Of a stretch of 64,000 bases of DNA, positions 1 through 64,000 are shown in pieces (positions within the stretch are counted from its first letter, which is position 1; each line of letters starts with the position of its first letter). Origin of the DNA: an uncultured Acidimicrobiales bacterium (GTDB taxonomy: Bacteria > Actinomycetota > Acidimicrobiia > Acidimicrobiales > CADCSY01); the NCBI GenBank assembly GCA_902805555.1, contig CADCSY010000092.1, positions 3,006 through 67,005 of the forward strand. The letters are read 5' to 3'. Position numbers and translations under genes: made by a program. Under the pieces are notes generated by a model. That model saw only the letters and a program-made list of their open reading frames with translations. It made no database searches and was not told the origin of the DNA.

Positions 1-1
1 C

Positions 2-1024
2 ACCCACCCAGCCGAGGCCTCGAAGGGGATCTTCCTCCCCGTCCAGCTCTACCCGGTGTTCGAGTGCGCGCTCAGAGCGGCGGCGGGACGGACCGTCGAC
101 AGCCACGTCGACCGCATCGCCGAGCTGTGGTCGCGCTTCAGCGAGGTGGCGGCCACGAACCCCTTCGCCTGGAGCCAGGAGGCGATGACCCCCGGCCAGG
201 TCGCGACGCCGAGCGCCGACAACCGGATGGTGGGGTTCCCCTACACGAAGGTGATGAACACGAACAACACCGTCGACCAGGGAGCCGCCCTCCTGCTGTG
301 CTCGGTCGAGGCCGCACGGGCGGCCGGCGTCGGTGAGGACCGGTGGGTCTTCCCCTGGTCGGGAGCGGACGCGCACGACCACCTGGCGGTGTCGGCCAGA
401 GCCGACCTGCACTCTTCACCGGCCGTGCGCATCGCCGGCGGGAGGGCCCTCGAGCTGGCGGGCGTGGGCGCCGACGACGTCGCCCACGTCGACCTCTACT
501 CGTGCTTCCCGTCGGCGGTCGAGGTCGCGGCCGCCGAGCTGGGGTTCGGCCTGGACCGCCAGCTCACCGTGACGGGTGGCCTCTCCTTCGCCGGGGCGCC
601 GCTCAACGGGTACGTCATGCACTCGATCGCCACCATGGCGGGGGTGCTGCGGGAGGACCCCGGGAGCGTCGGCCTCGTCACCGCCAACGGGGGCTACCTC
701 ACCAAGCACGCCATCGGCGTCTGGTCGAGCGAGCCGCCGGCCCACCCCTTCCGGGCGGCCGACCCGCAGGACGAGGTCGACGCCCTCCCGGCGACGACGC
801 CGGTCGAGCACCACGAGGGGCCGGTCACCGTCGAGGCCTACACGGTCATGCACGAGCGCGACGGCTCCCCCGACAACGCCGTCGTCGCCTGCCGCACCCC
901 CGACGGCGGCCGCACCTGGGGCCTCTCCCGTGACCCCGACCTCCTGCGGGCCATGTGCACCCAGGAGCTCGTCGGCACCGAGGGCGAGCTCCGGGGGGAC
1001 GAGGCCACCCTCACCGTCACCTGA
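2..1024 (+). CDS. Acetyl-CoA acetyltransferase, SCP-x thiolase-like (5' partial)
   Basis: The reading frame is open from the first bases of the window, so the start lies upstream; about 340 residues are visible. The sequence looks like the C-terminal two thirds of an SCP-x/thiolase-like acetyltransferase: the N-x-x-M-V-G-F-P-Y-T-K segment, a DLYSCFPSAV stretch where thiolases carry an active-site region, and the VTANGGYLTKHA segment holding a late GG motif and a conserved His. These proteins cleave or condense acyl-CoA in lipid or sterol side-chain breakdown. It ends in a short beta-rich extension (from about residue 250) resembling an OB-like tail. Family assignment is firm; substrate is unknown. 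Confidence 0.8.
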   Translation, partial: THPAEASKGIFLPVQLYPVFECALRAAAGRTVDSHVDRIAELWSRFSEVAATNPFAWSQEAMTPGQVATPSADNRMVGFPYTKVMNTNNTVDQGAALLLCSVEAARAAGVGEDRWVFPWSGADAHDHLAVSARADLHSSPAVRIAGGRALELAGVGADDVAHVDLYSCFPSAVEVAAAELGFGLDRQLTVTGGLSFAGAPLNGYVMHSIATMAGVLREDPGSVGLVTANGGYLTKHAIGVWSSEPPAHPFRAADPQDEVDALPATTPVEHHEGPVTVEAYTVMHERDGSPDNAVVACRTPDGGRTWGLSRDPDLLRAMCTQELVGTEGELRGDEATLTVT

Positions 1025-1030
1025 GGACGG

Positions 1031-2188
1031 TCACCCGCCCGTCACGCCGAGGCGCCCGAGGGTGGTGAAGAGGACGTCGACGTCGTCCTCGCTGGAGAAG
1101 AAGTGCGGGGCCACCCGGAGCGCGCCGTGGCGCTCGTCGACGACGACGCCCTCGGCGAGGAGGGCGTGGAGGACCGCCTTCGAGTCGGGCACCTCGAACG
1201 CCACCATCCCACCCCGCTCCCCGTGCGGGAGGGGGGTCCGCACCACGAGGCCGGCGTCGGCAGCCCGGGTCACGAGGTGGTCGGTGAGCTCGAGCACCCG
1301 GGACCGGATGCGGTCGACGCCCACCTCGAGGACGATCTCCAGCCCGGCGGCCGCGGCGAAGATCGAGGCGGGCGCCGGCGTGCCCATGGCGAAGCGCTGC
1401 GCGGTCGGCGGCCAGTCGACGGCCGACCCGTCGAAGGCGAAGAAGTCGGCCTGGGCGAACCAGCCGGTGACGGTGGGTCGCAGCTCCGGGATGCGGTCGC
1501 GCCTGACGTAGAGGAAGGCGACCCCGGGGCCGCCGAGGAGGTACTTGAGGGGGCCGCCGACCAGCGCGTCGCAGCCGTTGGCGTGCACGTCGATCGGGAG
1601 CACCCCCGAGCCGTGGTAGTCGTCGACCACCAGCAGGGCGCCGGCCGCCCGGCACCCGGCGGCGAGCGCCTCGACGTCGAGCACGGCGCCGTCGAGGTAG
1701 GAGACCCGGCTGACCGACACGACCGCGGTGCGCCCGCCCACCGCGGCCAGGAAGCCGTCCACCGAGCGGCCACCGACCCACACGACCTCGGCGCCTCGCG
1801 GCTCCGCCGCCAGCCACACGAGGGAGTCGGCCGGGAACTCGTCGCGCGACAGCACGACCTGCCGACGCTCCCCGTCGAAGGCCAGGCTCGACTGGAGCGA
1901 GGAGAGCCCGGTGGAGATCGAGGGCGTGAGGGCCACCTCGTCGGGGTCGGCCCCGATGACCCGGGCGTAGAGCGCCTCGAGCCGGCGCATCTCGGGGATG
2001 ATGTCCTCGAACCAGAGCCGCTCGGCCGAGGCCTTCTCCTGCCAGGCGTCGAGGAACCGGTCCACCGCCGCCCTGGCACGGTGGCCGAGGGGGGCGAGGG
2101 TGTGGGTGCCGAGGAAGGTGGTGCGCCCCACCGCGGGGAACTCGTCGCGCCACGCCAGGAGGTCGGCCGGTCCCCGAAGGCATGTCAC
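1031..2188 (-). CDS. Class V aminotransferase fold protein (kynureninase-like)
   Basis: A 385-residue PLP-dependent fold-type I protein. The LLVVDDYHGSG segment supplies the PLP-ring Asp, and GGPLKYLLGGPG holds the lysine expected to form the internal aldimine; the pattern is closest to kynureninase/cysteine-desulfurase-like members. An in-frame extension to 2467 exists, but it overlaps the divergent glycosyltransferase and is low-complexity. The GTG at 2188 (reads VTCLRGPADLLAW) is therefore preferred. It ends six bases from the convergent thiolase. No kynurenine-pathway neighbour is present, so the substrate is open. Confidence 0.8.
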   Translation of the reverse strand: MTCLRGPADLLAWRDEFPAVGRTTFLGTHTLAPLGHRARAAVDRFLDAWQEKASAERLWFEDIIPEMRRLEALYARVIGADPDEVALTPSISTGLSSLQSSLAFDGERRQVVLSRDEFPADSLVWLAAEPRGAEVVWVGGRSVDGFLAAVGGRTAVVSVSRVSYLDGAVLDVEALAAGCRAAGALLVVDDYHGSGVLPIDVHANGCDALVGGPLKYLLGGPGVAFLYVRRDRIPELRPTVTGWFAQADFFAFDGSAVDWPPTAQRFAMGTPAPASIFAAAAGLEIVLEVGVDRIRSRVLELTDHLVTRAADAGLVVRTPLPHGERGGMVAFEVPDSKAVLHALLAEGVVVDERHGALRVAPHFFSSEDDVDVLFTTLGRLGVTGG

Positions 2189-2292
2189 CCCGCCATGGTG
2201 CCCCCCGACCCCGCCCGTGACCGCACCAGTGCGTGCGCGATCGACCGCCTTCCGGTCGTCCGGGCACCCAGAGCCGCGGCACCGGGCGCCCG

Positions 2293-2298
2293 TAGTGT
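2293..2298 (+). promoter_or_regulatory. Candidate -10 (TAGTGT), leaderless start of glycosyltransferase
   Basis: TAGTGT lies eight bases before the GTG at 2307 and there is no ribosome binding site in the gap, which fits a leaderless or nearly leaderless transcript and supports the GTG over the ATG at 2328. No clear -35 is visible. Confidence 0.4.
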
Positions 2299-2306
2299 TA
2301 CCGCCC

Positions 2307-3848
2307 GTGGACGGGGGGCGGATCGTGATGGGGCTGCTCTTCTTCCCACGCGGCGGGTCGGCCCAGGTGACGAAGTACCTGGCGGTCGCGCTCGGTGAGG
2401 CCGGCTGGGACGTGCCCCTCGTCGTCGGCTCCCTGGGCGGGCCCGGGGAGGAGACCCATGCGCCCACCTTCTACGGCGACCTCGAGCTGCACCACCTCGA
2501 CTACTCCCCGGCGGTCGCTGCGTTCGAGGGGGGTGAGAGCGCGCTCGCCGCCCCCGTCCCCATGCACCCCTCGTACGAAGACCGGGTCGGCGCGCCCGAC
2601 GTGGTCCTCAGCGCGGTCGAGCCGGCTCTCGGGCACCACCTCGCAGCCGTGTGGGAGCAGCCGCTGGAAGCGGCCGGAGCCGACCGCGCCCACGTGTTCC
2701 ACCTCCACCACCTGACGCCCCAGCACGACGCCGCCCGGGCCCGGTGGCCCCACGTGCCGGTCGTCGCCCACCTCCACGGGACCGAGATCAAGCTGGTGGA
2801 GGGGATCGAGGCCAGGTCGGCGCTGGCCGAGAGGCTGGGCCGGACGCTGGCCGAGATGCCAGAGGCGGTCGCGTCCGGGTCGCTCGACACCGCCGGCCTC
2901 GACCAGGTCGACCTCGACCTGCTCGCGGCCACCCGCTGGCCGCAGTGGCGGCACGGGGAGCACTGGGCCGCCCACCTCCGCCAGCAGGCGCTCGCCGCCG
3001 ACCACCTCGTGGTGGTGTCGCCACCGGACCGCGCCACGGCGACGAGCGTCCTCGGCGTCCCACCTGCGTCGGTCACCGACGTGCCGAACGGCGTCGAGAC
3101 GGACCGCTTCCACCCCCGGCCATCGGCGCCCGAGGCCCGGCGCGCCCAGCTCCGCCGGTGGCTCGTCGAGGACCCCCAGGGGTGGGATGCCTCAGGTGTC
3201 CCGGGTTCGGTCCGCTACCGGGACCACGACCTGGACCGGCTGCTCGGCCCGGACGAGAAGGGCACCGTGCTCATCTACGTCGGCCGCTTCACCGACGCCA
3301 AGCGGGTCCCGTTGCTCGTACGGGCCTTCGCAGCTGCCCGCCGCCGATCGCACAGGTCTGCGTCGCTCCTCGTCTGGGGCGGGCACCCGGGGGAGGTGGA
3401 GGGAGAGCACCCGGTGACGGTGGCGCGGGAGGTCGGCGAGGACGGGATCTACTTCGCCGGCTGGCGGGGGCACGAGGACCTGCCCGACGGGCTCGCCGCC
3501 AGCGACGTGCTCGTCATGCCGTCGGTGAACGACTCGTACCCGCAGACCCCGCTCGAGGCGATGGCGACCGGCCTCCCGGTGCTCGCCACGCTGAGCGGCG
3601 GCTTCCCGTCGATGGTGAACCTCGACCCGGCGCGACCGACCGGGTGGCTGGTGCCGCCCGACGACGTGAGCGCCCTCGTCGACGCCATCGTGGCCGTGGT
3701 GGACGAGCCCGACGAGGTGCGCCGGAGGGGTGAGGCGGCGCTCGCCCACGCCCGGGCCGAGCTCTCGTGGTCCGGCCGGGTGACGGGCTTCGAGGACGCC
3801 TACGCCCGCGCCGCCGAGCGCCGCGCGCGGCGCGCGGCGGGGGCCTGA
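2307..3848 (+). CDS. Glycosyltransferase family 1/4 (GT-B)
   Basis: 513 residues. The N-terminal LLFFPRGGSAQ segment is the usual glycine-rich opening of a GT-B retaining transferase. PNGVETDRFHP, VLIYVGRFTDAKRVPLL and the C-terminal E-x7-E type segment (SYPQTPLEAMATGLPV) are hallmarks of GT4 sugar-nucleotide transferases. An insert of about 40 residues before the second Rossmann domain is not typical. No signal peptide is seen; it likely works at the cytoplasmic membrane face on surface or glycolipid glycans. It stands alone, divergent from the aminotransferase-like gene and convergent with tsaC. Confidence 0.85.
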   Translation: MDGGRIVMGLLFFPRGGSAQVTKYLAVALGEAGWDVPLVVGSLGGPGEETHAPTFYGDLELHHLDYSPAVAAFEGGESALAAPVPMHPSYEDRVGAPDVVLSAVEPALGHHLAAVWEQPLEAAGADRAHVFHLHHLTPQHDAARARWPHVPVVAHLHGTEIKLVEGIEARSALAERLGRTLAEMPEAVASGSLDTAGLDQVDLDLLAATRWPQWRHGEHWAAHLRQQALAADHLVVVSPPDRATATSVLGVPPASVTDVPNGVETDRFHPRPSAPEARRAQLRRWLVEDPQGWDASGVPGSVRYRDHDLDRLLGPDEKGTVLIYVGRFTDAKRVPLLVRAFAAARRRSHRSASLLVWGGHPGEVEGEHPVTVAREVGEDGIYFAGWRGHEDLPDGLAASDVLVMPSVNDSYPQTPLEAMATGLPVLATLSGGFPSMVNLDPARPTGWLVPPDDVSALVDAIVAVVDEPDEVRRRGEAALAHARAELSWSGRVTGFEDAYARAAERRARRAAGA

Positions 3849-3888
3849 GTCCGGCGTCTGGGCACGCCACCGGCCGGGTTCCGGACGC

Positions 3889-4518
3889 TCACGTGCCCGG
3901 ACCGCCGGTGTCGAGGTCGTCGGCGGTGAGCGCGCCCTGCCTGAGGATGCGGCGCTCGTCGCCGTCCCACGCCACGACGGTCGACGGCAGCCCCTCGCAG
4001 GGACCAGCGTCGAGGACCGCGGCGACGCCGGGACCGAGCTCGGCGGCCGCCTCGGCGGCGGTGGCAGGCGTCGGTCGACCGTGGCGGTTGGCGCTCGTGC
4101 AGGCGAGGGGCCCAGTCCGCCTGGCGATCGCCCGCACCACCGGCGCGTCCGGCACACGCAGGCCGATCGTCTCGTTGTCGGGTCCGCCGAGGTCGAGGTC
4201 GAGGCCCGGCCGGCGGGGAACCACGAGCGTGAGCGGTCCCGGCCACCACCTGGCCACGAGCGGCTCGGCGCCGGGGGGGATGGCGCCAGCCAGCGCCCGG
4301 GCCTGCGCCTCGTCGGCGCACAGCACCGGGAGGGCGACGTCGACGGGCCGTCGCTTGAGGCGGAACAGCGCAGCGGTCGACCCGGGGACGGCGGTGGCCG
4401 TCGCCACCCCGTAGACGGTGTCGGTCGGCAGGACCACCGCCCCGCCCGCCATCAGCGCTGCGACCGCAGCGTCGAGCTCGGGTCTGGGCACCTCGGCGGC
4501 CGGCCTCCGGTCGCTCAC
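3889..4518 (-). CDS. tsaC: L-threonylcarbamoyladenylate synthase (Sua5/YrdC/TsaC)
   Basis: 209 residues, the length of a single-domain YrdC protein. It makes threonylcarbamoyl-AMP from Thr, bicarbonate and ATP for the t6A37 modification of ANN-decoding tRNAs. Visible motifs are VVLPTDTVYGVA (ATP/threonine pocket), the LKRRPVDVALPVL segment corresponding to the family KxR..P motif, and GPLACTSANRHG (SxN motif). The start is GTG 4518, 19 bases after the prmC stop, so it is the last gene of a prfA-prmC-tsaC operon, a common bacterial arrangement. Confidence 0.93.
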   Translation of the reverse strand: MSDRRPAAEVPRPELDAAVAALMAGGAVVLPTDTVYGVATATAVPGSTAALFRLKRRPVDVALPVLCADEAQARALAGAIPPGAEPLVARWWPGPLTLVVPRRPGLDLDLGGPDNETIGLRVPDAPVVRAIARRTGPLACTSANRHGRPTPATAAEAAAELGPGVAAVLDAGPCEGLPSTVVAWDGDERRILRQGALTADDLDTGGPGT

Positions 4519-4537
4519 GTGCCCAGAGCGCGTGCGC

Positions 4538-5461
4538 TCACGCGTCGAGCAGGGCGACGACCATGCGGTCACGGCCGGACAGGTCCTGGCCCACGCCGAC
4601 CGAGGTGAAGCCCACCTGCCTCGCCAGGTCCGCGACCTGCCCCGCCTGGGCGGGCGCCAGCTCGACCACGAGGGCGCCGCCCGGTGCGAGCCACTGCGGC
4701 GCCTCCCCCACGATGTGCTCGAGGTGCTCGGTGCCGGCGTCGCCGGCCACGAGGGCGCGCCGGGGCTCCCACTCCGCCACCTCGGGCGGCAGGTCGTCCT
4801 CGGTCGCCACGTACGGGGGGTTCGACACGACGAGGTCGAGCGACCCCCGCAGGTCGCCCGGCAGGGCGTCGAACCAGTCGCCCTCCGCCACCCGCACCCG
4901 TGCACCGGGCCGCCCGGTGCCGGCGATGTTGGCCCGGGCCACGGCGAGGGCGTCGGGCGAGGCGTCGGTGGCCCACACCGTCGCGTGCACGTGCTCGACG
5001 GCGAGGGACAGGGCGATGGCGCCGGAACCGGTGCCGAGGTCGGCAGCGAGGACCGGCCGGGCGTCTGCGCCTGTGCCGCCGATGCGCCTGAGGGCGGCCA
5101 GGGCCGCTTCGACCACCTGCTCGGTCTCCGGGCGGGGGATCAGCACCCTGCGGTCGACGAACAGGTCGAGGGTCCTGAACCCCCAGCCGCCGAGCACGTA
5201 CTGCAGGGGCTCACCGCGCTCCCGCCTGGCGAGCATGCCGTCGAAGGCGGCGACGCCCCGCAGCGTCACGAGGTCGCTCAGGCCGAGGGCGAAGGCGGCT
5301 CCCTCGTTGCCCGACGCCCGTTCGACGATGCGCCGTGCGTCGACCTCGGGTGAGGGGAGGCCGGCCGCCCGCAGCCGGTCGACCGCCTCCTCGTGCAGCG
5401 ACCGCCAGGCGACGGTCCCGGCCAGGTCCCCGTCGGTGTCCTGGCCGCCCTCCCCGGTCAT
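4538..5461 (-). CDS. prmC: Peptide chain release factor N5-glutamine methyltransferase PrmC
   Basis: 307 residues. It methylates the Gln of the GGQ motif in release factors using S-adenosylmethionine. An N-terminal helical substrate-recognition domain (about 20-100) is followed by a Rossmann methyltransferase domain with ADLGTGSGAIAL (motif I) and SNPPYVATEDDLPPEV (the NPPY catalytic motif that packs the target Gln). Its ATG overlaps the prfA stop by four bases (ATGA), indicating coupled translation with its substrate. Confidence 0.96.
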   Translation of the reverse strand: MTGEGGQDTDGDLAGTVAWRSLHEEAVDRLRAAGLPSPEVDARRIVERASGNEGAAFALGLSDLVTLRGVAAFDGMLARRERGEPLQYVLGGWGFRTLDLFVDRRVLIPRPETEQVVEAALAALRRIGGTGADARPVLAADLGTGSGAIALSLAVEHVHATVWATDASPDALAVARANIAGTGRPGARVRVAEGDWFDALPGDLRGSLDLVVSNPPYVATEDDLPPEVAEWEPRRALVAGDAGTEHLEHIVGEAPQWLAPGGALVVELAPAQAGQVADLARQVGFTSVGVGQDLSGRDRMVVALLDA

Positions 5462-6528
5462 GCCTCGGGCTCCCCCTCGAGCTGGCGGGCCCGCTCGTCC
5501 TGCAGCAGCGCGTCGACGACGGCGTCGAGCTCGCCGGCGAGCACCTTGTCGAGGTTGTACGCGGTGAAGCCGATGCGGTGGTCCGACACCCGGTTCTCCT
5601 TGAAGTTGTAGGTGCGGATCTTCTCCGACCTCCCGCCCCCACCGACCTGCGCCTTGCGCTGACCCGACAGCTCGGCCTGCTGTCGCTCCTGCTCGGCTGC
5701 GAGCAGGCGGGAGCGGAGCACCTGGAGCGCCTTCGCCCGGTTCTGGATCTGGCTCTTCTCGTCCTGCATCGACACCACGACACCTGTCGGCTTGTGCGTG
5801 ATGCGGACCGCCGAGTCGGTGGTGTTGACGCTCTGGCCGCCAGGCCCCGACGACCGGTACACGTCCACCTGCAGGTCGTTCGGGTCGATGTGGAACTCGA
5901 CCTCCTCCGCCTCGGGCAGCACGGTGACGGTGGCGGAGCTCGTGTGCACCCGGCCCTGGCTCTCCGTCACGGGGACCCGCTGCACCCGGTGGACGCCGCC
6001 CTCGTGCTTGAGGTGCAGCCAGGCGCCGTCGCCCTTGAAGACCGCCGTCACCTCGCTGAGGCCGCCGCGCTCGGTCGGGGCGCTGCTGAGCAGCTCGTGC
6101 TTCCAGCCGGCGCGCGAGGCGTAGGCGACGTACATCTCGTAGAGGTCCTTGGCGAAGAGGTTGGCCTCCTCACCGCCCTCGGCCCCCCGGATCTCGATGA
6201 TGACGTTGCGCCCCGCGTTGGGGTCCTTGGGCAGGAGCAGGAGGCGGAGCTCCTCCTCGAGACGGCCGATGGCGGCCTCGGCACCGTCGATCTCCGCCCG
6301 GACCATGTCGCGGTCGTCGCCGGTCAGGTCGGGCAGCATCTCCCGGGCGGTGGCGAGGTCGGCTGCGGCCTGGCGGTGGGCGCGGCTGGCGGCGACGACG
6401 GGGACGAGCTCCTTGTGGCGCATCGAGAGCTCCCGCAGGAGCGTCTGGTCGCCGAGCACGTCGGGGTCCGACAGCCGCGCCTCGACGACCTCGAGCTCGT
6501 CTTCGAAGGCGCTGAGCCGGTCGAACAT
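5458..6528 (-). CDS. prfA: Peptide chain release factor 1
   Basis: 356 residues, normal RF1 length. RF1 recognises UAA/UAG and triggers peptidyl-tRNA hydrolysis. RVPVTESQGR carries the PxT-type tripeptide of RF1 rather than the SPF of RF2, and RSSGPGGQSVNTTDSAV has the catalytic GGQ. An in-frame extension to 6687 is compositionally unlike coding sequence here; the ATG at 6528 is preferred and has TAGGCT eight bases upstream. First gene of the prfA-prmC-tsaC operon. Confidence 0.97.
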   Translation of the reverse strand: MFDRLSAFEDELEVVEARLSDPDVLGDQTLLRELSMRHKELVPVVAASRAHRQAAADLATAREMLPDLTGDDRDMVRAEIDGAEAAIGRLEEELRLLLLPKDPNAGRNVIIEIRGAEGGEEANLFAKDLYEMYVAYASRAGWKHELLSSAPTERGGLSEVTAVFKGDGAWLHLKHEGGVHRVQRVPVTESQGRVHTSSATVTVLPEAEEVEFHIDPNDLQVDVYRSSGPGGQSVNTTDSAVRITHKPTGVVVSMQDEKSQIQNRAKALQVLRSRLLAAEQERQQAELSGQRKAQVGGGGRSEKIRTYNFKENRVSDHRIGFTAYNLDKVLAGELDAVVDALLQDERARQLEGEPEA

Positions 6529-6536
6529 CACCGTCG

Positions 6537-6542
6537 AGCCTA
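6537..6542 (-). promoter_or_regulatory. Candidate -10 (TAGGCT) of prfA operon
   Basis: TAGGCT read on the minus strand, eight bases before the prfA ATG with no Shine-Dalgarno between. This matches the recurring leaderless pattern in the window. Confidence 0.4.
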
Positions 6543-6690
6543 CGGCCGCGCCCGACCCGGCCCTGCGAGCGCCACCGCCGTGCGGGGCGGCGGCAAGGCC
6601 CGCTGATCCGGGGACGTACCGCCGGGCCCCCGTCCCGTCGTCCACGCGGCCGGCCGGATCAGGCGCCTGCGCCCGATGCGCAGGCACGAC

Positions 6691-7716
6691 TCACGACGGG
6701 GGGCCGCCCTCGTCCGGGGTGGGGACGCCGACCAGCTCGGCAGGGGTGACGAGGGCCCCGGCCAGCTCCTCGGTGACGCGGTGTGCGTCGCGCGTGGGGA
6801 CGGCGACGACGAGTCGTCCGCCCCGCCCGTCACGCAGCCAGGTGTCGGCGGCGGTGGGCACCACGTCGAGGTCGATGCCGGTGGAGCACACGACCACCAC
6901 CGGTGCACCGTCGGTGCCCTCCCCGACGGCCGGGGCGGGGAGGGCGGTGCGAAGGTCGGGCGCCTCCACCACGGGCGGCACGGCGACGAGGCGCTCGGCG
7001 CCCACGAGCGACGGGTTCGCCACCACCCGGGCCCGCAGCGCCCGCTCGGGCACGAGCGACCTCAGCGGGTGGGGTGGGGCGCCGGGTCGGCGGTGCTCGG
7101 CCACGAGCCGCACGACCTCCGCCAACCGCGGGGCGTCGATGTCGCCGCCGCTGATCATGGCGTGCGCCTCGCGGTCGAAGCGGCCGACCCCCACCTCGAG
7201 GAGGGGCTCCCCGTCCGGGCCGATGCTCACCCGGGCGACCTCCAGCCCGGCCACCTCTGCCACCACCCGCCCGTGCTCGACGACGCGGTCGCCGCCGGCG
7301 GCGACGAAGATCGACGCCACCTCGACGAGGCGGGGGTCGAGGGGCGGTTCGACGACGTGGGCCACGGGAGGTGCGGCGACGAGGGTCCGGCCCTCCACCC
7401 GCCAGATGCTCGGGGACAGGGTGAACAGGGGCGCTCGCCTGGCCAGCAGCCCTGCCGCCCCGGCGTCGTCCACGAGGAGGTGCAGCTCGTCGACCCCGTT
7501 CCGACCGGCCCACACCACGGCAGGTCCGAGGGCCCGGGCAGGTTCGATGTCGGCCAGCACCCACCCCGCGGCCCTTCCCGCCCGGTCCTCCACGAGCCCT
7601 GCCCCGGCGGCGAAGGGGGCCGGGCGCCGGTCCGCCGACGACCCGGCCGCAGACGCGACGAGAGCGCCGAGCTTCACCCCGAGGAGGGCTGCCCGGCGCT
7701 CTGCGTCGATCACCAC
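6691..7716 (-). CDS. Conserved-looking protein of unknown function between rpmE and prfA
   Basis: Open frame with strong GC3 bias throughout, about 341 residues from GTG 7716. A second GTG sits at 7713, and the frame stays open upstream into rpmE, where the translation becomes proline/serine-rich and unlikely to be real. No signal peptide or membrane segment. Alternating beta-alpha stretches such as GPAVVWAGRNGVDELHLLVD, a repeated V-A-x-V-A-G-L pattern and a C-terminal beta-rich half (VVVVCSTGIDLDVVP) suggest a globular cytosolic protein. I do not recognise the family. Location within the translation block (rho, rpmE, prfA) hints at a ribosome- or RNA-linked job, but this is only context. 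The start is the least certain part. Confidence 0.65.
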   Translation of the reverse strand: MVIDAERRAALLGVKLGALVASAAGSSADRRPAPFAAGAGLVEDRAGRAAGWVLADIEPARALGPAVVWAGRNGVDELHLLVDDAGAAGLLARRAPLFTLSPSIWRVEGRTLVAAPPVAHVVEPPLDPRLVEVASIFVAAGGDRVVEHGRVVAEVAGLEVARVSIGPDGEPLLEVGVGRFDREAHAMISGGDIDAPRLAEVVRLVAEHRRPGAPPHPLRSLVPERALRARVVANPSLVGAERLVAVPPVVEAPDLRTALPAPAVGEGTDGAPVVVVCSTGIDLDVVPTAADTWLRDGRGGRLVVAVPTRDAHRVTEELAGALVTPAELVGVPTPDEGGPPS

Positions 7717-7762
7717 GCGTCCGTGCCCGACGAGACGGACGGCGTCGGTCGGGGGTGCGCTG

Positions 7763-8011
7763 CTACTCGCCGGCCTCGGGGGTCTCGGCGGCCTCGGCGG
7801 GCTTTGCCCCCTTGCGGGCGCCGTAGCGGCGCTGGAAGCGCTCGACACGACCACCGGAGTCGACCAGGCGCTGCTTGCCGGTGAAGAACGGGTGGCAGAC
7901 GTTGCAGAGCTCGACCCGCAGGTCGGGCGAGGTGGAGCGGGTCTCGAACGTGGAGCCGCACCCGCAGGTGGCGGTGGCCTTGACGTAGGTGGGGTGCGCG
8001 TCGGTCTTCAT
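7763..8011 (-). CDS. rpmE: 50S ribosomal protein L31
   Basis: 82 residues. [11 protein letters not shown] and [16 protein letters not shown] provide the CxC...CxxC zinc ribbon of the zinc-containing L31 form, and HPFFTGKQ is a family signature. Zinc-type L31 is usually replaced by a Cys-less paralogue under zinc starvation; no paralogue is in the window. The tail (about 70-82) is Ala/Glu/Pro-rich. Start ATG 8011 reads [12 protein letters not shown], the typical N-terminus. Confidence 0.96.
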
Positions 8012-8012
8012 A

Positions 8013-8036
8013 GGGCGGCCAGTGTAGGGGCCGCCC
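8013..8036 (-). terminator. Stem-loop between rho and rpmE
   Basis: GGGCGGCC at 8013-8020 pairs with GGCCGCCC at 8029-8036, an eight-base perfect stem with an eight-base loop, located between the rho stop and the rpmE start. There is no U-tract, so it may be a Rho-type or weak terminator, or an RNA control element. The candidate rpmE -10 lies in its loop. Confidence 0.4.
8021..8026 (-). promoter_or_regulatory. Candidate -10 (TACACT) of rpmE
   Basis: TACACT on the minus strand nine bases before the rpmE ATG, with no clear ribosome binding site. It sits in the loop of the 8013-8036 inverted repeat. Confidence 0.35.
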
Positions 8037-8066
8037 ACCCTCGTCCCACCGGTGCGGCGAGGACCG

Positions 8067-10190
8067 TCAGGCCGCCGGGCCGCCGGCCTTGGCCGCCTCG
8101 GCCAGGAACTCGTCGTTCGTCCGGAACGTCTTCATCCCGTCCATGAGGCGCTCGAGGGCCGCCGCCGGGGAGCCGGCGTCGGAGCTGAGCGCGTGCAGCG
8201 CCCGGCGCACCCGCCACACCTGCTGGAGCTGCTGGCGGCTGAACAGGAGCTCCTCGTGGCGGGTGGAGCTGGCGTCGACGTCGATGGCCGGGTAGATCCG
8301 ACGCTCGGCCAGGCGGCGGTCGAGCCGCAGCTCCATGTTCCCGGTCCCCTTGAACTCCTCGAAGATGACCTCGTCCATCTTCGAGCCGGTCTCGATGAGG
8401 GCGGTGGCGAGGATGGTGAGCGACCCGCCCTCCTCGATGTTGCGGGCCGCCCCGAAGAACTTCTTCGGCGGGTAGAGGGCGCCGGTGTCGATGCCGCCCG
8501 ACATGATCCGCCCGGTGGCGGGAGCGGCCAGGTTGTAGGCCCGGGCCAGGCGGGTGATGCCGTCGAGCACGATCACGACGTCCTTGCCGTCCTCGACGAG
8601 GCGCTTGGCCCGCTCGATCACGAGCTCGGAGACCGAGGTGTGCTCCTCCGACGGCCGGTCGAACGTGGAGGCGATCACCTCGCCCTGCGTCGAGCGGCGC
8701 ATGTCGGTGACCTCCTCGGGCCGCTCGTCCACGAGCAGGACCATGAGGTGGACGTCGGGGTCGTTGCGCTCGATCGACTTCACGATCTGCTTGAGGATCG
8801 TCGTCTTGCCCGCCTTGGGAGGTGAGACGATCAGGCCCCGCTGGCCCTTGCCGATCGGGCTGATGAGGTCGACGATGCGAGCCGTCATGTTCGTCGGGTC
8901 GGCGGACGACTCCAGCCTGAGGCGCTCGTCGGGGAAGAGCGGCGTGAGGTCCTCGAAGCGGGGGCGCCGTCGGGACGCCTCGGGATCCTGGCCGTTGACC
9001 TGGTCGATGCGCAGCAGCGCGGGGTTCTTCTCCTGGCGGTTCGCGGGACGGCTGGCGCCGCTCAGGTGGTCGCCCTTGCGGAGGCCGAGCTGGCGGACCT
9101 GGCGGACCGACACGTACACGTCGTCGCGGTGGGGCAGGTAGCCCTTCACCCGCAGGAAGCCGTAGCCCTCGTCCCGCAGGTCGAGGAGGCCGGCGCACTC
9201 GACCGGCTCGCCGAGGAACGACTCGTCGCCCTCGGGACGCTCGGCGGGCGCGTCTGGACGGTCCCGGTTGCGACGCCGGCGACGGCGGTTGCCGCCCTCC
9301 TCCTCGCCCGCCTGCGGACCCCCCTGCTGGGGACCGCCGTGCTGGGCACCCTGGGCCTGCTGGTTCCCGGGGCCGGCCGGCGTGGCCTGGCCCTGCTGGC
9401 CGCCTCGGGCCGGGCCCGCCCCGTTGCCCTGGGTGCGGTCGGGCTGGTCGCCGTGGGTGGCTGCGTCGCCCTGGTTGCGGTCGCGCACGGACCGGTTGCG
9501 GTCGCGCTCCTGCTGGTCGGACCGCACCCGCTCGCGGTCCCGGTCGGCACGGCTGGCGGGACCGCCGTCCGCAGGGTCGGCCTCGTCGCGCTGCCGCTCC
9601 TCGGGCGGGTGGGAGGACCGGTCCTGCACCTGCTCGCGCTCCTCGAGCGGGAGGGGGACGGGGGCACCACCGCGGGGCCGGGGGCCGATGCGGGGGCGGT
9701 CGGCCGCCTGTGCCTGCTCCTCGTCCGGGTCGTCTGCGGGCCGGGCGGCGTCCGCCTCCACCCCGTCCCCACCTGGTGCCTCCTCGTCGACGAGGACGTC
9801 CTCCACCTCGTCGGGGCCGCCGTCGGCGTCGTCCACCACCAGGCCCACGTCACCGCCGTCGTCGGCCGAGGCGTCGACCGGCGCGCCCTCGTCGCCCGCC
9901 TCGCCGACGTCTGCCGCGTCGTCGCCCCCGGGACCCCGGTCGGCCACCCGTCCGGCAGCCCCTGCCCTGGTGGCGGCCCCCCGGCCCCTGGCCCGTCCAG
10001 CGGAGGGCGCCGGTCCCGGTGCCGGCATCCCCTCCTCGGGCGTGATGCCGGCCGAGCGGAGGACGAGGTCGACGAGGTCGGCCTTCTTCATCCGAGCCGG
10101 TGGCTCGGCGCCGAGCGCCCGGGCGATCGTCTGCAGCTCGTCGCGCTCCTTGCGCTCGAGGACGGACCGCTCCAGGACGGGCTCGCTCAT
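8067..10190 (-). CDS. rho: Transcription termination factor Rho with long disordered insertion
   Basis: 707 residues against about 420 in E. coli. The N-terminal Rho-N helical domain (about 1-50, with [11 protein letters not shown]) is followed by about 270 residues rich in Asp/Glu, Arg, Gln and Gly that look disordered. The RNA-binding cold-shock-like domain follows ([18 protein letters not shown]), then the RecA-type motor with SPPKAGKTT (Walker A), [10 protein letters not shown] and the Q/R-loop region. Long charged insertions are known in actinobacterial Rho and can change RNA preference. Start ATG 10190 fixes [15 protein letters not shown]. Confidence 0.96.
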
Positions 10191-10534
10191 GGATCGCCTC
10201 TTCTCCGGTGCGGGCTGGCCCGGTCTGCGGGCGAGGGCACCACGGGGGTGGGGTGGAGGTCCGCTGGCGGGGACCGGCCGGGAGGCGCCCTCCCCTGGAC
10301 GAAGCGGGTGGGTCGTGCCCGTGCCGTGGCCCGCCGAGCGGGAGCCGGACGGAGGTGCCGGAGCGGGCCACCGACCGGCGAGCCGGACGACCGCACCGCC
10401 AGCACCGATCGACCGGCGTGGCGCAGCATACCGCGACCCCGGGCGCCCATGGCCCATGGCGCAGGGAGGCGGCGCCCCGTCGCCAGGACGACATCCCGCT
10501 GGCGCACGCCGGGCGCACGGGGCATCGTGCGGGC
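10191..10534. other. Divergent intergenic region rho / ABC transporter
   Basis: 344 bases without a supported gene. On the minus strand TATGCT (10425-10430) could be a rho -10, giving a leader of roughly 230 bases, long enough for Rho autoregulation. On the plus strand CATCGT at 10523-10528 lies six bases before the ABC gene GTG. No clear -35 elements or riboswitch pattern. Confidence 0.35.
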
Positions 10535-11301
<767 letters not shown>

Positions 11302-11305
<4 letters not shown>

Positions 11306-12159
11306 CGACGCTGGACGCGGCAGCATCGGAGGGGGTGTCGCGCCCGGTGCTCCTCACCGGCCGGCGCGCCTCGTGGCTCCGCATCCTGGCCATCAGCCGG
11401 CGCCACGCCTACGTCCTCTGGCGCAGCCCGCACCGCTTCTTCGACATCGCGTTCTGGCCGGTCGTCGACGTGCTCCTCTGGGGTTCGCTCGGCGTGTTCG
11501 TCAGCACCCAGACCGCAGATGCCGACCGTGCCGGGGCCACCTACCTGCTCGCAGGGATCGTCCTGTTCCACGTCCTGTTCCAGAGCCACATCAGCGTGGC
11601 CACCGGCTTCCTCGAGGAGACCTGGTCACGCAACGTCTTGAACCTCATGGTCACGCCCCTGCGCGAGCTCGAGTACGCAGCAGGCGTCGCACTCTTCGGG
11701 CTGGTGAAGCTCGTCATGGCGATGGGCGTCGTGACGGGCACCGCGGTCGTCGGCTACTCCTTCGACCCCGGCGCCCTCGGCTGGGGCGTGATCCCCATCG
11801 CCGCCGTCCTGCTGGCCACGGGCTGGGCCGTCTCGCTCTTCGTGATCGGCATGGTCCTGCGCTTCGGGCAGAGCGCCGAGATCATGGCGTGGGCGATCAT
11901 CTTCCTGATGCTCTCGCTGTCGGGCGCCTTCTACCCGATCGAGGCCCTCCCCGGCCTGCTGCAGCCCCTCGGCGCCGCGCTGCCGACGACCTACGCGTTC
12001 GAGGCGATGCGGGCCATCCTCGACGGGGAGCCGATGCCGTGGGGCGTGCTCGGCATCGCCGCAGCCATGACCGTCGTCATGGCCATCGCCGGCGTCGCCT
12101 TCGCCGCCCACATGCTCCGGGTCTTCCGCCGGGGCGGCTACGTGACGCGGTTCTCCTAG
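11302..12159 (+). CDS. ABC-2 type transporter permease
   Basis: 285 residues with six hydrophobic segments (roughly 45-70, 80-105, 130-160, 170-195, 205-225 and 258-280), the usual ABC-2 permease layout, including a late LSGAFYPIEALPGLLQPLG segment typical of this family. Its GTG overlaps the ATPase stop (GTGA), so the two are translated together and form one exporter. The stop overlaps the rhomboid gene stop in a CTAG. Confidence 0.9.
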
Positions 12160-13028
12160 GCCAGGAGGACCGCAGCGACCAGGCAGGCGGCGGCCATGCC
12201 CGCCACCGCCGCCAGGCCCAGCGCCTCCTGTGACCTGCCCTTCCGGTCGGTCGCGAAGAGCACGGCCCCGGCTGCCGCACCGACGGCGAGCCCGCCCAGG
12301 TGGGCGCCGATGCTGATGCCCGGCAGCGTGAAGGTGAGGAGCAGGTTGATGCCGAGGAGCATCGGCAACCCGCTCGCCATGGGGTCGGCGCCACGAGCCT
12401 TCATCCCGATCACGGCCGCGCCCATCAGACCGAAGACCGCGCCGGAGGCGCCGGCGCTCAGGCTGTCCGGCTGGAGGAGGATCACGCCGAGGGAGCCGCC
12501 GAGCAGGGCGGCCATGTAGAGGGCGGCCAGGCGGACCCGGCCGAGCGCAGGTTCGAGCAGCGTGCCCAGCTGGAAGAGGATGAACATGTTGAAGCCGAGG
12601 TGGAGCAGGCCGTAGTGCAGGAACCCGCTCGTGACGAGGCGCCACCACTGGCCGTCCGCGACCGCCCCGCCGTTCAGCGCGTAGTCGCCGGCCAGGGCGT
12701 TGCCGCCCCCGAACAGCGAGGGGGCGCTCCCGTCGGCTGCGCCCACCACCAGCGCCAGGACGGCCACCGCCACGTTGACGACGATGATCCCCTGGGTCAG
12801 GCGGGGAGTGGAGACGAGCGAGCGCAACGTCCGGACCTGCGGCCCACCCTTGACGCACGAGGGGCACTGGAACCCCACGGGAGCCGAGATCATGCAGTCG
12901 GGGCAGATCGGCCGCTCGCAGCGGGTGCAGCGGACGCCGCTCGACCGCCCGGGGTGGCGGTAGCACGCCCACTCGTTCGCGCCGGTCGGCGCCCCCTCGC
13001 CCGGGACGGCCCCCTCAGACGTCGCCAT
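12156..13028 (-). CDS. Rhomboid family intramembrane serine protease with zinc-ribbon N-terminus
   Basis: 290 residues. The N-terminus has Cys/His pairs (CYRHPGR, VRCTRCERPICPDCM, FQCPSC) resembling a B-box/zinc ribbon. About seven membrane segments follow, with LHLGFNMFILFQLG (HxxxN), GASGAVFGLMGA (catalytic Ser) and IGAHLGGLAVGA (catalytic His). Active-site residues are intact, so it should cleave transmembrane substrates. GGGAGG-like sequence nine bases before ATG 13028 supports the start. Confidence 0.93.
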   Translation of the reverse strand: MATSEGAVPGEGAPTGANEWACYRHPGRSSGVRCTRCERPICPDCMISAPVGFQCPSCVKGGPQVRTLRSLVSTPRLTQGIIVVNVAVAVLALVVGAADGSAPSLFGGGNALAGDYALNGGAVADGQWWRLVTSGFLHYGLLHLGFNMFILFQLGTLLEPALGRVRLAALYMAALLGGSLGVILLQPDSLSAGASGAVFGLMGAAVIGMKARGADPMASGLPMLLGINLLLTFTLPGISIGAHLGGLAVGAAAGAVLFATDRKGRSQEALGLAAVAGMAAACLVAAVLLA

Positions 13029-13051
13029 CGAGGCCCGCCTCCCGGGCGGGC

Positions 13052-13126
13052 TGCCCGCTCAGGACCTGCCCGTCCGTGACCTGTCTGCTCACGACGTGTC
13101 CGCTCATGAGCTGCCCGCTCCTGACC
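13052..13126. repeat. Five imperfect 15-bp tandem repeats
   Basis: Units begin at 13052, 13067, 13082, 13097 and 13112, each of the form TGYCYGCTCAYGACC with small changes. The block lies between the rhomboid start and the apgM gene and covers the last codons and stop of apgM. The period of 15 bases is exact. Confidence 0.75.
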
Positions 13127-14306
13127 CGGCGCCGCCGAGCTGTGGCGGGCGGCCGGTGAGCCGCCCCATCAGCTCGTGCCCGGGCACGGCCGTGGCCCCT
13201 GCCGTGGCCGCCTCGGTGTAGCGGCCGCCGGGGCCGGAGGTGGCGCTGTCGACGAGCAACCACGGCACCGTGTCCATCGTGTGGGTCTTCTTCGCCACCG
13301 GCGTGGCGTGGTCCGGGAGGAGCAGCAGGCGCCACGGGCCGAGGTCGTCGAGCCCCTCGACGAGCGGTGCGAGGATGCGCCGGTCCCACGCCTCGAGGGC
13401 CTTCACCTTCTCGTCGAGGTCGCCGGCGTGGCCGGCCTCGTCGGTCGCCTCCACGTGGATCACGAAGAGCTCCGCGCCGCCGGCCAGCGCGGCGAGCGCG
13501 GCGTCCCGCTTCCCCTCGTAGCTCGTGTCGTACCAGCCGGTGGCGCCCTCCACCTCGACGACGTCGATGTCGGTGAGGACGCCGAGCCCCCGGATGAGGT
13601 CGACGGCGGTGCACAGGCCCGCCCGCAGGCCGTAGGCGTCGGCGAAGCGGGGCATGACCGGTTGCGAGCCCTGGCCCCACAACCACACCTGGCTCGCTGA
13701 CGGGAGGAGGTTCGGGACGATCTCCCTGCTCGCGTCCATCAGGGCCTGGAGCTTCGGTGCCGACGGCCCCGTCGGGGCGACCACCGCCTTGTCCGACAGG
13801 TCGTGGGGCGGCGCACAGGTGGCGTCGGCCCAGTCCCTGGGGGCGACGAGGATGTGGCGGTACTGGAAGCCGGGGTGGAACGACACGCCGTCGGAGCCGA
13901 GCTCGGCGTCGAGCGCCTCGATCACCTTCGTGGCGTCCTCCGTCCTGGGGTGCCCGCCGGCGAAGTCGAGCATCGTCCCGTCCTCGCCGACCCGGACGAG
14001 GTTGCAGCGGAACGCGACCTGCTCGGGGGTGAGGCGCAGGCCGAGGGCCGCCGCCTCGATGGGCGCCCGTCCCGTGTGGAACCGGCGCGGGTCGTAGCCG
14101 AGGATGCTCATGTTCCCCACGTCGCTGCCGGGTGGCATCCCGTCGGGGATGACCGCGGCCCTCCCCACCTCGCCCCTGGCAGCCAGGGCGGCGAAGGTCG
14201 GGAGGTCGGCTGCCTCGAGGGGGGTCCGGCCGCCGAGCTCGGCCAGCGGCTCGTCGGCACAGCCGTCCGGCACGCAGACCACGTACTTCGGCGTCCCCGC
14301 AGTCAT
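13104..14306 (-). CDS. apgM: 2,3-bisphosphoglycerate-independent phosphoglycerate mutase, archaeal type
   Basis: 400 residues. It interconverts 3- and 2-phosphoglycerate through a phosphoserine in an alkaline-phosphatase fold. VVCVPDGCADEPLAELGGRTPLEAAD is the ApgM opening, SDVGNMSILGYDP carries the nucleophile Ser, and HVEATDEAGHAGDLDEKVKA and LLLPDHATPVAKKTHT supply the metal-binding Asp/His set. ATG 14306 is chosen because the open frame upstream belongs to an out-of-frame kinase gene and TACCCT lies six bases before it. Confidence 0.93.
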   Translation of the reverse strand: MTAGTPKYVVCVPDGCADEPLAELGGRTPLEAADLPTFAALAARGEVGRAAVIPDGMPPGSDVGNMSILGYDPRRFHTGRAPIEAAALGLRLTPEQVAFRCNLVRVGEDGTMLDFAGGHPRTEDATKVIEALDAELGSDGVSFHPGFQYRHILVAPRDWADATCAPPHDLSDKAVVAPTGPSAPKLQALMDASREIVPNLLPSASQVWLWGQGSQPVMPRFADAYGLRAGLCTAVDLIRGLGVLTDIDVVEVEGATGWYDTSYEGKRDAALAALAGGAELFVIHVEATDEAGHAGDLDEKVKALEAWDRRILAPLVEGLDDLGPWRLLLLPDHATPVAKKTHTMDTVPWLLVDSATSGPGGRYTEAATAGATAVPGHELMGRLTGRPPQLGGAGSGAGSS

Positions 14307-14312
14307 GGCCCG

Positions 14313-14318
14313 AGGGTA
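14313..14318 (-). promoter_or_regulatory. Candidate -10 (TACCCT) of apgM, leaderless
   Basis: TACCCT on the minus strand ends six bases before the apgM ATG with no Shine-Dalgarno, the spacing seen at several other genes here. Confidence 0.45.
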
Positions 14319-14391
14319 CGCGGACCGTTGCCACCTTCCGGTGCGCGCGGCGGAGCCAGGGGAGCCGGCCCGGCACCGGCCCGGGCCCTGC

Positions 14392-15342
14392 TCACGGCCA
14401 CCGCAGGAGGCGCCGCAGCCAGGCCAGCGCCACCGCACCCTGGGCCTGCTGGAACGACCGCAGGGTGGGCAGCCCCGGCGGGTCCGGCAGCCGGCCTCGC
14501 TCGGCGAAGTACCCGGCCAGTGCCGCGACCAGGGGCGCCAGCTGCCGGTCGTCGAGCCGGAGGCCGGCGAGACGGAGGACGTGCTCCGGGCTCCCCCCGC
14601 CCTCGAGCTCGACGGAGGGGAGCATGGCCACCACGTCGAACCAACCGGCCCCCACGCACGTGCTCGTCCAGTCGACGAAGACGACGTCGGCAGCGCCCGG
14701 CAGCTGGCCGTCGCGCGGCACGAGCAGGACGTTGTCGCTCCGGACGTCACCGTGCACGAGGGACGACCCGGCCGTCGCCTCCTCCCAGCCCGCCTCCAGG
14801 TCGGCGAGGCGTTCGAGGTTGCGCCGTGACCAGTCCTCGGCCACGGCGTCGGGCCCCTCGGCCGCCAGCGTGCGCCACCCCCTGAACACCGGCCCGTAGT
14901 GCCCGGCGACCGTCGGCAGCGAGCTCGCCGGCTCGAGCTCGCCGATCGCGAGCGTCGCCCGCAGCACCGACCGCAGCTCGGCCTCGTCCCACGGCACCGC
15001 CGGGTGCACGCCCGGCACCTCCTCGAACACGAGGGCCACCCAGTCCCCCTCGTCCACGACGTGCAGCAGCGCAGGGGCTGGCGCACCTTCGGGGAGGTCG
15101 GCCACGACCGTCACCTCACGCCGGACCATCGCCGGGGTGTGCGGGTTCTGGTCGGCGGCCACGCCCTTGACGAACACCCGTCGCCCGTCCGCCAGCTCGC
15201 AGCGGGCTGCGAGCCCCGGGCCGTACCCGCCCTGCTGGCCCACCGCCAGGCGCACCGGGCTGCCCAGCACGGCCTCGAGGCGGCTGCGCCGGTCGGGACG
15301 CACCTCGTCCCACTGCAACCGGTGTCCCGCCGACCTCGCCAC
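14392..15342 (-). CDS. Phosphotransferase of the aminoglycoside phosphotransferase (APH) family
   Basis: 316 residues from GTG 15342. The start is uncertain because the frame runs upstream into the methyltransferase gene and there is no ATG. Kinase-like features: FVKGVAADQNPHT (ATP lysine), SLVHGDVRSDNVLLVP (catalytic loop HGDxxxxN) and VVFVDWTSTCVGAGWFDVVA (metal Asp). APH-fold kinases act on small molecules such as choline, homoserine, sugars or antibiotics; nothing nearby identifies the substrate. Not evidence of resistance by itself. Confidence 0.8.
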   Translation of the reverse strand: MARSAGHRLQWDEVRPDRRSRLEAVLGSPVRLAVGQQGGYGPGLAARCELADGRRVFVKGVAADQNPHTPAMVRREVTVVADLPEGAPAPALLHVVDEGDWVALVFEEVPGVHPAVPWDEAELRSVLRATLAIGELEPASSLPTVAGHYGPVFRGWRTLAAEGPDAVAEDWSRRNLERLADLEAGWEEATAGSSLVHGDVRSDNVLLVPRDGQLPGAADVVFVDWTSTCVGAGWFDVVAMLPSVELEGGGSPEHVLRLAGLRLDDRQLAPLVAALAGYFAERGRLPDPPGLPTLRSFQQAQGAVALAWLRRLLRWP

Positions 15343-15401
15343 CCCGGGATGCTGCTCGCAGCACGGTGCCGGAGCCACCGGGTTCCCGGCGGCTGACCGG
15401 T

Positions 15402-16151
15402 TCAGTCGAGCGGCTGCAGCCAGAAGGAGTACTCGGTCGCCCCCTCGTCGGCAACGCCGCCGGTGTCGTCGAGGACGAGCGCCGTGCGCAGGCCGGCGGC
15501 GGCGGCCAGCTCTCTGAACGTCGTCTGGCTGTACCAGTGCAGGGTCCAGGTGCGCTCCACCGCGGTGGTGTCGCCGTCGGAGGTCCGCTCGTAGCGCAGG
15601 ACCGTGTGCTGGCGGCGGCCCGCCTCGTCGTGCTCCTGGGAGACGGCGGTGAAGCGGATGACGGAGCCATCCGGCTCGAGGGCCTCGCGAGGCCGCCCCA
15701 GTGCCCCCGCAGGGGTGGGCTCCGGCTCGAAGAGCGGGATCAGCGCGCCGCCCCCGTCGTGGAGGTGGGCGCGGATCCGCTCGAGCGCGGAGGTGGCGAC
15801 GGCGTCGTCGGGCAGGAGGTTGAACGTCGGCCCGGCCAGGAAGATCGTGCGGTACCGGCGGGGCAGGTCGAGCGCCTCCATCCGCTGGTGGTGCACCACG
15901 ACCTCGACCTGCTGCTCGGCGGCGCGCCGCCGGCAGCGCTCGAGCATGTCGGCGGAGGAGTCGACGCCCTCGACGTCGATGCCCCGCCGCCGCAGCTCGA
16001 GGAGCGGGTCCCCGTCGCCGCACCCCAGCTCCAGCGCAGGTTCGCCGACGGCCCCGATGAACCGGGCGTAGGGGTCCGGGTCCGGGACGGTCGAGCGCAG
16101 GGGGGCGTAGAGGTCGGCGACGATGCCCGTGTAGAAGAGCGCCGGATCCAC
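15402..16151 (-). CDS. Class I SAM-dependent methyltransferase
   Basis: 249 residues. PALELGCGDGDPLLEL is motif I binding SAM; GIDVEGVDSSADMLERC is motif II with the acidic residue for the ribose; FLAGPTFNLLPDD corresponds to motif IV. C-terminal beta strands follow (TLHWYSQTTFRELAAAAGL). Small-molecule type methyltransferase; acceptor unknown. GTG 16151 reads VDPALFYTGIVADLY. Confidence 0.82.
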   Translation of the reverse strand: MDPALFYTGIVADLYAPLRSTVPDPDPYARFIGAVGEPALELGCGDGDPLLELRRRGIDVEGVDSSADMLERCRRRAAEQQVEVVVHHQRMEALDLPRRYRTIFLAGPTFNLLPDDAVATSALERIRAHLHDGGGALIPLFEPEPTPAGALGRPREALEPDGSVIRFTAVSQEHDEAGRRQHTVLRYERTSDGDTTAVERTWTLHWYSQTTFRELAAAAGLRTALVLDDTGGVADEGATEYSFWLQPLD

Positions 16152-16235
16152 CGCGCGACGCTCTCAGGTCGCGCCGTCCGGGCGGGGCACCCCTCCGCGA
16201 CAGCACCAGCGCCACCATGGCGTAGAACCTGCCAG

Positions 16236-16637
16236 GTGAACGAGGACGTCGGTGAGGGAGGCGCTGCGGATCCCGGTGGCGACCCCGGTCTCGTGCTGGC
16301 GCTCGAGCGCGAGCGCACCGTCGCGCAGATCCACGCCCTCACGTCCGACTTCGACAGCATCGTGGAGTCCTGCGAGTCGGACGCCTACGACGACGAGCAC
16401 GACCCCGAGGGCCACACCATCGCCTACGAGCGCCAGCAGGTCGCTGCGCTGCTGCGCGAGGCCAGGTCCCACCTCGACCAGCTGGACCTCGCCGCCGACC
16501 GGCTGGAGGCCGGCACCTACGGGAGGTGCGAGGTGTGCAGCGGGGCCATCACGGCGGCCCGGCTCGCCACCCGCCCGGCGGCATCCACGTGCGTGGCGTG
16601 CGCAGGTCGCGGCGGATCGGTGCTCCGCTCGGGCTGA
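16236..16637 (+). CDS. DksA/TraR family C4 zinc-finger protein
   Basis: 133 residues. A central coiled-coil-like region (about 25-95) has acidic residues at its presumed tip (SDAYDDEHDPEG), then CEVCSGAITAARLA...CVAC forms the CxxC-x17-CxxC zinc finger. DksA-like proteins enter the RNA polymerase secondary channel; here the arrangement matches small actinobacterial TraR/DksA proteins. GTG 16236 has TAGAAC seven bases upstream and no ribosome binding site. Confidence 0.85.
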   Translation: MNEDVGEGGAADPGGDPGLVLALERERTVAQIHALTSDFDSIVESCESDAYDDEHDPEGHTIAYERQQVAALLREARSHLDQLDLAADRLEAGTYGRCEVCSGAITAARLATRPAASTCVACAGRGGSVLRSG

Positions 16638-16840
16638 TCGCGCCGGCGAGGCCGCGCCTGCGCTCGGCACCGACGGCTGAGCCGGGGCTGGCCCCACCGG
16701 TCCGCCAGGTGGAGCGCAGGCCGCGCCTGCCTCCACCGTCCACCCCGCACGTCGTCGACGACGCCCGCATGCGCAGCGGTCCGTCCCTCCGGCCGAGAAG
16801 CGGCCTCGATGGAGGCTGGACCGGGTGCTCTACTTCGGGG

Positions 16841-17521
16841 ATGGACCTGACGAAGACGGGGTTCGACGACGACGCCCGGGTGGTCGTCGAGCAGCACGGG
16901 AACGAGCAGTGGATCGTCTGGGAGTCGTTCCGCTACAAGGCGGCGGACGACGTCTACACGGTGCCGAGGGGCATGTGCACGGACTTCGCGTCGGTGCCGA
17001 GGCCCTTCGTCTGGTACCTGCCCCGCTACGGGCCGTACACGCTGGCGGCGATCCTGCACGACCACCTGTGGCGGAACCTGGCCGCCAAACGTTGCCTCCG
17101 CTACACCGACGCCGACGGCATCTTCCGTCGCGCCATGCGGGAGCTGCAGGTTCCCTTCCTCCACCGCTGGCTCATGTGGGGGGCGGTGCGCTGGGGCGCC
17201 CTCCTCAAGCCCCATGGCCGGAAGGGCTGGGCCGCCGACGCACCTCGCGTCCTCCTGCTCACCCTGGTGGCCCTGCCGATCATGGCTGCTCCGGTGGCGG
17301 CCATCCTCGCTGCGATGGTGCAGCTGTACGCACTCGAGCTGCTGCTGTGGGTGCCGCTCCGGGTCCACGCGTGGTGGGTGCGGCTCCGGGGCGGCGTGCC
17401 CGAGAAGGAGGTCGTCCGACCCCGCCTCGAGCTGCGGCTGCAGGGCGGGCGGGCCGATGACTGCCCGCCGGCGGGTTGGGTCGGCGAGCTCGCCCCCGAC
17501 CTCAGACCGGCACGCGGCTGA
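16841..17521 (+). CDS. DUF1353 family protein
   Basis: 226 residues. The first 130 match the DUF1353 pattern often seen in phage and bacterial genomes: YKAADDVYTVPRGMCTDFASVPR and LAAILHDHLWR, with conserved His/Asp residues suggesting a metal-dependent hydrolase-like active site. Two adjacent hydrophobic stretches (about 145-185) could anchor it in the membrane. Its last 20 bases overlap the convergent thrC gene. Function unknown; a phage origin is possible but no phage neighbours are seen. Confidence 0.75.
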   Translation: MDLTKTGFDDDARVVVEQHGNEQWIVWESFRYKAADDVYTVPRGMCTDFASVPRPFVWYLPRYGPYTLAAILHDHLWRNLAAKRCLRYTDADGIFRRAMRELQVPFLHRWLMWGAVRWGALLKPHGRKGWAADAPRVLLLTLVALPIMAAPVAAILAAMVQLYALELLLWVPLRVHAWWVRLRGGVPEKEVVRPRLELRLQGGRADDCPPAGWVGELAPDLRPARG

Positions 17522-18920
17522 CGTCGGACACGAACGACTGCACGGCGGCCAGGTCGTTCGGCAGCGAGACGAGGCGCTCGGGGCGCTCGAAGAGGTCGGC
17601 CAGGTGCTCGGGCAACCCGGGCCGGACGCCCGTCGCCGCCTCCACCGCGTCCGGGAACTTGGCGGGATGGGCGGTGGCGGCCACGACCATGGGCACGTCG
17701 GGGTTGAGCCGGGCCTCACGGGCGGCGGCGAGGCCGATGGCGCTGTGCGGGTCGAGCACGACGCCGTGCCGCTCGTGCACGTCCTTCATGCACGCCGCCA
17801 CCTCGCCGTCGTCGAAGCGGGCGCTGTCGAACAGCGAGCGCAGCTCGTTCATCGCCGTCGCGTGGAGCGACATCGATCCCGTGGCCCGGAACTGGCTGAG
17901 CTGGGCCGCCACGAGGTGGCCGTTGCGCTCGTCGAGCTCGAAGAGCAGCCGCTCGAAGTTGCTCGACACCTGGATGTCCATGCTCGGGCTCGTGGTGGGC
18001 ACGACCTCGCGCATCTCCATGTCGCCCCGCTGGAGGAAGCGGTGGAGGATGTCGTTGGTGTTGCTCCCGATCACGAGCTGGTCGACCGGGGCGCCCATGC
18101 GCGAGGCGGCGTAGGCGGCGAAGACGTTGCCGAAGTTGCCGGTCGGCACCGCGAAGGCGACCGGGTCGGCACCGCCGCCGAGGCGGCGCACCGCAGCCAC
18201 GTAGTAGACGACCTGTGTGACGATCCGGGCCCAGTTGATGGAGTTGACCGCCGAGAGCCGCAGCCGGTCCCGGAACGCGATGTCGTTGAACATGGCCTTG
18301 ACGAGGTCCTGGCAGTCGTCGAAGTCGCCGTCGACGGCGACGTTGTGCACGTTGGGGGCCGTGACGGTCGTCATCTGCCGCCGCTGCACCTCGGAGACCC
18401 GACCGGCGGGGTGGAGGATGACGATGTCGAGCGACTCCCGGTCCCGGCACGCCTCGATGGCGGCCGACCCGGTGTCCCCCGAGGTCGCGCCGACGATGGT
18501 GAGGCGTTCGCCCCGGGCCGACAGCACGTGGTCGAAGAGCCGGCCGACCAGCTGGAGCGCGAGGTCCTTGAACGCGAGCGTCGGCCCGTGGAACAGCTCG
18601 AGCAGCCACGTGCCGTCGTCGCCGAGGGGGACCAGCGGGACGACGCCGGGGTGCCGGAACGAGGCGTAGGCGTCGGCGCACATGCGGTCGAGGTCGTCCC
18701 GGGTGACGCTCCCCCCGGCCACGAACGGCCAGAGCACCTCGGCGGCGAGGGTCGCGTAGGGCACGTCCCCCGCCAGCCCCCAGACGTCCGGGCCGAGCTG
18801 CGGCCAGGCATCCGGCACGTAGAGGCCGCCGTCGCGGGCGAGGCCGCTCAGCAGCACGTCGTCGAAGCCGAGCTCCGGGGCGGTGCCCCGCGTGCTGACG
18901 TAGCTGACGGGCTCCGTCAT
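17502..18920 (-). CDS. thrC: Threonine synthase
   Basis: 472 residues, the length of the E. coli-type enzyme. It converts O-phosphohomoserine to threonine with PLP. ARDGGLYVPDAWPQL is the N-terminal family signature, HGPTLAFKDLALQLVGRLF carries the PLP lysine, and VGATSGDTGSAAIEA binds phosphate. ATG overlaps the hom stop by four bases, so hom and thrC are translationally coupled. Confidence 0.96.
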   Translation of the reverse strand: MTEPVSYVSTRGTAPELGFDDVLLSGLARDGGLYVPDAWPQLGPDVWGLAGDVPYATLAAEVLWPFVAGGSVTRDDLDRMCADAYASFRHPGVVPLVPLGDDGTWLLELFHGPTLAFKDLALQLVGRLFDHVLSARGERLTIVGATSGDTGSAAIEACRDRESLDIVILHPAGRVSEVQRRQMTTVTAPNVHNVAVDGDFDDCQDLVKAMFNDIAFRDRLRLSAVNSINWARIVTQVVYYVAAVRRLGGGADPVAFAVPTGNFGNVFAAYAASRMGAPVDQLVIGSNTNDILHRFLQRGDMEMREVVPTTSPSMDIQVSSNFERLLFELDERNGHLVAAQLSQFRATGSMSLHATAMNELRSLFDSARFDDGEVAACMKDVHERHGVVLDPHSAIGLAAAREARLNPDVPMVVAATAHPAKFPDAVEAATGVRPGLPEHLADLFERPERLVSLPNDLAAVQSFVSDVSRVPV

Positions 18921-20224
18921 GTGCCGGCGCCGACCACCCGCAGCATGCTGGTGATGCGGTCCACCACGTCGAGCTCGCGCAGGTCGCGGAGCGTCGCCTG
19001 GATGGCGGACTCGGGCGCCTCGTGCGTGATGAAGATGATCCGAGCCTCACCGCCGGGTCCGTCGTCCGCCACCAGCTCCTGCTCCATCGAGCCGATCGAC
19101 ACGTCGTGCTCGGCGAACACGCCGGACACGGTGTGCAGCACACCGGGCCGGTCGAGCACCTCGAGGTGCAGGTAGTAGCGCGAGCGGACCTCGTCCATCG
19201 GCCGGATGGTGGCCCGGGGCAGCAGGCCGAGCGTGGCAGCCGTGCCCTTGCGGAGGTTGCCGGCGGCATCGATGACGTCGCCGAGGACCGCGCTGGCCGT
19301 GGGCGGGCCACCGGCTCCCCGGCCGTAGAACATGAGCTCGCCGACGGCCTCGCCCTCGACGAACACGGCGTTGAAGCTGTCCCTGACCGTCGCCAGGGGG
19401 TGGCTGAGCGGGACCATCGCCGGGTGGACGCGGACCGCGACCCGCTGGTCCGGCCCCTGCTCGGCCACCGCCAGGAGCTTGATGACGTAGCCGAGCCTGG
19501 CGGCGACCGCCACGTCAGCGGGCGTCACGTCGGAGATGCCCTCGTGGTACACGTCCCCGGCCACGACGTGGGCCCCGAAGGCGATCGTGGCGATGATGGC
19601 GGCCTTCGCGCCCGAGTCGTAGCCCTCGACGTCGGCGGTCGGGTCCCGCTCCGCGTAGCCGAGGCCCTGCGCCTCGGCGAGGGCCTCCCCGTAGGCGGCA
19701 CCGGCCTCGGTCATGCGGGTGAGGATGTAGTTGGTCGTCCCGTTCACGATCCCGGTGGCGCGGTGGATGTGCTCCCCCGCGAGCGACTCGCGGAGGGGGC
19801 GGACGAGGGGGATCCCGCCGGCGACCGCCGCCTCGAAGAGCAGGTCCACCCCGGCTGCGTCAGCCGCCCCGAACAGCTCGGCTGCGGTGTTGGCCACGAG
19901 CTCCTTGTTCGCGGTGACCACCGGCTTGCCGCCCTTCAGCGCATCGAGCACGAAGGTGCGGGCCGGCTCGATGCCCCCGATGGCCTCGACCACGAGGTCC
20001 ACGTCGGGGTCGGCGACGACGTCGGCCGCGTCGTGGGTGAAGCACGACTGCGGGAGGTCGACGGGGCGGTCCTTGCCGAGGTTGCGCACGGCCACCCGCG
20101 CGACCTGGAGCCGGAGGCCGGTCCTGCGCTCGATGGCGTCTCCCTGCGCGGCGACGAGCGTGACGAGGGCGGCGCCGACGTTGCCGCAGCCCAGCAGCCC
20201 GATGCGGATGGGGGACGGTGCCAC
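18917..20224 (-). CDS. hom: Homoserine dehydrogenase with ACT domain
   Basis: 435 residues. It reduces aspartate semialdehyde to homoserine. GLLGCGNVGAALV is the NAD(P) site, VTANKELVAN and GIVNGTTNYILTRM are family motifs, and AERDPTADVEGYDSGAKAA contains catalytic Asp/Lys. The last 80 residues (YYLHLEVLDRPGVLHTVSG) form an ACT domain, so threonine feedback is likely. GTG 20224 has TACCGT six bases upstream, consistent with a leaderless start. First gene of hom-thrC. Confidence 0.96.
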   Translation of the reverse strand: MAPSPIRIGLLGCGNVGAALVTLVAAQGDAIERRTGLRLQVARVAVRNLGKDRPVDLPQSCFTHDAADVVADPDVDLVVEAIGGIEPARTFVLDALKGGKPVVTANKELVANTAAELFGAADAAGVDLLFEAAVAGGIPLVRPLRESLAGEHIHRATGIVNGTTNYILTRMTEAGAAYGEALAEAQGLGYAERDPTADVEGYDSGAKAAIIATIAFGAHVVAGDVYHEGISDVTPADVAVAARLGYVIKLLAVAEQGPDQRVAVRVHPAMVPLSHPLATVRDSFNAVFVEGEAVGELMFYGRGAGGPPTASAVLGDVIDAAGNLRKGTAATLGLLPRATIRPMDEVRSRYYLHLEVLDRPGVLHTVSGVFAEHDVSIGSMEQELVADDGPGGEARIIFITHEAPESAIQATLRDLRELDVVDRITSMLRVVGAGT

Positions 20225-20230
20225 CCGTCC

Positions 20231-20236
20231 ACGGTA
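20231..20236 (-). promoter_or_regulatory. Candidate -10 (TACCGT) of hom-thrC, leaderless
   Basis: TACCGT on the minus strand six bases before the hom GTG with no Shine-Dalgarno. Confidence 0.45.
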
Positions 20237-20266
20237 CCGGGCGCCCGCTCCCGGCCCGAAGCCGGA

Positions 20267-20569
20267 TCAGGGCTCCGTGCCCTCCGGGGACCCGGGGCCG
20301 CCCGGGCGTCGCTGCTCCGCCTCGAGCGCCTCCCGCAGCCGGCGTTGCCGCGCCTCGTGGGCCGCCAGCGCGGCCGGCTGGGCCTCGCCCTGGCGGACGC
20401 CGACCACCCCGAGCCCGACGAGCAGGACGGCCACCAGCAGCGCCACCGCCACGCCGATCGCCACGCTCCCGGTGAGCGCGAGGACGACGCCGCCGAGGAG
20501 GAGGGCGCAGACGATCCCGACGGTGGCCACCGCCCGGAAGCGCGCCCGCACCGACCGGTCGCCGGTCAC
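20267..20569 (-). CDS. Small two-TM membrane protein, unknown function
   Basis: 100 residues with two hydrophobic segments (about 15-33 and 36-57), then a charged tail rich in Arg, Glu and Gln (ARQRRLREALEAEQRR). It lies between lysA and hom on the same strand, so it may be cotranscribed with amino-acid genes. No family recognised. GTG 20569 is the first start in the frame. Confidence 0.6.
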   Translation of the reverse strand: MTGDRSVRARFRAVATVGIVCALLLGGVVLALTGSVAIGVAVALLVAVLLVGLGVVGVRQGEAQPAALAAHEARQRRLREALEAEQRRPGGPGSPEGTEP

Positions 20570-20666
20570 GTCCCCGCCGCGCCCTGCGGCCGGGCGCTCC
20601 GGCCCCGATCGCTGCGCTGCCTCGTCGTCCGCTCGGGGTGCCAGGACGGGCCGATGGCCGCTCGGC

Positions 20667-21947
20667 TCACAGGTCGAGGCGGAGGAGGTCGTCGAGCGTC
20701 TCGCGCCGCACGACCAGGCGGGCCTCGCCGTCGGCGACGAACACCACCGCAGGCCTCGGGACCTTGTTGTAGTTGGAGGCCATCGAGTGCCCGTAGGCCC
20801 CGGTGACCGGCGTGGCGAGCACGTCGCCGACCGCCACGTCCGCCGGCAGGGCGGCGTCGCGCACGATCAGGTCGCCGGACTCGCAGTGCTTGCCGACGAC
20901 GTGGGCTGCGAACGGACGAGCCGCATCGGCGGCCCGGGGGAGGAAGGTCTCGTAGCCGCTGCCGTAGAGGACGGGTCGGGGGTTGTCGCTCATGCCCCCG
21001 TCGACCGCCAGGAAGGTCCGCACCCCGGCCACCTCCTTCACCGTCCCGACGGTGTACAGGGTGACGGCGGCCCCGGCCACGATCGAGCGTCCAGGCTCGA
21101 CCGCGAGGCGGGCCGTGATGCCGGCGGCGGCGCAGGCACGACGGAGCACACCCCCCCACTCCGTGATGGACGGCGTCTCCTCGCCCTCCACGTAGGCCAC
21201 ACCGAGCCCGCCGCCGAGGGACAGCTCGGGCAGGCCGAGGGGGCCGACGAAGCCTGCCAGCGCCTCGACGGCGAGGGCGAAGCTGGAGAGCGCGAACACG
21301 TTGCTCCCGATGTGGGCGTGGACCCCGACGAGGTCGACCGCCCGGGAGGCTGTCGCCCGGTCCGCGGCCGTCGCAGCGGCCCCGGTGGAGAGGGTGAAGC
21401 CGAACTTCGAGTCGTCCTGACCGGTCTGCACGTACACGTGGGTGTGGGCCTCGACCCCGGGGGTCACCCGGAGCAGGACCTGCGGGACCCTCGCCCCTCC
21501 TGCCACGAGGTCCTCCAGCCGGTCGAGCTCGTCGTGGCTGTCGACCACGATGCGCCCGACGCCGGCCTCCAGCGCCGTCGACAGCTCGTCGGTCGACTTG
21601 TTGTTGCCGTGGAGGACGATGCGCCCGGGGTCGGCGCCCCCGGCCAGGGCGACGTGGAGCTCGCCGCCAGTGGCGACGTCGATGCCCATCCCCTCCTCGG
21701 CCACCAGCGACGCCATCGCCTTGCAGAGGAACGCCTTGCTGGCGTAGCTGGCGCCCTCGCCGAAGGCGGCCACCGCCTCCCGGCAGCGCTTCCTCAGGTG
21801 GAGCTCGTCGTAGACGAACAGCGGCGTCCCGTGCTCCACCGCCAGCTCGCACAGGTCGACGCCGCCGACGGAGAGCCGACCCGACGGGTCGAACGAGGCG
21901 GTCAGGGGCAGCAGGTGGGGCGGCAGCGGCCCTCGGCTCGACGGCAC
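20667..21947 (-). CDS. lysA: Diaminopimelate decarboxylase
   Basis: 426 residues. Makes lysine from meso-DAP with PLP. YASKAFLCKAMASLVAEEGM carries the PLP lysine, VGVHAHIGSNVF and LSLGGGLGVAY bind phosphate, and GKHCESGDLIVRDA holds the catalytic Cys of the partner active site (CESGD). lysA upstream of hom and thrC is a recurrent actinobacterial order. GTG 21947 start. Confidence 0.96.
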   Translation of the reverse strand: MPSSRGPLPPHLLPLTASFDPSGRLSVGGVDLCELAVEHGTPLFVYDELHLRKRCREAVAAFGEGASYASKAFLCKAMASLVAEEGMGIDVATGGELHVALAGGADPGRIVLHGNNKSTDELSTALEAGVGRIVVDSHDELDRLEDLVAGGARVPQVLLRVTPGVEAHTHVYVQTGQDDSKFGFTLSTGAAATAADRATASRAVDLVGVHAHIGSNVFALSSFALAVEALAGFVGPLGLPELSLGGGLGVAYVEGEETPSITEWGGVLRRACAAAGITARLAVEPGRSIVAGAAVTLYTVGTVKEVAGVRTFLAVDGGMSDNPRPVLYGSGYETFLPRAADAARPFAAHVVGKHCESGDLIVRDAALPADVAVGDVLATPVTGAYGHSMASNYNKVPRPAVVFVADGEARLVVRRETLDDLLRLDL

Positions 21948-22092
21948 GTGGTGCTACCGGTCGAGCTGGACGACGAGGACGTCGCCGTGGCGCCAGGGCG
22001 TGCACACCGGCTGGTCCCCGGCCATCGGAACGAGGGGGCCGACCACCGACGCAGGCTACCGGCGCCTGCACGCCGCCCGGGAACCCGGCGGC

Positions 22093-22098
22093 TAGCGT
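22093..22098 (+). promoter_or_regulatory. Candidate -10 (TAGCGT) of hydrolase gene
   Basis: TAGCGT nine bases before GTG 22108; no ribosome binding site in the gap. Confidence 0.35.
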
Positions 22099-22107
22099 CT
22101 CGTCCCC

Positions 22108-23061
22108 GTGACCGACCGGCAGCGCCTCCGCCTGCGCCACATCAGGATCCACGGCCACGAGGTGGGCTACCGGATGGCCGGCGAGGGTCCTGGCCTCGTC
22201 CTCGTCCACGGCCTCACCGGCAGCTCCACGACGTGGCGGGAGGTCATGCCGGCCCTGACCGAGCGCTTCACCGTCCTCGCCCCCGACCTGCTCGGCCACG
22301 GCGAGTCGGCCAAGCCGCGCGGCGACTACTCGCTCGGGGCCTTCGCCAGCGGCGTGCGGGACCTGATGGTCGCCCTGGGCATGGAGCGGGCCACCGTCGT
22401 GGGCCACTCGCTCGGGGGCGGCGTCGCGCTGCAGCTCGCCTACCAGTTCCCCGAGCGCTGCGAGCGGCTCGTGCTCGTCAACAGCGGCGGGCTCGGCAAG
22501 GAGGTGCACGCCATCCTCCGGGCCGTGGCGCTGCCCGGGAGCGAGCTCGTCATGCCCTTCGTGCTGGCGCCGCAGGTGCAGCAGCTCCTCGCCTCCGCCG
22601 GCGCCGTGGCCGCCCGCCTCGGCTTCCGCTCCTCCGTCCGGGGCGCAGAGGTGTGGCGCAGCTACACCGGCCTCACCGAGGTCCGGGGCAGGACCGCCTT
22701 CGTGCACACGGTCCGCTCCGTGATCGACGTCACCGGCCAGCGCGTCAGCGCCCGCGACCGGCTGTACCTGGCGGAGGAGATCCCCACCCTCGTCGTCTGG
22801 GGCGACCGCGACCGGATCATCCCCGTGTCCCACGCCCACGCCACCCACGAGCTGATCCCGGGCAGCCGGCTCGAGATCGTCGAGGGCGTCGGCCACTTCC
22901 TGCCGTTCGAGGCCCCGGACGCCTTCCTCCGGGCCCTCCTCGGCTTCGTCGACACCACCGAGCCGGCAGCGCCCGACGAGGGGCGGTTCCGCTCCCTCAT
23001 GCTCGCCCGGACCCAGCAGCAGCTCGCAGGTGCAGAGCAAGGGGTGGCGGAGCCCGCCTGA
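22108..23061 (+). CDS. Alpha/beta hydrolase
   Basis: 317 residues. LVLVHGLTGSSTTW gives the oxyanion HG, VVGHSLGGGVALQLA the nucleophile Ser in GxSxG, VVWGDRDRIIPVSHA the acid and VEGVGHFLPFEAPD the His. The lid region is longer than minimal. No signal peptide, so cytosolic. The close match to meta-cleavage/epoxide hydrolase-like members does not fix the substrate. Confidence 0.88.
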   Translation: MTDRQRLRLRHIRIHGHEVGYRMAGEGPGLVLVHGLTGSSTTWREVMPALTERFTVLAPDLLGHGESAKPRGDYSLGAFASGVRDLMVALGMERATVVGHSLGGGVALQLAYQFPERCERLVLVNSGGLGKEVHAILRAVALPGSELVMPFVLAPQVQQLLASAGAVAARLGFRSSVRGAEVWRSYTGLTEVRGRTAFVHTVRSVIDVTGQRVSARDRLYLAEEIPTLVVWGDRDRIIPVSHAHATHELIPGSRLEIVEGVGHFLPFEAPDAFLRALLGFVDTTEPAAPDEGRFRSLMLARTQQQLAGAEQGVAEPA

Positions 23062-23069
23062 GGCCGAGG

Positions 23070-23999
23070 TCAGCCGAGGCCGTGCGCGGCGAGCCAACCG
23101 GAGGCGACGGCGGCGTGGTCCTCACCACGGTCGAGCCGCCGGTTCAGGTCGACGAGGGTCGGCTCGTCCAGTCGCGCCGTCACCCGCTCGACCACCTCCA
23201 CCACCTCCTTCCCGTACGCCGACGTGATCGCCGTCCGGAGCACCGGGACGACGTTCTCCGCCGGCTGCAGCCCACGGTCGTCCTCGAGGAGGACGAGCTC
23301 CTCGCCGGCCAGGGCCCCGTTCGTGGTGAAGAGCAGGGCGACGTCGACCCGCCCGGAGCCGAGCGCCGCCAGGGTGAGGGGGCCGCCGCTGTCGAGCGCC
23401 TCCACCGCTGCGAACTCGAGCTCGTAGACCTCCTCCAACCCGGCGAGGCACAGCGGCCGCTGCGGGCACTCGGCCGGCCCGCCGAACGTCAGCTGGGCGG
23501 CGACGGGGATGAGGTCGCTGAGCGCCCGGAGCCCGTGCTCCTCCGCGGTCGCCCGGGTGACGACGAAGCCGTTCCTGTTCTGGCCCGGCGCGTGCTGGAG
23601 GACGCTGATGTGGTGCGTCTCGTAGGCCGCAGCCAGCAGCTCGCGCGCCTCCATCGGGTCGCGCACGGGGGGCTCCCCGGGGGCGGCGAAGGCGAGGGCC
23701 GACCCGAGGTACTCGGGGACGAGGTCGACCAGCCCCTGGTGCAGCGCGGGCTGGACGACCTCGCGAGCGCCGAGCCGCAGCTGCCGGTCGACCGGGAAGC
23801 CGGCACGGGTGAGCGCCGTCGCGTACAGCTCGCCGATCAGCGCGCTCTCGCCGAAGTTGAACGACGCCACGGTGATGGAGGCGTCGAGCTCGGCTGCGCT
23901 CGGTCGCCCGGGTCCACCACCCGCACAGGCCGAGGCGACGAGCGCCGCAGCCAGGAGCGCCGCCCCGAGCGGGCTTCGACGTGCGACACCGCTCCACAT
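23070..23999 (-). CDS. Glycine betaine/choline-type ABC transporter substrate-binding lipoprotein
   Basis: 309 residues. An N-terminal hydrophobic signal ends in LVASAC, a lipobox. The mature part reads ITVASFNFGESALIGELYA and LVPEYLGSALAF, the pattern of OsmF/ProX (OpuAC type II) binding proteins, with a late GKEVVEVVERVTARLDEPTL segment. No permease or ATPase gene is adjacent, so it is an orphan receptor or partners with a distant system. TAGCAT lies nine bases upstream of ATG 23999. Confidence 0.85.
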   Translation of the reverse strand: MWSGVARRSPLGAALLAAALVASACAGGGPGRPSAAELDASITVASFNFGESALIGELYATALTRAGFPVDRQLRLGAREVVQPALHQGLVDLVPEYLGSALAFAAPGEPPVRDPMEARELLAAAYETHHISVLQHAPGQNRNGFVVTRATAEEHGLRALSDLIPVAAQLTFGGPAECPQRPLCLAGLEEVYELEFAAVEALDSGGPLTLAALGSGRVDVALLFTTNGALAGEELVLLEDDRGLQPAENVVPVLRTAITSAYGKEVVEVVERVTARLDEPTLVDLNRRLDRGEDHAAVASGWLAAHGLG

Positions 24000-24061
24000 G
24001 GCGCCCGTATGCTACGGCTCGATCGGCCCGGCTGAGAGGCCCGCGGGAGGGGAGGAACGTC

Positions 24062-25741
24062 TTGGAGACGGCCCACCACGCGCCTCGACCACACCACGGC
24101 CGGGCCCGGCCCGACCGGCGCCGGCGGCCGTCGGGCGAGCCGCCGCCCCTCCCGCGCAACCTCGAGCGGAGCGGGTGGGCCTACCTCGGGCTGGCTGCTG
24201 CGGTGGGCACCCTCTGGGTCGCGGCCTTCACCTTCGCGCCCTTCTCCGAAGCCGTGACGCGGGCCGACCTCGCCTTGCTCGAGGCGCTCGAGCGGGTCCG
24301 GTTCGAGCCGCTCACCACCCTGCTGCGGGGCGTCCGCATGCTGGGCGAGGACTCGGCCTACCGCCCGGTCCGCTGGGCCCTGGTGGTGGCCCTCCTCCTG
24401 CTGCGGCGCTTCCGGCACCTGCTCGTGTTCCTGGGCACCACCCTCGTGGTGAACCTCCTCAGCATCAGCGTCGCCTCGCTCATCGCCCGGCCGAGGCCCG
24501 TCGGCATCGACCACGCCGTCGGCTGGGAGGGCTTCTCGCACCCGTCCGTCCCGGTGGCCGGGTTCGCGGTGACAGCGGTCGGGCTCCTGTACACCCTCCT
24601 GCCCCACGGGCCGTTGCGCAACAGGGGCAAGGTCGTCGCCGGCGCGCTCGTGTTCGCCCTGTCCGCGGCTCGTGTGTACCTCGGTGTCGACCACCTGAGC
24701 GACGTCCTCGTGGCCGTGGTGGTGGGGATGTCGTTCCCGGTCGTCGCGTTCCGCCTCCTGACGCCGAACATCGCCTTCCCGCTCAGGTACACGAGGGGGC
24801 GGGCGGCCCACCTCGACGTCGGGGGGAGGCGCGGCGCCGCCATCCGCACCGCGCTCAGCCAGCAGCTCGGCATCGAGGTGACCGACATCCAGCCGTTCAA
24901 CCTCGAGGGATCCGCCGGCTCGACCCCCCTGCGCCTCGACGTCGCCAACCCCGGCCAGGCCCCCTCCCAGCTCTTCGGGAAGCTCTACGCCTGGAGCCAC
25001 CTGCGGGCCGACCGCTCGTACAAGCTCGTCCGCACCATCCGGTACGGGCGCCTGGAGGACGAGCACCCGTTCCGCAGCGTCCGCGCGCTCGTCGAGTACG
25101 AGGACTACCTGCTGCGACTGCTGCGCGACGCGGGCCTGCCCGTCGCCGAGCCGCTCGGGATCGTCGAGATCACCCCCGAGCGGGAGTACCTGCTCGTCAC
25201 CGACTTCCTCGACGGCGCGCAGGAGATCGACCAGGTCGAGGTGGACGACGGCGTGATCGACCAGGGCCTGGTCCTCGTGCGGCGCATGTGGGACGCGGGC
25301 CTCGCCCATCGCGACATCAAGCCGGCCAACATCCTCGTCAAGGACGGCCGGGTGCACCTCGTCGACGTCGCCTTCGCGACCGTCCGCCCGTCACCGTGGC
25401 GACAGGCGGTGGACCTCGCCAACATGATGCTCGTCCTCGCCCTGCGCACCGACGCGTCCCGGGTCTACGAGCGAGCTCGGCTGCAGTTCGACGACGACGA
25501 GATCGCCGAGGCCTTCGCCGCCACCCACGGGGTCACCCTCCCGTCGCAGCTCCGCGCCCTCCTGCGAGCCGACGGCCGCGACCTCGTGGGCCAGTTCAGG
25601 GCGATGGCACCCGACCGCCGGCCCATCTCCATCCAGCGCTGGACCTGGCGGCGCGTCGTGCTGACCGCTGGCGTGGCGGCGGGCGGCCTGGTCGTCGTGT
25701 CGATCGTGGTCGCCAACCTCAAGATGGCGGGCCTGCGGTGA
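24062..25741 (+). CDS. PAP2-like domain fused to an intact protein-kinase-like domain
   Basis: 559 residues. TTG 24062 is chosen because GGGAGGGGAGG (24045-24055) lies at good spacing; an upstream ATG has no such signal. Residues 36-232 have about six membrane segments and a PAP2 layout, but all three motifs are changed: ARPRP without the motif-1 Lys, HPSVP where PSGH is expected, and RVYLGVDHLSD where Asp replaces the motif-3 His and a His follows it. Residues 255-500 resemble LPS/RIO-type kinases with FGK307, H416-R417-D418, N423 and D435 (VDVAF in place of DFG). A final membrane segment lies at about 532-553. Stop overlaps the next gene. Confidence 0.85.
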   Translation: METAHHAPRPHHGRARPDRRRRPSGEPPPLPRNLERSGWAYLGLAAAVGTLWVAAFTFAPFSEAVTRADLALLEALERVRFEPLTTLLRGVRMLGEDSAYRPVRWALVVALLLLRRFRHLLVFLGTTLVVNLLSISVASLIARPRPVGIDHAVGWEGFSHPSVPVAGFAVTAVGLLYTLLPHGPLRNRGKVVAGALVFALSAARVYLGVDHLSDVLVAVVVGMSFPVVAFRLLTPNIAFPLRYTRGRAAHLDVGGRRGAAIRTALSQQLGIEVTDIQPFNLEGSAGSTPLRLDVANPGQAPSQLFGKLYAWSHLRADRSYKLVRTIRYGRLEDEHPFRSVRALVEYEDYLLRLLRDAGLPVAEPLGIVEITPEREYLLVTDFLDGAQEIDQVEVDDGVIDQGLVLVRRMWDAGLAHRDIKPANILVKDGRVHLVDVAFATVRPSPWRQAVDLANMMLVLALRTDASRVYERARLQFDDDEIAEAFAATHGVTLPSQLRALLRADGRDLVGQFRAMAPDRRPISIQRWTWRRVVLTAGVAAGGLVVVSIVVANLKMAGLR

Positions 25742-26301
25742 GGGTGGCCGGGGCCGTCGTCGTCGGGCTCGTCGCCGCCCTGCTCACGGGGTGCGGGGAT
25801 GCAGGCGAGACGTCGGGGGCGGGCGTCCCGGAGTGCGAGGCGTCGGGGGAGCTGGTCACGATCGCGCAGGCGGTGCCGTCGGCGACCTTCGTCCCCTGCA
25901 TCGAGGAGCTCCCCGTGGGCTGGTCGTTCGGCGGCATGGAGGTGAGGGACGGTCGGGCCAGCTTCTCGTTGAGCAACGACCGCGCCGGCGTCCGGTCGGT
26001 CGAGGTGACGCTGGAGGAGACGTGCGACACCAGCGGGGCCACGGAGCTCTCCGGCAGCGGCAGGCCCGGTCGGTTCCTCCGCGTGGACCAGCTGGCGACC
26101 CGGCGCCGGGGCGCCTGGCTCCACCGCTTCCCGGGTGGCTGCGTCACCTACGGGTTCTCGGTGCCCACGGACACCTACGACTTCGACGCCTTCAACGTCG
26201 AGCTCGAGAGCGCGCTGGGGTTCTTCTCCCGACGGACGATCGCCGCCGACGTCATGCGCCGCTACGGCGCCGAGCTCGACGGCTCCACCACCTCGACCTG
26301 A
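25738..26301 (+). CDS. Putative lipoprotein, unknown function
   Basis: 187 residues. VVVGLVAALLTGCGD is a lipoprotein signal with an LLTGC lipobox; the GTG overlaps the fusion-gene stop (GTGA), so the two are translated together. Mature part has four more Cys residues (ECEAS, PCIEE, TCDTS, GCVTY), perhaps two disulfides, and alternating beta strands. Likely displayed on the outer face of the cytoplasmic membrane as a partner of the kinase fusion; this is context only. The last 40 bases overlap the convergent YbhN-type gene. Confidence 0.75.
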   Translation: MRVAGAVVVGLVAALLTGCGDAGETSGAGVPECEASGELVTIAQAVPSATFVPCIEELPVGWSFGGMEVRDGRASFSLSNDRAGVRSVEVTLEETCDTSGATELSGSGRPGRFLRVDQLATRRRGAWLHRFPGGCVTYGFSVPTDTYDFDAFNVELESALGFFSRRTIAADVMRRYGAELDGSTTST

Positions 26302-27362
26302 TCGGGCTGGTCCGCCGGGCCCCGCCTCCGGCGCCAGAGGAGGAGCGAGAGGCCGCCCGCGGGGATCGGCAGGAGGTAGGTGATCGCCCGGTAGACGAGG
26401 ACGGCCGCCAGGACGGGCTCCCGCTCGCCGCCGGCGGCGACGAGCGCAGCGGTGAGTCCGAGCTCCACGACGCCGAGGCCACCGGGGGTGATCGGCAGCG
26501 CGCTGACGAGCCGTACGAAGGCGAAGCCGGCGAGCGCGGCCGCCCACGACACCTCGTCCTCCGAGACGCCCACGTGGCGGAGCGACAGCAACAGGACCCC
26601 GAACAGCGAGAGGTGGCTCACCAGGGTGGCGATCGTGAGCGGGACCCAGCGCTCCCGGAGCAGGCCGGTGGTGGACGACCTGAAGTCGACCGCCGCCTCG
26701 TCCCAGCCCGTCACCGGTCGGAGGCGGACGGTGCGGCGCAGCCCGCTCACGACGCGGGCGGCGGCGGCCCCGATCCTGCGGGCCCCCGCCTCGCTGCGGA
26801 GGAGGATCGCCAGGGCCGCGACAGCACCCGCCAGGCTCGCGACACCGGCGGCGGCGGCGGCCACCGACCCCGTGGTGGTCCCACCGCCGAGCGCGACGAG
26901 TGCCAGGGCCGCGACCGGGAGGGCGAGCTTGACGAAGATGTTCCAGACGCCGGTGACGAGCACGAGCAGGGTGATCTCCGGGCGCCGGAAGCCCCAGGAC
27001 GCGAGCATCGCCCAGGTGACCCCGATGCCGAACCCGGCCCCGGCGGGGACGGTGTTGGCGACAGCCGTGGACGCCTCGGTCACCAGCAGCGCCCTGCCGA
27101 CGGGCAGGCCGGGGAGCGCGGCCTGGTACACGAGCGCGTAGCTCGCGAGGTTCCAGACCCCGAGGAGCAGCAAGGAGGCGAGCTCGAGCCCGGTCATGGC
27201 CCGGACCTGCTCCAGGACCTCCGAGAGGTCGGCGACGCGGGGCAGGACGACGACGAACACCACTGCCACGACCGCGAGCGGGAGCAGCACGCGCAGGAGG
27301 CGCCGCGTCACGCCCTCGGGCCGTGAAGGTGCGCGCTCGCCCACCACCTCGACGTCGGCCAC
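26262..27362 (-). CDS. YbhN/lysylphosphatidylglycerol synthase-type integral membrane protein (UPF0104)
   Basis: 366 residues, about eight to nine hydrophobic segments, no soluble synthase domain. NTVPAGAGFGIGVTWAML and LPITPGGLGVVELGL are the repeated P-x-G-x-G patterns of the MprF flippase/YbhN family. Such proteins are thought to move lipids across the membrane. It lies between the two PAP2-kinase genes on the opposite strand, an arrangement that suggests a shared lipid job. GTG 27362. Confidence 0.85.
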   Translation of the reverse strand: MADVEVVGERAPSRPEGVTRRLLRVLLPLAVVAVVFVVVLPRVADLSEVLEQVRAMTGLELASLLLLGVWNLASYALVYQAALPGLPVGRALLVTEASTAVANTVPAGAGFGIGVTWAMLASWGFRRPEITLLVLVTGVWNIFVKLALPVAALALVALGGGTTTGSVAAAAAGVASLAGAVAALAILLRSEAGARRIGAAAARVVSGLRRTVRLRPVTGWDEAAVDFRSSTTGLLRERWVPLTIATLVSHLSLFGVLLLSLRHVGVSEDEVSWAAALAGFAFVRLVSALPITPGGLGVVELGLTAALVAAGGEREPVLAAVLVYRAITYLLPIPAGGLSLLLWRRRRGPADQPDQVEVVEPSSSAP

Positions 27363-27391
27363 CTCGTCGTCCTCCCGCTGGTCGTGCTCGC

Positions 27392-27397
27392 TACGCT
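27392..27397 (+). promoter_or_regulatory. Candidate -10 (TACGCT) of second PAP2-kinase gene
   Basis: TACGCT about 38 bases before GTG 27435, leaving a short leader that contains GGAGGG at 27422-27427. Confidence 0.35.
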
Positions 27398-27434
27398 GCT
27401 GCGTCCTGGCGCCAGGTCCTCGGAGGGTACGACA

Positions 27435-28835
27435 GTGGCAACCGGCGATGCCGCGAGGGGTGGTGGCTCCGGCTACCTCAGCCCGCTGTCACGACACGTC
27501 GGCGACGCCGTCCGCCTCGTCGTCGCCCTCGCGGCCCTCGCGCTCACCGCCGTGCCCATCGAGCCGGACCACGTGCCCGTCCTCGAGGAGGACGCCTTCT
27601 GGCTGCTCAACGACCTCCCCCGGTCGCTCTTCCTCGTCATCTGGCTGCCGATGCAGGCGGGGAGCGTCGGCGCCGTCGGGTTCTTCACCGGCATCGCCCT
27701 GCTCGCCAGGCGACGGCTCCTCGCGCTGGAGCTGGCAGCGGCGGGTGTGCTCGCCTGGGGGCTGGCCAAGGTGGTCAAGGTGTTCTTCGACCGTCCCCGG
27801 CCCGGGGTGCTGTTCGACGACGCCTACCTGCACGGTGACGTGGTCACCGGGCTCGGCTACCTGTCGGGCCACGCGGCCATCGCCGCCACCCTCGCCACGG
27901 TCGCCGGACCGTGGCTCCCCCGCAGGCTCCGGCGCCTGGCGTGGGGCCTGGCGCTCCTCGTCGGTGCGTCCCGGATCTACGTGGGGGCGCACCTGCCGCT
28001 CGACGTGCTCGGCGGGTACGCCCTCGGCTGGGCGATCGGCGCAGCCGTCCACCTGGCGCTCGGCGCACCCGGGGGGCGCCCGACCGCAGCGGTGACGAGG
28101 CGGGCGCTCGAGTCGATGGGCATCGAGGCCTCGGTGCTCGAACCCGCCGAGCGGGGCTCGTTCACCGCCACCACGCCAGGGGGGCGGTTCCACGTGCGGG
28201 TCGTCGGGCCGGACCAGCGGGAGGCCGACGTCGTCCACCGCAGCTGGCGCCGGCTGGTCTCCCGCTGGGTCCGCGAGAAGCCCCCCTTCGTCACGCCTCG
28301 CCAGCGCCTCGACCACGAGGCCGCCACCGCCCTCCTGGCCAGGGCGTCGGGCGCCCGGGTGCCGGCGGTCGTGTCGCTGCGGACCTTCGGCGCCGGCGTG
28401 GGGGTCCTCGTCACCGAGCACGTCGAGGGCAGGCCCCTGGCGGACGCCCCCGTCGACGAGGCCCTCCTGGCCGACCTCTGGAGGCAGGTCGCGCTCCTCC
28501 ACGAGGCCCGGGTCGCCCACGGCTCCCTCCACGCGGGCCACGTCGTGGTCGACGGCGAGCGCCAGGCCTGGCTCGTCGACTTCGAGGAGGGCGAGTCGGG
28601 CGCCGAGCCGCGGCGCCTCCACCAGGACGTCGCCGAGCTGCTGGCCGCCCTTGCCCGGCTCGTCGGTGCGGAGGCGACCGTCGCGTCGGCCACCACCGCC
28701 CTCGGCGAGCCCCGCGTCCAGCAGGTCGCCGAGCTCCTCCGCCACGCCCGCCGCTCCGGCGAGAGCGACGCCGTGCAGGATGCTGCGGCCGAGCTCCTCG
28801 CCGCCCTCGGACAGCGGGCGTCGACGGGGGGATGA
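27435..28835 (+). CDS. PAP2 phosphatase fused to a degenerate kinase-like domain
   Basis: 466 residues. GTG 27435 follows GGAGGG at seven-base spacing. Residues 25-208 form a PAP2 domain with intact motifs: K115-x6-R121P, SGH146 and S179R180-x5-H186-x3-D190, so it should remove phosphate from a lipid such as undecaprenyl diphosphate or phosphatidate. Residues 215-450 resemble the kinase domain of the other fusion, but the catalytic loop reads HGSLHAGH, where Asp became Ser364 and Asn became His369; only the VDFEEG Asp (382) remains. Probably a pseudokinase. There is no C-terminal membrane segment, unlike its partner. Confidence 0.85.
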   Translation: MATGDAARGGGSGYLSPLSRHVGDAVRLVVALAALALTAVPIEPDHVPVLEEDAFWLLNDLPRSLFLVIWLPMQAGSVGAVGFFTGIALLARRRLLALELAAAGVLAWGLAKVVKVFFDRPRPGVLFDDAYLHGDVVTGLGYLSGHAAIAATLATVAGPWLPRRLRRLAWGLALLVGASRIYVGAHLPLDVLGGYALGWAIGAAVHLALGAPGGRPTAAVTRRALESMGIEASVLEPAERGSFTATTPGGRFHVRVVGPDQREADVVHRSWRRLVSRWVREKPPFVTPRQRLDHEAATALLARASGARVPAVVSLRTFGAGVGVLVTEHVEGRPLADAPVDEALLADLWRQVALLHEARVAHGSLHAGHVVVDGERQAWLVDFEEGESGAEPRRLHQDVAELLAALARLVGAEATVASATTALGEPRVQQVAELLRHARRSGESDAVQDAAAELLAALGQRASTGG

Positions 28836-28886
28836 GCCGGCCCGTCGGGGGTCGACGAGCAGAGGGCCGAGCGGTGGCGCCCGCCG

Positions 28887-29397
28887 TCAGGTCGTGCGAG
28901 GGGAGGCCGCCTCTCTCGTGCCGCCGCCCGTCGTCAGCGCGAGGTCCAGGCTCCGGTCGGGCCAGCAGCTCCCGGACCTCGTCGGGCAGGTCCCCCGTCG
29001 CCAGGTCGGCGATCGTGACCTGCTCGAGCACGCCGCGCAGCGCGACGCGCACCGCCACCCAGAGCGAGACGAAGGGCTCCCCCCGCCGTGCTCGGGGAGC
29101 TCGTCCGGACGGACGCCCCGCACCGATGCGAGCGGCCCCTCGACCGCCCGGATCACGTCGGCCACGGTGATCGTGCCGGCCGGCCGCTCGAGGTTCCAGC
29201 CCCCGTTGGCGCCTCGGGTGCTGCAGCAGGCCGCTGACCCGCAGCGCGCGCAGGATGTCGTGGAAGAACGACGGCGGGATGTGCTCCCCGCTGGCCACGA
29301 GCTCGCGCCTGACGGCGAGGCCCCGCGCTCTTGCCTCGACCTGCGCGATGGCCACCATGGCCCGAACGGCGTAGTCGACCTTGTGGCTGATCCTCAT
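28887..29397 (-). pseudogene. Rrf2-family regulator broken by frameshifts
   Basis: The first 59 residues from ATG 29397 (ending LRALRVSGLLQ) are a normal Rrf2 winged-helix start. Then the frame jumps: NGGWNLERPAGTITVADVIR continues in another frame after about 29220-29226 (best explained by two missing bases), and EPFVSLWVAVRVALRGVLEQ returns to the first frame at a run of six C at 29079-29084 (one missing base). A third shift near 28951-28962 would restore an ending TREAASPRTT. No Fe-S cysteines occur in the expected loop. Either a real pseudogene or consensus errors; the gene sits divergent to an FMN reductase that it may have controlled. Confidence 0.75.
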
Positions 29398-29469
29398 GGG
29401 TCCTCGGTCCCCGGCCTCGAGCGCACCAGCGGCCGGGTCATCAGCGCCGTCGCCTCCGCGCCCTGCGCG

Positions 29470-29475
29470 TAGCCT
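29470..29475 (+). promoter_or_regulatory. Candidate -10 (TAGCCT) of FMN reductase gene
   Basis: TAGCCT six bases before GTG 29482 with no ribosome binding site; leaderless pattern. Confidence 0.45.
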
Positions 29476-29481
29476 CCGCTC

Positions 29482-30006
29482 GTGGCGATCACGGCGACCG
29501 TGGTGGGCGTCTCGGGGGGCGAGTCACCCGGGTCCAAGACCCGGGCGGTCACCCAGGCGATCCTCGACGCCGCCGGCGGGGGCGAGCTCATCGACGTGTC
29601 GGCGCTGGGCGCCGAAGGCCTGCTCGGACGCTCGCCCGACCCGGAGGTCGACGCTGCCGTCCTCCTCGCGTCGTCGGCCCACGTGCTCGTGCTCGCGTCC
29701 CCCATCTACCGGGCGACGGTGAGCGGCGCCGTCAAGGCCTTCCTCGACCGGTTCCCGCCGGACGGGCTGCGGGGCACCGTGGTGGTGCTGGCAGCCACGG
29801 CGGCCACCGCCCAGCACCACCTGGCGCTCGACACCGGAGGACGATCCCTCGTCGCCAGCCTCGGCGGCGTGAGCGCCCCCACCGTGGTCTTCGCGACCGG
29901 GGCCGACTTCGCCGACGGCGCGCCCGGTGCGGAGCTGCAGGCGTTGGCCGGGCGGGCCGCCGCCGAGGCGCTCGCGCTGAGCAGTGGCTTGACCCGCACG
30001 ACCTGA
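29482..30006 (+). CDS. NAD(P)H-dependent FMN reductase (SsuE-like)
   Basis: 174 residues, flavodoxin-like fold. VVGVSGGESPGSKTRAVTQ is the FMN phosphate loop, and LASPIYRATVSGAVKAFLDR is the SsuE/NADPH-dependent FMN reductase signature. It would supply reduced FMN to the flavin monooxygenase encoded convergently 65 bases away, forming an alkanesulfonate monooxygenase pair. Confidence 0.88.
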   Translation: MAITATVVGVSGGESPGSKTRAVTQAILDAAGGGELIDVSALGAEGLLGRSPDPEVDAAVLLASSAHVLVLASPIYRATVSGAVKAFLDRFPPDGLRGTVVVLAATAATAQHHLALDTGGRSLVASLGGVSAPTVVFATGADFADGAPGAELQALAGRAAAEALALSSGLTRTT

Positions 30007-30071
30007 CGGTCGCCGGTCACCGCGACAGGGCGCAGCCCGGCGCCCCGTCGGGTGCTCGACACCCACGACCC

Positions 30072-31220
30072 TCAGCTGGCGGCCACGGGCGTACGCGCCT
30101 CGGCCAGGAGGCCTTCGACGGGTCGGTCTGCGCTGGCGACGGGACGGGTGCCGTCGAGCAGCCCTGCCGCACGCAGGCGGGGCATGACGCCCTCGCCGAA
30201 CCACCAGGCCTCCTCGAGGTGGGGCTGGCCGGAGAGGATGACGTGGTCGAAGCCGAGCGCGTGGTACTCGGCGATCCGCTCGGCGACCTCCTCGTGGCTG
30301 CCCACCAGGGCGGTGCCCGCCCCGCCGCGGACGAGGCCGAAGCCGGCCCACAGGTTGGGAGCCACCACCAGCCGTGACCGCTCGCCGCCGTGCAGGGCCC
30401 GCATGCGGGCCTGTGCGACGGACTCGCTGGCTCGGAGGGCGCCCTGGGCGCGGGCGACCACGTCGTGCGGCATGGCGTCGAGCAGCCTGTCGGTGACGGC
30501 CCACGCCTCGGCGGCGGTGTCCCTCGAGATGACGTGGAGCCGGATGCCGAAGGTGACGGACCGGCCGGCGTGGGCGGCGAGGGCCCGGACCTCCTCGAGC
30601 TGCTGGGCGGCCTGGTCCTGGGGCTCACCCCACATGAGCCACGTGTCGGCGTGGCGGACGGCCACCTGCTTGCCTGCAGCCGACGACCCGCCGAAGAAGA
30701 TCGGGGGCGCCGGCACCGGGGCCCCGGCCACCGTGGCGCCCTCCACGCGGTAGTGCCTGCCGTGGTGGTCCATGTCGCCTCGCCACGCCCCCCGCAGCAC
30801 CTCGATGAACTCGGCGGTCCTGTCGTAGCGCTCGTCGTGGTCGAGGAAGTCACCGAACCTGCGCTGCTCCTCGGGGCTCCCCCCGGTGACGACGTTGAGC
30901 AGCAGCCTGTCGCCGGAGAGGCGCTGGAAGGTGGCCGCCTGCTGGGCTGCGAGGGTCGGCGACACGAACCCGGGTCGGAAGGCCACGAGGAAGCGCAGCC
31001 GCTTCGTCTCCCGGATGAGGGCGGCGGTGGTGAGCCACGCGTCCTCGCAGTGCGTGCCGGTCGGCGTGAGCACGGCGTCGAACCCGACGGTCTCGGCCGC
31101 TCTTGCGACCTGGGACAGGTAGTCGAGGTCGGCGGGCCGCCTCGTGGCGCCGGGGCCGAAGCCGGCGACCTCACGGCTGTCGCCGGCCGTGGGGAGGAAC
31201 CAGTGGAGGGAGAGCGCCAT
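30072..31220 (-). CDS. ssuD: Alkanesulfonate monooxygenase (LLM class flavin-dependent)
   Basis: 382 residues, the SsuD length. SLHWFLPTAGDSREVAG, LTPTGTHCEDAWLTTAALI (with the CEDAW Cys), FLVAFRPGFVSPTLAAQQAATFQRLS and NLWAGFGLVRGGAGTALVG follow E. coli SsuD closely. It releases sulfite from alkanesulfonates with FMNH2 and O2, giving sulfur when sulfate is scarce. No SsuABC transporter genes are in the window. ATG 31220 has GAGG seven bases upstream; the open frame to 31286 is not needed. Confidence 0.93.
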   Translation of the reverse strand: MALSLHWFLPTAGDSREVAGFGPGATRRPADLDYLSQVARAAETVGFDAVLTPTGTHCEDAWLTTAALIRETKRLRFLVAFRPGFVSPTLAAQQAATFQRLSGDRLLLNVVTGGSPEEQRRFGDFLDHDERYDRTAEFIEVLRGAWRGDMDHHGRHYRVEGATVAGAPVPAPPIFFGGSSAAGKQVAVRHADTWLMWGEPQDQAAQQLEEVRALAAHAGRSVTFGIRLHVISRDTAAEAWAVTDRLLDAMPHDVVARAQGALRASESVAQARMRALHGGERSRLVVAPNLWAGFGLVRGGAGTALVGSHEEVAERIAEYHALGFDHVILSGQPHLEEAWWFGEGVMPRLRAAGLLDGTRPVASADRPVEGLLAEARTPVAAS

Positions 31221-31254
31221 CGTGCACCTCGTCGTCGGAGTTGGCGGGGAACGC

Positions 31255-31283
31255 AGGTTCGCAAAGCCGACCGAACAAGTCAA
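31255..31283 (-). promoter_or_regulatory. Candidate ssuD promoter
   Basis: On the minus strand TTGACT (31278-31283) is followed after exactly 17 bases by GAACCT (31255-31260). The -35 is good, the -10 weak. It lies 35-63 bases before the ssuD ATG in an unusually A+T-rich patch. Confidence 0.35.
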
Positions 31284-31370
31284 CAATGACCGGCGGCGCC
31301 CAGCGGCCGAGCCGGATGTGGGCAGGGGACGAGCCCCAGCGCCCCGTCAGGTACGCTCGCCCAGGAAGAT

Positions 31371-31394
31371 CGGCGGGGATCCCAGGGATCCCGC
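31371..31394 (+). other. Imperfect palindrome upstream of tRNA-Arg
   Basis: GGCGGGGATCCC and GGGATCCCGCC are near-perfect inverted copies separated by one base. As RNA it can form about eight pairs with one bulge and a CCCAGGG loop. It ends seven bases before the tRNA 5' end and may be part of the precursor leader or an operator. Confidence 0.45.
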
Positions 31395-31401
31395 CTGCCC
31401 T

Positions 31402-31473
31402 GCCCTCGTAGCTCAGCGGATAGAGCATCGCCCTCCGGAGGCGTGTGCGCAGGTTCGAGTCCTGCCGAGGGCG
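31402..31473 (+). tRNA. tRNA-Arg (anticodon CCG)
   Basis: Acceptor GCCCTCG pairs with CGAGGGC (31466-31472); D arm GCTC...GAGC; anticodon loop CTCCGGA at 31433-31439 with CCG at 31435-31437; T arm GCAGG-TTCGAGT-CCTGC. It reads CGG codons, which are common in this genome. The top anticodon-stem pair is a U-U mismatch, and CCA is not encoded (GCAAG follows), as is frequent in actinobacteria. Confidence 0.95.
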
Positions 31474-31767
31474 CAAGCACCGCCGCCGCAGAGGGCGTTG
31501 CCGATCCGGCTGCAGAGCCGGGCATGACACCAGGACGGAACCTCCGAGACGCTGGTGTCACGTCGAGGCCGAGAAGCACGCAGTCCCACCCGGCCACCAC
31601 GCCCTTCGCCCTCTTCCGTCGACGAGGGGGTGCCCTCCCAGGCGCCACCTACCCCTGACGCTCGTCCGCGTCCGAGGCGCCGGATGTGCTACTGCTGTGG
31701 ACGTCCCGCCGGCCGCAGCGCCGGTGGACGACTCGGGGCCGAACCGGCCGAAGGGAGCGGGGGTCCC
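31474..31767. other. Intergenic stretch after tRNA-Arg
   Basis: About 294 bases. Short open frames are present, but none shows a start signal or recognisable protein. No integrase remnant or clear direct repeat of the tRNA 3' end is seen. Confidence 0.4.
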
Positions 31768-32958
31768 GTGCGTCGTACTGCCAAGGCACAGCATGGGGTG
31801 CGCTTCGGCATCGCGGGCGGATTGCTGCTCCTCGTGACGGCGGGGACGTGGTCGCAGCTGCTGCCAGACCCGTTCCCCTCGGGAGGCGCCGCCGTCGAAG
31901 CGACCTCGGCGGCCGGGAGTCCGACGACGGTGCCTGTCGCCAGGGCTGCGGCATGGGACGCGACACGGGAGCCGGTCGAAGGCATCTGGATCTCACGAGC
32001 GGAGCTGGCCCCCCTCGCCCGGTCGGGCGCTGCGTGGGAGCGGGTCAAGGCCGCCGCTGATGGTGACCTGGGTGTGGCGACCGTCGCCGACTTCAACGCG
32101 AACCACGACGTGCGCACGCTGGCGGTTGCCCTCGTCTACGGCGCCACCGGGGACGAGACGTATCGGAGCAAGGCGGCAGAGGCGATCATGGCCGTGATCG
32201 GCACGGAGGCGGCGGGAGAGGCCGTCATGCTCGGCCGGAACGTGGTCTCCTACGTCATCGCCGCCGACCTCATCGATCTCGCCTCCTTCGACCCCGCTCG
32301 CGAGGCGGCGTTCCGCGCCTGGATCGACCAGGCCAGGACCCGTCCGTTCCCCGACCGGACGATGATCGAGAACGACGAGCTGCGGACGAACAACCACGGG
32401 CGTGTCGCCGGCGCCGCCAGGGCGGCGATCGCCGTTTACCTCGACGACCAGGCCGAGCTCGATCGCACCGCCCGGGTCTTCAAGGGCTTCCTCGGGGACC
32501 AGCAGGCACACGTCGGCTTCGAGTACAAGAACGGCGTCACCTGGCAGTCCGATCCCGACGAACCGTCGGGGATCGTGCCCGTCGACGGGACGAAGGACGG
32601 GCACCTGATCGACGGCGCCCTGCCCGAGGAGATGCGGCGTGGCTGTGACTTCCAGTGGCCGCCGTGCCCCACCGGCTACCCGTGGGAAGGGCTCGGCGGC
32701 GTCGTCGTCGAGGCGGAGATCCTCTCCCGCGCCGGCTACGACGCCTGGGAGTGGGAGGACAGGGCGATCCTTCGGTCGGTGACGTTCCTCGACCGCCTGG
32801 AGCGACAGCACGGGCAGTGGTGGGCCGCGGGTGACGACACCTGGCAGCCGTGGTTGCTGAACGAGGTGTACGACACCACGTTCCCCACCCTCGACGCCAA
32901 CATCGGCAAGAACATGGGCTGGACCGACTGGATGTACCAGCAGCGCGAAGGCGGCTGA
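31768..32958 (+). CDS. Secreted alginate-lyase-family protein
   Basis: 396 residues from GTG 31768, which has GGGAG nine bases upstream. Arg/Lys-rich start, then IAGGLLLLVTAGTWSQ as signal peptide or N-terminal anchor. The rest follows the alpha/alpha-barrel of the alginate lyase family (PF05426): IEND-LRTNNHGR-AGAARAA has the NNHG substrate-site motif with an Arg after it, and the later GTKDGHLIDGALPEEM and YPWEGLGG segments are also family-like. It likely cleaves an acidic or other polysaccharide outside the cell. Codon use is somewhat less GC3-rich than its neighbours. The exact glycan is unknown. Confidence 0.8.
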   Translation: MRRTAKAQHGVRFGIAGGLLLLVTAGTWSQLLPDPFPSGGAAVEATSAAGSPTTVPVARAAAWDATREPVEGIWISRAELAPLARSGAAWERVKAAADGDLGVATVADFNANHDVRTLAVALVYGATGDETYRSKAAEAIMAVIGTEAAGEAVMLGRNVVSYVIAADLIDLASFDPAREAAFRAWIDQARTRPFPDRTMIENDELRTNNHGRVAGAARAAIAVYLDDQAELDRTARVFKGFLGDQQAHVGFEYKNGVTWQSDPDEPSGIVPVDGTKDGHLIDGALPEEMRRGCDFQWPPCPTGYPWEGLGGVVVEAEILSRAGYDAWEWEDRAILRSVTFLDRLERQHGQWWAAGDDTWQPWLLNEVYDTTFPTLDANIGKNMGWTDWMYQQREGG

Positions 32959-33014
32959 TCCTCGCGCCGACGATGCCGCCGCAGGGCCGACCTCGGCGAC
33001 CCCCGGCGGCTTGC

Positions 33015-33386
33015 TCAGCGCGGCGACGAACCCGTCGTCACCAGTGCGAGGCAGGGCGGCGCCTGGTTGCGGATGAGGAGGAAGGAGGGCGGTGGCAGGC
33101 GCACCGAGAGCTGCCCGCCCCGATCGTGGAGCACCCGGGCCGCTCGCTCGATCTGTTCGAACGGCTGCACGCCCACGAACGGGCACGCCTCGAGGTCGAC
33201 GACGAGGACGCCCCGTGCGAGGGCGAGCGCCGTCCGCAGCCCGTCGACGAGGAGGTCGGTCGTGCCGATGTCGAGATCCCCCGCCACCCGCAGCACGGTC
33301 ATGCCGCCCTCGGGCTCGATGCGGATCACAGCACCTCGTTCGGGAGGCCGTCGCGTCCACCAGTCCGTCGTCCCCGCACGCATCAC
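33015..33386 (-). CDS. STAS-domain protein (anti-sigma factor antagonist-like) without the usual phosphoserine
   Basis: 123 residues from GTG 33386, chosen because GGGAGG (33394-33399) sits seven bases upstream; ATG 33383 is next to it. VLRVAGDLDIGTTDLL and VLVVDLEACPFVGVQPFEQ follow the SpoIIAA/RsbV STAS fold. At the place where these proteins have D-S-S/T-G the sequence is GVQP, so the regulatory Ser is missing. It points away from the stressosome genes and may be an unswitched partner. Confidence 0.8.
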   Translation of the reverse strand: MMRAGTTDWWTRRPPERGAVIRIEPEGGMTVLRVAGDLDIGTTDLLVDGLRTALALARGVLVVDLEACPFVGVQPFEQIERAARVLHDRGGQLSVRLPPPSFLLIRNQAPPCLALVTTGSSPR

Positions 33387-33818
33387 GGCACGTCCTCCCT
33401 CACCCGCCTGCCGACAGGACCCACACGGCGCTGGGCGCGCAGCCGCGGAGCGGCGCGCCTCGCACCACTCCGGACTGCGAGCCATCGAGGTGGCTACCGA
33501 CGCCGCTGCTGCGAGACGGTGATGATCATGGTCTTCCCCTGTCGGTAATGGGTTGGATGAGCGCTCGGGCAACCAGCGCACTGGGCGGGGGCTTCCGGCG
33601 AGGCTCACTGGTAGGTACGGCTCCGAGGCGTCCCCATGACGCAAGACCCGAGGAGACCGCTGCTCGCCCTGCGGGGGCGGTCCCTCGGGCTTCCACTGGG
33701 CGTCCCGCACCTCCATCGGCACGGGGGGCTCACGTCATGCGGACAGCTCGAGCGTGTCTCAACGGATGACGGACGACGGTGGCCACCTCTCGGGGCGAGG
33801 TGGTGGAGGGAGCTCACC
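33387..33818. other. Divergent intergenic region STAS / GT90
   Basis: 432 bases with no supported full gene. On the minus strand an 11-codon frame (33529 down to 33494, MIITVSQQRRR) follows GGGGAAG and could be a leader peptide for the STAS gene. No strong promoter is visible on either strand. Confidence 0.35.
33494..33529 (-). CDS. Possible 11-residue leader peptide upstream of STAS gene
   Basis: ATG preceded at short spacing by AGGGGAAG, encoding MIITVSQQRRR then TAG. It is far too short for composition tests. Supported only by start, ribosome site and position about 105 bases upstream of the STAS start. Confidence 0.2.
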   Translation of the reverse strand: MIITVSQQRRR

Positions 33819-34769
33819 ATGCGGGTGGAGTCGATCGACCTCGGTGCAGCGGGGCGGGACATGGTGGTCTTGTTCAAGGACCGCCGGGGGGACCTGTGCG
33901 GACTCGACCTCGGTGGCCCGGAGACCCGTCACCGGTCCCTGCTGCGCCTCGTCGAGATGGCTGACGCCGAGATCGGTCTGCCGACGTTCGGGCCGCTCCT
34001 CCTCCACACGAGGGACCAGCCGGTGGGCACGCACGAGCGGCCGTGGCGGGCCTACTCGTTCTGCTCCTCGACCACCCACCTCGACGTGCCGGTCCCGGAC
34101 TTCGTCTTCGGCGGCTGGCCCGAGGTCGGCATCCACGACTACGACGAGACGTGTCGAGCGGTCGCGGCCGCAGGGGCGGCCCCCGCCGAGCTACCGGTGG
34201 CGGGCTGGGTCGGCAGCCTGGCCACCCACCCGATCCGGGCCGAGCTCCACCGGATCGGGTCGGAGCACCCGGCCCAGCTCGACGTGCAGCAGGTGGAGTG
34301 GGGACAGAGGAACGCAGACGGGGCGCAGCTCGGGACGGTCACGGGCACCCACCTGTCGTTGGCCGACCAGGCGGCTCGGTGGGGTGCGCTCCTCGATGTC
34401 GAGGGTGCCGGCTACAGCGGCCGGCTCAAGCTCCTGCTCCACGCCGGCCGGCCAGTGCTGGTCCAGGACCGGCCGTGGCACGAGTGGTGGCAGGAGGCCT
34501 TCCGGCCGATGGAGCACTACATCCCGGTGCGACGCGATCTCGGCGACCTGGTGGAGCGAGCGCGATGGGTGCAGGAGCACCCCTGCGAGGCTGCCGCCGT
34601 GGGTGCAGCCGGACAGGCCGTGGCGAAGCGGCTGCTCAGCCGCGCTTCGGCGGCCGAGCGCTGGGTCGCGGTCGCAGGGGCCCACGACAGCACGCTCGGC
34701 CCGTGGGCACCACCGGAGCTGCTGGGGGCCATCGAACCTCACCTCGCCAGGATGGGCCTCATCAGTTGA
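33819..34769 (+). CDS. CAP10/GT90-family glycosyltransferase-like protein
   Basis: 316 residues. ATG 33819 follows GGAGGGAG (33805-33812) at good spacing; the longer frame to 33636 lacks this. The C-terminal half reads GYSGRLKLLLHAGRPVLVQ, HEWWQEAFRPMEHYIPVRRDL and DLVERARWVQEH, the conserved block of the Glyco_transf_90 (CAP10/rumi) family that transfers xylose or glucose. The N-terminal third contains FVFGGWPEVGI. No signal peptide. Possibly acts on cell-surface glycans along with the lyase upstream. Confidence 0.8.
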   Translation: MRVESIDLGAAGRDMVVLFKDRRGDLCGLDLGGPETRHRSLLRLVEMADAEIGLPTFGPLLLHTRDQPVGTHERPWRAYSFCSSTTHLDVPVPDFVFGGWPEVGIHDYDETCRAVAAAGAAPAELPVAGWVGSLATHPIRAELHRIGSEHPAQLDVQQVEWGQRNADGAQLGTVTGTHLSLADQAARWGALLDVEGAGYSGRLKLLLHAGRPVLVQDRPWHEWWQEAFRPMEHYIPVRRDLGDLVERARWVQEHPCEAAAVGAAGQAVAKRLLSRASAAERWVAVAGAHDSTLGPWAPPELLGAIEPHLARMGLIS

Positions 34770-34839
34770 CTCCTCACGTGCCGCTCCCCGTGAGGGCCGG
34801 TCCCGGGTCGCCCCGTCTGGCAGCACGCTCCGTCACGAC

Positions 34840-34848
34840 GGGTACCGT
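34840..34848 (+). promoter_or_regulatory. Candidate -10 of the sigma-RsbT gene
   Basis: GGGTACCGT contains TACCGT (34843-34848) nine bases before GTG 34858, within a small inverted repeat GACGG-GTA-CCGTC. A good -35 is not seen. Could be an autoregulated site of the encoded sigma factor, which would be inference. Confidence 0.3.
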
Positions 34849-34857
34849 CACGGACGC

Positions 34858-35937
34858 GTGAGTGCCGGGCGTGAGGTCATCGACCAGGACGCTCGCCTCG
34901 ACGGGTCGGACGGCCTCGCCGAGCTCACCGGGCTCATCCGCCGCGTCGTCGCCGGTCGGGTGGACAGCCGGGAGGCAGTCGACGACATCGTGCAGGAGAC
35001 CGTTGCGCGCCTCCTCGCCGCGAGCCACCGGCTCGACGGTCGGGCGGTGGGGCCGTATGCGGTCGTCACCGCCCGGAACCTGGTGGCGTCGCAGTGGCGG
35101 AGGGCGGACACCGGCATGCGCCACGCGCACCGCCTGTTCGATCCACGTGCCGCAGTGGCGCCCGACGAGGCGCTCCTCGAGCGTGAGGAGGCAGAGGCGA
35201 TCCGCTCCGCGCTCGACCGCCTGTCACCGCGGGAGCGTGAGGTCCTGCTCGCCCACGAGGTGCACGGCCGCGACACGAGGTCGCTGGCCGACGAGCTCCA
35301 CTCGACCCCCGGCGCCGTCGCCGCCCAGCTCAGCAGGTCCCGGGCGAAGCTGCGCGTCGAGTACCTCATCGAGCTCGATCGCGAGCCCCCGACCGGCCAG
35401 TGCCGGCCCGTCCTGCTCTCGCTGTCCGCTGGCGACAAGCGGCGGCAGTCGGAGCTCGACGCCGGTTACCACCTGCTCGACTGCGGCTACTGCGCTGCGC
35501 TCAGCGAGCCGCTGTTCGACCGGCGCGCAGCCGCCGCACCGGACGAGGTGCGGGTGGCGGTGGAGGTGGACGCCGACATCGTCGTCGTCCGCCAGCGCGG
35601 GCGAGACCTGGCGATGCAGGCCGGCTTCTCCGCCGCCGAAGCCACCATGATCGCAACTGCGGTCTCGGAGATCGCCCGCAACATCGTCCGCTTCGCCCGC
35701 CGCGGGGAGGTCACGGTGACCGTCGCCACGGACGGCGACGCGACGGGCGTGACGGTCGTCGCGCGCGACGCCGGTCCGGGGATCCCCGACATCGAACGTG
35801 CGCTGGAGCCGGGCTTCACCACCTACGGTGGTCGAGGCTTGGGGCTCCCCGGCTCCCGCAGGCTGATGGACGAGTTCGTCATCGTCTCCGATGTGGGGCG
35901 CGGCACCACCGTCACCATGACGAAGTGGCGTCGTTGA
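34858..35937 (+). CDS. Sigma factor - zinc anti-sigma-like linker - RsbT kinase fusion
   Basis: 359 residues in one uninterrupted frame. Residues 20-100 are ECF sigma region 2 (VDDIVQETVARLLAASH, VTARNLVASQWRRADT). Residues 108-175 are region 4 with helix-turn-helix (LDRLSPREREVLLAHEV, TPGAVAAQLSRSRAKLR). Residues 182-212 hold C182, H205, C209 and C212, the Cys...HxxxCxxC pattern of zinc-binding anti-sigma domains. Residues 230-359 match the whole of RsbT: VRQRGRDLAMQAGFS, AVSEIARNIVRFARRG (N box), DAGPGIPDIERALEPGF (G1), GGRGLGLPGSRRLMDEF (G2). RsbT phosphorylates RsbS and RsbR. The next two genes encode those partners. GTG 34858 is the only sensible start. Confidence 0.9.
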   Translation: MSAGREVIDQDARLDGSDGLAELTGLIRRVVAGRVDSREAVDDIVQETVARLLAASHRLDGRAVGPYAVVTARNLVASQWRRADTGMRHAHRLFDPRAAVAPDEALLEREEAEAIRSALDRLSPREREVLLAHEVHGRDTRSLADELHSTPGAVAAQLSRSRAKLRVEYLIELDREPPTGQCRPVLLSLSAGDKRRQSELDAGYHLLDCGYCAALSEPLFDRRAAAAPDEVRVAVEVDADIVVVRQRGRDLAMQAGFSAAEATMIATAVSEIARNIVRFARRGEVTVTVATDGDATGVTVVARDAGPGIPDIERALEPGFTTYGGRGLGLPGSRRLMDEFVIVSDVGRGTTVTMTKWRR

Positions 35938-35990
35938 GGCGGCGGGAGCGTGTCGTGTCAGTGCTCGAAGAACGGACCGAGGGAGTGGTG

Positions 35991-36890
35991 ATGGCTGAGC
36001 CAGAGCTGGATGACGAGTCAGAGCTGGATGACGTCGAACGTGCGGCACCGCGGGACGACCACCGCCTGCTGCCGGCGCTCGTGGCGCACCTGCGCGAGCA
36101 CCGGACGGAGCTGCGCGAGGAGTGGGAGCGCCGCATCGAGACGACCCACCTCCTGCAGGCGATGACACCGCACGAGGTCGGCTCGGAGACGACCTCCGTC
36201 TACGACAACTACGTGGAGGTGCTCGAGACCGGCAGCGTCGACGCGCTGCAGCGCTACGCCCGGGACCTGTCGGAGCGCATCATCCCGCGGGGCGTGGAGA
36301 CCCACGAGGTCGTGGGGATCGTCCTGCTCCTCCGCGACGTGCTCGCCCGCTCGCTGTTCCTCAAGTACCACGACGACTTCGACGTGCTCAACCGCGTGCT
36401 CGACGCCTACGAGCCCGCCGCCAACCGCATCGCCAACACCGTCGCCGTGAGCTTCGTCGAGGAGCGCGAGCGCATCATCCGCCAGCAGCAGGACGCCATC
36501 AGGGAGCTGTCCACCCCGGTGCTCCAGGTGCGCGAGCGCCTCCTCATCCTCCCCATCATCGGCGTCCTCGACAGCCAACGAGCCACGCAGCTCACCGACC
36601 AGCTGCTGCGCGGCATCCGGCTCAACCGCGCCAGGGTCGTCGTCATCGACATCACCGGCGTCCCCGACATCGACACGACCGTCGCCAACCACATCGTCGA
36701 GACGGTCGACGCCTCGAGGCTCATGGGTGCGAGCGTGATCATCACCGGCCTCTCCCCGGAGATCGCGAGGACGCTGGTGACGATCGGCGTCGACCTCAGC
36801 AAGATGAACACGATCGGCGACCTGCAAGGCGGCATCGAGGAGGCGGAGCGACAGCTCGGCTTCCACGTGACCCGCTCCGAGGACAGCTGA
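35991..36890 (+). CDS. rsbR: RsbR-type stressosome co-antagonist
   Basis: 299 residues. Residues 22-160 form an all-helical N-terminal sensor domain like the globin-like domain of RsbR proteins; no haem ligand is assigned. Residues 172-290 are a STAS domain nearly matching RsbRA: RELSTPVLQVRERLLILPIIG, DITGVPDIDTTVANHIVE and SPEIARTLVTIG. T229 and T261 match the two threonines phosphorylated by RsbT in Bacillus. GGGAG six bases before ATG 35991; a GTG at 35955 has an equal signal and would add 12 residues. Second gene of the module. Confidence 0.92.
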   Translation: MAEPELDDESELDDVERAAPRDDHRLLPALVAHLREHRTELREEWERRIETTHLLQAMTPHEVGSETTSVYDNYVEVLETGSVDALQRYARDLSERIIPRGVETHEVVGIVLLLRDVLARSLFLKYHDDFDVLNRVLDAYEPAANRIANTVAVSFVEERERIIRQQQDAIRELSTPVLQVRERLLILPIIGVLDSQRATQLTDQLLRGIRLNRARVVVIDITGVPDIDTTVANHIVETVDASRLMGASVIITGLSPEIARTLVTIGVDLSKMNTIGDLQGGIEEAERQLGFHVTRSEDS

Positions 36891-36916
36891 CCCGGCGGAA
36901 CTGGGACACTGGACCC

Positions 36917-37318
36917 GTGTTCGTCTCGATCCTGCGCCAGGGCGACTTCCTGATCGCCTCCATCCACACGGCGCTCGACGACACGGAGCTGCTCCGCTTC
37001 CAGGAAGACCTCGTCACCCAGATCGGCACGTCCCGGGCACAGGGGATCGTCATCGACGTCGCCGCGCTCGACGTCCTCGACTCCTTCGCCTCGAGTGCCC
37101 TCCGCGACCTCGCCCAGATGGCCCGACTGCGGGGTGCTGCCACCGTCATCGTCGGGATCCAACCGGATGTCGCCTTCGCCATCGTGCGACTGGGGATGGA
37201 GCTGGACATCCACACGGCACTGGGCCTCGAGGAGGGGTTGGCGTACCTGGAGAGCGTCACGTCGGGCAACCGGGCCGGCGGCTCCGCCCTCGGCGCGCTG
37301 CGCGGCGTCGACCGCTGA
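36917..37318 (+). CDS. rsbS: RsbS-type stressosome scaffold antagonist
   Basis: 133 residues, a single STAS domain matching RsbS: FLIASIHTALDDTELLRFQEDLVTQIG, GIVIDVAALDVLDSFASSALRD and GIQPDVAFAIVRLGMELD. S56 corresponds to the Ser phosphorylated by RsbT. RsbS normally holds RsbT; here it would hold the sigma-RsbT fusion. A C-terminal extension of about 17 residues is Gly/Ala/Arg-rich. GACACT lies six bases before GTG 36917, possibly an internal leaderless promoter. Confidence 0.92.
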   Translation: MFVSILRQGDFLIASIHTALDDTELLRFQEDLVTQIGTSRAQGIVIDVAALDVLDSFASSALRDLAQMARLRGAATVIVGIQPDVAFAIVRLGMELDIHTALGLEEGLAYLESVTSGNRAGGSALGALRGVDR

Positions 37319-37488
37319 GCGCGAGCCCCACCGTCGACCACGTCGGGACGGGGGTCCTCCACGGGAGCTCGACGCCACCCGACCGGCACTTGCGCAGCTC
37401 CCGCGTCATGCGCGCCGGTCGAACACGTCTCACTGGGTGACGAGACGAGCGGCCGCCGGGTGGCGGTGGTGCGACCGGGGGGATCCAC

Positions 37489-37779
37489 GTGGGCGCGTTC
37501 ACAGAGGTGCGGCGGTGGGAGCGCGGGCTGTCCTGCGTCGACGGGCAGGTGTACCGCCAGCTCGCAGCGGGTGCCGACGAGTTCCTCGTCGTGGTGCGGG
37601 CATCCGACTTCCCGGCGGCGATGGCGGACGTGCTCCCCCAGGTCGTCCAGTACCTCGACGGGTTCGACGTGCTCGTGACCGGCGTGCGCGTCCAGGGTGC
37701 GACCGCCCACGTCCGGGTCCGACAGCGCACGACGAACCACACGGTGTGCACCCGACCCTCGCACCCCGGACTGCGGTAG
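37489..37779 (+). CDS. Small protein of unknown function downstream of stressosome genes
   Basis: 96 residues, start GTG 37489 after GGGGGG. Reads like a compact alpha/beta protein (EFLVVVRASDFPAAMADVLPQV, then FDVLVTGVRVQGATAHVRVRQR). No family recognised, no membrane segment. It follows rsbS by 170 bases on the same strand and is likely coding by GC3 bias. Confidence 0.55.
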   Translation: MGAFTEVRRWERGLSCVDGQVYRQLAAGADEFLVVVRASDFPAAMADVLPQVVQYLDGFDVLVTGVRVQGATAHVRVRQRTTNHTVCTRPSHPGLR

Positions 37780-37825
37780 CGGGAGGGAGCACCGTGCGCC
37801 CCGATGATCCGGGGCGCTCCGTCTC

Positions 37826-38371
37826 CTACTGACCGGGCCACCCGGGGATGCCGGGGTCGAGCTCCACGCCGGCCGAGTTCAAGAAGCCGGAGACGAGCCG
37901 GTAGAACCCGGCCAGCACGAGGAGCTCGACGAGCTGGGTCTGGGTCCACCGCTCGGCGAGCCCCTCCCACGTGCGGTCGGCCACCTTGTCGTCGGCGTGG
38001 AGGTCGTCCGCCATCGCCACCAGCAGGCGGTCGGCGTCGTCCCATCCGTCGAGCGAGTCCTCGGTCAGCCGGACGATCTCCTCGTCGGTCAGCCCCGCCT
38101 GGCGGCCGAGCACCGTGTGCTGCCCGAACTCGTACACAGACCCGGCCCGCCATCCGACCCGGAGGATCACGATCTCCCGCTCGCGTGGCGGGAAGCCCTT
38201 CCCCGACAGCAGGAAGCCGCCCATGTGGAGGACGGCTTCCAGCATCTTCGGGGCGTGGGCCAGCGTGGCGAAGATGTTGAGCGGCGGTCGGTCACCGAAG
38301 GCCGTCGCCAGCGTGGCGGCTGCCTCCGGGCCCGGGTCGGTGAGGGGTGCGATGCGCGGTCGATCTGCCAT
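37826..38371 (-). CDS. Carboxymuconolactone decarboxylase (AhpD-like) family protein
   Basis: 181 residues. LSGKGFPPREREIVILRVGWRAGSVYEF matches the family core, but the AhpD-type CxxC is absent: the position reads AGSVYEFGQH, retaining Glu and His. Such proteins include lactone decarboxylases and peroxidase-like members. ATG 38371 has GGGGGAG upstream. Stands alone between stressosome and fatty-acid genes. Confidence 0.85.
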   Translation of the reverse strand: MADRPRIAPLTDPGPEAAATLATAFGDRPPLNIFATLAHAPKMLEAVLHMGGFLLSGKGFPPREREIVILRVGWRAGSVYEFGQHTVLGRQAGLTDEEIVRLTEDSLDGWDDADRLLVAMADDLHADDKVADRTWEGLAERWTQTQLVELLVLAGFYRLVSGFLNSAGVELDPGIPGWPGQ

Positions 38372-38462
38372 CCGGGCAGTCTCCCCCGCCGGAACCCGGT
38401 CCGCCGGATCCCGGCCCGCCTGCACGTCGCACGGCAGCTGGCCCCTGCCGGGAGCGCCTCGG

Positions 38463-38468
38463 TAGGTT
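38463..38468 (+). promoter_or_regulatory. Candidate -10 (TAGGTT), leaderless
   Basis: TAGGTT seven bases before ATG 38476 with no ribosome binding site. Confidence 0.5.
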
Positions 38469-38475
38469 CCGTGCC

Positions 38476-39699
38476 ATGGCCGACCACGCAGCGCTGATCA
38501 GCGAGCGCCTCGAGCAGCTCCTGGCGGAGACCGACGAGAGCACCGACGTCCGCACGTTCCGCGGCAAGCAGTACGACCTCGGCCTCGGGTGGGTCCACTT
38601 CCCGGAGGGCTACGGCGGGGTCGGGGCGCCGCCGAAGCTGCAGCGAATCGTCGAGGAGGGCATCGCCGGCGCCTCGAGGCGAGCCCACGACCCAGGGCGG
38701 ACGTTCTTCGGCCTGACCATGGCGGGTCCGACCATCGTCACCCACGGCTCGGAGGAGGCCAGGCAGCGGCTGCTCCGGCCGATGTTCACCGGCGAGGACG
38801 CCTGGTGCCAGCTCTTCAGCGAGCCGGGCGCAGGCTCCGACCTGGCCGGGCTGTCGTGCCGGGCCGTGCGCGACGGCGACGAGTGGGTGGTGACCGGGCA
38901 GAAGGTCTGGAACACCCTCGCCCACATCGCCGACCGCGGGATGCTCGTCGCCAGGACCGATCCCCAGCAGCCGAAGCACCGGGGGGTGACCTACTTCGCG
39001 CTCGACATGCACGCCCCCGGGGTCGAGGTGCGGCCGCTGCGCCAGATCACGGGGGAGGCGGAGTTCAACGAGGTCTACATGACCGAGGTGCGGGTGCCCG
39101 ACGCCGACCGCATCGGCGACGTCGGCGCCGGCTGGGGCGTGGCCATGACCACCTTGGCCAACGAGCGCACCACGATCGGCGGCGGCGGCAGCGGCGCCCG
39201 GCGTCAGACGGGACCCGTGCGCTACCAGTGGGGCAAGGGGGCGATGGCCGAGGCGCTGCGCATCTGGCACGAGGAGGCGCCCGATCCCAGCCCGGCCATG
39301 AAGGACCGACTCATGCGGATGATGGTGGAGTCCGAGGTGCTGTACCTGACGAACGTCCGCGCCGGCCAGATGCGCCAGGCCGGCAACCCGGGACCCGAGG
39401 GCTCGATCGCCAAGCTCATGTTCAGCGAGGTCAACAAGCGCCTCTACGAGCTGTGCGTCGACCTGCTCGGCCCGCGCGCCACCGTCGACGTCGACTACTC
39501 CATGCGCCGGACCGACGCCGGGGGGCTCGTCGGTGCGCCCGGCAGCTCGCGCAAGATGTTCCTGCGGTCCCGTGCCAACTCCGTCGAGGGCGGCACCTCC
39601 GAGGTGCAGCGCAACATCCTCGGCGAGCGGGTGCTCGGCCTCCCGGGCGACGTGCGGGTCGACAAGGACCGCCCGTGGTCGGAGGTCCCCCGCAGCTGA
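38476..39699 (+). CDS. Acyl-CoA dehydrogenase
   Basis: 407 residues. CQLFSEPGAGSDLAGL (flavin/substrate site), WVVTGQKVWNTLAHIAD and the C-terminal GGTSEVQRNILGERVLGLP are family signatures. A catalytic Glu is plausible in the ME-rich segment, but I cannot place it surely. FAD-dependent alpha,beta-dehydrogenation of an acyl-CoA, passing electrons to EtfAB (53974-55709). A second acyl-CoA dehydrogenase is at 42153-43406; steroid-degrading actinobacteria often use heteromeric pairs. Confidence 0.9.
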   Translation: MADHAALISERLEQLLAETDESTDVRTFRGKQYDLGLGWVHFPEGYGGVGAPPKLQRIVEEGIAGASRRAHDPGRTFFGLTMAGPTIVTHGSEEARQRLLRPMFTGEDAWCQLFSEPGAGSDLAGLSCRAVRDGDEWVVTGQKVWNTLAHIADRGMLVARTDPQQPKHRGVTYFALDMHAPGVEVRPLRQITGEAEFNEVYMTEVRVPDADRIGDVGAGWGVAMTTLANERTTIGGGGSGARRQTGPVRYQWGKGAMAEALRIWHEEAPDPSPAMKDRLMRMMVESEVLYLTNVRAGQMRQAGNPGPEGSIAKLMFSEVNKRLYELCVDLLGPRATVDVDYSMRRTDAGGLVGAPGSSRKMFLRSRANSVEGGTSEVQRNILGERVLGLPGDVRVDKDRPWSEVPRS

Positions 39700-39718
39700 G
39701 GCAGGTCCCTGGGGCAGG

Positions 39719-40270
39719 TCAGCCCTCCGACGGGGGCCCCGGCTCCGCCGCCACGTCCTCCCAGAACGCAACGGCGACCGCCTCGAGCCGCATCCCCAGC
39801 TCGAGGGTCCGGCGGTGGAACTCGTGCCCGGGGTTCGCCTCCAGCCAGACCGCGAGCTCCTCCATCTGGTCGAGGCGGCGCCGGCGCATGTCGACCTGCT
39901 CCTCGGCGAGCGCGGCGACGGCGGCCGCTTCGGACTGCGAGCCGAAGAAGAGCTTGAGCAGGCCCTGGTCCCGATACCCGATGGCCTCCTCCGCAGGCTC
40001 CGCGAGCCACGAGCGCAGGGCCTCCCGCCCGGCAGCGGTCACTGCGAACCGGCGCCGCCGGCGCCCGTCGGCCTCCCGCTCCTCCTCGACCAGCCCGGCG
40101 GCTGCCAGCCGGGGCGGCTCGGTGTAGAGCTGGGTGTGGGGGAAGGGCCAGAAGCGGCCGATCGAGCGGGCGACGGACGCCTTGAGCTCGTAGGGCGTGG
40201 ACGGGCCCCGCTCGGCCAGGAGACCGAGCACGAGGTAGGACGTCGACGTGAGCGCTGGGCCCGGAGACAC
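39719..40270 (-). CDS. PadR family transcriptional regulator
   Basis: 183 residues from GTG 40270. TSTSYLVLGLLAERGPSTPYELK is the winged-helix start of PadR proteins; FPHTQLYTEPPRLAAAGLVEEE is the recognition helix and wing. The C-terminal helical half (QVDMRRRRLDQMEELAVWLE) is the Vir_C dimer domain. An ATG at 40294 would add eight residues. It is divergent from an MFS efflux gene with an operator between them, the classic drug-responsive layout. Confidence 0.9.
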   Translation of the reverse strand: MSPGPALTSTSYLVLGLLAERGPSTPYELKASVARSIGRFWPFPHTQLYTEPPRLAAAGLVEEEREADGRRRRRFAVTAAGREALRSWLAEPAEEAIGYRDQGLLKLFFGSQSEAAAVAALAEEQVDMRRRRLDQMEELAVWLEANPGHEFHRRTLELGMRLEAVAVAFWEDVAAEPGPPSEG

Positions 40271-40303
40271 CTCTCCAGCGTACCGAAGGACCATTCGCAC
40301 GAT

Positions 40304-40322
40304 ACCGTTCGGCACGAACGGT
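40304..40322. promoter_or_regulatory. Perfect inverted repeat, likely PadR operator
   Basis: ACCGTTCG-GCA-CGAACGGT, eight-base arms around three bases, centred in the PadR/MFS divergent region. Minus-strand TATCGT overlaps it, so binding could repress both genes. Confidence 0.65.
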
Positions 40323-40343
40323 GACGGGGGCTGAGGAGGAGCG

Positions 40344-41765
40344 ATGGCACTGGCACGTGGTTGGAAGGTCCTGCTCGTCACCTCGGCCGGCGTGTACCTC
40401 GTGTCGCTCGACGTCACGATCGTCAACATCGCGTTCCGGGACCTGAACGCCGACTTCGCCGAGGCCTCGCCGAACCTGCTCTCGTGGGTCCTCTCGGGCT
40501 ACAACATCGCCTTCGCCGCCAGCCTCCTCACCGCCGGGCGCATGGCCGACCGGTTCGGGCGACGACGTGCCTTCTTCACGGGCCTGGCCGTGTTCACCAC
40601 CGCCTCGGCGCTGTGCGGGCTGGCGCCCGGGCCCTACTGGCTGATCGCGGCGCGGGTGCTCCAGGCCGTGGGCGGCGCCCTGATCATCCCCTCGTCGCTC
40701 GCGCTGATCCTCCCCGAGTTCCCACCGGAGCGGCGCTCGGCGGCGATCGGCATCTGGGGTGCGGTGGGAGCGGTGGCTGCGGCCACGGGACCGAGCCTCG
40801 GCGGGTTCCTCGTCGACGCCGTCGGGTGGCGGGCCGTGTTCTACGTGAACATGCCGTTCTGCCTGCTCGCCTTCGTCTTCGGGCGGAGCCTGCTCGTGGA
40901 GTCGAAGGACCCGACCGCCGGCGGCATCCCCGACGTGCTGGGCGCCGCCCTCGGGACCCTCGGCGTCGGCGCCCTCACGCTCTCCATCGTGCAGGGCGGC
41001 GAGTGGGGCTACGCCGACCCCCGGACGGTCGCCGCCTACGTCGTGGCCGCCGCCGCCCTCCCCGCCTTCGTGGCCCGCTGCAACCGGAGCTCGAACCCGG
41101 TGCTCGACCTCGGCCTGCTGCGCCAGCGCTTCTTCGCCGTGGCCAACGCCGCCGGCTTCCTGTTCGCTGTCGGCTTCTTCGCCATGCTCTTCGTGAACGT
41201 GCAGTTCCTCACCGGCGTCTGGGGCTACTCCGTCATCGGCGCCGGTCTGGCGCTGACCCCGGGTCCGCTCTTCGCCGCTGCGTGCGCGGGCCCAGCCGGA
41301 CGGCTGGCCGACCGCTACGGCCACCGCATCGTCGCCGGCCCCGGCGCGGTGCTCTTCGCCGCCGGGATCCTCAGCTACATCCTGTACCTCGACCCGGAGC
41401 CGGACTACTGGGGCGTGTTCTTCGTGGGCAACGCCCTCGTCGGCATCGGCATCGGGTTCACCATCTCGACGCTGGGCTCGGCCTCGAGCGCCTTCCTGCC
41501 CCCGACCCGCTTCGCCATGGGCAGCGCCTTCAACGCCACGGCGCGCCAGATCGGAGCCGCGCTCGGCATCGCCATGGTCGTCGCCGTGCTCGGCACCCCC
41601 TCGCCGGCCGAGGCAGCCGCGGCCTTCGACCGGGCCTGGAGCGTGCTCGCCCTGTTCGGCCTCGCCAGCGGCCTGGTCATGCTGGTCCTGTTCCGCCCCC
41701 CGCCGAACGCCGAGGTGGCGACCACCACCGAGGGCAGCGTCGCCACCGGCGCCCCGGCCGCCTGA
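40344..41765 (+). CDS. MFS transporter, DHA2 (EmrB/QacA) family
   Basis: 473 residues with about 14 membrane segments. LVSLDVTIVNIAFRDL is motif D1, LTAGRMADRFGRRRAFFTGL motif A and ALCGL-x-PGPYWLIAARVLQAVGGAL motif B/C of 14-segment drug efflux proteins. Proton-driven export of hydrophobic compounds is likely. GAGGAGGAG before ATG 40344 is a strong ribosome site. Probably controlled by the adjacent PadR. Confidence 0.92.
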   Translation: MALARGWKVLLVTSAGVYLVSLDVTIVNIAFRDLNADFAEASPNLLSWVLSGYNIAFAASLLTAGRMADRFGRRRAFFTGLAVFTTASALCGLAPGPYWLIAARVLQAVGGALIIPSSLALILPEFPPERRSAAIGIWGAVGAVAAATGPSLGGFLVDAVGWRAVFYVNMPFCLLAFVFGRSLLVESKDPTAGGIPDVLGAALGTLGVGALTLSIVQGGEWGYADPRTVAAYVVAAAALPAFVARCNRSSNPVLDLGLLRQRFFAVANAAGFLFAVGFFAMLFVNVQFLTGVWGYSVIGAGLALTPGPLFAAACAGPAGRLADRYGHRIVAGPGAVLFAAGILSYILYLDPEPDYWGVFFVGNALVGIGIGFTISTLGSASSAFLPPTRFAMGSAFNATARQIGAALGIAMVVAVLGTPSPAEAAAAFDRAWSVLALFGLASGLVMLVLFRPPPNAEVATTTEGSVATGAPAA

Positions 41766-41790
41766 CCGAGCCCGCCCGGCGGCGCACCCG

Positions 41791-42138
41791 TGCTGGCGGC
41801 TGGGTGCCCTCCGGCCGGTGAGCCGCCAGCTCGAGTCGTTGCCCGAACTGGCGGTTGGATCGGGTGCCCTACCCGCAGGTGAGCCGCCAGTTCGAGTCCT
41901 TGCCCGAACTGGCGGCTGGATCGGGTGCCCTGCCCGCAGCTGGACCGCCAACTCGAACCCCCCCGAACTGGCGGCTGGATCGGGTGCCCTACCCGCCGGT
42001 GAGCCGCCAACTCGAATCCACCCGAACTGGCGGTTGGATCGGGTGCCCTGCCCGCAGGTGAACCGCCAGTTCGAGTCGTCGCCCGACTTGGCGGTTGGAT
42101 CGGGTGCCCTGCCGGTCGGTGAGCCGCCAGATCGAGAG
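41791..42138. repeat. Tandem stem-loop array, about six units of 59-61 bp
   Basis: Core CGAACTGGCGGYTGGATCGG occurs at 41845, 41906, 41965, 42024 and (varied) 42085, with a partial copy at 41791, each followed by GTGCCCTRCCCGC. At each unit boundary GCCGCCARTTCG and CGAACTGGCGGC are inverted, giving five 9-13 bp hairpins with 7-10 base loops. The array fills the gap between two convergent genes, so it may terminate both; it also looks like a REP-type repeat. Confidence 0.9.
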
Positions 42139-42152
42139 CGGGGCCGGGCCCC

Positions 42153-43406
42153 TTACGCCTTGGCCTTGGCCTCGGGCTTGGGCTCCTTGGGCAGGCCGAG
42201 GACGCGCTCGCCCACGATGTTGCGCTGGATCTCGGCGGTCCCGCCCCAGATGGTCTCCGACCGGGAGAAGAAGAACTGCGCCTGCATGGCGCTCACCGGG
42301 TAGTCCTCGCGACCACGCACCCTGGCCATGCCGGGCAGGCCGCCGTCCTCGGCCTGGGCGCCGGTGAGGACCGTGCTCTCCATGCCGAGGATGTCCATGG
42401 CCAGCTCCATGACGTCGCGGTGGTACTCCGACCAGAACATCTTGTTGGTGGCGCCGAGCGCCATGACGCCGAGGTCCTTCGTGTCGTGGAGCGTGGCCGA
42501 CAGGCTGCGCCAGCCGTTCACCTTCATGATCTGGACCTTCGAGTGGGCGACCATCAGGCGCTGGCGGATGACCGGGTCGTCGATCTTCCCGTTCGCCTTC
42601 GCCGCCTCGAGGATCGTCTCGAGCTCGCGCTCGAAGCGCCGGTAGCTGGTGGTGGCCGAGCTGCCCCGCTCGAAGCCGAGCGTGGTCATGGCCACCTTCC
42701 ACCCGTTGTTGAGCCCGCCGACGACGTTGTCCTTCGGGCAGCGGGCGTTCTCGAAGAACACCTCGTTGAACTCACCGGACCCGTCGGGCTGGATGATCGG
42801 CCGCACCTCGATCCCGGGCTGGTGCATCGGGACCAGCAGGTAGGAGATGCCGGCGTGCATGGGGGCGCTGGGATCGGTCCTCGCCAGCAGGAAGACGTAG
42901 TCGGCGTGCTGCGCCATCGTCGTCCAGACCTTCTGGCCGTTGACGACCCACTCGTCGCCGTCGAGCTCGGCCTTGCACTTGAGCGAGGCGAGGTCCGACC
43001 CGGCGTTCGGCTCGGAGAAGCCCTGGCACCACGCGATCTCGCCCTTGAGGATCCCCGGCAGGAACTGCTTCTTCTGCTCCTCCGTGCCCCACTGCAGGAT
43101 GGTCGGACCGACGAGGGTGTCGCCGAAGAAGTCGGCCCGCAGCGGTGCGTTGGCCCGGCTGAACTCCTCGTTGAGCACCACCGACTGCATCGTCGTGAGG
43201 CCCTTGCCCCCGTACTCCTCCGGCCACGAGGCGCAGATCCACCCGCCGGCGAAGAGCTTCTTCGGCCACTCCTCGTTGAACCGCTTGCGGTCCTCGCCCT
43301 TGAGCTGGAAGCCCTCGTCGAACCAGCCCTCTGGCAGGTTCTCCTCCAGCCACGCCCGGATCTCACCGCGGAACTCTTCTGCTTCGGGCGGGTACGTCAG
43401 GTCCAT
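42153..43406 (-). CDS. Acyl-CoA dehydrogenase
   Basis: 417 residues. WCQGFSEPNAGSDLASLKCK, WVVNGQKVWTTMAQHADY and GGTAEIQRNIVGERVLGLP are the acyl-CoA dehydrogenase signatures; EEYGGKGLTTMQ is typical of the steroid/branched-acyl FadE-like members. ATG 43406 gives MDLTYPPEAEEFR; the GTG further up is not needed. It shares function with the dehydrogenase at 38476 but lies on the other strand. Confidence 0.92.
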   Translation of the reverse strand: MDLTYPPEAEEFRGEIRAWLEENLPEGWFDEGFQLKGEDRKRFNEEWPKKLFAGGWICASWPEEYGGKGLTTMQSVVLNEEFSRANAPLRADFFGDTLVGPTILQWGTEEQKKQFLPGILKGEIAWCQGFSEPNAGSDLASLKCKAELDGDEWVVNGQKVWTTMAQHADYVFLLARTDPSAPMHAGISYLLVPMHQPGIEVRPIIQPDGSGEFNEVFFENARCPKDNVVGGLNNGWKVAMTTLGFERGSSATTSYRRFERELETILEAAKANGKIDDPVIRQRLMVAHSKVQIMKVNGWRSLSATLHDTKDLGVMALGATNKMFWSEYHRDVMELAMDILGMESTVLTGAQAEDGGLPGMARVRGREDYPVSAMQAQFFFSRSETIWGGTAEIQRNIVGERVLGLPKEPKPEAKAKA

Positions 43407-43485
43407 GGCGCCATCCTCGCGCCGGCCCCCCACGTGCGAGAAGTCCTCGGCCGGCCCGCTCGGTCGATCTGGCGGCCACGGCGGG

Positions 43486-43491
43486 TAGGTT
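43486..43491 (+). promoter_or_regulatory. Candidate -10 (TAGGTT), leaderless
   Basis: TAGGTT seven bases before ATG 43499 with no ribosome binding site. Confidence 0.5.
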
Positions 43492-43498
43492 TCCGGCC

Positions 43499-44683
43499 AT
43501 GGCCGTCACCGAGAACGCACCTGCGCCCAAGCGCGAGCGCTGGACCGCGCAGTGGCTCGAGCTGTACGACGAGGTCGTCACGACCGGGCTGTGCACCGGC
43601 TGCGCCGGCTGCGTCATCGCCTGTCCCCACGACGTGATCGGCTACGACCACTCCTCCGGCGGGTACCGCCCCTTCCACCTGGAGGAGGAGCTCGGTCCCG
43701 ACGACTGCATCCACGGCCAGAAGGGCTGCACGAGCTGCACCCGGGCCTGCCCCCGGTTCCGCACCTGGGAGACCGAGGCGGACACGTTCCTCTTCGGGCG
43801 CGAGCGCCTCCCCGCCGAGCTCTCGGGCATCGGGAAGGACATCGTCCTCGCCAGGGCGGCCGACCCGGCGCTCGCAGCGGCCGGCCAGGACGGCGGCCTC
43901 GTGTCGGCGATCCTCCTGTGGGCCATGGAGCACGGCTACATCGACGCCGCCCTCGTCTCGTACCTCGAGGGCGACGGCACGAGCTGGAAGGCCAGGCCCG
44001 GCGTGGCCCGCACCCCCGAGGACGTGCTCGCCGCCGCCGGCAGCCGCTACACCTACTCGGCCAACAACCTGGCCTACGACGACGCGGTCGAGGGCGGCGC
44101 CGACAAGATCTGCCTCGTCGGCATGGGCTGCATGACGAGCGCGCCGCCCGTGATGAAGAACCGCAAGATCGGCAAGGTCGGGCGGCGCTTCGCGCTCAAC
44201 ATCGGCCTGCTCTGCTCCAAGACCTTCGACGACGCCATCTTCGAGGAGCTCTTCGAGGCGAAGTACGGCCTCAAGAAGCAGGACATGGTCAAGATGAACA
44301 TCAAGGGCGTGTTCCAGATCTGGATGCGCAACGGCGACTACCACGAGGTGCCCCTCAAGGAGTGCCACGCCTGGACCCGCGAGGGGTGCACGAGGTGCCC
44401 GGACTTCGCCGCCGAGCACGCCGACATCTCCACCGGTGGCATCGGCGCCTTCAACGACTGGACGCTCACCGTGATCCGCACCGACGTCGGGCGCGAGATC
44501 ATGGACGGGATGATCAGGGACGGGGTCATCGAGACCCGCCCGGGTGACGACGACCCCGGCGCCATCGACCTCATGCAGAAGCTCTCCCGCAAGAGCCGCA
44601 AGCGCTGGCCCGAGACCGCCGTCGCCGCCCCCGGCGCCGTGCCCCCGCTCCCCCCGAAGGTCGCCCCCGCAGCCGGCGCCTGA
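43499..44683 (+). CDS. Coenzyme F420 hydrogenase/dehydrogenase beta-subunit family protein
   Basis: 394 residues. GLCTGCAGCVIACPHD and GCTSCTRACPRF are two [4Fe-4S] cluster motifs, then a long FrhB-type domain with CLVGMGCMTSAPP and a late GCTRCPDFAAEHADISTGG. FrhB-like proteins bind FAD and hydride-exchange with F420. Members near fatty-acid genes may reduce or oxidise lipid intermediates. The last 25 residues are Pro/Ala-rich. Confidence 0.85.
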   Translation: MAVTENAPAPKRERWTAQWLELYDEVVTTGLCTGCAGCVIACPHDVIGYDHSSGGYRPFHLEEELGPDDCIHGQKGCTSCTRACPRFRTWETEADTFLFGRERLPAELSGIGKDIVLARAADPALAAAGQDGGLVSAILLWAMEHGYIDAALVSYLEGDGTSWKARPGVARTPEDVLAAAGSRYTYSANNLAYDDAVEGGADKICLVGMGCMTSAPPVMKNRKIGKVGRRFALNIGLLCSKTFDDAIFEELFEAKYGLKKQDMVKMNIKGVFQIWMRNGDYHEVPLKECHAWTREGCTRCPDFAAEHADISTGGIGAFNDWTLTVIRTDVGREIMDGMIRDGVIETRPGDDDPGAIDLMQKLSRKSRKRWPETAVAAPGAVPPLPPKVAPAAGA

Positions 44684-44898
44684 GCCGAGGGGCCGTCGGC
44701 GGCACCACCCGTCGAGGACATCTCGAGGACCACTGGTCGGGCCGGCACGTCGATCCCGCGTGCCGGCACCTCTGTGGCCGAGACCACCTTCACGGGGCCG
44801 GCCGTGGACCACCACCCACGAGCGACCCGTCCCGGGCCCGGAGGCGGTCGGACCAGGGCGCCGGCGCACCCTCTGAGGAGCTCGCGCCCGGCCGAACC

Positions 44899-44904
44899 TA
44901 CGAT
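44899..44904 (+). promoter_or_regulatory. Candidate -10 (TACGAT), leaderless
   Basis: TACGAT seven bases before ATG 44912 with no ribosome binding site. Confidence 0.5.
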
Positions 44905-44911
44905 CCCACCC

Positions 44912-45865
44912 ATGCCGGTCGATCCCCAGGTCCAGCTCCTCCTCGACGCCCTCGCCGCGGCCGAGGCGCCACCGCTGCACACGCTCTCGCCGGAGGATGC
45001 GCGCGCCGCCTACGCCGCCCTGGCGGTGGCGAGGACGGGCACGGGTGATGCGGCCTCCACCGAGGACCTGGTGGTGGCGGGCCCCGCCGGTGACGTGCCC
45101 GTCCGCGTGTACCGACCGGAGGGAGCCGACGCCCCCGCCCCGGTGTGCGTCTTCTTCCACGGCGGCGGCTGGGTCATCGGGAGCATCGAGACCCACGACG
45201 CCCTGTGCACGGCCCTCGCCGCCCGCTCGGGCGTCGTCATCGTGTCGGTGGAGTACCGCCTCTCCCCGGAGGCCCCGTACCCGGCCGCGCTCGACGACTG
45301 CCTCGCAGCGACCCGCTGGGTCGCCGACAACGCGGCCGAGCTCGCTGTCGACCCCCGGCGCCTCGCCGTGGGGGGCGACTCGGCGGGCGGGAACCTCGCC
45401 GCCGCCGTCGCCATCAGGGCCCGGGACGAAGGGGCACCGGCGATCGCCTTCCAGCTGCTGGTGTACCCCGTGCTCGACCACTCCTTCGACCAGCCCAGCT
45501 ACGTCGAGAACGCCGAGGGGTACTTCCTCACCGCCGACGGCATGCGCTGGTTCAGCAGCCACTACCTGGGTGGCACCTCCCCGACCGAGCCGCTCGCCGC
45601 CCCCCTCCACGCCCCTGATCTGACCGGGCTGCCTCCTGCGCTCGTCCTCACCGCAGAGTTCGACCCGCTGCGCGACGAGGGCGAGGCCTACGGCGCCCGC
45701 CTCTCGGAGGCAGGCGTCGCCACCACGGTCCGCAGGTACGACGGCATGGTGCACGGCTTCGTCAGCATGTACGCGCTCGTCGACGCCGGTTCACGTGGGC
45801 TCGACGAGTGCGCAACAGCGCTCCGACAGGCACTGGCCGTCGATGCCGTCGAGGTGCGACGATGA
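44912..45865 (+). CDS. Alpha/beta hydrolase, hormone-sensitive lipase family
   Basis: 317 residues. VCVFFHGGGWVIGS is the HGGG oxyanion motif, VGGDSAGGNLAAAVA carries the Ser, FDPLRDEGEAY the acid and GMVHGFVSM the His: all signs of the HSL esterase family. Cytosolic short-acyl ester hydrolase is likely. About 60 bases before the P450 gene on the same strand. Confidence 0.93.
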   Translation: MPVDPQVQLLLDALAAAEAPPLHTLSPEDARAAYAALAVARTGTGDAASTEDLVVAGPAGDVPVRVYRPEGADAPAPVCVFFHGGGWVIGSIETHDALCTALAARSGVVIVSVEYRLSPEAPYPAALDDCLAATRWVADNAAELAVDPRRLAVGGDSAGGNLAAAVAIRARDEGAPAIAFQLLVYPVLDHSFDQPSYVENAEGYFLTADGMRWFSSHYLGGTSPTEPLAAPLHAPDLTGLPPALVLTAEFDPLRDEGEAYGARLSEAGVATTVRRYDGMVHGFVSMYALVDAGSRGLDECATALRQALAVDAVEVRR

Positions 45866-45890
45866 GACGGACCTGGCCTCGATGTCTCGC

Positions 45891-45920
45891 TAGGTTGGTG
45901 CCCGACCACTTCGAAGGGGA
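45891..45920 (+). promoter_or_regulatory. Candidate -10 (TAGGTT) and ribosome site of P450 gene
   Basis: TAGGTT at 45891-45896 is followed by a leader of about 24 bases with AAGGGGA (45914-45920) six bases before GTG 45927. Unlike many genes here, this one has a leader and a ribosome site. Confidence 0.45.
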
Positions 45921-45926
45921 TGCGCA

Positions 45927-47159
45927 GTGACCACGACCGATCCGAGCATGCCGGTGTCCAGCTGGGCCGACGACTACGACATCTTCGACCACGACTACGT
46001 CGCCAACCCGTTCCCCGTCTGGGACGAGCTGCGGGGCACCTGTCCGGTGGCCCACACCGACCGCTGGGGGGGCTCGTGGATGCCCACCCGCTACGAGGAC
46101 GTGTCGGCGATCGCCCACGACACCGAGCACTTCTCGTCCCGCGAGGTCCTCGTGACCCCCGCGCCCGAGCCGCCCGAGGACGGCGAGGAGATGGTGCTCC
46201 AGCTCGGCGGCGAGGTCGCAGCCCCCCCGATCACCTCCGACCCGCCCGAGCACCAGTGGGCCCGCCGGCTGATCCTCCCGATGTTCGCGCCGAAGGCGGT
46301 GGAGAAGTACGAGCCGATCACACGCGACCTGTGCCGGAGCCTGGTGCAGGACCTGGTGGCGGCGGGCAAGGGTGACGCCGCGGTCGGCTACGCCCAGCAG
46401 ATCCCGGTGCGCATCATCGCCAAGATGCTCGGCATCCCCGAGTCGATGTCCGAGACGTTCACCCAGTGGGTGCGGGGCGCCCTCGAGCTCGGGGCCACCG
46501 ATCCGGAGGTCCGCCAGGAGGCGTTCAAGGAGATCATCACCTACCTGTTCGAGGAGGTGACGAAGCGCAAGGAGCACCCGGGCGACGACATCCTCTCCGA
46601 GCTCCTCGCCGCCGAGGTCGACGGCGAGCCCGTGCCCGACTACCACGTCATCGGCACGGGGATCCTGATCCTCGTCGCCGGCATCGACACCACCTGGTCG
46701 GCCATCGGCTCTGCGATCTGGCACCTGGCCACCCACCCGGAGGACCGCCGCCGCCTCGTGGCCGAGCCCGACCTGATGCCCCTCGCCGTCGAGGAGCTGC
46801 TGCGGGCCTACTCCCCCGTCACCATGGCCCGCGTGGTCAAGGAGGACGTGGAGGTGAACGGCTGCCCCATGAAGGTGGACGACCGGGTCCTGCTCTCGTT
46901 CCCCTCGGCCAACCGTGACCCCGAGGTCTTCGAGCGCCCGAACGAGGTCATCCTCGACCGGGCCAAGAACCGCCACATCGCCTTCGGCGCCGGCATCCAC
47001 CGCTGCGCCGGCTCGAACCTGGCCCGCATGGAGCTGCGGGTCGCCATCGAGGAGTTCCTGCGCGCCGCCCCCGAGTTCTCCCTCGAGGACGGGGCCACCG
47101 TCACGTGGGCCGGCGGCCAGGTCCGTGGTCCCCGCCAGCTGCCGGTGGTGTTCGGATGA
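45927..47159 (+). CDS. Cytochrome P450
   Basis: 410 residues, a soluble class I bacterial P450. ILVAGIDTTWSAIG is the I-helix oxygen-activation motif (AGxxTT), VEELLRA the ExxR, and FGAGIHRCAGSNLARMEL the haem-Cys loop. The ferredoxin overlaps its stop by four bases, giving a ready redox partner. Substrate unknown; neighbours suggest a lipid or terpenoid. Confidence 0.95.
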   Translation: MTTTDPSMPVSSWADDYDIFDHDYVANPFPVWDELRGTCPVAHTDRWGGSWMPTRYEDVSAIAHDTEHFSSREVLVTPAPEPPEDGEEMVLQLGGEVAAPPITSDPPEHQWARRLILPMFAPKAVEKYEPITRDLCRSLVQDLVAAGKGDAAVGYAQQIPVRIIAKMLGIPESMSETFTQWVRGALELGATDPEVRQEAFKEIITYLFEEVTKRKEHPGDDILSELLAAEVDGEPVPDYHVIGTGILILVAGIDTTWSAIGSAIWHLATHPEDRRRLVAEPDLMPLAVEELLRAYSPVTMARVVKEDVEVNGCPMKVDDRVLLSFPSANRDPEVFERPNEVILDRAKNRHIAFGAGIHRCAGSNLARMELRVAIEEFLRAAPEFSLEDGATVTWAGGQVRGPRQLPVVFG

Positions 47160-47353
47160 AGGTCCGCCTGATCGACGACAAGTGCCAGGGCCACGGCCGC
47201 TGCTACGCCCTCGCCCCCGAGCTGTTCGAGAGCGACGACTACGGCAACGCGCAGCTGTGCGGCGACGGCTCCGTCCTCCCCGGCCAGGAGGACGACGCGC
47301 GCCTGGCCGCCGACAACTGCCCCGAGTTCGCCATCGAGCTCGACGAGGCCTGA
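47156..47353 (+). CDS. Ferredoxin (3Fe-4S type), P450 partner
   Basis: 65 residues. CQGHGRC (C-x2-H-x2-C) and NCPEFAI give three Cys with a His in the fourth position, the pattern of actinobacterial P450 ferredoxins. ATG overlaps the P450 stop (ATGA), so the two are made together. An additional Cys occurs in LCGDGS. Confidence 0.93.
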   Translation: MKVRLIDDKCQGHGRCYALAPELFESDDYGNAQLCGDGSVLPGQEDDARLAADNCPEFAIELDEA

Positions 47354-47407
47354 GTCCCGCCCGGCGCGGCCGGGCGGCAGCTTGAACCCGGCCCGCAGGG
47401 CCACAAC

Positions 47408-47470
47408 TAGCCTCGGTCGAGAACGCGAGCCGGGCGCACGAACGTCCACTCGCACCGAACCTCAGGGGAG
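47408..47470 (+). promoter_or_regulatory. Candidate promoter -10 and ribosome site of thiolase gene
   Basis: TAGCCT at 47408-47413; AGGGGAG (47464-47470) lies six bases before ATG 47477. Confidence 0.4.
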
Positions 47471-47476
47471 CTCCTC

Positions 47477-48640
47477 ATGGCTGAAGCCGTCATCGTCGCC
47501 ACCGCACGCACGCCCATCGGCCGGGCCTTCAAGGGCTCGCTGGCCGAAGCCCGTCCCGACGACATGGGGGGCTTCATCGTCGACACCCTCATGAACAAGG
47601 TCCCCGAGGTCGACCGCGCGTCGGTCGAGGACTGCATCATCGGCGCCGCCAACCACGCCGGCGAGCAGGGCATGAACGTGGCCCGCAACATCGCGCTCCT
47701 GGCGGGCCTGCCCGACACCGTGCCCGGGACGACGGTCAACCGCTTCTGCGCCTCGTCGCTGCAGTCGATCCGGATGGCGTACCACGCCATCAAGGCCGGC
47801 GAGGGCGACACCTACGTGGCCGGAGGCGTCGAGTCCGTCAGCCGGACCGGCGGCCGTGGCTTCCAGAAGGAGGACATGAACCTCCGCTTCGTCGCCGGGA
47901 GCAACGACTTCATCAACAACGTCTACATCCCGATGGGCATGACGGCGGAGAACGTTGCGGCCAAGTACGGCGTGACCCGCGACCGCCTCGACGAGTTCGC
48001 CAAGCTGAGCCAGGACCGGGCCACGGCCGCCCAGGAGAACGGGTTCTTCGAGCGTGAGCTCACGCCGTACACGCTCCCCAACGGCGACGTCGTCTCGAAG
48101 GACGACTGCCCCCGCGCCGGCACCACCCTCGAGAAGCTGGCCAGCCTGCCCCCCGCGTTCAAGGAGGACGGCGTGGTGACCGCCGGCAACGCCTGCCCGC
48201 TGAACGACGGGGCGGCCGCCGTGCTCGTCATGAGCGAGGACAAGGCCCGCGAGCTCGGCCTCACCCCGCTCGCCCGCATCCTCGGCTCGTCGGTGTCGGG
48301 CCTGGCGCCGGAGATCATGGGGGTCGGGCCGATCGTCGCCCTCCAGAAGCTGTTCGCCCAGACCGGCAGGTCGATCTCCGACGTGGACGTCGTCGAGCTG
48401 AACGAGGCGTTCGCCGCCCAGGTGCTCCCCATCTGCGACGAGATCGGGATCAGCGTCGAGGACCAGCTGAACCCGCACGGCGGGGCCATCGCCCTCGGCC
48501 ACCCCTTCGGTCAGACCGGCGCCCGCATCATGACGACGCTCCTCAACGACCTCCAGACCCTCGACGGCACCATCGGGGTCGAGACGATGTGCGTCGGCGG
48601 CGGCCAGGGGATGGCGATGATGGTCGAGCGCCTCAGCTGA
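47477..48640 (+). CDS. Acetyl-CoA acetyltransferase / 3-ketoacyl-CoA thiolase
   Basis: 387 residues. VNRFCASSLQSI has the nucleophilic Cys, NEAFAAQ, the NPHGGAIALGHPFGQTGAR His motif and the CVGGGQGMAMMVE Cys motif are all intact. Cleaves 3-ketoacyl-CoA or condenses acetyl-CoA. With the dehydrogenases, hydrolases and P450 it suggests a lipid or sterol degradation region. Confidence 0.95.
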   Translation: MAEAVIVATARTPIGRAFKGSLAEARPDDMGGFIVDTLMNKVPEVDRASVEDCIIGAANHAGEQGMNVARNIALLAGLPDTVPGTTVNRFCASSLQSIRMAYHAIKAGEGDTYVAGGVESVSRTGGRGFQKEDMNLRFVAGSNDFINNVYIPMGMTAENVAAKYGVTRDRLDEFAKLSQDRATAAQENGFFERELTPYTLPNGDVVSKDDCPRAGTTLEKLASLPPAFKEDGVVTAGNACPLNDGAAAVLVMSEDKARELGLTPLARILGSSVSGLAPEIMGVGPIVALQKLFAQTGRSISDVDVVELNEAFAAQVLPICDEIGISVEDQLNPHGGAIALGHPFGQTGARIMTTLLNDLQTLDGTIGVETMCVGGGQGMAMMVERLS

Positions 48641-48735
48641 GCCGCAGCATCGCACCTCACGCAACGGGGGCGGCAGTTTGCTGAGCGCGTTCGGGGGGGA
48701 CGGGTTGTCCAGCATCCACCACCCGAGGAGAGCCC

Positions 48736-48813
48736 GTGAGCACCCGAGCGATCGCCATCGTCGCCCTCGTCATCGCCGTCATCGTGCTGCTGATCGTGAC
48801 AAACGTCCTCTAG
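48736..48813 (+). CDS. 25-residue membrane microprotein
   Basis: GTG 48736 follows GAGGAGAG (48725-48732) at good spacing and encodes STRAIAIVALVIAVIVLLIV then TNVL and TAG. One membrane helix with Arg near the N-terminus. Similar tiny one-helix proteins occur widely in actinobacteria, as I recall from general knowledge; none is assigned a role. Confidence 0.6.
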   Translation: MSTRAIAIVALVIAVIVLLIVTNVL

Positions 48814-48871
48814 ATCCTCCTCGGTCGAAGGCGAGGGACACGCCTCCGGCTCCACCAGTCGTGGGGGGACG

Positions 48872-49738
48872 GTGGACGCCGGTCCCCTGCGCGACCTCCT
48901 GACCGCCTGCGCCGGGGTCTTCACCGGAGCGCTCTCCGGGGCGTTCGGTGTCGGCGGCGCGGTGATCTCGACGCCGGCCATCCGCGCGCTCGGCGTGCCC
49001 GCCAGCCTGGCCGTCGGCACCACCCTCCCGTCGATCCTGCCCAGTGCCGTGGCCGGGGCCCTGCGGTACCGGCGGGAGGGGCTGATCGACGGCCAGGCCG
49101 TGCTGCTGACCGTGCCGGTGGGCCTCGTGGCCGCAGTCGCAGGTGCGGTCGTCTCGGAGGTTGTCCCGGGGGAGGGCCACCTGCTCATGCTCCTCACCTC
49201 GGTCCTGCTGGCGGTCACCTCGATCCGCATGGCGCGCCACGAGCCCGCACCGTCGGGGAGCCACGGCTCCGAGCCGGTGGTCGGTGGCGCCGAGCCCGGC
49301 CCGATGGTCCCGGTGCCGGCCGAGACCGGCGATCCCGCTCCTGCGGCACCCCACCACGGTCGCGGCCGCGCCCCGGCCTTCGCCGCCGTGGGGGCGGCGG
49401 CGGGACTGCTCTCCGGGCTCCTCGGGGTCGGGGGCGGGATCGTGATGGTCCCCGGGTTCACCCAGGTCGCAGGACTCTCGATCAAGTCGGCGATCGCCAC
49501 CTCGCTCGTCTGCGTCGCCGCGCTGGCCATCCCCGGCACGGTCACCCACGCCGTGCTCGGCAACATCGACTGGCGGGCGGCCGCCTTCCTCACGCTCACC
49601 GTGATCCCCGGCTCCCGGCTCGGCGTGGCCGCCACCCTCAGGGCGAGCGAACGGGCCCTGCGAACGAGCGTCGCCGGCCTCCTCGGGGTGGTCGCGGTCG
49701 TCTACGCCGGCGGTGAGCTGGCGAGCCTCCTGCGGTGA
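48872..49738 (+). CDS. TauE/SafE family membrane exporter
   Basis: 288 residues, about seven membrane segments in two halves, each opening with GxxxGxFGVGGxxxxxP patterns (GALSGAFGVGGAVISTPA and GLLSGLLGVGGGIVMVPGF). This repeat is the TauE/SafE signature for sulfite or sulfonate export. A Gly/Pro-rich cytosolic loop of about 45 residues lies between the halves. With the SsuD pair elsewhere it may help export sulfite, but this link is inference. Confidence 0.88.
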   Translation: MDAGPLRDLLTACAGVFTGALSGAFGVGGAVISTPAIRALGVPASLAVGTTLPSILPSAVAGALRYRREGLIDGQAVLLTVPVGLVAAVAGAVVSEVVPGEGHLLMLLTSVLLAVTSIRMARHEPAPSGSHGSEPVVGGAEPGPMVPVPAETGDPAPAAPHHGRGRAPAFAAVGAAAGLLSGLLGVGGGIVMVPGFTQVAGLSIKSAIATSLVCVAALAIPGTVTHAVLGNIDWRAAAFLTLTVIPGSRLGVAATLRASERALRTSVAGLLGVVAVVYAGGELASLLR

Positions 49739-49811
49739 GACCGGGAGGGTCGGGCCGCAGCCGTCGTCCCCCGCCCTGCTCGGCCCCGGAACCGGCGCCG
49801 GGCGCCGGTCC

Positions 49812-50552
49812 TCAGGCACCCAGCTCCCGCGCCCGGGTGAAGACGGCGTCGAGCATGGCCTCGGTCAACGTCCCCGTGAAGGTGTTCTGCTGGCTCGGGT
49901 GGTACGAGCCCAGCAGCGTCCGGCCCCCCGGGAGGGGGTGCTCGGCCAGGTGCCCGAAGCGGGGTCGAGGTCGCACGTCGAGCGCTCCGGCCACCACCTG
50001 CGAGGCGAAGGCACCGAGCACGACGACGACACGGACCGACGTGAGCAGGCGCAGCTCGCGGCGGAGGTACGGGAGGCAGGTGTCGCGCTCGGCCGGCGTC
50101 GGCTTGTTGGCGGGAGGGGCGCAGCGGACGGCTGCGTTGACCCACGCCCCCGTGAGCGTCAGCCCGTCGTCCCGCGCCACGCTGGTGGACTGGTTCGCGT
50201 AGCCGGCGCGGTGCATGGCCCGGTAGAGCCAGTCGGCGCTGCGGTCGCCGGTGAAGACGCGCCCGGTGCGGTTGCCACCGTGCGCGGCGGGGGCCAGGCC
50301 CACCACCAGCAGGCGGGCCCCCGGGTCGCCGAACCCGGGGAGGGGCCGTCCCCAGTAGTCGTCGGTGGCGAAGGAGGCGCGCTTCGCCGTCGCCGTCTCC
50401 TCCCGCCACGCCACCAGCCGAGGACAGGCGAAGCAGGTGGTGATCTCCCGGTCGATGCGCTCGAGGCTGTCTCCCGGCACCTCGTCGGAGGGTGGTGCGA
50501 CGTGGTCGTCGGGCTCCGTCCCGAAGCGCCAGCCCAGGTGCGGATCGGCCAT
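49812..50552 (-). CDS. Uracil-DNA glycosylase, family 5 (UdgB-like)
   Basis: 246 residues. CFACPRLVAWREE is the Fe-S cluster start of family 4/5 enzymes, VVGLAPAAHGGNRTGRVFTGDRSADW is the family 5 motif (a GLAPAAxG loop without the catalytic Asp/Asn of family 4), and YHPSQQNTFTG is the late His motif. Removes uracil and other deaminated bases from DNA. ATG 50552 has TACCGT seven bases upstream. Divergent from the phosphatase gene. Confidence 0.9.
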   Translation of the reverse strand: MADPHLGWRFGTEPDDHVAPPSDEVPGDSLERIDREITTCFACPRLVAWREETATAKRASFATDDYWGRPLPGFGDPGARLLVVGLAPAAHGGNRTGRVFTGDRSADWLYRAMHRAGYANQSTSVARDDGLTLTGAWVNAAVRCAPPANKPTPAERDTCLPYLRRELRLLTSVRVVVVLGAFASQVVAGALDVRPRPRFGHLAEHPLPGGRTLLGSYHPSQQNTFTGTLTEAMLDAVFTRARELGA

Positions 50553-50559
50553 CGGCCCC

Positions 50560-50569
50560 ACGGTAGGTT
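50560..50569. promoter_or_regulatory. Overlapping divergent -10 elements
   Basis: The ten bases ACGGTAGGTT hold TAGGTT (50564-50569) for the plus gene and TACCGT (minus, 50565-50560) for the minus gene, sharing the TA. Each lies six to seven bases from the first codon of its gene. Confidence 0.55.
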
Positions 50570-50575
50570 GACCCG

Positions 50576-51232
50576 ATCGCCGCCCGAGCCCCCCGCCCCA
50601 AGCCGCCCCCGTCGACGCTCGTCCTGCTGGTCCGCCACGGCCAGACGCCGACCACGGGCAAGACGCTGCCCGGCCGGGCGCCGGGCCTGCACCTGGCGGA
50701 GAGCGGCGTGGCCCAGGCCGAAGCCGTGGCCGAGCGGCTCGCCGCGCTGAAGCGGGTCGATGCGGTGTACGCGTCGCCGCTCGAGCGGACGAGGGAGACC
50801 GCGAAGCCGATCGGCAAGGCGAGAGGCGTGCGGGTGGCGATCGACCGTGGGCTCCTCGAGTGCGACTTCGGCGAGTGGACCGGTGGTGAGCTCAAGGCGC
50901 TGTCGAAGCTGCCGGCGTGGACGACGGTCCAGCGCTACCCCAGCGGCTTCCGGTTCCCGGGCGGCGAGTCCTTCGCCGAGATGCAGGCACGCATCACCGG
51001 CTCGCTGGCGGCACTGGTCGAGCGCCATGCCGGCGGCGTCGTCGTCGCCGTCTCCCACGCCGACCCGATCAAGGCGGCTGTCGCCTCCGCCCTCGGGACC
51101 CACCTCGACCTGTTCCAGCGGATCGTCATCTCCCCGTGCTCGGTCACAGCCATCAGCTACGGCCCGTCCGGGCCGACCGTGCTCACCGTGAACTCCGTCA
51201 CCGGGCAGCTCAGCGAGCTGGCGCCGTCGTGA
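50576..51232 (+). CDS. Histidine phosphatase family protein (MSMEG_4193-like), no usual start codon
   Basis: LVLLVRHGQTPTTGKTLPGR is the RHG phosphohistidine motif, GLLECDFGEWTG holds the acid, and VVVAVSHADPIKAAV the second His. The motif starts before the first in-frame ATG or GTG (50708), and the frame is open back to a stop at 50564-50566. No ATG, GTG or TTG occurs in the gap; ATC 50576, six bases after TAGGTT, is the best candidate. Together with the next two genes it is a set conserved in actinobacteria near mycothiol genes. An upstream sequence error is possible. Confidence 0.8.
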   Translation: MAARAPRPKPPPSTLVLLVRHGQTPTTGKTLPGRAPGLHLAESGVAQAEAVAERLAALKRVDAVYASPLERTRETAKPIGKARGVRVAIDRGLLECDFGEWTGGELKALSKLPAWTTVQRYPSGFRFPGGESFAEMQARITGSLAALVERHAGGVVVAVSHADPIKAAVASALGTHLDLFQRIVISPCSVTAISYGPSGPTVLTVNSVTGQLSELAPS

Positions 51233-51299
51233 CCGGACCCCACCGCCCCACGCCGGGCCCGGGCCCGCTCGTCGGAGCCGCAGGCGAGGTGGGCCCGAC

Positions 51300-51821
51300 G
51301 TGAGCAGCTCGTTCGACCTCACCGAGGTCGACCGGTTCACCGCCGGCGCCGTCGGGCCCCCCGGTGCCCGGGTCTTCTACCTGCAGGCGGTGGCCGGCAC
51401 CCAGGTCGTGACGCTGCGGCTCGAGAAGGCCCAGGTGGCGGCCATGGCCCAGTACCTCTCGGAGATGCTCGTCGACCTCGCCACGCCCGCCCCAGGCGAG
51501 GTGCCGGGGGACCTCGAGCTCGTGGAGCCGGTCGTCGCGGAGTGGATCGTCGGCCAGCTGGGCGTGGTGTTCGACGATGACCGCGACCGGCTCCTCATCA
51601 GGGCCGAGGAGGTGGGTGAGCTCGACGAGGAGGGTGAGCCGATCCCCGACCCCGACGCCGGCGTGGCCCGGTTCACCCTCACGCGCGGGCAGGTCGTGGG
51701 GTTCGTCGTGCGGGCCGCCACACTGGTCGCTGCCGGCCGCCCGCCGTGCCCGCTCTGCGGGCGACCGCTCGACCCCGAAGGCCACGTGTGCATCAAGACG
51801 AACGGGCACAAGCCGCACTGA
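51300..51821 (+). CDS. DUF3090 family protein
   Basis: 173 residues. ARVFYLQAVAGTQVVTLRLEKAQVAAMAQYL and FTLTRGQVVGFVVRAATLVAAGRPPCPLCGRPLDPEGHVC match DUF3090, with a CxxC...HxC zinc-like tail. In mycobacteria and Streptomyces it lies beside a histidine phosphatase and an SCO1664-type gene, as here. Function unknown. GTG 51300. Confidence 0.9.
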   Translation: MSSSFDLTEVDRFTAGAVGPPGARVFYLQAVAGTQVVTLRLEKAQVAAMAQYLSEMLVDLATPAPGEVPGDLELVEPVVAEWIVGQLGVVFDDDRDRLLIRAEEVGELDEEGEPIPDPDAGVARFTLTRGQVVGFVVRAATLVAAGRPPCPLCGRPLDPEGHVCIKTNGHKPH

Positions 51822-51823
51822 CG

Positions 51824-52504
51824 TTGCTCCGCGAGGGCGAGCTCGAGATCAAGGGCCGCATGCCGTGGAGCTCCAACGGCACCTACCTCGTCGGCGTCAC
51901 CTGCGGTGCCGACACCGGCTTCGCCGTCTACAAGCCCGGTCGCGGGGAGCGCCCCCTCTGGGACTTCCCCCGCGGGCTGTACCGGCGGGAGGCGGCCGCC
52001 TGGGTCCTCTCCGAGCTGCTCGGGTGGGGGCTCGTGCCGGAGACGGTCGTGCGTGACGGCCCGCTGGGCGAGGGCTCCGTGCAGCGCTTCGTGGAGGCCG
52101 ACTTCGAGCAGCACTACTTCACGCTCGTGGAGGACGAGTCCACCCACGACACGTTCCGCGCCATGGCTGCGTTCGACATCGTGGCCAACAACACCGACCG
52201 CAAGTCGGGCCACTGCCTCCGCTCCCCTGCGGACGGTCGCATCTACGGGATCGACAACGGGTTGTGCTTCCACCCCGACCCGAAGGTCCGCACCGTGATC
52301 TGGGAGTTCGGCGGCGAGCCCATCGCCCCGGCCCTCCTCGAGGACCTCAGGCGGCTCCCGTCCGTGCTGCCGGGCGACCTGACCCCGCTGCTCGACCAGG
52401 AGGAGCTCGACGGGGTGGCGGCGAGGGCGGAGCGGCTGGTCCGGCACGGCGAGCTCCCGGAGGCCGATCCCTCGGGCCGCTGCTACCCCTGGCCCCTCGT
52501 CTGA
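51824..52504 (+). CDS. SCO1664 family protein (PI3/4-kinase-like fold)
   Basis: 226 residues. TTG 51824, two bases after the DUF3090 stop, gives LLREGELEIKGRMP, the family start. NGTYLVGVTCGADTGFAVYKPGRGERPLWDFP is the ATP/Lys part, DIVANNTDRKSGHCL the catalytic segment (D-x3-N-x-D-R) and IYGIDNGLCFH the metal site. HipA/PI-kinase-like fold; probably phosphorylates a small molecule or protein. Third gene of the set. Confidence 0.85.
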   Translation: MLREGELEIKGRMPWSSNGTYLVGVTCGADTGFAVYKPGRGERPLWDFPRGLYRREAAAWVLSELLGWGLVPETVVRDGPLGEGSVQRFVEADFEQHYFTLVEDESTHDTFRAMAAFDIVANNTDRKSGHCLRSPADGRIYGIDNGLCFHPDPKVRTVIWEFGGEPIAPALLEDLRRLPSVLPGDLTPLLDQEELDGVAARAERLVRHGELPEADPSGRCYPWPLV

Positions 52505-52537
52505 GCCCGGAGGCGCCCGACGCCCGACCTCCGTGGG

Positions 52538-53848
52538 TCAGCCGACGCGGCCGAGGACCCGGTCCGTGTACGCGTTGGCGAACGTGCCCTCGGGGTCGAG
52601 CCGGCGGCGGACCGCCTGCGCCTCGTCCCACCCCGGGTACCGGGGAGCGAGGGTGGCCGCCGTCTGGTGGTGGAGCTTGCCCCAGTGGGGCCTCCCCCCG
52701 ACGCCGTCCATGATGTCCTCGACGGCGCCGAAGTACTCGGCGTGGTCCATGCCCTGGTACATGTGGACCGCCACGTAGCAGGTGTCCCGCCCCGAGGACG
52801 GGCTGAGGGGGATGTCGTCTGCGGCGACGAAGCGCACCTCCACCGGGAAGCTGATGAGGAGGCCGCGGCGCTTCACCATGTCCCGCAGCTCGCGCACCAC
52901 CTGCGCCCCCGCCGCCCGGGGCACGGCGTACTCCATCTCGTAGAACCTGACGTAGCGGGGGCTGGCGAACACCTTGTCGCTGCGGTCGACGTACTCCACG
53001 CGCCCGGTGGAGGGGATGGCCCGGGTCAGGCGGGGGATGGACTCAGGGCGGCGGCGACCGAAGCGACAGGCGGCGCCGAAGGCGAGGTTGGCCAGCAGCA
53101 CGTCGTCCCGGAACGAGTGCCACCTCGATCGTGGCGCCCGCTCGCGGTCGGTGCGGTTGTTCGTCTTGGTCAGCGCCCAGCCGGTGTGGGGCACCCAGTA
53201 GAACTCGAAGTGGTCGGCCCCCGAGACGTGGTCGTCGAGCGCCTCGAGCACGGCGTCGACGCGGAGTGGCTCCTCCACCACGTGCAGGTCGAAGGCGGGG
53301 ACGGTGGCGAGGGTGACGGTCGACATGAGCCCGAGGGCGCCCACACCGACCCGCGCTGCCTTGAACACCTCGGGCTCCTCGTCCGCCGAGCACTCGACGA
53401 TCGACCCGTCGCCGGTGACGAGGCGCATGCCGCGCACCTGCGTGGCGAGGTTGCCGAGCCGCTCACCCGTGCCGTGGGTGGCGGTGGAGATGGCGCCCGC
53501 CACGGTCTGGTAGGCGATGTCGCCGAGGTTCGGCAGCGCCAGGCCGGAGGTGGCGAGGGTCGCGTTGAGGGCGGAGAGGGTCATGCCCGCCTGCACCGTG
53601 ACGAGCCCCGCGGGCCGGTCGATGCGCACGACGCTGCCGTAGCGACCGGGGCGGACGAGGTGCCCATCGGTCAGGGCGGCGCCCGTGAAGCTGTGGCCGG
53701 ACCCGACCATCTTCACCCGCTCGCCCCGGCCGGCCGCCAGCTTGACGACGGCAGCGAGCTCGTCCTCGGAGGAGGGCTCGTGGACCTCGCTCGGCACGCA
53801 CGCCTGGTTCCCGGCCCAGTTCCGCCACCGCACCTTCGTCGACCTCAT
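52538..53848 (-). CDS. FAD-linked sugar-lactone oxidase (D-arabinono-1,4-lactone oxidase type)
   Basis: 436 residues. MVGSGHSFTGAALTDG is the FAD (VAO/PCMH) site, ATHGTGERLGNL the second flavin motif; the C-terminal ALO domain has the HWGKLHH motif. Oxidises sugar lactones or alditols with O2 or another acceptor. TAACCT six bases before ATG 53848 indicates a leaderless transcript. Confidence 0.9.
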   Translation of the reverse strand: MRSTKVRWRNWAGNQACVPSEVHEPSSEDELAAVVKLAAGRGERVKMVGSGHSFTGAALTDGHLVRPGRYGSVVRIDRPAGLVTVQAGMTLSALNATLATSGLALPNLGDIAYQTVAGAISTATHGTGERLGNLATQVRGMRLVTGDGSIVECSADEEPEVFKAARVGVGALGLMSTVTLATVPAFDLHVVEEPLRVDAVLEALDDHVSGADHFEFYWVPHTGWALTKTNNRTDRERAPRSRWHSFRDDVLLANLAFGAACRFGRRRPESIPRLTRAIPSTGRVEYVDRSDKVFASPRYVRFYEMEYAVPRAAGAQVVRELRDMVKRRGLLISFPVEVRFVAADDIPLSPSSGRDTCYVAVHMYQGMDHAEYFGAVEDIMDGVGGRPHWGKLHHQTAATLAPRYPGWDEAQAVRRRLDPEGTFANAYTDRVLGRVG

Positions 53849-53854
53849 CGCCGC

Positions 53855-53860
53855 AGGTTA
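53855..53860 (-). promoter_or_regulatory. Candidate -10 (TAACCT), leaderless
   Basis: TAACCT on the minus strand six bases before ATG 53848. Confidence 0.45.
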
Positions 53861-53911
53861 CGTGCAGGAGCACCGCTGCGCAGCGGGCCGGACAGCCGTG
53901 GGCGCGGACGA

Positions 53912-53931
53912 CCCCCGGCTGCAGCCGGGGG
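53912..53931 (-). terminator. Perfect hairpin after etfA
   Basis: CCCCCGGC-TGCA-GCCGGGGG, an eight-base stem with a four-base loop, 43 bases after the etfA stop. No T-run follows, common in high-GC genomes. Confidence 0.5.
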
Positions 53932-53973
53932 CCGTGGCACTCGTCGTCCGGGGACCGGGGTGGCCCTCCGCGG

Positions 53974-54927
53974 CTAGCGGCCCTGCAGCGCCTCGATCAG
54001 CTTGGGAACGACCTTGTGGACGTCGCCGACGATGCCGAGGTCGGCGATGCCGAAGATCGGGGCCTCGGGGTCCTTGTTGATGGCGATGATGGTCTTCGAG
54101 CCCTTCATGCCGACCATGTGCTGGGTGGCGCCCGAGATGCCGACGGCGATGTAGACGTTCGGCTTGACGACCTTGCCGGTCTGGCCGACCTGGTAGCTGT
54201 AGGGCACCCAACCGGCGTCGACGATGGCTCGGCTGGCGCCGGGCGCACCCTTCAGCAGCTTGGCCAGGCTCTCGACCATGTCGTACTTCGCGGCCTCGCC
54301 GAGCCCGCGGCCCCCGGCGACCACGAGGGCGGCCTCGTCGAGGATCGGCCCGGAGTGCTCCTCGACGTGGCGCTCGTGCACGGTGACCTGACCCTGCTCG
54401 GTCGGCTCGGCCGCCACGACCTGGGCGGTGGCGGCACCGCCGGGCTCGGCCGCGAACGACTTCGGCCGGAAGCTGGCCAGGTGCGGGGGCTCGCAGCGGA
54501 ACGCGGTGGTCAGGTTGGTGCTGCCACCGAAGATCGACGAGGTCACCCGGACCTCGTCGCCCTCCACGCTGATGTCGTTGTTGTTGGTGAGCACCGGGCG
54601 GTCGAGCGCCACCGACAGGCGGGCGAGGACGTCACGGCCGTCGTAGGTGGAGCCGAACATGATGAGGTCGGGCGCGTTGCCCGCCTGCACCTGCGCGGCC
54701 ATGGCCGAGGCGACGGGGATCCCCTGCAGGCCCTCGGTCGCCACGCTGTAGACGGTGCTGACCCCGTACTGGCCGAGCTCAGCGGCCACTGCCTCGGCGT
54801 TCTCACCGGCGTAGAACGCCTCGACCTTGTCGGCCAGGCTGCGGGCCTTGGTGAGCAGCTCGAGGGTGATCGACGACGGCTTGTCGGCTCCCACCTCGGC
54901 GTGGACCCAGATCGTGTTGAGAGCCAT
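53974..54927 (-). CDS. etfA: Electron transfer flavoprotein alpha subunit
   Basis: 317 residues. The C-terminal FAD domain has [35 protein letters not shown] and [16 protein letters not shown], all EtfA signatures. Accepts electrons from acyl-CoA dehydrogenases and passes them to the quinone pool. Two bases separate it from etfB. Confidence 0.96.
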
Positions 54928-54929
54928 GG

Positions 54930-55709
54930 TCAGAGCACCTTCTGCGTCTCGAGGAACTGGACGATCTTGAGGTGCGACTCGCCGTCGTCCTCGACGATCT
55001 CGCCTGCCTGGCGCTCCTCCGCCGCGGTGACGGCCACGATCTCCTGGCGGGCGCCCGCTTCGCCGACCTGGTCGGCGCCGAGGCCGAGGTCGGCGACGGT
55101 GATGGTGTCGACGGGCTTGGACTTCGCCGCCATGATCCCCTTGAACGACGGGTACCGGGGCTCGACGACGCCGGCCGTCACCGAGATGAGCGCCGGGAGG
55201 GGGGCGGAGACCTCGTCGTAGCCGGCCTCGGTCTGGCGGTCCACCTTGGCGGTGCCGTCGGCGATCTCGATGCTCTTTGCGAAGGTGATCGACGGGAAGC
55301 CGAGGAGGGCGGCGATCTGCTCGGGCACCGTGCCCGTGTAGCCGTCGCTCGACTCGGTGGCGGCGATGACGAGCTCGGGCTCGGCCCGCTTGATGGCGGC
55401 GGCGAGGACCTTGGCGGTGCCGAGGGCGTCGGAGCCGGCGAGCGACGGGTCGCTCACGAGGATCGCCTTGGCGGCGCCCATGGCGAGGCCGGTGCGCAGG
55501 CCGGACGACTCGTTGTTCGGCGCCATGGAGACGAGGGTGACGTCACCGCCGCCGGCAGCCGTGACGAGCTGGAGCGCCATCTCCACGCCATAGGCGTCGG
55601 AGTCGTCGAGGATGAGCTTGCCATCGCGCTTCAGGTAGTTCGTCGAGGGATCGAGGGCGCCCGGCGTCGCCGGGTCGGGGATCTGCTTCACGCAGACGAC
55701 GACGTTCAT
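54930..55709 (-). CDS. etfB: Electron transfer flavoprotein beta subunit
   Basis: 259 residues. NVVVCVKQIPDPATPG, DAYGVEMALQL and TESSDGYTGTVPEQIAALLG are EtfB signatures, including the AMP-binding loop. First gene of etfBA; GGGGAGG before ATG 55709 gives a normal ribosome site. Confidence 0.96.
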   Translation of the reverse strand: MNVVVCVKQIPDPATPGALDPSTNYLKRDGKLILDDSDAYGVEMALQLVTAAGGGDVTLVSMAPNNESSGLRTGLAMGAAKAILVSDPSLAGSDALGTAKVLAAAIKRAEPELVIAATESSDGYTGTVPEQIAALLGFPSITFAKSIEIADGTAKVDRQTEAGYDEVSAPLPALISVTAGVVEPRYPSFKGIMAAKSKPVDTITVADLGLGADQVGEAGARQEIVAVTAAEERQAGEIVEDDGESHLKIVQFLETQKVL

Positions 55710-55794
55710 GGGGCCATCCTCCCCTCCGGGGCCGGACGTGCCAAATCCTGCCGGCGGGCCCGAGGCCCCCGGACGGCGCCCCGGGACGCGCTGG

Positions 55795-55800
55795 TAGGTT
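55795..55800 (+). promoter_or_regulatory. Candidate -10 (TAGGTT), leaderless
   Basis: TAGGTT seven bases before TTG 55808 without a ribosome binding site. Confidence 0.5.
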
Positions 55801-55807
55801 CCCGCGC

Positions 55808-56722
55808 TTGCGCCTCCTCTTCATCGTGAACTCCTCGGCGTCCTCGGTGACGGCGAGGGGGCGGGTGGTGATCCAGAAGGCCCTGGCCGCCGACCACGAC
55901 GTGACGCTGGCGGAGACGAGCCGGCGCGGCCACGCCACCCGCCTGGCGCAGGGCGCGGCCAACGTCGGGGTCGAGGTGGTGGCGGTGCTCGGCGGCGACG
56001 GGACCCTCAACGAGGCCGCCAACGGCCTGGCCGGCACCGAGACGGCCCTCGCGGTCCTGCCCGGCGGCTCCACCAACGTCTTCGCCCGGACGATGGGCCT
56101 GCCGAACGACCCGATCGAGGCCACCGGGGACCTGCTCGGGGCGCTCGCCAGGGGTGCGGTCGAACCCGTCGGGCTCGGGTCCGTGAACGGCCGGTACTTC
56201 CTGTTCCACGTCGGCCTCGGCTTCGACGCCGAGGTGGTGCGCCAGGTGGAGCGGCGGTCGGCGCTGAAGCGCTACGCCGGGCACCCCCTCTTCGTGTACG
56301 CCGGCTTCACCTCCTGGTTCCGGCACTACGACCGGTCCCGGCCCCGCTTCGCCGTCCACCACGAGGACGGCAGCGTCGTGGACGACGGCCGCTTCGCCCT
56401 CGTCCTCAACACGAACCCGTACACCTACCTGGGCAACCGACCCCTGCAGGTGGCGCCCGAGGCGACCCTCGAGCGTGGCCTCGCCTCCCTCACCCTACGG
56501 ACGCTGGCGCTGCCGACCTTCGCCACCGTGATCGTCTCGGTGCTCGGCACCGGGCATCGGGCCAGGGCCCACCGCCTCGTCGACTACCGCAGCGACGTCG
56601 GCGGGCTGCGGGTGGTCGGCCACGGCCCGTTCCCCTACCAGGTCGACGGCGACTTCCTCGGCGAGACGAGCGAGCTCCACCTCCGCCACGAGCGCGACAT
56701 CCTCCGCCTCGTCCGCCCGTAG
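55808..56722 (+). CDS. Diacylglycerol kinase-family lipid kinase
   Basis: 304 residues. LLFIVNSSASS, VLGGDGTLNEAANGL (GGDGT ATP motif) and PGGSTNVFARTMGLP are signatures of the DagK/YegS group. It phosphorylates diacylglycerol or a related lipid. TTG 55808 start fits the -10 spacing. Confidence 0.92.
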   Translation: MRLLFIVNSSASSVTARGRVVIQKALAADHDVTLAETSRRGHATRLAQGAANVGVEVVAVLGGDGTLNEAANGLAGTETALAVLPGGSTNVFARTMGLPNDPIEATGDLLGALARGAVEPVGLGSVNGRYFLFHVGLGFDAEVVRQVERRSALKRYAGHPLFVYAGFTSWFRHYDRSRPRFAVHHEDGSVVDDGRFALVLNTNPYTYLGNRPLQVAPEATLERGLASLTLRTLALPTFATVIVSVLGTGHRARAHRLVDYRSDVGGLRVVGHGPFPYQVDGDFLGETSELHLRHERDILRLVRP

Positions 56723-56788
56723 GGCGGCGACGGGAGGCCGCCCGTAGGGCGGCGACGGGCAGGCCGCCGACAGGGCGGCAAACGTGCG
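56711..56788. repeat. Two and a half 26-bp repeats with hairpin
   Basis: Units at 56711-56736 and 56737-56762 are nearly identical and each has CCGCCC-GTA-GGGCGG; a third at 56763 is diverged. The lipid-kinase stop codon TAG lies in the first hairpin loop. May act as terminator for the lipid kinase. Confidence 0.65.
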
Positions 56789-56924
56789 GCGCCCGTGGCG
56801 CGACGGCGGACCAGGCAGCTCGTCGACCGGCGCCGGGCCCCCGCCCGGAGGGGCGGCACCAGCACGCTCCGTGCGGTTCGAGGGGGCCAGCACGGACCCG
56901 GAGCCGGACCCGGAGCCGATGGGG

Positions 56925-57611
56925 CTAGCGGCCCAGGGCGGCGAGGGCGGCGTCGGGGACGTTGGTCACGATGGCGTCGACCCCGAGCGCGGCGAGCTGG
57001 CGGATGCGGTCCGGGTCGTCCACCGTCCAGGTGTTCACCCGCAGCCCGGCGGCGTGGGCGAGGTCGACGAGGTGTGGGGTGACGGCCCCGTGGTGCGGGT
57101 GCACCGCAGTGTGGCCTCGGCGCCGGGCCCGGTCGACGAAGCGGCCGGCCACGTCGGCGTCGGGGCCGAACGTGGCGAGCGCACCCGTGGGGACGGCCGG
57201 GTCGAGGGCCCGCACGCGATCGACGTCGGCGAGGTTGAACGAGGAGACGATGGCCCGCACACCAAGCGGCGCAAGGATCGGGACGACCGCCTCTGCCAGG
57301 ACGAGAGCCGGATCGTGGTCGGGATCCCGGGGCCAGTTCTTGATCTCGACGTTGACCACCAGGTCGCCGCACGCGGCGAGCGCGTCGGGCAGCGAGGGGA
57401 CGTGGTCGGGGAGGTCGGCCGTGGCGACCTCGCACAGGAGCCGACCGTCGGCCAGGTGGGCGTCGTGGTGCACCGCCATGCCCCCGTCGAGCGTGCGCCG
57501 CACGTCGAGCTCGATGCCGTCGGCCCCCATCGCCACGGCCGTCTCGAAGGCCAGCAGCGTGTTCTCGGGCGCCACCGCGCTGGCGCCCCTGTGGGCGAAG
57601 ACGAGGGTCAT
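56925..57611 (-). CDS. Glycerophosphodiester phosphodiesterase
   Basis: 228 residues. FAHRGASAVAPENTLLAFE and GIELDVRRTLDGGMAVHHD are the GDPD catalytic and metal motifs; VNVEIKNWP adds a third. Hydrolyses glycerophosphodiesters to glycerol-3-phosphate. ATG 57611 is favoured over 57617 because GAGGAG lies six bases before it and directly touches the other. Confidence 0.92.
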   Translation of the reverse strand: MTLVFAHRGASAVAPENTLLAFETAVAMGADGIELDVRRTLDGGMAVHHDAHLADGRLLCEVATADLPDHVPSLPDALAACGDLVVNVEIKNWPRDPDHDPALVLAEAVVPILAPLGVRAIVSSFNLADVDRVRALDPAVPTGALATFGPDADVAGRFVDRARRRGHTAVHPHHGAVTPHLVDLAHAAGLRVNTWTVDDPDRIRQLAALGVDAIVTNVPDAALAALGR

Positions 57612-57658
57612 CTGCATCTCCTCGGTGACGAGAACGTGAAGACGACGTGACGAGACCC

Positions 57659-57687
57659 TTGTGGTCGCACCTCGTCATCGGTACGCT
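57659..57687 (+). promoter_or_regulatory. Promoter of whiB
   Basis: TTGTGG (57659-57664), 17-base spacer, TACGCT (57682-57687). One of the clearest -35/-10 pairs in the window. The leader to GTG 57782 is about 85 bases. Confidence 0.6.
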
Positions 57688-57732
57688 GCGTGAGCCAAAC
57701 GGCTTCGTGCGGGTGAGTCGAGCCGCCCAGCA

Positions 57733-57748
57733 TGTGAACGAAGTCACG
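57733..57748 (+). promoter_or_regulatory. CRP-like site in whiB leader
   Basis: TGTGA-ACGAAG-TCACG matches the CRP consensus TGTGA-N6-TCACA at nine of ten positions. Mycobacterial whiB1 is also controlled by a CRP protein. Here the site lies downstream of the -10, so it may block, or serve a second start. Confidence 0.55.
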
Positions 57749-57781
57749 ACAGCTCCCCGAGCCATCCTGAAAGGCGCCACC

Positions 57782-58081
57782 GTGGCCCTCACCCTGACCT
57801 CCGACGTGTCCGACCACGCCGCCGAGTGGCGAGACCGCGCCGCATGCCGCAGCACCGACCCCGACCTCTTCTTCCCGGTCGGGACCACGGGCCCCGCCAT
57901 CTCCCAGATCGAGTCGGCGAAGGCCGTGTGCCGCACGTGCCCCTCGCTCGACCCGTGCCTCGAGTTCGCGCTGGCCACCAACCAGGACTCCGGGGTGTGG
58001 GGGGCGACCTCGGAGGAGGAGCGGCGCAAGCTGCGTCGCCAGTGGCTCGCCCGCCGCCGCCAGGCCGCCGCCACCGCCTGA
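57782..58081 (+). CDS. whiB1: WhiB family [4Fe-4S] regulator (WhiB1-like)
   Basis: 99 residues. RAACRSTDPDLFFPVG, AVCRTCPSLDPCLEF give four cluster Cys (C, CxxC, C), and DSGVWGATSEEERRKLRRQ is the glycine turn with basic tail. Close to WhiB1 of mycobacteria, which binds NO and SigA. GTG 57782 has GAAAGG eight bases upstream; the open frame starting at 57647 is not needed. Next to pdtaS as in mycobacteria. Confidence 0.93.
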   Translation: MALTLTSDVSDHAAEWRDRAACRSTDPDLFFPVGTTGPAISQIESAKAVCRTCPSLDPCLEFALATNQDSGVWGATSEEERRKLRRQWLARRRQAAATA

Positions 58082-58086
58082 GCACC

Positions 58087-59574
58087 TCACCCGGCGCCGC
58101 CGATGAGCGGCACGGTGATCTCGATCTCGGTCCCTGCGGTCGGCCCCGACCCGTCGCTCCGGCCCCGCATCACGATCGACCCCTCGATCTGGCTCGTCAC
58201 CAGGCTCCGCACGATCGAGAGCCCGAGGCCCCTCGACTGGTCGATGGAGAAGCCCTCGGGGAGTCCGACGCCGTCGTCGACCACCCTGAGCACGAGCTGG
58301 GTGCCGTCGTTCGACAGCGTGACGACGACCCGCCCCCCGTCCGCCGCCCGGGACGGTGGGAAGGCGTGGTCGACGGTGTTCTGGAGCAGCTCGTTGAGCA
58401 CCACCGCCAGCGGGGTGGCGATCCGAGCGGGGAGCTTGCCGGCGTCACCCTCCACTGCGATCGTGATCGGGTGCTCGGGCGAGAGCAGCCCCTCCTCGAC
58501 CATCCGCACGAGTGGCCGCACGATCTCGCTGAAGGGCAGCTCGTCCCCGACCTCGCGCGACAGCGTCTCGTGCACCAGGGCGATGGCGCGGATGCGCCGC
58601 ACCGACTCCTCGATCGCGCCCTTCGCCTCGGGGGACTCCAGCCGGCGGCCCTGGAGCCGCAGCAGCGAGGAGATCGTCTGGAGGTTGTTCTTCACGCGGT
58701 GGTGGATCTCGCGGATGGTCGCGTCCATCGAGATGAGCAACCGGTCGCGCCGTCGCAGCTCCGAGATGTCGCGCATGAGCACGAGCGCGCCGGTCACCGT
58801 CCCCTCGTCGAGCATCGGCAGGCAGCGGACGAGGACCGTGACCTCCGGCCCCCGCTCGATCTCCTCGGTGACGGGGGCGCCGATCGCGAAGCTCGTGCGC
58901 ACCGCCACCTCGTCCAACCCGAGCTCGCTCAGCTTCATCCCCTCGGCGTTGGCGTGCACGCCGATGCGGTGCAGCGCCGACACCGCGTTCGGGGAGGCGT
59001 ACTCGACCCGGCCGTCGCGGTCGAGCACGACCGCGCCGTCACCCACCCTGGGCGCCTCCTCGGAGGCGTCCTCGGCCCCGAAGGGGAACTCGCCGGTGGT
59101 GATCATGCGGGCGAAGCGGTTGAAGACCTCGACGTACATCGCCTCGAGCTCCCCGGGCTGGCGGCCGATCGTGGGCGCGGACTCCCGGGTGACCACGCCG
59201 ACGACCTCCCCCTCGAGGCGGACGGGGATCGCGAGCACCGACACCCGCTCGTGCAGGACGGAGAGGTTCATCTCGCCCTCCACGATCCGCCCGCCCCGCA
59301 TGGCCCGCCCCACGAGCGGGCGCTCGGCCTCGTCGAACACGGCGCCGACGAAGTCGCTCCGGTACAGCGTCTGGTTCGTGGTCGGGCGGATCTGGCCGAA
59401 GACGACGAAGCGACGCCCGTGCGGGAGCAGGGAGGTGTCGGGCACCAGCAGGAGCAGGTCGGCGAAGCACAGGTCGGCGAGGGGGCCCCACGACGCCACC
59501 AGGCGCTGCAGGTGGCCGACCTGGGCGTAGGACAGCCCGGTGTGCAGCCGTGCCAGCTCGGCGACCGTCGCCAT
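58087..59574 (-). CDS. pdtaS: Sensor histidine kinase, HisKA_2 type (PdtaS-like)
   Basis: 495 residues. N-terminal GAF-like sensor (about 20-165), PAS (about 170-275), then EIHHRVKNNLQTISSLLRLQ (H291/H292, HisKA_2) and an ATPase domain with LLQNTVDHAF, DDGVGLP and RGLGLSIVRSL. No membrane segment. PdtaS signals to the RNA-binding response regulator PdtaR, not present here. Order whiB1-pdtaS is as in mycobacteria. Confidence 0.93.
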   Translation of the reverse strand: MATVAELARLHTGLSYAQVGHLQRLVASWGPLADLCFADLLLLVPDTSLLPHGRRFVVFGQIRPTTNQTLYRSDFVGAVFDEAERPLVGRAMRGGRIVEGEMNLSVLHERVSVLAIPVRLEGEVVGVVTRESAPTIGRQPGELEAMYVEVFNRFARMITTGEFPFGAEDASEEAPRVGDGAVVLDRDGRVEYASPNAVSALHRIGVHANAEGMKLSELGLDEVAVRTSFAIGAPVTEEIERGPEVTVLVRCLPMLDEGTVTGALVLMRDISELRRRDRLLISMDATIREIHHRVKNNLQTISSLLRLQGRRLESPEAKGAIEESVRRIRAIALVHETLSREVGDELPFSEIVRPLVRMVEEGLLSPEHPITIAVEGDAGKLPARIATPLAVVLNELLQNTVDHAFPPSRAADGGRVVVTLSNDGTQLVLRVVDDGVGLPEGFSIDQSRGLGLSIVRSLVTSQIEGSIVMRGRSDGSGPTAGTEIEITVPLIGGAG

Positions 59575-60470
59575 CAGCCGGCGGGGAGGGGTGCCGGCGA
59601 GACGGCGATGGGGACCTCCCGGCGCCGGCGCTCCCTGAACCCGGTCAGCGAGTCGTACCCGGCGTCGACCAGGAGCCGGGCGACGTCACCCCGACGCTCC
59701 CCCACCCGGTCGCGACGGTGGGCGTCGCTGGCCGTTGTGACCGGCACGCCCGCTGCGTGGAACCTGGCCAGCAGGTCGGGCGCCGGGTAGGCCTCGTCCG
59801 CCGGCTTGCGCCAGCCGTTCGAGTTGACCTCAGCAGCCATCCCGCTGCGGGCCGCCGCCTCGGCGAGGCGGGCGTGCCACTCGTCGGGGACGGCGGGACG
59901 GCGGCCGGCGACCTTGCACAGGTCGGGGTGGGCGAGCACGTCGCAGACGCCGGAGTCAGCCAGCTCGTCGATGGCGTCGGCGTAGGCGTCCCACACGTCC
60001 TCCACGGCCCTGGTGTCCCACTCTGCGAGGACGGTGTCGTTCCCGACGTCGTCGAACCCCCACGCCCCCAGCCAGTGCACGGACCCGAGCAGCACGTCGA
60101 ACGGGTAGCCCTCGAGGATGGCCGCCACCTCGTGCATGCGGCCGCGGTGGAAGTCGACCTCCAGGCCGAGCACGACGGGCAGGCCGGCGTCCTTGGCGGC
60201 GAGGACGACCTCCACGTACTGGTCGAGGTCGGCTCCCTGCTCCTGCTGCCAGAAGGCGGCGAGCACGTCCCGCACCGGGCTCCGGGGCTCGGACTCCCAC
60301 CAGCCGCCGAGCACCGCGTCCGCCTGGCGGAACCGGTGGAGGTGCTCGGTCAGGGCCAGCTCGACCACGCCCTGCGACCGGGCCTGCTCGCAGTACGCAC
60401 CGACCTGCTCGAGCGTGGCGTCCAGTGGCCGGGGGCCGTGCTCCCACAGGTGGAGGTGGTAGTCGAGCAC
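59574..60470 (-). CDS. PHP-domain phosphatase (histidinol-phosphatase-like)
   Basis: 298 residues. YHLHLWEHG, LALTEHLHRF, LGLEVDFHRGR, LGSVHWLG, VLAHPDLCK and TASDAHRRDRVG give the metal-binding His/Asp set of PHP phosphoesterases. Possibly histidinol phosphatase. Its TGA shares a base with the pdtaS ATG, so the two are one operon. TAGGTT six bases before GTG 60470. Confidence 0.85.
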   Translation of the reverse strand: MLDYHLHLWEHGPRPLDATLEQVGAYCEQARSQGVVELALTEHLHRFRQADAVLGGWWESEPRSPVRDVLAAFWQQEQGADLDQYVEVVLAAKDAGLPVVLGLEVDFHRGRMHEVAAILEGYPFDVLLGSVHWLGAWGFDDVGNDTVLAEWDTRAVEDVWDAYADAIDELADSGVCDVLAHPDLCKVAGRRPAVPDEWHARLAEAAARSGMAAEVNSNGWRKPADEAYPAPDLLARFHAAGVPVTTASDAHRRDRVGERRGDVARLLVDAGYDSLTGFRERRRREVPIAVSPAPLPAG

Positions 60471-60476
60471 GGCGTC

Positions 60477-60528
60477 AACCTACCGGTGGCCCGGCGCCCC
60501 CTGGTCGGGCGGGCACCGGCCGTACCCT
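60477..60528. promoter_or_regulatory. Paired divergent -10 elements
   Basis: Minus TAGGTT (60482-60477) lies six bases from GTG 60470; plus TACCCT (60523-60528) lies seven bases from GTG 60536. Both leaderless patterns. Confidence 0.5.
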
Positions 60529-60535
60529 CTCCGCC

Positions 60536-61333
60536 GTGGCCGATGCGCTCTACGAGCTCGACGCCGGGCGGCTGGTGCCGAGCGAGCTCACCGTCGGACC
60601 GTGGGACCCGGGCAGCCAGCACGGCGGTGCACCGTCGGCGCTGCTCACCTGGGCCATCGAGGCGGTGGCGAGCCCCGCCCCGCTGCAGGTGGCGCGCCTG
60701 ACGGTCGAGCTGCTCCGGCCCGTCCCCCTCCGACCGCTGTCGATCACCACCGAGGTCGTCCGGCCGGGTCGCAAGGTGCAGCTGGTGCGGGCGGTGCTGC
60801 GGGACGGTGACCAGGAGGTCGCCGCCGCCCACGGTCTCGGCCTGCGCACAGCCGACCTGCCGCTCCCCGAGGGCACGGCGGTCGCCGAGGCAGCGCCCCC
60901 CGGGCCGGAGACGGCCCGGCCGAGCGCCCCCGGGGGGATCATCCGGGACCGGTCCGTCCCCGGCTTCCACACCACCGCCAACGACCTGCGCTTCACCGAG
61001 GGCGGCTTCGACCGCCCCGGCCCTGCCACCGCCTGGGTCCGCCTGCTCGTGCCGGTCGTGGCCGGGGAGCCGGTGTCACCGGCCATGCGGGTCGCGGGAG
61101 CAGCCGACTTCGGCAACGGGCTCAGCTGGGTGCTCCCACCGGAGCGCTGGCTGTTCGTCAACCCCGACCTCAGCATCCACCTCCTGCGACTGCCGGAGGG
61201 CGAGTGGGTCGGGATGTGCAGCACCACCCTGCCGGGCGGCGAGGGGATCGGGCTGGCCGAGACCGCGCTGTTCGACCTCGGCGGGCGCATCGGGCGCTCG
61301 GTCCAGAGCCTCCTGCTGGACGCCCGCCCCTGA
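60536..61333 (+). CDS. Acyl-CoA thioesterase, double hotdog fold
   Basis: 265 residues. VGPWDPGSQHGGAPSALLTWAIE and the later GNGLSWVLPPERWLFVNPDLSIHLLRLP match the two hotdog halves of TesB-like acyl-CoA thioesterases. Hydrolyses acyl-CoA; fits the lipid theme. GTG 60536. Confidence 0.87.
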   Translation: MADALYELDAGRLVPSELTVGPWDPGSQHGGAPSALLTWAIEAVASPAPLQVARLTVELLRPVPLRPLSITTEVVRPGRKVQLVRAVLRDGDQEVAAAHGLGLRTADLPLPEGTAVAEAAPPGPETARPSAPGGIIRDRSVPGFHTTANDLRFTEGGFDRPGPATAWVRLLVPVVAGEPVSPAMRVAGAADFGNGLSWVLPPERWLFVNPDLSIHLLRLPEGEWVGMCSTTLPGGEGIGLAETALFDLGGRIGRSVQSLLLDARP

Positions 61334-61469
61334 CCTCGCCGGCGTCCGCCATGTCCCCGTCGCGCCTTCCCTACGGCGAGGGCTCGCGGCCGGCGCACGC
61401 CCGGTCGGGCGGGTGCGCGTCAGACCGGTGCCCGACCTCTCGCGGTCCTCCGGGCAGGACCTCGGCCCG

Positions 61470-62171
61470 TCACGAGCGCACCGGCTCGACCGGCGGCTGG
61501 GTCAGCGGGTCGGCCTCGCCACCGGGCTCCCAGATGGTCCGGCGGTAGCTGGACTCGAGGTTGGCGGCGATGGTCGCCGGCTCCACGTCGAGGCCGAGGT
61601 GGTCGTGCAGGATGCAGGCGGCGTCCGGTCGGGCCTCGGGAGGCGGCCAGGAGTCCGGCTGCCAGAGCCCCCCGCGGCGCAGCGCCTTGCCGCAGTGGAT
61701 GTAGCAGCGCTCGACGTCGATGCCGACGGCCAGGCGCGGCCGCCGGCCGCTGACGGTGGTGGCGTCGAGGACCGCAGGGTCGGCCGTGAGGGTGGCTCGG
61801 CCGTTCAACCGGAGCGTCTCCTCCAACCCCGGCACCACGAACAGCACGCCGACCTCGGGCTGCGCCACCAGGTTGGCGTGGGAGTCGACCCGGTTGTTGC
61901 CGGCGAGGTCGCCGAAGGCGAGACGGTGGTCGTCGAGGACGGCGACGAAGCCCGGAGGGCCGCCGCGTGGCGACGCATCCGTCCCGTGCGGCCCGGACGT
62001 GGCGAGCACCAGGAACGTCGTGTGGGCGAGGAAGTCGCGGGCGCCCTGGTCGAGGTGCCCGATCTCCTTCTCGACCGCGACCACGTTCGGCTCTCGGTAC
62101 CTGGCACGGAGGGCGGCGGCGTCGGTGATCGGCGAGTCGAAGGGCACGACCCATCTTCGCGCCTGGGTCAC
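61470..62171 (-). CDS. Pyridoxamine 5'-phosphate oxidase-fold flavin protein
   Basis: 233 residues. FLVLATSGPHGTDASPRGGPPGFVAVLDD and NRVDSHANLVAQPEVGVLFVVPG are the FMN-binding split barrel; VERCYIHCGKALRR is a family motif of the MSMEG_1061 type. May reduce F420 or FMN-linked substrates. GTG overlaps the next gene's stop by four bases. Confidence 0.85.
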   Translation of the reverse strand: MTQARRWVVPFDSPITDAAALRARYREPNVVAVEKEIGHLDQGARDFLAHTTFLVLATSGPHGTDASPRGGPPGFVAVLDDHRLAFGDLAGNNRVDSHANLVAQPEVGVLFVVPGLEETLRLNGRATLTADPAVLDATTVSGRRPRLAVGIDVERCYIHCGKALRRGGLWQPDSWPPPEARPDAACILHDHLGLDVEPATIAANLESSYRRTIWEPGGEADPLTQPPVEPVRS

Positions 62172-62791
62172 TCCGACGAGGCGGCCCTCCGGCGGGCGGC
62201 GCGCCGCCGCGACACCCACAGCCCGAGACCACCTCCGATGATCCCGCTGAAGGCTGCGACGATGAGGTTGCTGGTGTCCGACCCGCCCTCCGCCCCCCCG
62301 ACCTCTGGGTCCTCGACCACGCCGCCGTCGGCTCCGCCCTCGCCGGTGGTGGCGACCGGGTCCTCCCCGGCACCTCCCACGGCCGGGCTCCCTTCCGCGG
62401 CGCCTGCCACCTGCACCGGGATCTCGGTGCTCCCGGGCGGGAACGACGAGGTCACCGCCAGCGTCCAGCTCCCGGGCTCGTCGAGCTCGAAGGTGGCGGC
62501 GTACGTGCCCGCTCCCGTCTCGCGGGCCAGGCGGACCGTCGGCGCCTCGCCGCCGGTCGGTCCGGTGGGGAAGACGTCGACGAACGCACCGGTGGCCTCG
62601 TGGCCGTCCGCCTCGAACAGGACGGCGAGGCGCAGCGTCACGGTGCCGGGCGCCTCCTCGCCGGCGTCGACCACCTCGAAGGCGGCCCCACCGCCGTGTG
62701 CCGCTGCGGGCACCGCCCCGGCGACGGCACCGACGGCGGCCCCACAGCCCACCGCGAGGGCCAGCAGGAGTGGTCGCGGGTTCAGCGCCAC
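62168..62791 (-). CDS. Secreted membrane-anchored protein, CopC-like
   Basis: 207 residues. N-terminal signal (LLLALAVGCGAAVGAVAGAVPAAAHG), mature His early, a beta-rich domain (VTLRLAVLFEADGHEATGAFVDVF, TYAATFELDEPGSWTLAV), an acidic Gly/Glu linker and a C-terminal helix (NLIVAAFSGIIGGGLGLWV) with Arg tail. Resembles Ig-like secreted domains; copper binding is not shown. Start overlaps the ArsA stop by ten bases. Confidence 0.7.
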   Translation of the reverse strand: MALNPRPLLLALAVGCGAAVGAVAGAVPAAAHGGGAAFEVVDAGEEAPGTVTLRLAVLFEADGHEATGAFVDVFPTGPTGGEAPTVRLARETGAGTYAATFELDEPGSWTLAVTSSFPPGSTEIPVQVAGAAEGSPAVGGAGEDPVATTGEGGADGGVVEDPEVGGAEGGSDTSNLIVAAFSGIIGGGLGLWVSRRRAARRRAASSE

Positions 62792-63963
62792 AGCTGCTCC
62801 CCGACCCTGGCGAGCCCGGCGAGGTCGAAGATGTCGGTGTCGAAGTAGGGCACGGAGGCGACCACCTCGGGGGCCGAGCCGAGCTCGGCCCGCTGGGTCG
62901 CCTCCCGCTTGGCGGCCACCTGGAAGTGCAGGAAGCTGTCGCCGACCTCCTTCAGCACCCGCGCCACCATCGCCTCCTCCCCGACTGCGGCGGGGACGGT
63001 GGCGGCCACCGCCGAGGCGTCGGCGGACAGGCGGGTGGCCGACCTCGTGGCGTCGGGGTCGAGCAGGTACGCCGGAAGGACCTTGTTCAGGACGAGCGCG
63101 CCCAGGTGGAGCCGCCGCTCGGCCAGCGCCCGGATGAAGAAGTCGGCCTCGTGGGCCGGGCTCGCCTCGAGCGTGCTCACGACGACGAACGTGGTCCGCC
63201 GCTCCTCGAGGACCCGCTCGACGGCCCGCGCCCGCTGGACGAAGCCGTCGTACATCGACTGGAACAGGATGAAGAACTCGGCGATGTCCTGGAGGAACGC
63301 CGAGCCGAGGATCCGGTCGGCCACCTGGTAGAACGGCCGCGAGGCGGCGTTGACGAAGCGGCTCCGGTACGGCGCCAGCAACCAGCGCAGCAGCCGGCTC
63401 GAGAAGAACTCGGCCATGCGCTCGGGTGCCTGGAGGAAGTCGAGGGCGTTCCTGGTGGGGGGCGTGTCGACGATGATCAGGTCGTAGACGCCACTGGTGT
63501 GCAGCTCGTAGAGCCGCTCCATGGCGATGTAGTCGTGGCTCTGGACGAACTTGCCGGTGACGTTCTGGTACAGCGGGTTGGCGAGGATGGCGTCGCGGGT
63601 CTTGGCGTCGGGTGCGTGGCGGCGGATGAGGTCGTCCCAGCTCTGCTTGGTGTCGAGCATCGCCGCCCACAGCTCGCCTCGGGGCTCGAGGCCGGCGGCT
63701 GCGAACGTCTCCGGGCTGACCTGCACCTCCACGTTGCCGAAGCGCTCGAGCCCCATGGCGCTGGCCAGCCGGCGCGCGGGGTCGACCGTGAGGACGAGCA
63801 CCTTGCCGCCGAGGTGCACGGCGGCCATCGTCCCGAGCGCGGCGGCGGTCGTGGTCTTGCCGACGCCGCCCGAACCGCAGGTGACGACGATCTCCTTCGC
63901 GGCGAGCAGCTGGTCGAGGGTCGCCGCCTCGCCGCCCCTACGGGCGCTCACGCCCGGACCCAC
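62782..63963 (-). CDS. ArsA-family ATPase (Get3/BagB-like)
   Basis: 393 residues. VTCGSGGVGKTTTAAALG is the deviant Walker A; VLTVDPARRLASAM, IIVDTPPTRNALDFL are the switch motifs. Closest to actinobacterial Rv3680-type proteins, which form a pair with a second ArsA-like protein. The upstream gene end at 63980 fits that pair. GTG 63963. Confidence 0.9.
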   Translation of the reverse strand: MGPGVSARRGGEAATLDQLLAAKEIVVTCGSGGVGKTTTAAALGTMAAVHLGGKVLVLTVDPARRLASAMGLERFGNVEVQVSPETFAAAGLEPRGELWAAMLDTKQSWDDLIRRHAPDAKTRDAILANPLYQNVTGKFVQSHDYIAMERLYELHTSGVYDLIIVDTPPTRNALDFLQAPERMAEFFSSRLLRWLLAPYRSRFVNAASRPFYQVADRILGSAFLQDIAEFFILFQSMYDGFVQRARAVERVLEERRTTFVVVSTLEASPAHEADFFIRALAERRLHLGALVLNKVLPAYLLDPDATRSATRLSADASAVAATVPAAVGEEAMVARVLKEVGDSFLHFQVAAKREATQRAELGSAPEVVASVPYFDTDIFDLAGLARVGEQLWR

Positions 63964-63979
63964 CGGCGTCGGAGCGGCG

Positions 63980-64000
63980 TCACAGGAGCTCGGCCGCCAG
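63980..64000 (-). CDS. 3' end of an upstream gene (probably second ArsA-like ATPase)
   Basis: Six codons (LAAELL) and TGA, 16 bases before the ArsA-type start on the same strand. The sense is clear but the product is guessed from the usual gene pair. Confidence 0.35.
   Translation of the reverse strand: MAAELL

Follow-up and report, generated by a model that had tools for sequence, protein, structure and literature searches.

In textbook bacteria, a multi-protein relay stands between the stressosome and gene expression. The stretch of DNA analyzed here (64 kb, hereafter "the window") encodes an ECF sigma factor, a zinc-type domain, and an RsbT kinase in one protein, upstream of rsbR and rsbS. 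This domain architecture is near certain, and its recurrence across 18 actinobacterial genomes suggests that the stress sensor is wired to gene expression by a short and direct route. We consider it likely (probability of roughly 0.6) that the stressosome directly holds and releases an ECF sigma factor built into its own kinase, because the fusion is conserved, it is the sole RsbT where this was tested, and neither an RsbU phosphatase nor RsbX was found in the fusion genomes searched for them. Such a direct hold and release had been proposed in an earlier note on this DNA, and it stands as the best reading, with a predicted sign of regulation.

We infer the following scheme for docking, direction of control, the role of RsbU_N, and target promoters. 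In unstressed cells, the fusion would dock via its RsbT part on the RsbR–RsbS particle, and the attached sigma factor would be kept from RNA polymerase. Upon stress, the RsbT part would phosphorylate Ser56 of RsbS and the fusion would come off; the freed sigma part, perhaps after a rearrangement of the zinc domain, would then transcribe envelope and secreted-protein genes, the promoters of which possibly carry CGTCATG at −10, and the RsbU/RsbV/RsbW relay would be bypassed. For most relatives, though not for the window, a bare RsbU_N domain would most likely bind and pair the freed RsbT parts, barring their return to the particle.

The sigma and RsbT parts lie, as the earlier note had stated, in a single frame, and reading this frame from its GTG to its stop revealed no internal stop codon (Table 1). 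Matches to Sigma70_r2, Sigma70_r4_2, and HATPase_c_2, from a profile search of the kind suggested in that note, all exceeded the Pfam cut-offs. With sigma-70 regions 2 and 4, no region 3, and a TIGR02937 match at 2e-19, the sigma part is of the ECF type. The linker of the gene is unbroken with a third-position GC of 83–95%, and substitutions relative to the closest relative (77% identity) are found mainly at codon position 3, including at the junction. In an AlphaFold2 model (mean pLDDT 90.8), sigma2, sigma4, the helical zinc domain (residues 182–220), and RsbT (residues 230–357) are well folded, with a low-confidence link at residues 222–224 and a pTM of 0.50 that leaves the relative placement of the domains undefined.

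Table 1 Features of the fusion locus and its surroundings in the window
Feature	Position	Strand	Basis or remark
Alginate-lyase-type protein	31660–32958		upstream of operon
STAS protein	33015–33722	−	Pfam STAS, E 5e-5 (barely above cut-off); two genes upstream of fusion
CGTCATG toward STAS gene	33635–33641	−	tentative
CGTCATG, candidate −10 toward glycosyltransferase family 90 (GT90) gene	33733–33739	+	tentative
GT90 gene	33819–34769		directly precedes fusion
Fusion gene, ECF sigma factor–zinc-type domain–RsbT kinase	34858–35937	+	359 aa, GTG start
Sigma-70 region 2, residues 25–84	34930–35109	+	Pfam PF04542 Sigma70_r2, E 4e-9
Sigma-70 region 4, residues 113–165	35194–35352	+	Pfam PF08281 Sigma70_r4_2, E 3e-11
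C182-x22-H205-x3-C209-x2-C212 motif, small helical domain (helices 182–220)	35401–35493	+	motif conservation and helices in model
RsbT kinase domain, residues 230–359	35545–35934	+	Pfam HATPase_c_2, residues 241–356, E 6e-16
rsbR, RsbRD_N-type N-domain and STAS	35955–36890	+	two possible starts, GTG 35955 and ATG 35991, the latter better conserved
rsbS, single STAS domain, target Ser56	36917–37318	+	
CGTCATG in gap after rsbS, before ORF 37489–37779	37404–37410	+	tentative
ORF after rsbS, 96 aa	37489–37779		coding-like GC phase; 79 bases past CGTCATG

Judged by its alignment scores, the fused kinase belongs with RsbT, not with the anti-sigma kinase RsbW. Reference proteins were taken from a Listeria record with a complete operon, in which both were identified by gene order and annotation; the fused kinase scored 114 bits against RsbT (44% identity) and 31 bits against RsbW, which rules out an RsbW-type anti-sigma kinase. 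Its identity to the separate RsbTs that related bacteria encode in rsbR-S-T operons is mostly 50–58%. The N (E271, N275), G1 (D304, G306, G308), and G2 (G325, G327, G329) boxes, on which the earlier note had based its call of a complete RsbT, are all in place and are invariant in the 18 fusions. The domain is a predicted kinase that would act on RsbR and RsbS and bind the particle. One residue of the ATP lid, Tyr323 (nt 35824–35826, within T-Y-x-G), distinguishes all 18 fused RsbTs from the separate ones (0 of 14 aligned).

The main rival to direct hold and release reverses the sign: the RsbT part would inhibit its own sigma factor in cis, and binding of RsbR/RsbS, in the style of an anti-anti-sigma factor, would free the sigma factor. 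SpoIIAB and RsbW, which inhibit their sigma factors in trans, are the best structural matches of the fused kinase, the fold superfamily includes true anti-sigma kinases, and the fusion-specific Tyr323 might touch the sigma part. However, the bit scores are those of an RsbT and not of an RsbW, and we know of no RsbT that binds a sigma factor, such that we regard this opposite sign as unlikely.

The four putative zinc ligands between the sigma and kinase parts (C182, H205, C209, and C212) are invariant in 18/18 fusions and in the aligned membrane-type paralogs. The Cys...HxxxCxxC linker described in the earlier note is thus present and conserved, but Pfam zf-HC2, the profile proposed for it, yielded no match in this part of the fusion up to an E-value of 5, and the zinc assignment is therefore based on the motif. 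The sigma half is most closely related to sigma–zinc proteins that end in a different C-terminal part and share up to 59% identity with it across the sigma–zinc region; in these proteins, a hydrophobic stretch is readable after the zinc motif (by eye from the sequence, not from a membrane predictor). The same genome also encodes a sigma–zinc paralog (L002, 1462–2691), 44% identical over residues 18–265, with another C-terminal part in place of RsbT. A comparable layout of sigma factor, zinc anti-sigma domain, and membrane helices is known from ECF48, ECF52, and ECF53 (PMC8999054). The fusion has in common with these proteins (e.g., SCO4117; PMC8999054, PMC5826349) the sigma–zinc order, with the zinc motif after region 4, a likeness by layout and not by ECF group assignment. 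Unlike them, it is soluble, lacks a transmembrane helix, carries RsbT directly after a short flexible link, and sits in an rsbRS operon. Judged by the ligands common to its relatives and by this layout, the zinc domain is inherited from a sigma–zinc–membrane family, also represented in this genome, and is not new to the fusion, which looks like a sigma–zinc–membrane protein whose membrane part was swapped for RsbT.

The zinc domain may mask the sigma part, and a further alternative, which we deem rather improbable, makes this domain the real switch, as an in-cis anti-sigma domain or a redox sensor, with RsbT only positioning the protein on the particle or reporting its state. The invariance of the ligands in fusions and membrane-type paralogs alike would fit this alternative, as would the ECF48/52/53 precedent (PMC8999054) and the over-representation of zinc motifs among soluble class I anti-sigma factors (PMC7406223). 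However, zinc motifs can also have a merely structural role (PMC7406223), and the kinase boxes and RsbS Ser56 are just as invariant as the ligands.

RsbR (N-domain and STAS), RsbS, and RsbT are encoded together, as in a stressosome module. The RsbR and RsbS family profiles match chains of solved stressosomes (E 1e-35 and 7e-31), and identity to the Listeria proteins is 29% by alignment for RsbR and 41% for RsbS. The Listeria sites T175, T209, and S56, the functions of which have been described (PMC12154155; Bacillus phospho-sites are T171, T205, and S59, PMC3944199), map to S195 and T229 of the window RsbR (numbered from ATG 35991) and to Ser56 of RsbS. Accordingly, the RsbS target Ser of the earlier note was recovered and is kept in 17/17 fusion loci; of the two target Thr assigned to RsbR, one was recovered as T229, whereas the T175 equivalent is a Ser. 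Thr175 (ELSTP) and Thr222 (DITGV) of the window RsbR are conserved, but these are not the mapped target positions, while S195 and T229 are present in the window yet without family-wide conservation. At the T209 equivalent, fusion loci carry Glu in 11/17 cases and Val, His, or Ala in four; the window and G080 alone have Thr. In separate-RsbT loci, by comparison, this position is Ser or Thr in 16 of the 17 readable cases. A Glu at this site resembles a built-in phosphomimetic. Phosphorylation of T209 has been reported to dampen the response (PMC12154155); a permanent negative charge at this RsbR position and the loss of RsbX, the phosphatase that resets the system, would be consistent with each other. 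Given this decay of the RsbR phospho-sites, release may not follow the Bacillus scheme.

Most relatives add a gene to the three-gene locus of the earlier note: in 15 of the 17 loci extending far enough, a fourth gene encodes a free-standing RsbU N-terminal domain (PF08673), i.e., the RsbT-binding part without the phosphatase. Neither the window nor G080 has this gene, and the G1026 contig ends too early to be counted. In each of six genomes tested, the fusion was the sole RsbT, with one RsbR and one RsbS, and no RsbU_N joined to a PP2C phosphatase was found; in four of the six, the free-standing RsbU_N of the operon was the only one above cut-off. No RsbU_N was found in the genome of the window, and G080 displayed one sub-threshold match outside the operon. 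RsbX was not found in eight fusion genomes (possibly incomplete drafts, although G1196 is one contig) beyond two weak matches within longer frames.

Relatives with a separate RsbT have the order rsbR-rsbS-rsbT, and in most of their loci an RsbX-like PP2C gene (names read from the sequence) comes next; in loci that are long enough, an RsbU_N with an effector (GAF/PP2C or HD-GYP, likewise read from the sequence) can follow. One such locus (L053 2501–3399, G923) encodes an RsbU_N-like domain joined to an apparent HD-GYP after rsbR-S-T-X, i.e., another stressosome output. In fusion loci, rsbT is missing from its usual place and is instead part of the first gene of the operon, where it is fused to the sigma factor. 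In Bacillus, release of RsbT is followed by its capture by the dimeric RsbU N-domain (PMC12143880). A conventional arrangement, in which the RsbT part feeds the usual RsbU–RsbV–RsbW relay and the sigma part rides along or is under separate control, could draw on the STAS gene two genes upstream of the fusion; however, it appears very improbable, as the six genomes have no RsbU_N with a phosphatase and only free-standing RsbU_N above cut-off, and as conservation extends over the sigma regions and the junction. Returning to direct hold and release, these loci would probably represent a stressosome class that has not been described before, with the sigma factor covalently joined to the only kinase, a bare RsbU_N as the second switch partner in most loci, and RsbX dispensed with.

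The fusion is followed by rsbR in 18/18 genomes from three actinobacterial classes, and rsbS is present in all 17 whose contig extends that far. Whole-genome searches identified the fusions in the order of the window itself (G080, 77% identical, and G336, 59%), in other classes of the phylum (G908, G850, and G741, with G1026 and G1196 from the same class as G741), and in ten further genomes from the order of G1196. Relatives with the same domain order, which the earlier note had suggested looking for, are thus found both in the order of the window and beyond, and homologs are not separate genes everywhere. The G1585 match begins only at about residue 95–102, and one internal TGA is recorded for the G1558 match. 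Among genome contigs, a search for related loci recovered a single fusion, that of the Acidimicrobiales MAG AVDCRST_MAG50; no fusion turned up in a plasmid search, and a viral fold search returned generic kinase and sigma matches only. That two genes were joined by a frame or assembly error in the source genome, a 135-contig draft, has a negligible probability, and a frameshift or stop between the sigma and RsbT parts, the objection raised in the earlier note, is ruled out, as is an assembly chimera, by a junction that recurs in 18 genomes, several of which are assembled as a single contig, and by a coding signal that is continuous across it. In trees of the first six fusions, both the sigma part (99/97) and the RsbT part (93/95) formed one clade, so that a single fusion event, then inheritance or transfer, would be the simplest account. 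The distribution is patchy, and other genomes of the window's own family carry separate RsbTs.

Compared to the Bacillus and Listeria stressosome with its RsbU/V/W–SigB relay and RsbX, the fusion loci retain RsbR, RsbS, and RsbT orthologs and the RsbS target Ser. They differ in that an ECF sigma factor precedes RsbT in the same protein, RsbX and the RsbU phosphatase were not found in the genomes searched, RsbU is reduced to its N-domain or absent, and the RsbR T209 equivalent is mostly Glu. Stressosome modules with other outputs have been described, including RsbRSTX with cyclases, histidine kinases, and phosphatases (PMC9237108) and RsbU_N effectors (PMC12143880). As in the fusion loci, the core is kept and the output differs; however, these outputs are separate proteins reached via free RsbT, some by RsbU_N, whereas here the output is a sigma factor joined to RsbT. 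EcfG/NepR/PhyR (PMC8999054) similarly places an ECF sigma factor under the partner-switch logic of a general stress response, but the fusion system has no NepR or PhyR part and uses STAS proteins and an RsbT kinase instead. Searches of open-access full text yielded stressosomes with cyclase, kinase, and phosphatase outputs and no sigma–RsbT fusion, in line with the earlier note, which knew of no protein with this layout. The fusion represents a stressosome variant with a new output module.

The output of stressosome signalling is commonly measured several steps downstream, and the release step is therefore still debated. If the proposed reading is true, the kinase would double as a transcription factor once released, so that in a system of three or four small proteins transcription could report directly on binding, phosphorylation, and release. 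This would be the shortest route from a stressosome to RNA polymerase known to us, a new mode of ECF sigma regulation, and a natural case of a signalling core that keeps its sensor and has its output fused in. The single-contig relatives make the system testable.

Genes surrounding the operon provide leads on its targets. Upstream of the fusion, the alginate-lyase-type and GT90 genes point to envelope or capsule functions, and the STAS protein encoded between them is perhaps another anti-anti-sigma factor. The 96-aa ORF after rsbS had no match in Pfam. Secreted-protein genes adjoin the operon in seven genomes (G080, G336, G850, G908, G741, G1295, and G1492). In G336, G908, and G850 they encode one family of small secreted proteins, of which each genome has no other clear copy; G080 carries a different family beside the operon and G741, G1295, and G1492 yet another. 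Secreted proteins of a PVTGTxADGT family are encoded just downstream of the operon in three genomes (L062 9828–10361, L109 6092–6673, and L118 5951–6505) and had no match in Pfam (two proteins searched at 0.1, the third at 10). The label "chaplin" for the adjacent small secreted proteins was dropped, as only ChpA-C matched, at E 2.3. A PRC-barrel/DUF2382 gene adjoins the operon in G1557, with a similar gene in G1585.

The motif CGTCATG is common to four upstream regions, and any common 7-mer arose in 0.55% of shuffles. It occurs again in 3/5 regions outside the discovery set (P about 6e-5, for five regions chosen by hand), and it also occurs inside genes (20 copies in the 64 kb). No −35 element was recognized upstream of it by eye. 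The motif resembles what we take to be the CGTC-type −10 of ECF promoters, and as a lead it may be considered a candidate −10 element before secreted-protein and envelope genes.
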